IMG/VR virus record: IMGVR_UViG_3300044678_001503
Coordinates: 1 to 28,956 of that record
From: a virus
DNA: 28,956 nt
Strand: one strand, 5' to 3'
A program made the position numbers and the translations under genes. Below are positions 1 through 28,956 of this stretch, piece after piece. The number at the start of each line of letters is the position of its first letter. Position 1 is the first letter of the stretch. The notes under the pieces are model-generated. The model was not told the origin of the DNA and ran no database searches. It saw nothing but the letters and a program-made list of their open reading frames with translations.

Positions 1-88
1 AGACAGAACCCTTCAGGCAACAATTGCTACTGGCGCTATTACGGCTGGTAAGTTCAACCTTATTGTTGAGTATATTTACTCTGCGTAA
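1..88 (+). CDS. 3' end of a virion protein gene, possibly major capsid protein (partial)
   Basis: The frame beginning at base 2 is open from the window edge to a TAA at 86-88 and gives 28 residues ending in FNLIVEYIYSA. A hairpin and the small virion gene at 136 follow. The alternating hydrophobic ending resembles the C-terminal beta strand of podovirus major capsid proteins. A capsid gene followed by a hairpin is also the arrangement at T7 gene 10 and its terminator. Only 28 residues are visible, so the capsid assignment is inference; a late plus-strand structural gene is the safe statement. Confidence 0.6.
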   Translation, partial: DRTLQATIATGAITAGKFNLIVEYIYSA

Positions 89-96
89 GTAAAAAA

Positions 97-119
97 GTAG
101 GGGGTTAAAAGCCCCCTAC
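97..119. terminator. 8-bp hairpin after the first gene
   Basis: A perfect inverted repeat pairs GTAGGGGG (97-104) with CCCCCTAC (112-119) around a 7-nt loop. Six A residues precede it (91-96) and AATTT follows. The real U-tract is therefore in minus-strand RNA (TTTTTT after the stem). On the plus strand it is a stable hairpin with a poor tail. It may act as an attenuator or 3'-end stabiliser for the upstream mRNA, or stop antisense transcription. Formation of the hairpin is near certain; its direction of action is not. Confidence 0.7.
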
Positions 120-135
120 AATTTAAGGAGAAAAA

Positions 136-465
136 ATGTCGGCTTTAAATCTTTCTGTAAGCTCTAAATTTACAAATAATACAATTAAGCAGCAAACAGT
201 TGGTGGAACCGCTGTAGCGCTTACTTCGGTTGTTCTTGGCGACGCTGTGAAGACCCCAGAGCAGATTTTTGTTCAGGCTCTTTCAACCAATACCGGAAGA
301 ATTACTATCGGTACTTCTTCTGGAGTAACTTCGGGTGGAGCGGGAATTGAACTTGTGGCAGGAGCCAACACAGTTCTTCCGAGCCACACTCCTGGTGACT
401 GGTTTGTTATTGGCAGCGCAGCGGGCCAGGTTCTTAACATCGTATACTCTAGCGGAGCGTACTAA
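136..465 (+). CDS. Small virion-associated protein (109 aa)
   Basis: A strong ribosome site (AAGGAG, 125-130) precedes the ATG. The product is rich in Ser, Thr, Gly and Val with no charged clusters and no signal peptide, as expected of an all-beta virion protein. A segment near residues 53-75 (GRITIGTSSGV, then GAGIELVAGAN) followed by DWFVIGSAAGQ recalls a small domain found in many phage head or fibre accessory proteins. Its stop codon overlaps the ATG of the large fibre gene (TAATG), so the two are likely coupled. It may be a decoration or fibre-base protein; the exact role is unknown. Confidence 0.6.
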   Translation: MSALNLSVSSKFTNNTIKQQTVGGTAVALTSVVLGDAVKTPEQIFVQALSTNTGRITIGTSSGVTSGGAGIELVAGANTVLPSHTPGDWFVIGSAAGQVLNIVYSSGAY

Positions 466-3400
466 TGAGTTACGCCCCGTTTCCATTAGTATGGGGCTTT
501 TTTGGCTCTGGAGGGGGATCAGGTGGTCCTGCCTTCGGAGTTATTCAGACTGATTTTGGGACATTTCCGACGGCTTCAGGGCCGTCGGACGTTCTAACTC
601 TTATTTCATCCGATAATACTACATATTATTTTACGGGTACTGCAGTAACTGACACTGTCACTCTTTCGATCAACACCGCATCTAGTTCTCAGAATGGTCT
701 TATTAGTTCTACAGACTGGTCTACTTTTAACAGTAAAGTATCGTCTGTTACTGGTCCGATCGTGGACAATACCGATCCGATAAACCCCGTTCTTTCGATT
801 GCGGTTGATAGCCCGGATCTTCAAGGAGACGGATCACCGGGGAACCCTCTGAAGGTTTTCTTTCCGCTGCCTCCTCCGACGCTTCAGGCATATACAAATG
901 GTTCTTTAAACCCTGATCAAACCGTCTTGGATCTCACCGATACGAGTGAAATCACCGTGACCAACCCTTCCGGTGGTGTTGTTGAGTTTAATCTTACGGC
1001 AACCGGAGTCACTCCTGCGGCATACACAAGCGCGAATATAACGGTGGATGCTTCAGGAAGGATCACTGCGGCATCAAATGGATCTGGTGGCGGCGGTGAC
1101 TGGCTTTATAATGGAAACACGGTTGTATCTCAGCAGTCTTTTGGAACTATAGACAATTTCGATTTGCCGTTTATTACCAACAACACTGAAAAATTCAGGA
1201 TTAGTGCAGCAGGAGTCATTACTGGTCAAAATGTATCGTCGTACTTAGAGTGGGGTAATCTAGGTTTAAAACTTCAAACGCAACCGTCCCTTTCTTTGAT
1301 CACAGCATCATCGAATGGGTTGATTCTTGCTGACGGTGGGAATGGAACGGTAGCAAGCGCGTCTTCAACCTCAATTGCATTTGGAAATGTGAACGCCTCC
1401 AATGCCTTAATTCGCGCTAACGATAACGGATCTCTGGCCAGTGGGTTTGTAGAGGGAACGGATTGTTCAATTTTTGCACAAGGATTCGGGGCAAGCGCAA
1501 GCGGTTGCATCAATTCTGGGGCCAGTGCTGCGGCCATTCAAACGCTTGGCTATGGTTCGAAAGCATTTGGAAGAATCGATCAAGGCAATTCGACTATTTT
1601 TGCGGGCGCTGACGGATCAATGGCTTTTGGCGTATCGAATACCACTTCAGGCACTCCGGGTACGATTGGTATTGTTAGCGCTGGGAATGGAGCTTTATCG
1701 TTTGGATATAATAATGCAAGCACCGATTCTAATATTTTTGCTAACGGCGATGGAGCTTTATCTTTTGGATCAATAAACGGAACAAATAACGCAACAATCT
1801 CATCAGGTCCCGGGGGATTAGCCGCCGGATGTATAACAATTGGAGCAGACACAACAAACATCACTTCAGCAAGCGGAGCGCTTTCGATTGGGTTTATTGA
1901 CGCTATTTTTTCGAACATCGGCGCCTCTGGAAGTGGTTCGTGCGCGATTGGATACGCAACGAGTGGAAGCGTTCAAACCGTTGGAGGCGGATCTATATCG
2001 GTTGGCCGAGCATTAACGAATGGGTATATTAGAACGGACGGGGAAGGAAGTATTAGCGTTGGAACTGGAGCGCAAAATAATTTTATAAATTATTCCCGCG
2101 GCTCTATTTTAATTATCGACGGATCAACAAATGCCTCCCCTAGTATTGTTGGAACACCGCCAGAAAGTGGCGGAAATGCGGTTTTTGGTAAAGTAAGGGA
2201 TGGGAATTTTTATACTGGTGATTCGGCTCTCCCAAATAATCCGTATTCAGGGAACATGGTTCAGGGTTATTGTGACGGTGTTACGACGACGATCGAAACA
2301 AAATCGAACGGGTCATTTGCTCGTGGGTATGCCCAGAACCTTGGAAGGATTGAAACAATTATTAGCGCAGATGGCGCGATGGTTAGCGGTTATGTCGATG
2401 GAGGGATTTTAAGAGCAGAAGCAAGCGGCAGCCATGTTTTTGGACGAGCGGATGCAGGAAGCACAATCTTCACATCCGGACTCGGTGCGATGGCAATGGG
2501 TTATGCAAATTTGGGTGGTATTATAAGATCCACAGGCGAAGGGTCGTTTGCGGGCGGTTGGAATTTAAACTCGACGATAATTCAAGCAACAAATCTGGGG
2601 TCTTTTGCTTTCGGTTACGCAGATGGAACTGCGGTTACTAACATCGAAGCGACTGGGGTTGGGTCGTTTGCTATGGGGGCCTGCGGTTCGGGCGGTATTT
2701 TCAGCAGCAGTGATGGATCCGGTGCTTTTGGAAATGCTGCGGGAGGAAACATTCGTGCAACAGCCACGGGCGCATGGGCTAGCGGATACGCTCAATTTTT
2801 AGATATTGAGGCAAACGGTAGGGGATCTTTCTCTCACGGCGTGAGCAACGGTGGTGCAGTTGTGTCCGTTGGTCTGGGGTGTTTTTCGCTCGGATATGCT
2901 GAAACAAACATGACTTCATCCGGTACTGGGTGTTTTGCTATGGGAGCGGCGATCAATGATATTTTAGATGTCGATGGTCAGGCTAGTTTTGCCCTTGGCG
3001 AGGATGTTCAGGTTTACGGTACATCGTGTTTTGCAGTCGGACAAAATTTAAATATCGGTGCAAGCTCTAATCAATTAACAACTTGTTATAATATTGGGGC
3101 TAATAACACCTTAAACGACAACAACGTCATGATGCTTGGCTATGATTTGGTGAACGGATCAGGCGATAGCGATTGTATGTTAATCGGGAAAAATCATGGC
3201 GGTAACGGTTCAAACGTTCTTGCGCTTGGTTGGGATACGTTCGCAATGTGGATGGATGCAAATGCTATTTATACTTCCATCAAAACTAACTTTACTGGAT
3301 CGGCAACAACTCGCGCCGGAGTCAACTTTCAATCAGGAACCGCCCCCACAGCGCCTTTGGACGGTGATTTTTGGCATGACCAAAATCTGAATGCGCTGAA

Positions 3401-3944
3401 AACCGTGTGCGTCGGAGAGACGAGCATTTCGGGAACGCTTTTCACTCAAACACAAACAGTAACGGTGAGCGCATCATCGAGTGAAACCGCAATTACTGGC
3501 ACAGGCGTTGGAACGCTTACGCTTGCTGCGAACTACTTAAAAGCAGGAAAAACAATACGAATTACTTGTCGTGGATATTACTCTTCTGTTAGCGGAGGAA
3601 ACGGCAATCTTACCATCCGAATAAGATTTGGCGGAACTTCGGGAACGATTGTTTTAACAGGATCAGTTCCTAGTTCAAATTCTACTAACAGAATGTTTGA
3701 AGGCCATGCCGACATCACTTGCAGGACAACCGGGTCAAGCGGAACCGTTATTGGTCAGGGGGTTTTCTGCGAACTTGCGAATAACGATACACACACTCCG
3801 TTAATTGCATCCGGCGGTATTTCCTCGACAACCACTATAAACACAACGAACAGCCAAGCGATCGTCGTTACTGCGCAGTGGGCATCTAACAGCGCAGGGA
3901 ACTCAATTTCCTGCACAAATCTAATTGTGGAAGTTTTAAATTGA
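465..3944 (+). CDS. Large tail fibre with YadA-head-like repeats (1159 aa)
   Basis: The N-terminus is Gly/Ser-rich (FFGSGGGSGG), then comes a tail-fibre-like region with DWSTFNSK near residue 85. Residues about 296-922 form a long array of roughly 20-28-residue imperfect repeats of the form GS-x-A-x-G-Y/F, for example GALSFGYNN, GSFAFGYAD and GAMAMGYAN. These resemble the beta-roll head repeats (Hep/Hag) of YadA-type trimeric adhesins. A linker with APLDGDFWHDQ follows, then a beta-rich C-terminal domain (about 986-1159) likely to bind the receptor. A trimeric receptor-binding fibre is inferred. The start is set by the TAATG overlap with the previous gene; no coiled-coil chaperone domain is seen. 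Confidence 0.85.
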   Translation: MSYAPFPLVWGFFGSGGGSGGPAFGVIQTDFGTFPTASGPSDVLTLISSDNTTYYFTGTAVTDTVTLSINTASSSQNGLISSTDWSTFNSKVSSVTGPIVDNTDPINPVLSIAVDSPDLQGDGSPGNPLKVFFPLPPPTLQAYTNGSLNPDQTVLDLTDTSEITVTNPSGGVVEFNLTATGVTPAAYTSANITVDASGRITAASNGSGGGGDWLYNGNTVVSQQSFGTIDNFDLPFITNNTEKFRISAAGVITGQNVSSYLEWGNLGLKLQTQPSLSLITASSNGLILADGGNGTVASASSTSIAFGNVNASNALIRANDNGSLASGFVEGTDCSIFAQGFGASASGCINSGASAAAIQTLGYGSKAFGRIDQGNSTIFAGADGSMAFGVSNTTSGTPGTIGIVSAGNGALSFGYNNASTDSNIFANGDGALSFGSINGTNNATISSGPGGLAAGCITIGADTTNITSASGALSIGFIDAIFSNIGASGSGSCAIGYATSGSVQTVGGGSISVGRALTNGYIRTDGEGSISVGTGAQNNFINYSRGSILIIDGSTNASPSIVGTPPESGGNAVFGKVRDGNFYTGDSALPNNPYSGNMVQGYCDGVTTTIETKSNGSFARGYAQNLGRIETIISADGAMVSGYVDGGILRAEASGSHVFGRADAGSTIFTSGLGAMAMGYANLGGIIRSTGEGSFAGGWNLNSTIIQATNLGSFAFGYADGTAVTNIEATGVGSFAMGACGSGGIFSSSDGSGAFGNAAGGNIRATATGAWASGYAQFLDIEANGRGSFSHGVSNGGAVVSVGLGCFSLGYAETNMTSSGTGCFAMGAAINDILDVDGQASFALGEDVQVYGTSCFAVGQNLNIGASSNQLTTCYNIGANNTLNDNNVMMLGYDLVNGSGDSDCMLIGKNHGGNGSNVLALGWDTFAMWMDANAIYTSIKTNFTGSATTRAGVNFQSGTAPTAPLDGDFWHDQNLNALKTVCVGETSISGTLFTQTQTVTVSASSSETAITGTGVGTLTLAANYLKAGKTIRITCRGYYSSVSGGNGNLTIRIRFGGTSGTIVLTGSVPSSNSTNRMFEGHADITCRTTGSSGTVIGQGVFCELANNDTHTPLIASGGISSTTTINTTNSQAIVVTAQWASNSAGNSISCTNLIVEVLN

Positions 3945-3958
3945 GGTAAGTTATTTTT

Positions 3959-4114
3959 ATGAAAAACAAAATCGAACTCAGTCTAGAAGAAGCTCAAGCA
4001 ATCATTAATCACCTGGCTCAAATTCCCACGCAGTACGGCGCGGGTTTGTATCAGTTTTTTTTAAACAAGGTATCGCCTCCAAAAGATCAGGCCGAAAAAC
4101 CGGCAGAGGAATGA
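3959..4114 (+). CDS. Small conserved-type phage protein (51 aa)
   Basis: A 51-residue frame beginning MKNKIELSLEEAQAIINHL fills the gap after the fibre gene. It starts 15 bases after that gene's stop, with GAGG at 3943-3946 as a plausible ribosome site, and ends one base before the next ATG. The helical motif LSLEEAQAIINHLAQIP with a Gly-Ala-Gly-Leu segment recalls short proteins seen beside tail genes in many phages (from memory: LxxxEaxxVLxALgqLP). It has no membrane segment. The function is unknown; a chaperone or minor structural role would fit its place between fibre genes. Confidence 0.6.
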   Translation: MKNKIELSLEEAQAIINHLAQIPTQYGAGLYQFFLNKVSPPKDQAEKPAEE

Positions 4115-4115
4115 A

Positions 4116-4616
4116 ATGGACTTTTTAGTAGAGTTCTTAGAATCGGGCGGTGCAAGAATTATCAAAGATCCTCTTCTTGTAGAAAAGAAAAAGGATTTGC
4201 CCAATGTTTTGCTAAGCCCGGACATTTCTCATTTAAGAGGAATATCTCCTTCATTTTGGATTAGAGAAGAAAATACGATTGGGTCTAAACGCCCAGACGA
4301 AAGCTTAAAAGAAATCGTGAAAAGCCTGAGCGAAGTACATCCATTTTCTAGTCCCCAGGATGCTCCGTTCTCTTCTGATTCAAAATTTATTGAGAAGCTT
4401 GAGGAATTTGACGCAAAGCGTGAGAAAGACCTTCATAATGTGCTTCGAGCGATAACTCACGATAAGAAAGAATTGCTCGCTGAAATTAGCGATTTGGACG
4501 GTAAGTATCATTTGATTATTCAGGACATCGAATATCAAATTAAAAAGAAAGAAGATAAAGTTAAGAAGTTGTTTTTTATCTATATCTTGGTAATGATTTT
4601 GTTAAAATTATTGTAA
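4116..4616 (+). CDS. Tail-anchored coiled-coil protein of unknown function (166 aa)
   Basis: The protein is charged and hydrophilic until its end. Residues about 95-150 are Lys/Glu-rich and predicted to form a coiled coil. The last 17 residues (KKLFFIYILVMILLKLL) are a single hydrophobic segment preceded by lysines, the topology of a tail-anchored membrane protein. It sits between two receptor-binding fibre genes with one base to the left gene and nine to the right, so it is expressed with them. No family is recognised. It could be a virion protein touching the membrane on entry, a lysis accessory protein, or an exclusion factor. Confidence 0.7.
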   Translation: MDFLVEFLESGGARIIKDPLLVEKKKDLPNVLLSPDISHLRGISPSFWIREENTIGSKRPDESLKEIVKSLSEVHPFSSPQDAPFSSDSKFIEKLEEFDAKREKDLHNVLRAITHDKKELLAEISDLDGKYHLIIQDIEYQIKKKEDKVKKLFFIYILVMILLKLL

Positions 4617-4625
4617 GGGGCAGAG

Positions 4626-7091
4626 ATGAAAGTTTACGGCGCACTTGAATTAGCACAACTAGAATGGTTCTTGGATTCTGCAAAACCCTCCGCAGCGTCG
4701 TTCATCTACAGAGTAATCTATGTAAGCGATCTAAAGCAGATCCAGGTATCCGATGGAACCAACTGGATTCCCTTCCTAAATACCTCTACTAACCAGACTC
4801 TTTCTGGGGATATTACCTTTAGCGGGCAGCAAATTTTCAACGGCCTTCACAGGCTGAGCGTTACCACTAACAGTGCGACTGGGGCGATTGTAGCACTCGC
4901 TCCGACTACACCTATCACTGAATTTACTGGAGCAGTTACTTCGGTATCTGGGATCACAAGCGGCGCTTCTGGAGCGACTGTCATGCTCATTAACAGAAGT
5001 GGTAGTCCGTTCACTGTACTTGACGAAGATACAGGCGCTACTGCTGGGAACAGAATTAGAACAGGAACAGGCGCATCTATCACCCTTACTAACAATGCGT
5101 CTATCCTACTTAGCTATGCGGGAGATAGCCGTTGGCACGTAGTAGGTGGAACAGGATCGTCCTCCTCTATTAGCGGGGCAAAGAACTACTTTGTAATTTC
5201 TTCTGCTAATTCTAACTTCTCTCAAAACTCTGTATCTCCCTGGTCCGCTTGTACTCTTACTTTCTCAGGCGGAATTCCATCCGGTGCGCCTACTCTTACG
5301 GCCACTCAAATGGCGATTGCAGCTACTGCCACAAACCCACTTCTCCAAAGTCAGTCTAACTACAACCTGCAACTGACTAAGTCTGCTGCCAACGCTCAAT
5401 ACCAGGGGTTTATTTCTGGTGAACTGACTATTGACCGAGAAGACTTGGCGAAGGTTCTTACAGGCTCGTTTAGCTATGAAGTAGCAAGCGGAACGGTAGA
5501 CTTCTCTGGTACTTCAGCTCAAGATCTTGAGATCTGGGTATACAACACTGTAAGCGGAGCATGGACTCAACCCGCTGGTTTTCGTGGGATGAACACTAGC
5601 AGCGGTACTGGAGTGGTTTCATTTACTTTCCAGACTGATTCAACCGCAGCTAACAACAAGTATAAAATTGCGGTTATTACGCAGCAAACTTCAGCTACTG
5701 CTTACAGCGTAAACTTTAACGACTTTTCTGTTGGTCCTACTGTAGTAGTAAATGGAACACCTGTAACGGATTGGGTGGATAGAGGATTGATTACTCTTAC
5801 CGCAGTTACAGCTAATCCATCAAAAGGTACTACCTCTATTGATAAAGTTTTAATGAGGAGAGTAGGAGATTCTGCTCAATTTTTATATAATTATGCTCAA
5901 ACAGCAGCAGGAGCATCGGCGGGTACTGGCGATTATTTATTTAGTTTACCTGCAGGTATGAGCATAGATACTTCTAAAATTCAATTAGTATCTGGCGGTT
6001 TTATACGAAGCGGAAATACTAGGATTGGTTCTGGTACTGTTTCAATAACAACATTTGGTACAACTGGTAATGTTGATGTATATCCTTATAGCGCCACTCA
6101 AGTAATCTTATACGTTTCTGGCGCACAAGATACAACAGGGGCTATAAGTTCTGCTGTCGATGAAGCTGTTGGTTCGGGGGTTTTTCCAACAACCACTGTT
6201 AGTTCTTCTTACAAATTTACATTCACTGTACCAATCGCAGGCTGGTCCTCTAATGTTCAAACCTCAAATGACACTGATACGAGGGTGGTGGCTTGTCGAG
6301 TTACAGGAACTCCTACAGGAACAATTACATCCTCAAGTGCCACTACAGCAAACATTAATTTTCCAACCGTAGCATTTGATACCCACGCATCATATAGTTC
6401 TGGTCTTTATACTGTTCCCGTAAGTGGAATATATAGGGTAACTAGCCATGCTAGATCCACCGTTGTTAGTGGAGGAACTTTCCAAGCGTTGGGAGTTTTT
6501 GTTGATGGTAGTTTTGTAAATAACTCAACTGTTGCAACTCCAACATCATCTCTTGGTGTTCAATTAAATACCTTGGTAAGTGTATCTGCTGGACAAACTA
6601 TTGCGGTAAGACTTTGGACAGATGGAACTACCCCCACTTTTGTTTCCGATGCGGGAGCACAATTTTTAAATATCGAACGACTCTCCGGCCCTTCAGTCGT
6701 CGCAGCGAGTGAGACAGTAGTAGCGAGATACAACATCGCAGCAGCGGTAAGTATTTCAACTACACAGCCAGTGAATTACGCAACTAAAGTTTTTGACTCT
6801 CATAATGCTGTAACTACGGGAGCATCTTGGAAGTTCACCGCCCCTATTTCTGGAACTTATCAAGTTTCAACTGCTCTAGCCATGTTAACATCAACAGCTA
6901 CTATCATCGTACGAAAAAGTGGTACGAACGAAGTTATTTTAGGAACTGCAACCACAACCAGCTATAATGGAGGAACACAGTTAGTTAAACTCAATTCCGG
7001 AGATTATATTGACGTTGTTTCCGATACAGCGTCTCAAAATACTAACGCTTCTACTTTTCAAAGCATTTCTATCGAAAGAGTGGGGAACTAA
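4626..7091 (+). CDS. Tail fibre/tail protein with tandem C1q-like modules (821 aa)
   Basis: AAGGGG lies 8-13 bases before the ATG. The first ~190 residues (with VSDGTNWIPF) look like a virion-attachment region. A beta-sandwich, carbohydrate-binding-like region follows (about 190-370; DLEIWVYNTVSGAW). A segment with GWSSNVQ and DTDTR near residues 538-550, common in podovirus tail proteins, leads into two C-terminal modules. Each reads like a C1q/TNF-type jelly roll: residues about 565-690 (GLYTVPVSGIYRV) and about 695-821 (WKFTAPISGTYQV), both ending in a SIERVG/NIERLSG strand. It is probably a second receptor-binding or adsorption protein. Base composition drops to AT-rich from about 5815, suggesting a swapped C-terminal half. 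Confidence 0.8.
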   Translation: MKVYGALELAQLEWFLDSAKPSAASFIYRVIYVSDLKQIQVSDGTNWIPFLNTSTNQTLSGDITFSGQQIFNGLHRLSVTTNSATGAIVALAPTTPITEFTGAVTSVSGITSGASGATVMLINRSGSPFTVLDEDTGATAGNRIRTGTGASITLTNNASILLSYAGDSRWHVVGGTGSSSSISGAKNYFVISSANSNFSQNSVSPWSACTLTFSGGIPSGAPTLTATQMAIAATATNPLLQSQSNYNLQLTKSAANAQYQGFISGELTIDREDLAKVLTGSFSYEVASGTVDFSGTSAQDLEIWVYNTVSGAWTQPAGFRGMNTSSGTGVVSFTFQTDSTAANNKYKIAVITQQTSATAYSVNFNDFSVGPTVVVNGTPVTDWVDRGLITLTAVTANPSKGTTSIDKVLMRRVGDSAQFLYNYAQTAAGASAGTGDYLFSLPAGMSIDTSKIQLVSGGFIRSGNTRIGSGTVSITTFGTTGNVDVYPYSATQVILYVSGAQDTTGAISSAVDEAVGSGVFPTTTVSSSYKFTFTVPIAGWSSNVQTSNDTDTRVVACRVTGTPTGTITSSSATTANINFPTVAFDTHASYSSGLYTVPVSGIYRVTSHARSTVVSGGTFQALGVFVDGSFVNNSTVATPTSSLGVQLNTLVSVSAGQTIAVRLWTDGTTPTFVSDAGAQFLNIERLSGPSVVAASETVVARYNIAAAVSISTTQPVNYATKVFDSHNAVTTGASWKFTAPISGTYQVSTALAMLTSTATIIVRKSGTNEVILGTATTTSYNGGTQLVKLNSGDYIDVVSDTASQNTNASTFQSISIERVGN

Positions 7092-7576
7092 TGCTTAAAA
7101 TAAAAGTTACGGAAAAATCAGGCGCTTGGCTCGAATATGTTTCACCGAATCAGCTAAATTACTCATCGCTTGGCCACGGGCTACCAGAGCGCTGGATACC
7201 GCATAAAGACGAAGGCGGCTTTTATGATGACGCTGACGTACTCGATGAGCGTATGGCTGAGATCGTGCCTGCGGTGCCATTCCAGCCAGAGATTCCAGCT
7301 GTGTACGAAGGCGGAGTGATGATCTCTGAAGCCATCCCAGCCGTGCCAGAAGTACCTGCGGTAATGCAGAAGCAGGTGAAACTCAAAGCTGAGTACAGCG
7401 TAGAAATTACAGATATTTCCTCAGAACACGCCCTTGCTGAGTGTATCTCTAAGCGTAAGTCTGAGTACCCTTCCGCTGAAGATTTTCTTAACGCATTTTT
7501 TGATGGAGGAGAGCAAGCACTCGCAGCGCTTCAGGCCAAACGCCTTGCGGTTAAAGCCAAGTATCCAAAACCGTAG
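7091..7576 (+). CDS. Probable fibre-assembly/accessory protein (161 aa)
   Basis: The gene begins inside the stop of the preceding tail protein gene (TAATG at 7089-7093). Its middle holds Pro/Val/Ala repeats (EIVPAVPFQPEIPAV, then AIPAVPEVPAV), and its C-terminus has YPSAEDFLNAFFDGG followed by LQAKRLAVKAKYPKP. The YPS-x-E-x-x-L-D-A-type ending recalls small proteins encoded directly after tail fibres (fibre chaperone or XkdW-like families). No membrane segment is seen. A role in fibre assembly or as a short tip protein is inferred from position and motif; the family link is from memory. Confidence 0.6.
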   Translation: MLKIKVTEKSGAWLEYVSPNQLNYSSLGHGLPERWIPHKDEGGFYDDADVLDERMAEIVPAVPFQPEIPAVYEGGVMISEAIPAVPEVPAVMQKQVKLKAEYSVEITDISSEHALAECISKRKSEYPSAEDFLNAFFDGGEQALAALQAKRLAVKAKYPKP

Positions 7577-7584
7577 GGGGATGA

Positions 7585-7752
7585 ATGAAGAACAAAGGTG
7601 CGACCTCATTAGAACTTTTGTTATGGGTAATCGGAGCAGTCGGGGCAGTAACAGCGTATGCTCACATGACGTTTGTAACGTATCGAGAAGTCGCACCACG
7701 ACTTGATCGTATTGAGTCCAAAGTGGATTCAATTTTAGAAAGAAGGAGATAA
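7585..7752 (+). CDS. Small single-TM protein, holin or i-spanin candidate (55 aa)
   Basis: GGGGG (7576-7580) precedes the ATG. Residues about 9-27 (LELLLWVIGAVGAVTAYAH) form one membrane segment. The rest is a basic/acidic helix (RLDRIESKVDSILERRR), giving an N-in or N-out bitopic topology. It opens a cluster of tiny genes that ends in an endolysin, so a pinholin/holin or a short inner-membrane spanin subunit are the likely options. Its 55 residues are shorter than most Rz proteins. Its stop lies one base before the next ATG, with AAGGAG inside its own 3' end serving the next gene. Confidence 0.6.
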   Translation: MKNKGATSLELLLWVIGAVGAVTAYAHMTFVTYREVAPRLDRIESKVDSILERRR

Positions 7753-7753
7753 T

Positions 7754-7894
7754 ATGGACAGTAAAGTACTTTTGGTTATGGCAGTTCTGGGCGGGGTTTC
7801 TGAGGCACTATCACTTATACCAGCAGTAAAAGCTAACGGGGTGTTTCAGCTAGTAGCAAACCTCTTGAAAGCTCTGCTCGGCAAGAAAGACTAA
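7754..7894 (+). CDS. Tiny hydrophobic lysis-cassette protein (46 aa)
   Basis: An excellent ribosome site (AAGGAG, 7743-7748) precedes the ATG. The 46 residues are mostly hydrophobic: an N-terminal stretch (VLLVMAVLGGVSEALSLIP) followed by an amphipathic helix (FQLVANLLKALLGKKD). The motif SEALSLIPAVKANGVFQL recalls short uncharacterised phage proteins found near endolysins. Position and hydrophobicity make it a holin or antiholin candidate. The stop overlaps the next ATG (TAATG). Confidence 0.6.
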   Translation: MDSKVLLVMAVLGGVSEALSLIPAVKANGVFQLVANLLKALLGKKD

Positions 7895-8073
7895 TGGGGG
7901 TTGGCGAGCTACTAGCATTTGTGTCTGGGATTTTGAAGTTCTTACCTGAAATTAGGAAACTAATAAAGGTGCTTTCAGAATCTCCGGCTCAAAAAGCTGC
8001 CCTCATCACAAAGCAAATTAGTGATGAAGCAGAAAGGCTTAAGAACAAGGGGAGGCCAACATGGGAAAAATAG
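7894..8073 (+). CDS. Small amphipathic protein of the lysis cassette (59 aa)
   Basis: The frame starts in the TAATG overlap with the preceding gene and runs 13 bases into the lipoprotein gene. Residues about 4-19 (GELLAFVSGILKFLPE) form a short hydrophobic or amphipathic helix; the remainder is charged (ISDEAERLKNKGRP). No family is recognised. It is too polar to be a clear transmembrane protein, so it might associate with the membrane surface or modulate the neighbouring candidate holin. Confidence that it is a gene rests on tight overlaps at both ends. Confidence 0.55.
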   Translation: MGVGELLAFVSGILKFLPEIRKLIKVLSESPAQKAALITKQISDEAERLKNKGRPTWEK

Positions 8074-8339
8074 TTGTCGGGTTTATGCTCGGTGTGACTA
8101 TTTCGGCCTGTGTTGCCTCCACTTTTCCTTACAAGTTCTATGCGCTAGAGGCTGACTCGTACAACGGTGCTTTAAAAGGCCCAACAACTGCTGACGATAC
8201 GGTCCTTTCAATGTGCCGCCCTACGGATCAAGACAAGGCTCCTTGCCTGGTCATGTTCACTTCTGCTTTTCTAAGGTTAAAAGAGTCTTATCAAAAGTGT
8301 CAGATAGATTTAAAATCAGCTCAGGAGAACTCTGAATGA
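8061..8339 (+). CDS. Predicted lipoprotein, possible outer-membrane spanin (92 aa)
   Basis: The N-terminus has the three parts of a lipoprotein signal: Lys3, a hydrophobic stretch (IVVGFMLGVT) and a lipobox ISA-Cys17. The mature part (FYALEADSYNGALKG, then CxPTDQDKAPCLVMF) contains paired cysteines and a C-terminal helix. It lies immediately before and overlaps the endolysin gene (ATGA at 8336-8339). In this setting a lipoprotein most often is the outer-membrane spanin (Rz1), although it lacks the usual Pro-rich stretch. A lipid-anchored envelope protein implies a Gram-negative host. An exclusion lipoprotein is the alternative. Confidence 0.7.
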   Translation: MGKIVVGFMLGVTISACVASTFPYKFYALEADSYNGALKGPTTADDTVLSMCRPTDQDKAPCLVMFTSAFLRLKESYQKCQIDLKSAQENSE

Positions 8340-8719
8340 TTAGTATGAAGGAACTGAACCCACATAATTTGCCAACGCCTGGAGCTGTTGAAAAGAATCT
8401 AAAGATTCTTTTTGAGCGCATGAACGAGCTTCGCCAAGCCTACGGGAAGCCCATGATCGTCACCTCGGGGCTTAGATCCGATGAGAAACAGGCAGAGCTT
8501 ATAGCGCAGGGCAAGACAAACGCCAAGTTCTCAAAGCACCTAGCAGGGGCAGCTTGTGACATCTCAGATCCTAAGAAGGAGCTTGCCAAGTGGTGTTTAG
8601 CCAACGAGGAAAAGCTCAAAGCTATCGGTCTTTGGTGCGAACACCCTGACTACACTTCGAACTGGATGCACTTCCAGATAATGCCTCCGATGTCGGGAAA
8701 AAGGTTTTTTATTCCATAG
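8336..8719 (+). CDS. Endolysin, M15-family peptidoglycan peptidase (127 aa)
   Basis: The protein matches the M15 (D-Ala-D-Ala carboxypeptidase-like, Peptidase_M15_3) pattern. Expected zinc ligands are His68 and Asp75 in SKHLAGAACDI and His112 in WMHFQI; Glu102 in GLWCEH is the likely catalytic acid/base. Substrate-side Ser44-Gly45-Leu46-Arg47 also fits the family. At 127 residues it is a single catalytic domain with no wall-binding module and no signal peptide, so export would need the holin-like proteins encoded just upstream. It would cut peptide bonds in peptidoglycan at the end of infection. It is the last gene of the lysis cassette; a 72-bp gap follows. Confidence 0.88.
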   Translation: MISMKELNPHNLPTPGAVEKNLKILFERMNELRQAYGKPMIVTSGLRSDEKQAELIAQGKTNAKFSKHLAGAACDISDPKKELAKWCLANEEKLKAIGLWCEHPDYTSNWMHFQIMPPMSGKRFFIP

Positions 8720-8791
8720 TTTTTTGGGTAATATAAGATAAATAACAGTCAAGGGGCCGATCATAGCCTCCATAGGGGATAGGGAGATAAG
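8720..8791 (+). promoter_or_regulatory. Gap between lysis and tail genes, possible promoter and strong RBS
   Basis: This is one of the longer gaps in the plus-strand block. It contains an AT-rich stretch (taatataagataaataa, about 8730-8746) that could serve as a -10 region, a weak GGGGC/GCCTC inverted repeat, and AGGGAGA as ribosome site for the gene at 8792. A separate promoter for the tail genes is possible but no clear -35 box is seen. Confidence 0.3.
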
Positions 8792-9169
8792 ATGGCAACT
8801 ACACTTTCATACGGCTATATTCAACCGCAGAACGGCGATCCAGGGTCTACTTGGTTTCCGGCGTTAAACTCTAACATCACACAACTTAACAACCACAACC
8901 ACGATGGAATTACCTCAGCTCCATTAGCGGCTACTTCTATTTCAGGAGCCTCTGCAAGCATCCCCTCTGGGTCTTGGTCATTGGTTGAAGCTGGGAAGTA
9001 TGAGCAAACTGTGAACGCTCCTGCCGGATTTAACATGACTCAGTATTCGATTACTTTTTATCTTTCTACAGGAGAGATTGTCGTACCGTCCATTCAGCAG
9101 CTTAGCTCGACTTCGTTTAAGATCTTCTCTCCCCTCAATACAATCTCTTACACGGCGGTATTCCGCTAA
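8792..9169 (+). CDS. Small tail/virion structural protein (125 aa)
   Basis: AGGGAGA precedes the ATG by a few bases. The N-terminal half contains YIQPQNGDPGSTWFPALN and a NHNHDGI motif; the C-terminal half is beta-rich and ends in SYTAVFR. Short proteins with the pattern SYGYxxPxxGDxGSxFFPALExN and a HDG motif recur beside tail nozzle genes in podovirus-like phages (from memory), probably as tail-associated virion proteins. The stop overlaps the start of the tail protein gene (TAATG at 9167-9171), consistent with coupled synthesis. Confidence 0.6.
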   Translation: MATTLSYGYIQPQNGDPGSTWFPALNSNITQLNNHNHDGITSAPLAATSISGASASIPSGSWSLVEAGKYEQTVNAPAGFNMTQYSITFYLSTGEIVVPSIQQLSSTSFKIFSPLNTISYTAVFR

Positions 9170-11439
9170 TGCCATTAGCTAACCAACAACTCGTAGTAGG
9201 CGATTTTACGGGAGGGATTACAGACTACACTCTGGATGCCGATCCTACGCAGTCTGCTACGCTTGAGAATCTTGTAATCAATAAAAACAAGAAACTTGAA
9301 ACGGTCTATGGAAGCGATATTTACAACGCTCTTTACCCACAGATCCCAGATGGAAACGCTAGGATCACAGGAGTGTTTAAGAGCCTCGACCCTCAGTTGT
9401 ATGTTACCTCTAGCCGCAAGATCTGGTGGCCCAATACTTCAGCTTGGACCGAACTTATCGGACCTACCGGAAACCCTGCTTTTTCTGTGGGGTCTACATC
9501 TACATTTGTAGCTACGTCTGAGTGGAACGGGCACACGTACGCTGTAAACTCTGACTATGCTACACCTATTAAAATCTTTAAAAACTCTTCTGGAGTACCT
9601 GTTGTTCGTACTGCTGGTCTTCCTGATCTGGCTAGTGCACCTGTCTGCACCCCTACAACCGCAGGATCTACTAATAGTTATGTTTATGCGTTTCATTATG
9701 AATATACCTACAACATAGCGGGTACGACTACATTTCAAGACTTTGGCCCAGTCACTTATGTGACCATGACTAACGGAGCAGTTATTTCAGGAACGCAGCC
9801 TGTAGCTATTTCAGTTATTCCCACACTCTCTAACGGCTCAACGCTGAACTATGAAACAGCAGTGGTTAAAGTATTTATTTATCGCACTATCAATAACGGC
9901 ATTACTTTTTACAAGATCGGTGAAGTAACAAACGGAACCGCTACATTTACGGATAATTTTACAGACGCACTCATCGTCAATAATCTGCTTCTTTACACTA
10001 ATGGAGACGTGCTCGATTACGATCCTCCTCCACAATGCAAATATGTTCACGTAGTAAATGGTGTTGCTTACTACGCAAATATTAAAGATGGGTCTAACTT
10101 CTATACAAATCAGATCCGTCAATCTATCCCAGGTGACCCCGACTCTGCCCCTGCTATTCTGACTATCGACCTCCTTGAAGAGATCGTGGGGATTTCGTCA
10201 TACAACGACAATCCAATAGTGTTTTCCAAGAAGCGAGTTTACCGTTTAAACGGAGGTTACGATGAACTCGGCCAGGGTCAAGTGACATTCGAGGACATCA
10301 CCAAAACGGTAGGCTGCATGAGCCACAACTCCATCGTACAGACCCGCTATGGTGTATTCTGGGCCGGAGACGATGGGTTCTATTGGACCGATGGATTTGA
10401 GTTTAAAAAAGTGTCGGATAGCTTGAACGAACGCTATAAGGAGCTTGTCCGTACCGACACTAAGAAATCCCGTATCTATGGGACTTTTGACACTGTAGAG
10501 AACAAGGTAATCTGGGCTTGCGCTCAAGACGACGCTGCGATTGATAATGACTGCCTATACAGCCTTGACCTTCGCTGGGGGATTGAGGAAGCAAGCACCT
10601 TTACTACTCGGGTAGGGGGCAGTTCGTTTGCTCCGACGGCTGTCATCTTCTACGGAAATGACTTTATCCGCTGTGACCGTAGAGGCTATGTGTTCAAGCA
10701 TAACTCAAGTTATGTGACCGATCCTAAGATTAACACCCTTGCTCCATACAGCACATGGCCTAAGCAAACCATTATACCGGTATACCAATCTACTATTTTC
10801 AATTTTGGATACCCAATGGTTCGCAAGTGGGTTCCAAAGATGCTTCTCTCAATGCAAAACGAGACGGATGTATCTGTTCAGATTAGTTCTACCAATGATA
10901 ACTCTACCCAGTCTGATGATCTTTTTGAAATTAGAGTTCGAGTAAACCTACTTTGGGGCGATATCTACTCTATTTGGGGCAGTGCAACTCCTAACTGGAA
11001 TGACAATAGCCTCATTGAACAGATGCGTCGCTTTCCTGCCGGAGGACTCCGTTGCTCGTTCAAACAGATCCAGATCACCCAGAGCTACACTAACATCTAC
11101 AACTCCGACACTTTCGGTACGGCAAACACAAACAGCTCCACCAAAGTGGCGACTATCGTGAACAACTGGCCCGCTGATTCGGTGGATTATTATATCTCTT
11201 TTGATACAGACAACTACGTAAAGCAGTACCTCGTCACGGCTATTAGCTCTACTCAGCTTACCTATTTAGATCCAACGACTACTCAGCCCACTCAGTCGAA
11301 TGTGAAGTGGCTAATCAAGGGATATCCAAAGGGTGAAATCTTCAACATTCTCTCATATATCCTGTATTATGCACCTCTAACTGATCAGTCTTACAAGACT
11401 TATAGAACAGAGCAGGATTCTACTGGGAGTAATTCATGA
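9169..11439 (+). CDS. Tail nozzle / tail tubular protein B-like (756 aa)
   Basis: The length and the beta-rich sequence full of Thr, Tyr and Asn match the large tail nozzle proteins of podoviruses (T7 gp12 or P22 gp10-like role). It begins LVVGDFTGGITDYTLDADP, a typical opening in which a list of virion values is laid out. A central part (residues about 285-425) reads like propeller blades: VNGVAYYANIKDGSNFYTNQ, then NPIVFSKKRVYRLNGG and YGVFWAGDDGFYWTDG. The head-tail adaptor gene follows after one small gene, as expected for a tail-tube pair. It would form the distal tube through which DNA leaves. The family name is inferred from order and length. Confidence 0.65.
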   Translation: MPLANQQLVVGDFTGGITDYTLDADPTQSATLENLVINKNKKLETVYGSDIYNALYPQIPDGNARITGVFKSLDPQLYVTSSRKIWWPNTSAWTELIGPTGNPAFSVGSTSTFVATSEWNGHTYAVNSDYATPIKIFKNSSGVPVVRTAGLPDLASAPVCTPTTAGSTNSYVYAFHYEYTYNIAGTTTFQDFGPVTYVTMTNGAVISGTQPVAISVIPTLSNGSTLNYETAVVKVFIYRTINNGITFYKIGEVTNGTATFTDNFTDALIVNNLLLYTNGDVLDYDPPPQCKYVHVVNGVAYYANIKDGSNFYTNQIRQSIPGDPDSAPAILTIDLLEEIVGISSYNDNPIVFSKKRVYRLNGGYDELGQGQVTFEDITKTVGCMSHNSIVQTRYGVFWAGDDGFYWTDGFEFKKVSDSLNERYKELVRTDTKKSRIYGTFDTVENKVIWACAQDDAAIDNDCLYSLDLRWGIEEASTFTTRVGGSSFAPTAVIFYGNDFIRCDRRGYVFKHNSSYVTDPKINTLAPYSTWPKQTIIPVYQSTIFNFGYPMVRKWVPKMLLSMQNETDVSVQISSTNDNSTQSDDLFEIRVRVNLLWGDIYSIWGSATPNWNDNSLIEQMRRFPAGGLRCSFKQIQITQSYTNIYNSDTFGTANTNSSTKVATIVNNWPADSVDYYISFDTDNYVKQYLVTAISSTQLTYLDPTTTQPTQSNVKWLIKGYPKGEIFNILSYILYYAPLTDQSYKTYRTEQDSTGSNS

Positions 11440-11774
11440 AGAAGAAGCTATACGTCTCTCAGCTAGAAGACCCCTACATGAAGGCCAACATGATCACCAT
11501 TGGGGAGGTGTTTTCTACCAACCCCTTTCTAAAGGGGCAGTGGCGCTTTCTGACTTTTGAAGTAACGACTTCTGGGACCGATATTACACTAGCCCATAAT
11601 TTTAACTTTACACCGGCTGATGTGATTGTAACTTCCGTCATTAACGGTACAATTACATTCAAGTACGCTAGTTTTGATAGGAACTTTTTAGTTTTTGACG
11701 CTACCGTAACTACCGCTCCGATGACCGTTCGGGCATTGATTGGCAGATACACAGAGGAGACTGTAAATGTATAG
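11436..11774 (+). CDS. Small virion protein between nozzle and adaptor (112 aa)
   Basis: The gene overlaps the nozzle gene by ATGA and the adaptor gene by 8 bases. The first 40 residues are polar; the rest is beta-rich (FEVTTSGTDITLAHNFNF, then PADVIVTSVINGTITFKY). The pattern LAHNLGFTPxDVIVTS is one I associate with small tail-fibre or tail-tip domains of phages. No signal or membrane segment is present. It is probably a minor tail protein assembling with its neighbours. Confidence 0.55.
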   Translation: MKKKLYVSQLEDPYMKANMITIGEVFSTNPFLKGQWRFLTFEVTTSGTDITLAHNFNFTPADVIVTSVINGTITFKYASFDRNFLVFDATVTTAPMTVRALIGRYTEETVNV

Positions 11775-12462
11775 CCCTACTTATTTAGAGCTTAAAACCT
11801 ACTTGGAGCAGGAGCTTGACCTCCAGGATGAGACGTTCATCACTCCGAATGAGATGATAGCGTACTTCAACGAAGCGGTGGACATGATCGAAAGCGCCAT
11901 CCACAACATCTACGAAGACTACTTCATCACCTACACTTCCTTGAACATCGTGAACGGGCAAGCAGCCTACTCGCTGCCTTCTGACATCTATGCGCAGAAG
12001 ATCCGGAGGATTCTTTACAATGACGGTGGGGCGTACAAGTACGAGATCAAAAGGGTCAAGAAACTCGAAGAGATCATGTTCATTGTGGCTCCTGATCTCT
12101 ATTCTTATATCATTACAAACGACTCTACAGCCGGGCTTAAGATTAACCTATTTCCGACACCGCAGGCTAATCAACCGTACGCTACGATTTGGTACATTCG
12201 TAATGCAAAAAGGTTTACTCAAGATACTGATGTTTGTGATATTCCTGAGTTTACTAATGTACTTGTTCAATTCGTTCGTTGGAAGTGCTTGAGCAAGGAA
12301 GGGCATCCGGATGCGCAACAAGCTGCTTCAGACTTGGATCGCATGAAGCAGGAGATGGTTGATACCCTTACTGCTCGTATTCCGGATGAGGACAATTTTG
12401 TTTTAAAGGACACTTCTTTCTATCGAGACTTCGATGACTGGAGATTTGGAGGGAACTATTAA
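11767..12462 (+). CDS. Head-tail adaptor / tail tubular protein A-like (231 aa)
   Basis: The N-terminal half is helical (FITPNEMIAYFNEAVDMIES, then IHNIYEDYFIT), followed by a beta hairpin with AYSLPSDIYAQKIRRILY and a C-terminal charged helix. This order of Phe-xx-xx-Glu-Met-IxxxNEA, YSLPSDxYxxKIR and a WYIRxAKRxT strand is typical of podovirus adaptor proteins that connect portal to nozzle. Length is about normal for the family (190-240). It lies directly behind the nozzle-like gene and shares TAATG with the next gene. Confidence 0.75.
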   Translation: MYSPTYLELKTYLEQELDLQDETFITPNEMIAYFNEAVDMIESAIHNIYEDYFITYTSLNIVNGQAAYSLPSDIYAQKIRRILYNDGGAYKYEIKRVKKLEEIMFIVAPDLYSYIITNDSTAGLKINLFPTPQANQPYATIWYIRNAKRFTQDTDVCDIPEFTNVLVQFVRWKCLSKEGHPDAQQAASDLDRMKQEMVDTLTARIPDEDNFVLKDTSFYRDFDDWRFGGNY

Positions 12463-13130
12463 TGGGTGACGGTGGCGGATTTAATTTTGCGGGGGCTCAA
12501 CAGCCTAAACCTAGTACAGCACAACCAGTCGAATCACCTGAAATGGTGCAATTGCGGCGGCAACTAGAATTACTGCAACAGCAAAATGCGGCTGAAAAGC
12601 AAAAACAAGAACTAGCTAAGTCAGCTATGCCTGAACTTACCTATAACCCTATTGAAGAAACAGTAGGTCCAGATGGTAAGAAGACCATCGGCATTCGCAA
12701 AGAGTTTCAGCTCGGTGGTCCTGAAGAGTTCATTACAAAAGAACGAGAAAGACTTGGGCTTGAAAAAGCTGCTGGGCTAGATCAACTTCGCCAAGAGCAA
12801 GCCATGAGAGAGGCTCAGCAACGAGCAAGCATGTCTACTAGGTTTGGAATGAAGGGTGGACCTTCGGCCCTTTCCAGGTACAGCATGAGAGACGCTATGC
12901 TTGCTAGACAGGGGCTTCTCGGACAACAAGCTAAAATGGGCGCAGAATTTGAATCAAACGCTGAAAAAATGCGTAAGGCTACTGAAGAAAAAAATCTTGA
13001 TACCCTTATGAAGTCTGTAACTGGCGTAGAGCAATTCAATCTTGATAAGTGGAAGAAGATGAAAGATGTAGAGGCTTCTAAAGTTCAAGCTGAAGCCACT
13101 AGAGCTTCTGGTGGTGGTGGTAAAAAATAA
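12462..13130 (+). CDS. Gln-rich internal virion protein candidate (222 aa)
   Basis: The sequence is rich in Gln, Lys and Glu with a heptad-like segment (MVQLRRQLELLQQQN, residues about 28-42) and a long helical C-terminal half ending in GGGGKK. A region about 120-150 (STRFGMKGGPSALSRYSMRD) is Arg/Met-rich. It has no membrane segment. It starts the run of ejection-protein-like genes after the adaptor and shares the TAATG overlap on both sides. A role as scaffold or internal virion protein is inferred from composition and place; no family is recognised. Confidence 0.6.
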   Translation: MGDGGGFNFAGAQQPKPSTAQPVESPEMVQLRRQLELLQQQNAAEKQKQELAKSAMPELTYNPIEETVGPDGKKTIGIRKEFQLGGPEEFITKERERLGLEKAAGLDQLRQEQAMREAQQRASMSTRFGMKGGPSALSRYSMRDAMLARQGLLGQQAKMGAEFESNAEKMRKATEEKNLDTLMKSVTGVEQFNLDKWKKMKDVEASKVQAEATRASGGGGKK

Positions 13131-13549
13131 TGCTTAAAGTAGTTCAAGTATCAAAAGATTTAATGGACAACAAGTTTCTCGAAGATCTTCACACAAGCAT
13201 CTTCGATGAAAAACTTCCGTCCGATTATTTCAGATACGATACTTGTCTAATCGCAAAGAATGAAAATGACGACCTAGTCTCCTATGCGTTGGTTCGGGAG
13301 GTTTCATCAGAGATGGTGGAGCTTGCCTGGGGTGGGACATCTAAGGAATACCGAGGCGTAGCTAGTAAAGTGGCTATGGAGCTTTTTACTAATGAATGCC
13401 TAGCTCATTATCCGTCAGTAATGTTTCAAACTTGGAATAAGAACATTAAGATGCTTAGGCTTGGTCTTGTTCACGGGTACATTGTTAACGGAACTAGAAT
13501 TGCAAATAACAACGAATTGTTTTTAATCTTAACTAAGAGGAGAGGGTAA
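13130..13549 (+). CDS. GNAT-acetyltransferase-like protein, T7 gp13-like position (139 aa)
   Basis: The fold signature is a GNAT N-acetyltransferase: strand DTCLIAKNENDDLVSYALVR, then VELAWGGTSKEYRGVASKVAMEL, where Gly-rich GGTSKEYRGVAS replaces the usual acetyl-CoA loop R/Q-x-x-G-x-G/A. It closes with FQTWNKNIKMLRLGLVHGY, a segment typical of phage GNATs. The length is close to T7 gp13 (138 aa by memory), a small protein encoded among the internal core genes; here too it sits between internal-virion-like genes. It may be a virion assembly factor rather than an active enzyme. No membrane or signal segment is seen. Confidence 0.65.
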   Translation: MLKVVQVSKDLMDNKFLEDLHTSIFDEKLPSDYFRYDTCLIAKNENDDLVSYALVREVSSEMVELAWGGTSKEYRGVASKVAMELFTNECLAHYPSVMFQTWNKNIKMLRLGLVHGYIVNGTRIANNNELFLILTKRRG

Positions 13550-13550
13550 A

Positions 13551-13946
13551 ATGGATCCAGTAACAGCTATGCTAATTATGGGGGGATTAAATGCGGGCAT
13601 GGGAGCGATGAAAGCTCAACAGGCCGCAAAGCAAAGACAATCCGAAGCTAATCTTAGAGCTGCTGAAATTGAAGCCTCGCCTTGGACTGGAAAACAAGCT
13701 AGTACTCAAATTCAAACGGCTTCTCCAAGTGTTTGGGCAGATATGCTTGGCGGAGCAGTAAGTGGTATTGGGCAAGCCCAGGCACTTCAAAATGCTGGCC
13801 TATTTAATACTCCAGGTAATCCTACTGCGCCTCAAATGATGGTGGGCGATGTTGAAGCTCCAACTTCTGTTTTAATGCCTCAAAGAAATCCACAGCAACA
13901 GGGTCTTTGGGGAAATATGATAGATCCACGAAAAATGATGGCTTAA
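13551..13946 (+). CDS. Small ejection-protein candidate (131 aa)
   Basis: GAGAGG precedes the ATG. The N-terminus is a short hydrophobic helix (TAMLIMGGLNAGMGAM), followed by an Ala/Gln/Arg-rich helix and SPWTGKQASTQIQTASPSVW, then a Gly/Ala segment (LGGAVSGIGQAQAL). The C-terminal third is Pro/Gln-rich and probably disordered. A short Ala/Gly-rich membrane-active protein following a gp13-like gene resembles the T7 gp14 role of forming a channel in the outer membrane. This is inference from composition and context. Confidence 0.6.
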   Translation: MDPVTAMLIMGGLNAGMGAMKAQQAAKQRQSEANLRAAEIEASPWTGKQASTQIQTASPSVWADMLGGAVSGIGQAQALQNAGLFNTPGNPTAPQMMVGDVEAPTSVLMPQRNPQQQGLWGNMIDPRKMMA

Positions 13947-13955
13947 GGAATTAGT

Positions 13956-14978
13956 ATGGCAACTCCAATTAATTACGCTGAAATGTTTTCTGATCCTGAA
14001 TTTTTAAGGCAAATGCAAGAAGCCCAAGCTGCTGCGGTGGCTCAAACCCCTATGCAACCACAAGTGCAGGGTATTGAAGCCCCGTCTATGTCTGCTTCTT
14101 TTTCTATGACTGAAATGCCTAAGTCTGAAAAAGAAATTCAAGCAGCTATTCGCCAAAAGTTCATGGAATCTCAAGCTCAACAAGAAGAACAGATGAAGCA
14201 ACAGAAGGCTCTTCTTGCTCAAGAGATGGAACGACAAAAACAGCTTGGAGTTCTTGGTCGTTTGGATCTTCGTCCATTTGCACAAGCTCTTCAGCAGTAC
14301 GGATCTACTACCGCAGTGGTTCCTACCTCGGCTCCAACAGATCGTTTGGACGCTATTAAACAACTTCAAGAGCAAATTCAAAGAGGGCAGCGTGGTCTTA
14401 CCCAAGATCAGATCGGGTTCCTTAGAACCATGATGGAAGATAAGAGAAATTCTCAATTAGGACAATCTCAAGAGAACTTTGACCTCCGACTTAGAAGCAC
14501 TATCAATAGTTCAGAAGAAGCTAAAAAAGTAAGATCAATTGGAGTTCTTAATCAAAAGCTTACTGCTCTTGAAGACATTGTTAATAAAACAGGCCCCACT
14601 TTAACAGGCGAAGAAAAAGCTAAACTTGATAGCACATTTGAGGATGCTAAAATGGCTATCAAAAATTCTTATGAACTAGGCGCTCTTACTGGCCCAGACG
14701 TGGGAATTATTGAAGGCGCTCTTGGGAAAAGTCCTACCTCTCTTGCAGGAATTGGAAAGTATGCAATTTCTGGAGGTAAAAAAGGTCTTATATCTAGGAT
14801 TGGTGGAGCAAGATCAAGAGCTATCAATGAAGGCAAAAGTCATTTAGAAAGTCTTAAGGCTGTGTTTCCGTATGAAAAAGCTTCTGGAATTTATTCTGAT
14901 TTAAATAAAAAACTAGAAATTCCTGAATCAGAGGCTGATAAAATCCGTAAAGAGATTAAAGCTCTTAAAGGAGAATAA
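13956..14978 (+). CDS. Gln/Lys-rich internal virion protein candidate (340 aa)
   Basis: AAGGA lies a few bases before the ATG. Residues about 1-130 are rich in Gln and Met with long helices (EQMKQQKALLAQEMERQKQ); residues about 190-250 form further charged helices. Near residue 240-270 is a segment with LGALTGPDVGIIEGALG that I associate with C-terminal parts of phage ejection or tape-measure-like proteins. No catalytic motif is visible. It ends with its TAA one base before the next ATG, and AAAGGAG inside its 3' end is that gene's ribosome site. Confidence 0.6.
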   Translation: MATPINYAEMFSDPEFLRQMQEAQAAAVAQTPMQPQVQGIEAPSMSASFSMTEMPKSEKEIQAAIRQKFMESQAQQEEQMKQQKALLAQEMERQKQLGVLGRLDLRPFAQALQQYGSTTAVVPTSAPTDRLDAIKQLQEQIQRGQRGLTQDQIGFLRTMMEDKRNSQLGQSQENFDLRLRSTINSSEEAKKVRSIGVLNQKLTALEDIVNKTGPTLTGEEKAKLDSTFEDAKMAIKNSYELGALTGPDVGIIEGALGKSPTSLAGIGKYAISGGKKGLISRIGGARSRAINEGKSHLESLKAVFPYEKASGIYSDLNKKLEIPESEADKIRKEIKALKGE

Positions 14979-16388
14979 ATGGCTACCAAGATGACTCCTG
15001 AAGAAAAACAAGCAAAAATTGCCCAGTTAGAAGCAAGACTTGCAGAAATCGAAGCTCCACAAGTACAAGAACCTGGAATAATGGACTACGCTATGCGTGG
15101 ACTTAACTATGCTGGGGGTCTTGGAAGAGCTGCTGTTGCAGGAGCAATGGAGCCTATTGTTGGAAAAGATCTTGTTTCTTTTGAACAAGCTTACAAAGGA
15201 GAAGTTCCAGCGGCTGCTGAGATCATGGAAAAAGCTGGAGTTCCCAACGTAGCTCTTTCCGAAGTGCTTCCTCAGATGTACTCCGAGACAGGTGAAGGGC
15301 TTGCTCTTGAAAAAGGGGGAATGTTTGATCCTACGGCTCGGGGGGCTGCGGGGCTTGCAGCAGATATTGCATTAGACCCTACTACCTATTTGGCAGCTCC
15401 TTTGAAAGCAGCTCAACTTGCTAGAGTTGGAACTACCGCAGGCAAGGCTTTAAAGCTAGGTGAGATCCTTATGAATCCTCTTGGCGAAGCTGTAGGAGCG
15501 GTGGGTAAAGGTCTTAAAAAAGGTGGAGAAGCTTTTTATAAGTCTGCTTTTGAAAAAGCAGATCGTGCTCTTGAAACTCGATATGGAAAAGGTTCTATTG
15601 CAGATATTTTAAAATCTGCTGGATTTAAAGGATCTGCGGAAGAAGCTTTAGCTAAGACCGCAGAGCTTAATCAGTCTTTTGGAACTAAAATTGGTAATTA
15701 TAGAACCGCTGCTGATGCTTCTGGGATTTTAGAAAAACCTTTAAATTTTGATGCTGCTGAAAAAGTAATTCAAAAATATAGGTCAGCTTCAGATCCTAAA
15801 ATGATGTCGATTGCGGATAATCTTCAAGAAGTTCTTGATAGCTATAAGAACATGCCTCCTAAAACAGCTACAGAACTAGCTACTGTAAAAAGGGTTAATC
15901 TTGATATGGCAGGAGGGGACACTGCATTTGATATGCTTAAATCTTCTCCAGATCGAGCTGAGTCAGAACTTCGTAGGGCTCTTGGAAAAAGTCTCGGTGA
16001 AGCGGAGGATTCGGCAGTTAAACAAGCATTGTCTCCAGAACAATATGCAGATTACCTTAAAACTAAAAAAGAATACGGAGTAACAACTAAATTTAGTCAA
16101 AAGCAACTTGCCACACTTGCTAATCGAGAAGCGGTTAGAACTGGTGTAGCTCCAAGTGCTGTAGATATTATGGGTATGGGGGCTGCTGCTGCTGCTGGAA
16201 GTCCTATTGGATTAGGAGCAATGGCTGCTAAAAAAGGTAGAGATATTTTACGCCTTACAGGTACTAAAACTCGTCTTGGCCCTATGATGGAAGCTGCTGG
16301 AGGGGGTATCCAAGCCACCGCAGCAAAGATCCCACCACAAGTTTGGCTTGAAATGTTACGATCTAAACCCGAAGGAGAACAGCAATGA
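14979..16388 (+). CDS. Ala-rich internal virion (ejection) protein candidate (469 aa)
   Basis: The N-terminus is a short coiled coil (KQAKIAQLEARLAEIEA), and the body is very rich in Ala, Gly and Lys. Weakly hydrophobic stretches occur near residues 40-60 (LNYAGGLGRAAVAGAM), 125-145 (GAAGLAADIALDP) and 405-425 (GMGAAAAAGSPIGLGAMAA), which could insert into membranes. No lytic transglycosylase motif is seen, unlike T7 gp16. The gene is the largest of the presumed ejection set and overlaps the next gene by ATGA. The role is inferred from composition and location. Confidence 0.65.
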   Translation: MATKMTPEEKQAKIAQLEARLAEIEAPQVQEPGIMDYAMRGLNYAGGLGRAAVAGAMEPIVGKDLVSFEQAYKGEVPAAAEIMEKAGVPNVALSEVLPQMYSETGEGLALEKGGMFDPTARGAAGLAADIALDPTTYLAAPLKAAQLARVGTTAGKALKLGEILMNPLGEAVGAVGKGLKKGGEAFYKSAFEKADRALETRYGKGSIADILKSAGFKGSAEEALAKTAELNQSFGTKIGNYRTAADASGILEKPLNFDAAEKVIQKYRSASDPKMMSIADNLQEVLDSYKNMPPKTATELATVKRVNLDMAGGDTAFDMLKSSPDRAESELRRALGKSLGEAEDSAVKQALSPEQYADYLKTKKEYGVTTKFSQKQLATLANREAVRTGVAPSAVDIMGMGAAAAAGSPIGLGAMAAKKGRDILRLTGTKTRLGPMMEAAGGGIQATAAKIPPQVWLEMLRSKPEGEQQ

Positions 16389-16681
16389 AGATGAATAAAG
16401 AACAAGAGCAAGAGCAGGAAATGGAACAAGAAGGTATGAACGGAATGGAGTCAGAAAAAGAAGATTCTGAATCCGAAGGCGAAGAGTACGGATCTAAAGA
16501 AGAGTCTGACTACAAAGCTCAGTGCGATGCTAACGACCTTCTCCGAGCTGCTGAAATTAAAGCAGACCCTATGCGCATGAAGGCGGCTCTTGAGATCCTG
16601 GGGCAGAAGAAAAAAGCAATCGACTCTATGGAAGAGCTGATGGCTGTACGCAAAGACAAGATGATGAAGAAGGAGTCCTAA
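16385..16681 (+). CDS. Strongly acidic small protein (98 aa)
   Basis: The first half is nearly all Glu, Gln, Ser and Met (EQEQEQEMEQEG, then SEKEDSESEGEEYGSKEES); the second half is a helical Lys/Ala/Met-rich region (LLRAAEIKADPMRMKAALEI). The acidic part is likely disordered. Overlap with the preceding gene (ATGA, 16385-16388) shows it belongs to the virion operon. It may be a scaffold-like, chaperone-like or packaged protein. No family is recognised. Confidence 0.55.
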   Translation: MKMNKEQEQEQEMEQEGMNGMESEKEDSESEGEEYGSKEESDYKAQCDANDLLRAAEIKADPMRMKAALEILGQKKKAIDSMEELMAVRKDKMMKKES

Positions 16682-16682
16682 A

Positions 16683-16925
16683 ATGTCTGATAAAAGAACA
16701 CCGTATAAAATGTCAGATAAAAGTATTTGGTTAAGTCTTTTAAGCAGATTAGGGGATAAACCATTAGATCAAATAGCTTATGAAAGCTTACAGGAAAGTA
16801 ATGGTACAATTCCCTATTATGGAGAATTAAACCAACCAAATTCGGAATTTAAAGGCGATTATCCATCTCAACTCATGGATATTTTAGAACCTAAAAGATT
16901 TCAGAATCTTAAAAAATCTCGGTAA
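16683..16925 (+). CDS. Hypothetical protein at the end of the late block (80 aa)
   Basis: GGAG lies within the preceding gene's end (16672-16675), then the ATG. The N-terminus repeats the tetrapeptide MSDK (residues 1-4 and 10-13), so the second Met could also be a start. The rest holds LSLLSRLGDKPLDQIAYESL and a Tyr/Pro-rich middle. Base composition is noticeably more AT-rich than the upstream genes. It is the last plus-strand gene before the convergent junction. No family is recognised. Confidence 0.5.
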   Translation: MSDKRTPYKMSDKSIWLSLLSRLGDKPLDQIAYESLQESNGTIPYYGELNQPNSEFKGDYPSQLMDILEPKRFQNLKKSR

Positions 16926-16935
16926 TAATTAAGGA

Positions 16936-16954
16936 GAGAATCCTAAAGATTCTC
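16936..16954. terminator. Small hairpin at the convergent junction
   Basis: GAGAATC (16936-16942) pairs with GATTCTC (16948-16954) around a 5-nt loop, exactly where the plus and minus operons meet. The tail on the minus side (TCCTTAATTATT) is T-rich; on the plus side none is seen. The minus-strand gene's stop (16943-16945) lies in the loop. It is a weak shared terminator candidate. Confidence 0.45.
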
Positions 16955-17362
16955 GGAATCGGCGATGAATGGCTCGAGCACCGTAAGGTCGTTCGGGCTA
17001 ATCATCACGTTCTTAAGCTCCACTGCAAACAGGGGAGTAACCTCTACTTCAAACTCAGTAGATAGATACTTTTTCATCTCCGCCTCGAACGCTGCTCCGT
17101 CTTTCAGCTTATAGCCTACTGCTTTTCTGGCATCGCCCTCGCCTTCAAATTCGAAGATAGGGTTCCCAGACTCATCCATCTCGCCGTGCTCTTTAAGCAG
17201 ATCAGACATGAACTTGATATGGTCCTTCTGCTTCTGATCGAGTCTGTCCGCAAACCGCTTCATCTTATAAGAAGCATCATACGGCATCCTCTCATTCATC
17301 ATCGCCTGAAATACGCTATACAACCGTTCGTTTACCAGAATACTATTTTTAAGCTTTACCAT
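16943..17362 (-). CDS. Phage protein resembling DUF1617 (139 aa)
   Basis: The sequence has a long N-terminal helical part (LVNERLYSVFQAMMNERMPY, then SYKMKRFADRLDQKQKDHIK) and an acidic middle with MDESGNPIFEFEGE, ending in MISPNDLTVLEPFIAD. This layout, and the KNGE/ESGNPI turn followed by a ISPxDLxxLEP ending, resembles the DUF1617 family of phage proteins of about 140-150 residues; the link is from memory. It overlaps the nuclease gene by 14 bases and is the last gene of the minus operon. The function of the family is unknown. Confidence 0.55.
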   Translation of the reverse strand: MVKLKNSILVNERLYSVFQAMMNERMPYDASYKMKRFADRLDQKQKDHIKFMSDLLKEHGEMDESGNPIFEFEGEGDARKAVGYKLKDGAAFEAEMKKYLSTEFEVEVTPLFAVELKNVMISPNDLTVLEPFIADSENL

Positions 17363-17660
17363 TTACGATGTCCTCCAAGTGTTGCATGACTACGTCTAAG
17401 TTCTCCGGGTATACGAGAGTAGCGTAGCCTCCGCTCTCGTTAATCTTTCCAATGTTATATAGCTGTAGCTCGGTTGCTGGGGCAGTCCGACTCCGCTTCA
17501 GCTCCAGTCCCACGAACCTCCCGTTCACACAAAGCAACAAGTCCGGGGTTCCCCTGATCGACGTTTGCTGAATCGTGAACGTCACTGTACGTGGCAGCTT
17601 TCGCAGTCTCGACAACACACGCTTTTTGAACGTCGATTCTTTTGGCAAGGTCGTCTTCAT
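17349..17660 (-). CDS. VRR-NUC-type nuclease (103 aa)
   Basis: The PD-(D/E)XK core is visible: G37-T38-P39-D40 followed by a strand and E53-x-K55 (LELKRS), then ATELQLYNI with Gln66. Spacing and the final GGYATLVYPEN strand fit the compact single-domain VRR-NUC nucleases of phages, which act on structured or damaged DNA such as junctions. The ATG at 17660 is followed at once by A, giving an ATGA sequence like the other junctions of the operon. The first 206 bases of the gene lie inside the open frame of the DNA polymerase gene in another phase (see findings). It could resolve replication intermediates. Confidence 0.8.
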   Translation of the reverse strand: MKTTLPKESTFKKRVLSRLRKLPRTVTFTIQQTSIRGTPDLLLCVNGRFVGLELKRSRTAPATELQLYNIGKINESGGYATLVYPENLDVVMQHLEDIVNGKA

Positions 17661-19464
17661 TGATGTCGTTTAGTCTACCCCATGTTTTACCTATGTCTAC
17701 AGAAGTAGACATTCCAAGACCATTTCGAGATGGATATACTTCTACCATTATTCTTTGAATTTGAGGAATTAAATTAAGTTCATCTTCAGCCATTTCTAAT
17801 TCGATTGAATCATGGACTGTAAGCACGATCTTAGACTGATAGGGCTTTAGGAACTCATGCACTGCAATCAACGCCCTCCGCATGATCTCCGAACCGGAGG
17901 ATTGGATGATATAATTTGGCCCCTTATACGCAAAATTACCCCGCCTTTTTACACCGTCCTGGTCGAACTCAATCACTGGGAAGTGCAGCACCCTGCCTGC
18001 GAAGTTAAAGATATACCCACGGCTATCAATAGTTGATTTGATGTTATTAATTAAACTACTGACCTTACCCAATCGTGAGAAGTATAGGTTCTTAAGCTCG
18101 GTGGCTTTATCTACCGATACTTTCAGCATTGTCGCAATTTTCGGCGCTGCTGCACCATACAACAGTGCAAAGTTCAACACCTTCGCAGAGTAGCGATCTA
18201 CACCCATCATCTTGGCCGTTGCGGAGTGGACATCTACTCCTTCGTTGATTTGGGAAATAAGATTACGTTCTCCCGCGTAATCAGCCGTAAGCCTGTACTC
18301 TTGGGCTTGGTAATCGATGGATACGAAGACAAATCCTGATCGAGCTTTAAAACTATCTCGAACTCTGTAGTCCCCGTCATCTTCACTGTTGAGAGTTTGA
18401 AGTGCAGGGTCGACGATTGAAAATCGGAAAGTGTCCGCTGCAGTTTGTTTAATAGATGGTCTAACAACTCCTGCTTTATCTCCGTAGTAGGTAAAAGAAT
18501 TGTAATAGGTATTGAGTCGTTTGTAGGCATCTCGATATTCCCTAATTACTTTTGCGGCGGGGTGTTGGATGGTTTCGAGAACTGCGTCTGTAAAGCTTGC
18601 ATTGCCCTTAGCGGTAGTACCTCCCACAATCCCATTTGCTCTGAAGACCTCGGATAGCTGTTTATTGCTGTCAATAAGCTCTGCGCCAGTAAGTTCGGTG
18701 AACTGCGCTTTCGCTTTGTGGATCCTGTATTCTTCCCTCTTCTTTGCTTTGTCGATGTGTCCATTGTCTAGTTCCATTCCCCTTCGCTCGATGTCGAATA
18801 ACACTTTTGTGAGCTTGCGCTCATCGTTGATTAACTGCGAAAAACTAACTGGATACCCTTTAATCTTGGAATACTTCTCCGTCAACTCCTGTACTTTTAC
18901 AACTTGTGAATTGTAAATTTCATAGGTAAGCCGTGCATCTTGCAGGGCGTACTTTGAGATAATCTCCAAAGGGACTCGATCGAATCGGGGGTTCTTCTTG
19001 ACCGTCTTTTTCCCCGGTATTTCCTCTTTGTCGTATAGACCGTGTTCGCTGATGTAGGCCATAACGCCTCCATCTTTAGACCCAAAGCCCATCCGTTCAG
19101 CCACGGCATTGAGGCTGTATGATAGATGCCTATTGTAAATACACTTATCGATAACCAGAATATCCCACGGTTCATAATCGGTCCCCCAACCTTCATTACA
19201 TAGGAAGTGCATATCGAACTTGGCGTTCGCAAATGCAACTATCTTCCCCTTCACTGCTTCGTAGATTCGGGGGATTAGTGCGTAGTCTAAACCGGAAGCA
19301 CCAAACCCAAAATAAAGCTCACCGAAAGCTCCAGCAGCCGTAATAGCGAAAAGCCTATCACCATGATAAGGTCGGAGGCCGCTTGTCTCTGTGTCAAGGC
19401 TGAGAGAAGTACAATTACGGATAGTTTCAACGCTGCTTTCAAAGTCCTCAGTAGTAACAATCAT
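17455..19464 (-). CDS. Family A DNA polymerase with 3'-5' exonuclease (669 aa as read)
   Basis: The exonuclease domain shows D24-x-E26 (LSLDTETSGL), NAKFDMHFL and Y-x3-D in YALQDARLTYE. The polymerase domain shows RFSIVDPALQTLN, motif A DYQAQEYRL, motif B RYSAKVLNFALLYGAA and motif C VHDSIELE, where Ser replaces the usual Glu after His-Asp. AAGGGG precedes the ATG, which overlaps the exonuclease gene's stop (ATGA). A normal ending would fall near residue 600 (GKTWGRLNDI). The frame instead runs on for about 69 residues over the nuclease gene in another phase, with no recognisable domain. It is the replicative polymerase; the tail may be spurious. Confidence 0.92.
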   Translation of the reverse strand: MIVTTEDFESSVETIRNCTSLSLDTETSGLRPYHGDRLFAITAAGAFGELYFGFGASGLDYALIPRIYEAVKGKIVAFANAKFDMHFLCNEGWGTDYEPWDILVIDKCIYNRHLSYSLNAVAERMGFGSKDGGVMAYISEHGLYDKEEIPGKKTVKKNPRFDRVPLEIISKYALQDARLTYEIYNSQVVKVQELTEKYSKIKGYPVSFSQLINDERKLTKVLFDIERRGMELDNGHIDKAKKREEYRIHKAKAQFTELTGAELIDSNKQLSEVFRANGIVGGTTAKGNASFTDAVLETIQHPAAKVIREYRDAYKRLNTYYNSFTYYGDKAGVVRPSIKQTAADTFRFSIVDPALQTLNSEDDGDYRVRDSFKARSGFVFVSIDYQAQEYRLTADYAGERNLISQINEGVDVHSATAKMMGVDRYSAKVLNFALLYGAAAPKIATMLKVSVDKATELKNLYFSRLGKVSSLINNIKSTIDSRGYIFNFAGRVLHFPVIEFDQDGVKRRGNFAYKGPNYIIQSSGSEIMRRALIAVHEFLKPYQSKIVLTVHDSIELEMAEDELNLIPQIQRIMVEVYPSRNGLGMSTSVDIGKTWGRLNDINEDDLAKRIDVQKACVVETAKAATYSDVHDSANVDQGNPGLVALCEREVRGTGAEAESDCPSNRATAI

Positions 19465-20177
19465 GGCCCCTTATAGTCCTTCAGGATTATTGTTGGAAAT
19501 TCGAATGTTTCTTTTTCAAAGTCGCACTGCTTGAAAAGCTTGACCCACCACTTGTTGCCTCCGTCCCAAAGGAACTTGCGAGCCTTCGCCTTCTCCCGGT
19601 GATCGTAGCTTACGTTAGCTCGCACCCAGACTTGTGGGCTTTTGGCTCGCTCCATAGTCACCTCGATGGGGAACATGAAAAATAGCTTCGCCATCAGATC
19701 CACATCATGTCTTGCACTGTGGGCCGAAGGGTTTACAATTCCGAACTCTGCTGCGAGATACGTCAGCTTCCGAGTTTCGATATGCTCAGGCCACGGTATA
19801 TCGAACCTGGTATCTACTAACTGCGGAAGCTGAAACGCATCCCTGCCGATCCGCAACATCTCATTGGTTAATAGGGGATAATCGTAATTATGCAGATTGT
19901 GAGCTGCAAGAAAATCCACCCCACTAAGATGCCGCCCCAAAACATCAAGAGCTTTAGAAAGCGCAATTCCGAATCGTTCAAGTTGTTCTTTTGAGATCCC
20001 CGTAATTTGTGCTGCCACGGGATCGATCTCATACTCCCCTTCTGGAAGTATAAGAGAGCTAAAATGGTATAGCTCTTTTTTATCTTCAGTATCCCAAACA
20101 CTGAACGCTACCTGCGTAATACGTGCTGTATTTACGTCTTTGTCTGTTGCTTCAAAATCTAAGAATAATCCGCGCAT
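19461..20177 (-). CDS. DnaQ-like DEDDh exonuclease with a C-terminal DUF5710-like domain (238 aa)
   Basis: The DEDDh set is complete: D7-x-E9 in LFLDFEATD, N-x-x-N-Y-D in AAHNLHNYDYP, and H-x4-D in SARHDVDLMAKLF. After about residue 180 comes VWVRANVSYDHREKAKARKF followed by LWDGGNKWWVK, resembling the small DUF5710 domain (vNVpydereeAKxlGaxWD). I chose the ATG at 20177, where GGGGGACACT matches the operon's recurring leader. An ATG four codons upstream (20189) is possible. It overlaps the polymerase start by ATGA. The polymerase keeps its own exonuclease, so this enzyme probably acts in repair, recombination or nucleotide recycling. Confidence 0.8.
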   Translation of the reverse strand: MRGLFLDFEATDKDVNTARITQVAFSVWDTEDKKELYHFSSLILPEGEYEIDPVAAQITGISKEQLERFGIALSKALDVLGRHLSGVDFLAAHNLHNYDYPLLTNEMLRIGRDAFQLPQLVDTRFDIPWPEHIETRKLTYLAAEFGIVNPSAHSARHDVDLMAKLFFMFPIEVTMERAKSPQVWVRANVSYDHREKAKARKFLWDGGNKWWVKLFKQCDFEKETFEFPTIILKDYKGP

Positions 20178-20198
20178 AGTGTCCCCCATGTTTTAATT

Positions 20199-20233
20199 CC
20201 CCCCGACCCAGCTCCATCTTCCGGATCGGGGGG
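20199..20233 (-). promoter_or_regulatory. Stable 11-bp hairpin in the exonuclease leader
   Basis: CCCCCCGACCC (20199-20209) faces GGATCGGGGGG (20223-20233) around a 13-nt loop. As plus-strand RNA one pair is a C-A mismatch; in minus-strand RNA the same position is a G-U wobble, so the stem is complete only in the minus transcript. It sits between the SSB-like gene and the exonuclease. No T-run follows, so it looks more like a processing, stability or translation-control structure than an intrinsic terminator. Confidence 0.65.
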
Positions 20234-20255
20234 TTATCTAATCATGCAACCACGA

Positions 20256-20987
20256 TTAGAACGGTGCTTCCTCTTCGATTGCCTCTTCTCCGGTTTGGAT
20301 AGATGCACCTTGAGAAAGCATGCTCTGGAGGTTTTTCGCCTCAAGAGCGGCACTGCTCATGACATCAGTTGGTACTTTAGTGTCACGATCAGCGTTAGCC
20401 GTGAATACGAACCACTTACCCTTTTCGTTCTCCACCTGTTTCACACCGATGTCATAAGTGCAAGCGTAAGGGGGGACTCCACGCTGCACTGAATTCATCA
20501 ACTGCGTCAGCATTGGACGACCAGCAGAGTTAATGTTTCGGCTTCCACGGAAACTGAGCATATACTTTGATTTGGTTTCGTCGCCGTGAACAAGAACGAA
20601 GAAGTTAAAGCATGGGTAGTTAAAATACGTCGTCCCATCCTTTTCTTCTTCATACGGGCGCTCGGAGTCATACGGCTGAATAGCGTGGAACTCCTTCTTC
20701 CCATTCACCAGCTTCTGGACTTGGTAGCTTTTCTGGAAGTAAAAAGGGATGACCTTCGCTGGTCCCTTCTTACCGCCAAGAACTTTGTTCTCCATGTTCT
20801 CAACAATATCCCCCTGCGCTGCTAATCCATCTGCACATACCTTCGACATAGCTTGCGCTACATAGATCAGGGGGATCTTGATGTCCTTGGATGTCACGGT
20901 CTCAAGACCGAATGACATCCCGTTAGGAATTTCTACTGCTGTCTGAATGTCCATTGTTTCTTTTACTGCTACTTCTTTTTTTCCCAT
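20256..20987 (-). CDS. Single-stranded DNA-binding protein candidate (243 aa)
   Basis: The C-terminus ends EEAIEEEAPF, the acidic tail with a final Phe used by SSB and T7 gp2.5-type proteins to contact replication partners. The body is beta-rich and basic/aromatic (IPLIYVAQAMSKVC, then VIPFYFQKSYQVQK and YFNYPCFNFFVLV). This layout recurs in phage proteins placed beside recombination and replication genes. There is no OB-fold motif I can name with certainty. It lies between a small coiled-coil gene and the exonuclease gene, in the replication part of the operon. The tail plus the location make an SSB role likely. Confidence 0.6.
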   Translation of the reverse strand: MGKKEVAVKETMDIQTAVEIPNGMSFGLETVTSKDIKIPLIYVAQAMSKVCADGLAAQGDIVENMENKVLGGKKGPAKVIPFYFQKSYQVQKLVNGKKEFHAIQPYDSERPYEEEKDGTTYFNYPCFNFFVLVHGDETKSKYMLSFRGSRNINSAGRPMLTQLMNSVQRGVPPYACTYDIGVKQVENEKGKWFVFTANADRDTKVPTDVMSSAALEAKNLQSMLSQGASIQTGEEAIEEEAPF

Positions 20988-20991
20988 CTTC

Positions 20992-21459
20992 TTATTTTCC
21001 TTTTCTCATTGAGAGGGTAATGCGTTGTTCAGGTGCTCCGATGCCTGGTAGCACCTGACTTGGATCGGCACCCTCTCCGGCCTCCTCAAGCTTTGATTTA
21101 AAAAATGCGTTCAAACTCTGATGATTCATTGTGAGCATACTGTCGAGTCCGTTGTCCACAAGATACTGACGAAACTCTGCGGCTCTTTCCGAATCCTTCG
21201 GAAACGCCACGTTGTACTGCGTCTTCATGCTGATTGTCCCAGCACCGGGAGTGCTGTGATTCAAGCGTCCGGTGGCTTCCAAAATGCTCTGCACCTTTGC
21301 TTGCATGGTTTCATACTCACCATGCTTCTCGGATGCTTGGTCTTTCAGTGCCTCATATTCGGCACGAAGCTCAAAGCACTTCTTCACCATTCCATCTAGT
21401 TCTTGAATTGTTGTTTGATCGAGCGGCTTTTCAGAAAAGCCAAAATCCATGTCTTCCAT
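20992..21459 (-). CDS. Coiled-coil protein partnered with the SSB-like gene (155 aa)
   Basis: GGAGGACTA directly precedes the ATG. Residues about 15-60 form a charged helix (LDGMVKKCFELRAEYEALKD); the rest contains AEFRQYLVDNGLDSMLTMNH and ends LPGIGAPEQRITLSMRKGK. The pattern of a helical stalk, a short Asn/Leu helix (LNAFFKSKLEEA) and a TLSMRK ending is one I have seen in conserved phage proteins next to SSB-like or recombination genes, sometimes called Gam-like. Its job is unproven. It ends four bases before the SSB-like gene begins. Confidence 0.55.
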   Translation of the reverse strand: MEDMDFGFSEKPLDQTTIQELDGMVKKCFELRAEYEALKDQASEKHGEYETMQAKVQSILEATGRLNHSTPGAGTISMKTQYNVAFPKDSERAAEFRQYLVDNGLDSMLTMNHQSLNAFFKSKLEEAGEGADPSQVLPGIGAPEQRITLSMRKGK

Positions 21460-21488
21460 TAGTCCTCCAGTAGATTTTGATTATCACA

Positions 21489-22904
21489 TCAGAGCATACT
21501 TGCAAGCTGCAAAATGTCTTGTGACAAATCTTTTTTTGACTGCAACGCCTTCAGCACTGCAACATCGAGTGTTCCTTCGTTGACCAGATCAATCCGAGTA
21601 ATGCTAGTGTGCCTCTCAGATCCACCACGATACGCGCGCGCCTCTGACTGCAAATCATGCTCAAGCGAATATCCACGACTGTAGTAAATCATGCAGCTCG
21701 CAGCCGTGAGATTTACTCCAGTACCGCCCGCTGCTTGTGATGCAACCATTACCCGAATAGAATCGTCTGTTTGAAATGCGTCGATTTGTGCTTGTTTATC
21801 CTTGATTTCCCCAGTCAGTTCAGAGTAGCCGATCTTGAGCTTCTTGCAGATATTGCGGATCACTTCATGATCCTCATGATAGATGCCCCACACGATTACC
21901 TTGTTCGTCGGTGTCACATCCTCAAGCAACTCTTCCAGGGCATCAGCCCTCGGGTTTGTATTGAACCTGTGAACTGTTCCGTCTTCAAGCTTCATGAACC
22001 CTGACAGAATCTGCTGCATCCGGAGCGCTTTTGTAATTGCAAGAGTAGCAACAGCAACTCCGGTTTTACAGTAAGCAAGGAAGTCGTTCTTCATGTCAGT
22101 ATATGCCTTCTTCTGCTCGGCTCCCATGTCGATAGATACGGTGGTCCTGACAAGCGGTGGAAGGTCTAGGCACTCGCTCTTCGCAGCGTGAATAGAGATC
22201 TGCGAGATCAACTTCTTCAACGACTCTTTAGAACTCTGCTTCGTCACCCATTTGGGAAAGTGCGAGTGCTTTGGCATGAACTTGTTCTTGTCTTCAAAGT
22301 ACCTAGCCCGGAACTCAAAGAAGTTTTTCCCGAGTCGCTTGCCCCCATCGAGAATCCTATACTGTGCAAACAGGTCCATCTCGTTGTTCAGCACCGGAGT
22401 CCCAGTCAAAATCATCCGGTACTTAACGGCATTATTGTTCATCTGATCAGACAGTTTAAAAAGGGCTTTTGTTCTAATTGCAGCTGGCCCCTTGACTCGG
22501 TGGCTTTCATCAAGAATCAAGAACTCCGGAGGATGGTATAAAAACGCCTCCACAAACTTCGAGTTCGCAAACGCCTCATAGTTTGTAATGAAGATGCTAT
22601 CCTTCGGCAGAACCTTAACCATTTGCATCCGGTTGGCAATCGAGCCCTGGAGAACGAACACCTTCTCAAGAGGGATCTTCGTGTACTTCTTGATCTCGTC
22701 CCTCCAGTTATAGACGACAGCAGACGGACCTACGATCAGCGTTCGAAGTATCCTGCGGTTCTCGTTTATTCTGGCCCGGAGGATTTCAAGAGCGGTTCTA
22801 GTCTTCCCTGTCCCCATCTCAAACAGCAACGCACAATCTGGGTTGCTCTTGCCCATTTCAATTCCGTCTAGCTGGTGCTTCCAAAGCGGTGGTAGATTTT
22901 CCAT
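21489..22904 (-). CDS. SNF2-family (superfamily 2) helicase (471 aa)
   Basis: Helicase motifs appear in order: Walker A M30-G-T-G-K-T35, motif Ia IVGPSAVVYNW, DESH at 132-135, motif III LTGTP at 166-170, and motif VI QSEARAYRGG with Arg423 and Arg426. The C-terminal lobe has KVIVWGIYHED and VASQAAGGTGVNL. Length fits compact phage SNF2 proteins. The leader AGGGGGACTA sits just before the ATG at 22904, preferred over a TTG six codons upstream. It likely moves on duplex DNA or remodels protein-DNA complexes during replication or recombination; no T7-like ring helicase is seen in the window. Confidence 0.92.
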   Translation of the reverse strand: MENLPPLWKHQLDGIEMGKSNPDCALLFEMGTGKTRTALEILRARINENRRILRTLIVGPSAVVYNWRDEIKKYTKIPLEKVFVLQGSIANRMQMVKVLPKDSIFITNYEAFANSKFVEAFLYHPPEFLILDESHRVKGPAAIRTKALFKLSDQMNNNAVKYRMILTGTPVLNNEMDLFAQYRILDGGKRLGKNFFEFRARYFEDKNKFMPKHSHFPKWVTKQSSKESLKKLISQISIHAAKSECLDLPPLVRTTVSIDMGAEQKKAYTDMKNDFLAYCKTGVAVATLAITKALRMQQILSGFMKLEDGTVHRFNTNPRADALEELLEDVTPTNKVIVWGIYHEDHEVIRNICKKLKIGYSELTGEIKDKQAQIDAFQTDDSIRVMVASQAAGGTGVNLTAASCMIYYSRGYSLEHDLQSEARAYRGGSERHTSITRIDLVNEGTLDVAVLKALQSKKDLSQDILQLASML

Positions 22905-22912
22905 TAGTCCCC

Positions 22913-22996
22913 CTAGATGCAAATCACGTTGAGATAATAAACCACAATCACTACTGCAAATACTAAAAACCCCAAATCAATCAAGTCCTGAATCAT
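22913..22996 (-). CDS. 27-residue single-TM peptide
   Basis: The leader GGGGGACAT precedes the ATG. The peptide is MIQDLIDLGFLVF, then AVVIVVYYLNVICI: nearly all of it is one transmembrane helix. Its stop lies within the ribosome site of the helicase gene. It is far shorter than usual annotation cut-offs. The good ribosome site, the tight packing and the presence of similar peptides nearby argue for a real gene. Function is unknown; membrane depolarisation, exclusion or envelope signalling are possible. Confidence 0.6.
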   Translation of the reverse strand: MIQDLIDLGFLVFAVVIVVYYLNVICI

Positions 22997-23006
22997 ATGT
23001 CCCCCT

Positions 23007-23117
23007 TTAAAATGTGAATATTACATAGTTTAATGTTCGTTGGTCTTCCGTCCGAATAGACGACTTCTTAAGACTTGAACAACTGCACAACATTACAGCT
23101 AACAACAAGTACTTCAT
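23007..23117 (-). CDS. 36-residue predicted lipoprotein
   Basis: GGGGGGAAAC precedes the ATG. The N-terminus MKYLLLAVMLCSCSSLKK is a lipoprotein signal: Lys2, hydrophobic core, and a Cys pair with L-C-S-Cys13 as the best cleavage site. The mature part is about two dozen residues, mostly charged then beta-like (TLNYVIFTF). It sits between two single-TM peptides. Such tiny lipoproteins in phages can be Rz1-type spanins or superinfection-exclusion proteins; its place in the early operon, away from the lysis genes, favours the second. This is inference. Confidence 0.6.
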   Translation of the reverse strand: MKYLLLAVMLCSCSSLKKSSIRTEDQRTLNYVIFTF

Positions 23118-23134
23118 GTTTCCCCCCATGATGC

Positions 23135-23260
23135 TTAACTACGTTTAAATACCTCTCTCACTGCTGCAAACAACCCTATGCCTAGCAATCCCCCGAAAGT
23201 GATGCACAGGCCACAACAAATACTGACTCCGCACAAAAACAGAAATTCCTCAAACTGCAT
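23135..23260 (-). CDS. 41-residue Cys-rich membrane peptide
   Basis: GGGAGGACTA stands directly before the ATG. The peptide contains FLFLCGVSICCGLCITF, then GGLLGIGLFAAVREVFKRS: one or two closely spaced membrane segments with four cysteines and a positively charged C-terminal end (inside, by the positive-inside rule). It lies just after the tRNA in transcription order. No family is recognised. The strong ribosome site and the pattern of similar small membrane genes support it as real. Confidence 0.6.
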   Translation of the reverse strand: MQFEEFLFLCGVSICCGLCITFGGLLGIGLFAAVREVFKRS

Positions 23261-23276
23261 TAGTCCTCCCTTATAA

Positions 23277-23351
23277 TGGCTGCGCCTCGTGGATTCGAAC
23301 CACGGACCTCCGCATTAACAGTGCGTTATTCTCCCACTGAATTAAGGCGCA
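23277..23351 (-). tRNA. tRNA-Asn (anticodon GTT)
   Basis: All tRNA parts can be placed on the minus strand: acceptor stem TGCGCCT/AGGCGCA, D stem ATTC/GAAT, anticodon loop CTGTTAA with GTT, variable AGGTC, T stem CGTGG/CCACG with TTCGAAT, discriminator G and an encoded CCA. Length is 75 bases. The anticodon stem has an A-G opposition at its top (ACGCA against TGCGG), leaving four pairs. G at position 73 and anticodon GTT identify asparagine. A phage-encoded tRNA usually supports codon use differing from the host. It is transcribed within the minus operon. Confidence 0.92.
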
Positions 23352-23357
23352 ATAAAT

Positions 23358-23543
23358 TTACTTCTTCATCTTTGCTTTGGCGATCTTCTTCAGATCGTTA
23401 AGCGTCTTCGGTTTGCTCTTGCGCTCCGGGATATTCTTCGGAGTCTCCGAGTTCCACTCGTCGAAAGTCTTCTGGGAGATCTCACCTTTTTCTACCATCG
23501 AAGCGAACTTGCGCCGTTGGGCCATACTGCGAAATGGACTCAT
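23358..23543 (-). CDS. Small basic phage protein (61 aa)
   Basis: AAAGGAGG five bases before the ATG at 23543 fixes the start; upstream ATGs in frame lack such a site. The protein begins MSPFRSMAQRRKFASM and continues with EKGEISQKTFDEWNSETP and a Lys-rich tail (LKKIAKAKMKK). A Met-Pro/Ser-Phe-Arg/Lys-Ser-xx-QRRKF opening is common in small phage proteins (from memory). Its function is unknown; the positive charge suggests nucleic acid contact. It lies between the peptidase-like gene and the tRNA. Confidence 0.65.
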   Translation of the reverse strand: MSPFRSMAQRRKFASMVEKGEISQKTFDEWNSETPKNIPERKSKPKTLNDLKKIAKAKMKK

Positions 23544-23571
23544 CTTTTCCTCCTTTGGAAAGGGCACTCTT

Positions 23572-24024
23572 TCACTCATTACTTTTACAATAATGTGCCA
23601 CAGCTTTATATACGTAGTCTGCAACCTGATAGGGTAGCGACCGATTCCGTGATACGGAGGGTTTCTCACTGTGCTCAAATCCCATCATGTGCATAAGTTC
23701 ATGGGCAAGATGCGCTGCTCTCTCTGCTGTGTCCATCTTCTCGAACTTGTGCTTGTAGGTTTTGATCGTGAACCCTTCACGCTCGCCGATCTCCTTTGAC
23801 ATGAACTTGTACCAAGGCCGTGGGATCACCTTCCACTCGAAGCGATACTGCTGCTGTCTGAAACAGTGCTCAAGGATGCCGATGGTCGTGAGGTTCTTGT
23901 TCATCTCAGTGAATCGTGCCCGCACAAACCACGCTTCAAAGTCCGTGGTATTCAGGATCTTTTCAACCATGTGGTGCGCAGCAAGCTGCTCTTTGCTCAG
24001 TTTGTGATTCGCAAGTAATCTCAT
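23572..24024 (-). CDS. Metzincin-like zinc metallopeptidase candidate (150 aa)
   Basis: The motif H108-E-x-x-H112-x-x-G115-x-x-H118 (HELMHMMGFEH) is the full metzincin zinc site with a Glu109 catalytic base. A Met-turn is not obvious; MSKE near residue 75 lies on the wrong side. The N-terminal part is basic and helical, the C-terminal ends in a conserved-looking DYVYKAVAHYC. No signal peptide is seen, so it would act in the host cytoplasm. It overlaps the preceding AP2-like gene by ATGA and nothing nearby hints at its substrate. It may cut a host protein or process a phage protein. Confidence 0.7.
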   Translation of the reverse strand: MRLLANHKLSKEQLAAHHMVEKILNTTDFEAWFVRARFTEMNKNLTTIGILEHCFRQQQYRFEWKVIPRPWYKFMSKEIGEREGFTIKTYKHKFEKMDTAERAAHLAHELMHMMGFEHSEKPSVSRNRSLPYQVADYVYKAVAHYCKSNE

Positions 24025-24215
24025 AGATACCTTCTCTCATAAGTTTTGGGGTTTTCAAAATACTTTTTGACCGCAGCCACTGCTTCGGTTTGAGTCTTGT
24101 AGCAACCAAGGTAGATCTTTCTAAACTTGACTGTCACTCTCGCCATGTATCTGTACGGTTTACCATTTCGCTTCAGTAAAAAAACATACCGAGGCTTTCC
24201 TGTTTTTATATTCAT
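24021..24215 (-). CDS. AP2-like DNA-binding protein (64 aa)
   Basis: The core RYMARVTVKFRKIYLGCYKT followed by QTEAVAAVKKYFENP matches the three-strand plus helix layout of AP2/integrase-like DNA-binding domains (xxARIxVxGKxIYLGxFxTxEEAAxAY). The domain takes up nearly the whole protein, with no nuclease part. Basic residues (Lys, Arg about 30 percent of the first half) fit DNA binding. Overlaps of ATGA at both ends place it in the operon. It may regulate early phage genes or be a relic of an HNH homing element. Confidence 0.65.
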   Translation of the reverse strand: MNIKTGKPRYVFLLKRNGKPYRYMARVTVKFRKIYLGCYKTQTEAVAAVKKYFENPKTYERRYL

Positions 24216-24394
24216 AAATCTTCTCCTAAGATTTCTGTGATTATCTCCGGTCCATATCCCAAATTTATAAGCTTCGCCTTAATCTCCGCATACGCTGGAG
24301 CCTTGGCATAGCAGCACTTTCCGCTGATCTTGAGCTGCTCTTTCAAAAGCATCCGAAGCTCTGCGTTCTCTCGCTCAAGTTCACTCTGATCCAT
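24212..24394 (-). CDS. Small coiled-coil protein (60 aa)
   Basis: AAAGGAG six bases upstream favours the ATG at 24394. The N-terminal half (SELERENAELRMLLKEQL) has heptad leucines and should form a short coiled coil; a Cys-Cys pair (GKCCYAKAP) and a helix ending in ITEILGEDL follow. The gene overlaps the 3' end of the PAPS-reductase-like gene by 14 bases and the next gene by ATGA. No function is recognised. Confidence 0.6.
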   Translation of the reverse strand: MDQSELERENAELRMLLKEQLKISGKCCYAKAPAYAEIKAKLINLGYGPEIITEILGEDL

Positions 24395-25115
24395 TGTCAT
24401 CTCCTTTGCACCAAAGGCCACACTCCATATCAGGCTCTACCTGGTTGCTGCGATAATTAAGAGGTAGCTCATCTAAAAATATACGCTTGCCCTTAACCTT
24501 TAAAATCTTCACATCGAGCTTTCGTTCAAGCTCCCCCATCTTTTTAAATACATCTGGGAAATCCTTCCGAATCGACGACCAATACTTTGCACCACCCTTA
24601 ACACATCCAACACAGTTGTTGTTCTTGTAGCCGAGTTTATACATAGCAGGAAGTTCAATCCCTGCCTTCTGAAGTTCAATGAAGCAATCCTTTTTGGTCA
24701 GTCCAAGATCAATAAGAGGGGTAGACAAATCTACCTCTGGATTCTGTTCCTTGAATCGGTCGGCCCGGTGGTTTTCCTCTGCTGTAAATCCGAAGATCTG
24801 TACGTCACTAACCTTTTGGAACCTCTGCCTAACAAGCTTCTTCATCTCGGTAGTACAACGCGCACCCATAGGGCCGACTAGATACTTGGTCTTCTCCCAT
24901 ACTTCCCAGCAGTCTTTGTACTTCTCTGACCGCAGTCTAAGAATGGGCATCCCATACCACTTCTCGCAGTCCTGCAAGAAGCGTTCATTGTCGGCGTGTT
25001 CGTTCTCGACAACGCAGGAAGCGATGATGAAGTTTTCAGGGCCGTGCTTTTCAAGAGCTTTTTTAGTGGCTACAGCAGAAGCTGCTCCACAGCTAAACCA
25101 AGATACGATTCTCAT
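24381..25115 (-). CDS. PAPS reductase / adenylyl-transferase-fold (PP-loop) protein (244 aa)
   Basis: The N-terminus SWFSCGAASAVATKKA is a PP-loop variant (S-x-S-C/G-G-x-x-S) that binds ATP or PAPS-type nucleotides. Cys87 in GARCTTEMKK and a later NNNCVGCVKGG (Cys168, Cys171) plus CGLWC (Cys232, Cys236) could hold a metal or Fe-S cluster. Phage members of this superfamily occur near nucleic-acid modification or defence-evasion genes but their substrates are largely unknown. I chose the ATG at 25115, which overlaps the stop of the upstream peptide gene (ATGA). It may activate sulfate or a carboxylate on DNA or tRNA. Confidence 0.75.
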   Translation of the reverse strand: MRIVSWFSCGAASAVATKKALEKHGPENFIIASCVVENEHADNERFLQDCEKWYGMPILRLRSEKYKDCWEVWEKTKYLVGPMGARCTTEMKKLVRQRFQKVSDVQIFGFTAEENHRADRFKEQNPEVDLSTPLIDLGLTKKDCFIELQKAGIELPAMYKLGYKNNNCVGCVKGGAKYWSSIRKDFPDVFKKMGELERKLDVKILKVKGKRIFLDELPLNYRSNQVEPDMECGLWCKGDDNGSE

Positions 25116-25201
25116 AAGAAGAACTCGTCCACAAACCATACCGCGATTAAAATCAAACTAACTACGGCATACGTCAAAAGCCCTATTTGCAAATACCTCA
25201 T
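25112..25201 (-). CDS. 29-residue single-TM peptide
   Basis: GGAGGACTT precedes the ATG at 25201. The peptide MRYLQIGLLTYAVVSLILI, then AVWFVDEFFL is one transmembrane helix with a positive N-terminus and a negative C-terminus. Its ATGA overlaps join it to both the upstream and the downstream gene. It is the second 27-29-residue membrane peptide in the operon, and it uses the same leader as several others. Function is unknown. Confidence 0.65.
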   Translation of the reverse strand: MRYLQIGLLTYAVVSLILIAVWFVDEFFL

Positions 25202-25404
25202 AAGTCCTCCTTCTTCCCGAATACCTCGGGGCATCTCTCCATAACCTTGTCCATATCCATCTCCATGGGAAAATGCTTCAAGCACCATCTTGCATCTCTC
25301 CTCACCGATACGGGGACTCGGGGGGTTTTCTTTGGATCAAGCAACGAGCGAAGAAACTCCCTTGTGTTATTGATCGCCCAGGATCGTTCAATCGGCAGTG
25401 TCAT
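25198..25404 (-). CDS. BPSL0761-like small protein (68 aa)
   Basis: The protein starts MTLPIERSWAINNTREFL and continues RSLLDPKKTPRVPVSVRRDA with LKHFP. This series (ER, NTREFL, LLDPKxTPRVPxxVRxxA, LKHFP) is the signature of the BPSL0761 family of small proteins found in bacteria and phages (from memory). AGAGGAAGACC precedes the ATG at 25404. The family function is unknown. It overlaps the zinc-ribbon gene by 17 bases and the TM-peptide gene by ATGA. Confidence 0.65.
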   Translation of the reverse strand: MTLPIERSWAINNTREFLRSLLDPKKTPRVPVSVRRDARWCLKHFPMEMDMDKVMERCPEVFGKKEDL

Positions 25405-25543
25405 GGTCTTCCTCTTCGTAGCTGTCCTGCTCGTCCCAATGAGAGATGATCTCCGTCGAATTACACTTGGGACAAGCAAGTTGCGAGTTGTTGTTGAATG
25501 TCATGTGTCCGCACTTTACGCAAACATGTTCCATGCAAGCCAT
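25388..25543 (-). CDS. Zinc-ribbon protein (51 aa)
   Basis: Cys8-x2-Cys11 (CVKCGHM) and Cys24-x2-Cys27 (CPKCNST) form a classic four-cysteine zinc ribbon, followed by an acidic tail (DEQDSYEEEDHDTAD). The ATG shares TGATG with the upstream gene's stop. A second ATG three codons later is possible. Small zinc ribbons in phages bind nucleic acids or host polymerase; here the acidic tail suggests a protein partner. No family is assigned. Confidence 0.7.
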   Translation of the reverse strand: MACMEHVCVKCGHMTFNNNSQLACPKCNSTEIISHWDEQDSYEEEDHDTAD

Positions 25544-25728
25544 CACTCCACACCTTTCAATGTTTCAGTAGCGATGTGCGAAATTAAAACGGCAGCTATC
25601 GCTTCCCTATACCTAGCGTTCTCTTCTTTTAGCCTAGCGATCTCCGCTTGCAGTTCCGATGTTTGTTCAGACAGCGACTTCTCCCAGGCTTTCTTGTAGT
25701 ACTCATAGTACTCGGCGTAGTCACTCAT
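25543..25728 (-). CDS. Coiled-coil protein (61 aa)
   Basis: GGAGGTGGCAA places the start at the ATG of MSDYAEYYEYYKKAWEK (25728); the upstream in-frame Met lacks such a site. After a Tyr-rich beginning, EQTSELQAEIARLKEENARY forms a clear coiled coil. The remainder (EAIAAVLISHIATETLKGVE) is a shorter helix. Overlaps of ATGA (left of the Cys-rich gene) and TGATG (zinc-ribbon gene) show tight packing. Function unknown. Confidence 0.65.
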   Translation of the reverse strand: MSDYAEYYEYYKKAWEKSLSEQTSELQAEIARLKEENARYREAIAAVLISHIATETLKGVE

Positions 25729-25874
25729 TTGCCACCTCCACAAGTACACAAATAAATCAGGCAACTATGATCGTGCTTGGCAGCTTCGCTACCAAAGAAC
25801 AACCGATCCGTAAGTGCATCTTCACACTCACCACAACACTCTTCTTCTTCCCAGACACATTCACAAGTTTTCAT
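25725..25874 (-). CDS. Cys-rich small protein (49 aa)
   Basis: CGGAGGACTA precedes the ATG. Eight cysteines in 49 residues occur as CEC (4, 6), CC-GEC (13, 14, 17), then Cys38 and CTC (43, 45), enough for one or two zinc sites. The middle (DALTDRLFFGSEAAKHDH) adds possible His ligands. It overlaps the coiled-coil gene by ATGA. No family is recognised. Confidence 0.65.
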   Translation of the reverse strand: MKTCECVWEEEECCGECEDALTDRLFFGSEAAKHDHSCLIYLCTCGGGK

Positions 25875-25895
25875 TAGTCCTCCGATGCACCGAAC

Positions 25896-26195
25896 TTATG
25901 CGTCGTACTTCGTAAAGTCAAAATCTTTTTTTGATTTTGAAACTTTTTTCTTCTTGGGTTCGTTCCACACCATATCAACAACTAACTGGATGCCTTCTTC
26001 ATCTACAATGTAGACAAACTCATCCGTCAGTGCATCGTCTTCGACGAACTCCACCGTCCGCTTGATCGGCACATCGCCAAACGAACGCAGCTCCTCGACA
26101 AATTTCTTCCTGCTCTTAAGCAACAGCCGAATACACTTCGGAGAACTCACTATGTATGTCGTATCTTTCTCATCGTATGGCCATTCCTGAATCAT
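25896..26195 (-). CDS. Hypothetical protein with Lys-rich tail (99 aa)
   Basis: The start overlaps the stop of the next upstream gene by ATGA (26192-26195). The body is mixed acidic with an alternating beta pattern (KRTVEFVEDDALTDEFVYIV) and the C-terminus is basic (EPKKKKVSKSKKDFDF), which could bind nucleic acid. A Cys at residue 21 is single. No known domain is recognised. It is part of the same minus-strand operon. Confidence 0.6.
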   Translation of the reverse strand: MIQEWPYDEKDTTYIVSSPKCIRLLLKSRKKFVEELRSFGDVPIKRTVEFVEDDALTDEFVYIVDEEGIQLVVDMVWNEPKKKKVSKSKKDFDFTKYDA

Positions 26196-26476
26196 TTCTT
26201 CCCCCAGTCGTTATGGAATAATATATAAAAGAGAGCGTCTTCCAACTGATAAATGGCCCGGTGGCTTACTTTGATTCCCCGCTCTTCACAGATCGCATGA
26301 AGCATTTCGTGGAGAAATGTTTTCATCTCCTGCTTGTCACTCTGCCCGCTTTTAATAGCAATCTGACTTGCCCATGGCCGACACTCACCAAGCGTGTCCG
26401 AGTCTGCAAACTCATCCACCCACACCAACTCATAAACAACTTTGTTCTTGATCTTGATGCGGGAAGGGATCTTCAC
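26192..26476 (-). CDS. Small HExxH metallopeptidase-like protein (94 aa)
   Basis: The start is a GTG at 26476 that overlaps the stop of the preceding gene (GTGA). The protein opens with a beta part (VKIPSRIKIKNKVVYELVWV) and has TFLHEMLHAICEE, with His56-Glu57-x2-His60 as the zinc site. A following ISHxxIYxLEDALFxIL region is typical of small phage or mobile-element proteins that resemble ImmA/IrrE-type peptidases. No third ligand is obvious. It is the second HExxH protein of the operon. A longer ATG start at 26593 would overlap the upstream gene by 120 bases. Confidence 0.7.
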   Translation of the reverse strand: MKIPSRIKIKNKVVYELVWVDEFADSDTLGECRPWASQIAIKSGQSDKQEMKTFLHEMLHAICEERGIKVSHRAIYQLEDALFYILFHNDWGKK

Positions 26477-26712
26477 TTCTTCACCGATTTCTTCGCAACA
26501 CAGTCCCACTTGGCACGACTCAAGCGAAGCGGGCTGTTCGGATCCTTCGCCGCCTTCGGGTGCTTCATCATCTGCCCCCAAGAACGAGCACAATAAGAGT
26601 CCCCACGGCTCGTACCTGGAGCAATCGAATACCCCTTAGCTCCATACCTGACTGTACGCTCCCGCCCCGTATCTGGATCGGTAATAGTCTTGCTAAACTT
26701 TTTTTCCGCCAT
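26473..26712 (-). CDS. Small basic phage protein resembling DUF6321 (79 aa)
   Basis: The sequence KTITDPDTGRERTVRYGAKG, SIAPGTSRGDSYCARSWGQM and DPNSPLRLSRAKWDCVAKKS is a pattern of small proteins shared by phages and large viruses (I recall DUF6321). Conserved features are the GTxRGDSYCARS centre and SRxKWxC end. No ribosome site is strong. The gene overlaps the 3' end of the homing endonuclease gene by 20 bases. Function unknown. Confidence 0.65.
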   Translation of the reverse strand: MAEKKFSKTITDPDTGRERTVRYGAKGYSIAPGTSRGDSYCARSWGQMMKHPKAAKDPNSPLRLSRAKWDCVAKKSVKK

Positions 26713-27340
26713 TTTTTAATTTCCTATAATATTGAGTTTTGCTCGAAGCTTGAGCTAATTTCCAAGGATCTATTTTATAAGTATACGGTAAAAGTACTTT
26801 AGACTTAGTACCTATTTTATCCGCTCGGATAACTTTATTTTTGCTTAATATCCCATGAGGTCTACCTAAATTATTTCTTTCAAACCATTTAAATACAACT
26901 TGAGTAGATACATTAAATCTTTCGGCCACGGCTTTAATGCCATTAAAATTTTCGGTATGCCCATCTTCGAAAGTAAATGAATACTTAAATTTAATTAAAG
27001 ACTGGGACATATGATATTTGTGTTGGTCAGAAAATTTTATACCTGACATCGGAGCTGCTGCGTCTTTACAGAAATTTATACACAATGGGTCAGTATTAAA
27101 TGTATCTAAATAGGCTTGCTCTAAACGCAGTGTGTCTGTCCGAGTACAAAGTTCAATTATTTCAAAAGTAATGGAGTGTTCACCATACTTATTAAATAAT
27201 CTCTGAAGTCTTTTATTTCTATGGTTGCCAGACTTTAACTTTGAAATATGGTTTGAAAACCTAAGCTTCAAATTTACGCTGCTGCCGTAATAAAAATTAT
27301 TGGTTGCGGTACAGGTAATTTTATATACTCCAGATTGCAT
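26693..27340 (-). CDS. GIY-YIG homing endonuclease (215 aa)
   Basis: AAAGGATG-AT precedes the ATG at 27340. GVYKITCTATNNFYYGSSVN has the GIY and YIG (YYG) motifs; NKYGEHSITFEIIEL and LRLEQAYLDTF with the catalytic Glu complete the domain (residues about 3-90). The C-terminal half has a NUMOD-like helix-turn-helix (IKAVAERFNVSTQVVFKWF, about 138-156) and a basic tail for target binding. The whole gene is distinctly AT-rich compared with its neighbours. It sits as a free-standing gene between two short genes, probably a mobile element cutting a related phage genome at this site. Confidence 0.85.
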   Translation of the reverse strand: MQSGVYKITCTATNNFYYGSSVNLKLRFSNHISKLKSGNHRNKRLQRLFNKYGEHSITFEIIELCTRTDTLRLEQAYLDTFNTDPLCINFCKDAAAPMSGIKFSDQHKYHMSQSLIKFKYSFTFEDGHTENFNGIKAVAERFNVSTQVVFKWFERNNLGRPHGILSKNKVIRADKIGTKSKVLLPYTYKIDPWKLAQASSKTQYYRKLKNGGKKV

Positions 27341-27341
27341 A

Positions 27342-27515
27342 TCATCCTTTCTTCTTCTTAGTCTGCTCCAATACTTCCATAAATCCCAGCAAACAAAGCA
27401 TCTCAAGGTGCGCTTCAATCCTCGACTGCAAATAGTAGTCGCCCTTCAGGTTATCCTGCTCTGCGTCTAACTTCTGCAATTTCTCCATGTAAGCCTTTAT
27501 TCTCTCTTCAGTCAT
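27342..27515 (-). CDS. Small helical protein (57 aa)
   Basis: GGAGGAGGGCTGGAA precedes the ATG at 27515, which overlaps the upstream gene's 3' end by 8 bases. The protein is helical and acidic/basic mixed: ERIKAYMEKLQKLDAEQDNL, then YLQSRIEAHLEMLCLLGFME, ending in QTKKKKG. It looks like a coiled-coil dimeriser. No family is recognised. The homing endonuclease gene follows. Confidence 0.6.
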   Translation of the reverse strand: MTEERIKAYMEKLQKLDAEQDNLKGDYYLQSRIEAHLEMLCLLGFMEVLEQTKKKKG

Positions 27516-27711
27516 TTCCAGCCCTCCTCCAGATGTGGATATAGTACCCACCGTCTATGTTCTCCCCCTTCTTCTCCACTTCGGTCAAGTATACCCCGAA
27601 CGGATACTCCGCCATGTAGTCCATGGCCGCTTGCTCCACTTCCGACTTGATACTACCCTTGAAGTAAGCCCCGACCTTCCCACCAACCGTAACCTCTTTA
27701 AAAGTAACCAT
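27508..27711 (-). CDS. First gene of the minus operon, hypothetical (67 aa)
   Basis: The best start is the ATG at 27711, with MVTFKEVTVGGKVGAYFKGS; the frame is open further upstream but would read through the hairpin and T-run at 27740-27785. No clear ribosome site precedes this ATG. The sequence then has EVEQAAMDYMAEYPFGVYLT and a beta end (GGYYIHIWRRAGND). It is the leading gene of the minus-strand operon, so its transcript starts close upstream. No family is recognised. Confidence 0.55.
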   Translation of the reverse strand: MVTFKEVTVGGKVGAYFKGSIKSEVEQAAMDYMAEYPFGVYLTEVEKKGENIDGGYYIHIWRRAGND

Positions 27712-27757
27712 GAAAAAACATAACCACACGACAGCCCTCGAAGTCAAAAAATAAAAA

Positions 27758-27785
27758 CGGGAGTGAAGATCCCTCTCCACTCCCG
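27758..27785 (-). terminator. Classic intrinsic terminator on the minus strand
   Basis: CGGGAGTG (27758-27765) and CACTCCCG (27778-27785) make a perfect 8-bp stem around a 12-nt loop. In the minus direction it is followed by TTTTTATTTTTT. It would stop minus-strand RNA entering from the right before the operon's first gene, so the operon promoter may lie between it and 27711, or the hairpin may be an attenuator under control. Confidence 0.75.
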
Positions 27786-27788
27786 AAA

Positions 27789-27822
27789 TTCTGAGGACTA
27801 ATTCAGAAGCGGCGAACGCCGC
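27789..27822 (+). promoter_or_regulatory. Two adjacent small hairpins in the divergent gap
   Basis: TTCTGA (27789-27794) and TCAGAA (27803-27808) enclose GGACTAAT, the recurrent leader sequence. Immediately next is the palindrome GCGGCG-AA-CGCCGC (27809-27822). Such clustered dyad symmetry in the only divergent gap suggests protein-binding sites, an RNA switch or part of a replication origin. No further support can be drawn from sequence alone. Confidence 0.45.
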
Positions 27823-27843
27823 AAAGTCAAAGTAAGATTTTAT

Positions 27844-27871
27844 TTGCCTTTGCACAACTGTTTTTTATAAG
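27844..27871 (+). promoter_or_regulatory. Possible sigma-70-type promoter for the primase gene
   Basis: TTGCCT (27844-27849) and TATAAG (27866-27871) are spaced 16 bases apart, about 30 bases ahead of the primase start. Both boxes are imperfect. The gap has no other good candidate on the plus strand. Confidence 0.3.
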
Positions 27872-27903
27872 CTGTCCAAACTTTCTGGAAAAGGGGACTA
27901 ATC

Positions 27904-28956
27904 ATGAAACTCATCAACTACATTGTACCAACATTAAATACACCACTGACCAAAGGACACGTCGATGCTGACCAACTCCAAGACAAGATCCAAAACTTCC
28001 AAGGCTCGGAAGGCTACTACTGCCTCTTCGACCTCGAACCAAGAGACACCTTCAAGCAATACCAAGGATGCCTCCAACCCGCACTCGGCTATTATGTCTT
28101 TGATTTCGACTCTTCCTCCGACGTGGAGCTTGCTCGACTTGATTGCCTCACCACAATTCAAAAACTCGGTCTTGAATCTGGGACATTTAAAATCTTTTTT
28201 AGCGGATCAAAAGGATTCCACCTCTACGTCAGACAAGAGTTCTTCTCCCTCACCCCAAGCCAAACCGTCGCAAAAGACTTCGAACGCATCGCCCTTGAAA
28301 TTGCCAAAGCCCACGACCTCCCGACGCTCGACGACTCGATCTACCAAGCCAACCGCAAGATGCGCATCCCCAACTCCCGCCACCCCAAAACTGGACTCTA
28401 CAAAGTAGAGCTTACGCTTGACCAGTTGGAAGCACTCCCCCTCGACGACATCCGCATCCTGGCAAAGCAGCCACACCCAACCAGCCTCGCCTCCTACGTC
28501 ACACCCACCACCAAGTACGCCAAAGGTTCCGTTAGACCAAGCGGTTCGGTGGCTTTGAAACCCTCCGACTACGGCCTGACCTCAACCCCCGAATCCAACG
28601 TCTTCGCCTCGTTTAAAGAAAAGCCCTGCATCGCAGCCCTCGAGACCACCAAACACAAGGAAGGCGCTCGCCACGAAACCGCCCTTGCTCTCATCTCCGA
28701 GTACTTCCACCGAGGCGAGACCCGCACCTCCACCGAAGAGAAGCTACGCACCTTTTGCGAAACCCAAGGCATATCGGACCGCTACGAGCGAGACTACCTC
28801 CGTGCCATTACGGATGCCTACTCCGGAAAAGCTGCTTACTCTTATGGCTGCTATTCGAAAATCAAGCAAAAGTTCTGCTCCAATTCCTGCAAACTTTACG
28901 CTAAACTCGACCCAAGCAAGCGAGCCTCACAGCCCGTAGCTTCCCCCGAGTCACCT
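27904..28956 (+). CDS. Archaeo-eukaryotic-type (AEP) primase, 3'-truncated by the window
   Basis: The visible 351 residues carry the AEP core: D67-x-D69 in YYVFDFDSS, S100-G-S-K-G-F-H106 and D143-D144 in TLDDSIYQ, followed by KMRIPNSRHPKTGLYKV. A C-terminal region has Cys242 (KPCIAAL), Cys316 (YGC), Cys325 and Cys329 (FCSNSCKLY), the pattern of the Fe-S/zinc part seen after phage AEP domains. AAAAGGGGACTAATC precedes the ATG, a variant of the minus operon leader. The frame is open at the window edge, so a helicase or another domain may follow. It would make primers for the polymerase encoded on the other strand. Codons end strongly in C. Confidence 0.82.
   Translation, partial: MKLINYIVPTLNTPLTKGHVDADQLQDKIQNFQGSEGYYCLFDLEPRDTFKQYQGCLQPALGYYVFDFDSSSDVELARLDCLTTIQKLGLESGTFKIFFSGSKGFHLYVRQEFFSLTPSQTVAKDFERIALEIAKAHDLPTLDDSIYQANRKMRIPNSRHPKTGLYKVELTLDQLEALPLDDIRILAKQPHPTSLASYVTPTTKYAKGSVRPSGSVALKPSDYGLTSTPESNVFASFKEKPCIAALETTKHKEGARHETALALISEYFHRGETRTSTEEKLRTFCETQGISDRYERDYLRAITDAYSGKAAYSYGCYSKIKQKFCSNSCKLYAKLDPSKRASQPVASPESP

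Follow-up and report, generated by a model that had tools for sequence, protein, structure and literature searches.

A long overlap between a phage DNA polymerase gene and the nuclease gene behind it, very probably a product of stop-codon drift

Our comparison of a 28,956-nucleotide viral sequence (IMG/VR record IMGVR_UViG_3300044678_001503; the whole stretch is called the window here) with related phages indicates that the overlap between its family A DNA polymerase gene and the small nuclease gene is genuine, co-directional and unusually long. We consider it very likely that the overlap arose by ordinary drift of the stop codon, the upstream gene being elongated at its 3' end to a chance stop, with no purposeful new protein part. 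This reading is supported by the same frame and phase in 6/6 close relatives, a graded series of overlaps (8–119 nt) in distant phages, and overlap lengths that match simulation. In addition, the fourfold-site rate is unreduced, the end points are variable and the tail is predicted to be disordered.

The polymerase open reading frame spans 17455–19464 on the minus strand and encodes 669 amino acids. The polymerase proper, with its exonuclease and polymerase domains, corresponds to residues 1–601 (17661–19464, minus strand) according to Pfam (DNA_pol_A_exo1, residues 2–186; DNA_pol_A, residues 239–596), a PHROG match (phrog_17) and AlphaFold, and ~70 residues extend beyond the DNA_pol_A domain end. 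Residues 602–669 and the stop fall within the first part of the nuclease gene, which follows directly (17349–17660, minus strand, 103 amino acids). The resulting out-of-phase overlap is 206 nt long (17455–17660, minus strand), and the nuclease sits in frame +1 of the polymerase, one base later. The first-pass annotation had seen the polymerase frame run 206 bases out of phase through the nuclease gene, with a TGA overlapping the nuclease ATG one frame away, and both observations hold. That TGA, part of the ATGA at the nuclease start (17657–17660, minus strand), is in the third frame in the frame display and is not the polymerase stop. The pair lies on one strand with an offset of one and shares more than the 6 bases that define a phase-1 unidirectional overlap; both genes are real by their Pfam or PHROG matches, and the overlap is kept in the orthologues of six relatives. 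The nuclease gene itself overlaps the next gene (16943–17362, minus strand) by 14 nt at 17349–17362, the usual junction being 4 nt.

The nuclease is a small VRR-NUC/Hjc-like enzyme of the PD-(D/E)xK type with an intact motif (E8, G37-T-P-D40, E53-x-K55 and Q66), and E8, G37, P39-D40, E53, K55 and Q66 are invariant in alignment A4. It matches phrog_93, an endonuclease family (E = 1.4e-13), and by profile the nuclease structure 4qbo of the PDB (E = 2.9e-05). Judged by profile matches, the label VRR-NUC appears fair but not exact, because the window protein has no Pfam or NCBIfam match at the 0.01 threshold, while of 12 homologues searched against Pfam, two match Hjc, one VRR_NUC and one RecU.

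Six IMG/VR records (L001–L006), with polymerases 69–89% identical to that of the window, served as close relatives. Repeated viral scans and a DNA pattern search returned the same six, a scan of genome contigs found no relatives, and blastn against isolated phages gave no match. In all six, the polymerase frame has the same phase and stays open over the first 137–206 nt of the nuclease gene (206, 158, 206, 137, 137 and 206 nt, in order), and none of these polymerases ends near residue 600. Polymerase length across the clade is 650–671 amino acids, the end point shifting by ~20 residues. The nuclease ATG is conserved in 7/7 genomes, the window included, and the nuclease frame closes just upstream of it. 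With L003 almost identical to L006 and the window close to L001, the seven genomes represent about five distinct lineages.

The polymerase gene also carries an AT-rich divergent patch near its C-terminus (17680–17865, minus strand), seen in sliding and segment identities. AT content is 62–69% in sliding windows covering 17665–17864, against 53% in L001. Identity to L001 is 58–70% at the patch and 98–99% just downstream, with 98% at the polymerase N-terminus, 59–70% in 17680–17865 and 99% across the overlap. The segments 17680–17865 and 18716–18919 are 59–78% identical to L001, and the stretches between segments reach 94–99%. The gene is thus a mosaic, which suggests allele exchange within it. 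The first-pass annotation had read the patch as a hint of recombination near the junction; the patch is real and mosaicism is supported, but recombination was rejected as the cause of the overlap, since the identical 206-nt overlap occurs in L001, where the patch is absent.

Using the nuclease profile and a more distant polymerase as queries, we obtained about two dozen further contigs in which a family A polymerase lies directly upstream of such a nuclease. Besides the window clade, 16 lineages have a phase +1 junction, with overlaps of 8 (three lineages: L011, L029 and L084), 17, 20, 26, 29 (four lineages), 32, 62, 65, 86, 113 and 119 nt, although some of these nuclease starts were guessed at non-ATG codons and make the series noisier. 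Phase +2 overlaps occur in only four distant contigs, three of them the 4-nt ATGA, and the remaining contigs have no overlap. Phase +1 is thus the usual junction among these phages, and most of those outside the clade have short tails. Since phase +1 prevails in distant relatives, whose overlaps start at 8 nt, the window polymerase most likely never ended at the TGA of the ATGA. The proposal that a one-base change had removed this stop from an ATGA junction is therefore rejected, the same frame being open in 6/6 close relatives as well. The nuclease N-termini hold near E8 in the distant relatives and the polymerase end moves, which is the pattern of 3' elongation of the upstream gene and not of 5' elongation of the nuclease gene. 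In one distant contig (L065, 4888–5370) the polymerase frame continues for ~160 codons beyond its aligned C-terminus before a stop.

Within the nuclease gene, the polymerase frame can meet a stop only where a T-ending codon is followed by AA, AG or GA. When the window nuclease was recoded with polymerase codon usage, the median overlap was 35 nt and the probability of at least 206 nt was 0.02, rising to 0.18 when the nuclease kept its own codon usage. The window's overlap alone is long, not extraordinary. We extended the calculation to 17 lineages, recoding each nuclease synonymously with the codon usage of its own phage's polymerase. The observed median overlap of 29 nt equals the simulated median of medians (29 nt), and the mid-p values are compatible with a uniform distribution (KS p = 0.35). 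Fisher combination gives a slight excess of long overlaps (p = 0.037), and the window (p = 0.021) is unremarkable as an extreme of 17. Overlap lengths thus fit a first out-of-frame stop that is placed neutrally, with the window clade in the long tail of the distribution.

In the scenario that we propose, the ancestral polymerase stop would have lain just inside the nuclease start, with the nuclease at +1, as in the three distant lineages with 8-nt overlaps. Loss of that stop would carry the polymerase frame to the next chance stop, at a T-ending codon before AA, AG or GA; in the window clade, the first such stop lies 137–206 nt in, at nuclease codon 44, 51 or 67. Ribosomes finishing the polymerase would then add 45–70 residues, a short helix followed by a disordered tail, and the nuclease would start independently at its own conserved ATG within the translated polymerase frame. 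Our inference is that the tail is made and does no harm, and that nuclease initiation is weak and independent. The predicted tail, residues 602–669, should be translated under standard decoding. The nuclease Shine-Dalgarno sequence is weak in 6/7 genomes (-3.3 kcal/mol), whereas nearly all other genes of the window reach about -5 to -10 kcal/mol; L005 has a good one (-7.8). Reinitiation drops steeply with the distance between stop and start, in measurements with the stop placed upstream (PMC10666635), and the polymerase stop here lies 137–206 nt downstream. Therefore, with a weak Shine-Dalgarno sequence and too distant a polymerase stop for termination-reinitiation, the nuclease probably has its own, weak initiation.

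Alternatively, selection may hold the polymerase frame open. The overprinted tail might be functional, at least over residues 602–646 with the helix first, which we regard as improbable. We give a similarly low chance to a broader version, in which selection maintains an open frame across the first ~44 nuclease codons because either a functional tail or ribosome run-through of the nuclease start is needed, stops being avoided and amino acids left free. The evidence for selection lies in the missing stops. In nuclease codons 0–43 (the first 44) of the seven genomes, T occupies 0/41 of the positions where it would make a stop, compared with 24–30% elsewhere in the nuclease gene and 33% where the polymerase body has such sites. 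A general avoidance of T before AA, AG or GA was rejected as the reason, the polymerase body having 33% T there and 36% at other sites. Given that the window and L001 are open, the tree-based probability of zero T is 0.012–0.054 with T at 0.267 and 0.038–0.12 with T at 0.20, a conditional p of 0.01–0.12 from only about five distinct lineages. Stop avoidance over these 44 codons is thus a weak sign, suggestive at best; together with the Fisher excess, the absent early stops could reflect mild selection keeping the frame open.

Structure prediction bears on the tail as well. AlphaFold was unusable without an alignment (pLDDT 34) and worked with an alignment of 18 sequences, giving pLDDT mostly ~90 up to residue 601. 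A helix is predicted at ~603–623, with pLDDT 64–76 over 601–620, in favor of a functional tail, and disorder follows after residue 622 (pLDDT 25–37). Against such a tail, its amino acids appear unconstrained. A nuclease third position is a first position in the polymerase frame, and silent nuclease changes therefore usually alter the tail, yet the fourfold-site rate in nuclease codons 0–43 is 1.10 times that of the polymerase (CI 0.63–1.89; 10 sites only), similar to that in the rest of the nuclease gene (1.46 and 1.02). By this measure no amino-acid constraint is detected, and with 10 sites a modest slowing could be missed. In the alignment of close relatives, the tail varies without restraint where the nuclease codons allow it, its end point varies by ~20 residues, and most phages outside the clade do with a short one. 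The first-pass annotation's option of a genuine overprinted C-terminal extension is supported in so far as the tail should be translated, but nothing shows that its sequence is functional.

A +1 ribosomal frameshift could instead produce a polymerase-nuclease fusion, beside or in place of the free nuclease, and we consider this very unlikely. It would suit the +1 position of the nuclease, the weak Shine-Dalgarno sequence in 6/7 genomes (-3.3 kcal/mol) and a polymerase stop too distant for reinitiation, and the window, L001 and L002 have an AAA-AGA where the lysine tRNA could slip. However, the other relatives have CAA-AGA in its place, neither a stop nor a shared stimulator follows the candidate site, and the nuclease's own P-K-E-S-T-F motif accounts for the conserved letters. 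Moreover, the ATG is conserved in 7/7 genomes with the nuclease frame closed just before it, and L005 has its good Shine-Dalgarno sequence (-7.8). A -1 frameshift ending the polymerase, suggested earlier, is rejected: the alignment of the window and its close relatives contains no conserved slippery heptamer before 17660, nor the conserved slippery site plus stimulator or stop expected of programmed frameshifting. Although long co-directional overlaps in bacterial annotation are mostly errors (PMC2478687), a sequencing or assembly error, including the indel raised in the first pass, or a recent one-base stop loss in the window phage only is hardly credible here and already refuted, since six independently assembled relatives, at 69–89% polymerase identity, share the frame, the phase and the long overlap.

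Ordinary drift of the stop codon also agrees with what is known of overlapping genes. Published models make elongation of the upstream gene at its 3' end the commoner source of unidirectional overlaps and explain without selection why long ones are mostly in phase 1 (PMC3887535); a second model, based on start-codon composition, is likewise neutral in its conclusion (PMC2542354). When overlaps of at least 60 bp in 338 prokaryotic genomes were surveyed, no co-directional case was judged real and all were put down to misannotation (PMC2478687), so the present junction is a well-supported co-directional overlap of more than 130 nt in a class dismissed there. The phage junctions, from 8 to 206 nt in one phase, offer a natural test of neutral models of overlap length. 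They also warn gene callers that such gene ends should not be trimmed, and readers that an open frame is not the same as a functional extension.

Among known systems, the isolated Nitratiruptor phage NrS-1 (AB746912) likewise has a replication gene that overlaps a nuclease gene of this type by 83 nt in phase +1, but there the upstream gene is a helicase and the overlap is shorter. As annotated, NrS-1 (L072; 537–1334, 1216–2580 and 2498–2773) has successive phase +1 overlaps, RecB/helicase of 119 nt and helicase/endonuclease of 83 nt. The holD-rimI pair of Enterobacteria, the longest co-directional overlap accepted in the 338-genome survey (up to 56 bp; PMC2478687), is similarly real and has a genus-specific end point, but measures 32–56 bp, compared with 137–206 nt in these phages. 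The long phase-1 overlaps of prokaryotes (PMC3887535, PMC2542354) are the closest in kind, being co-directional, in phase 1 and extended at the 3' end to a chance stop without selection. Those analysed there are at most 59 bp, whereas the overlap described here is 206 nt and is backed by relatives beyond annotation.
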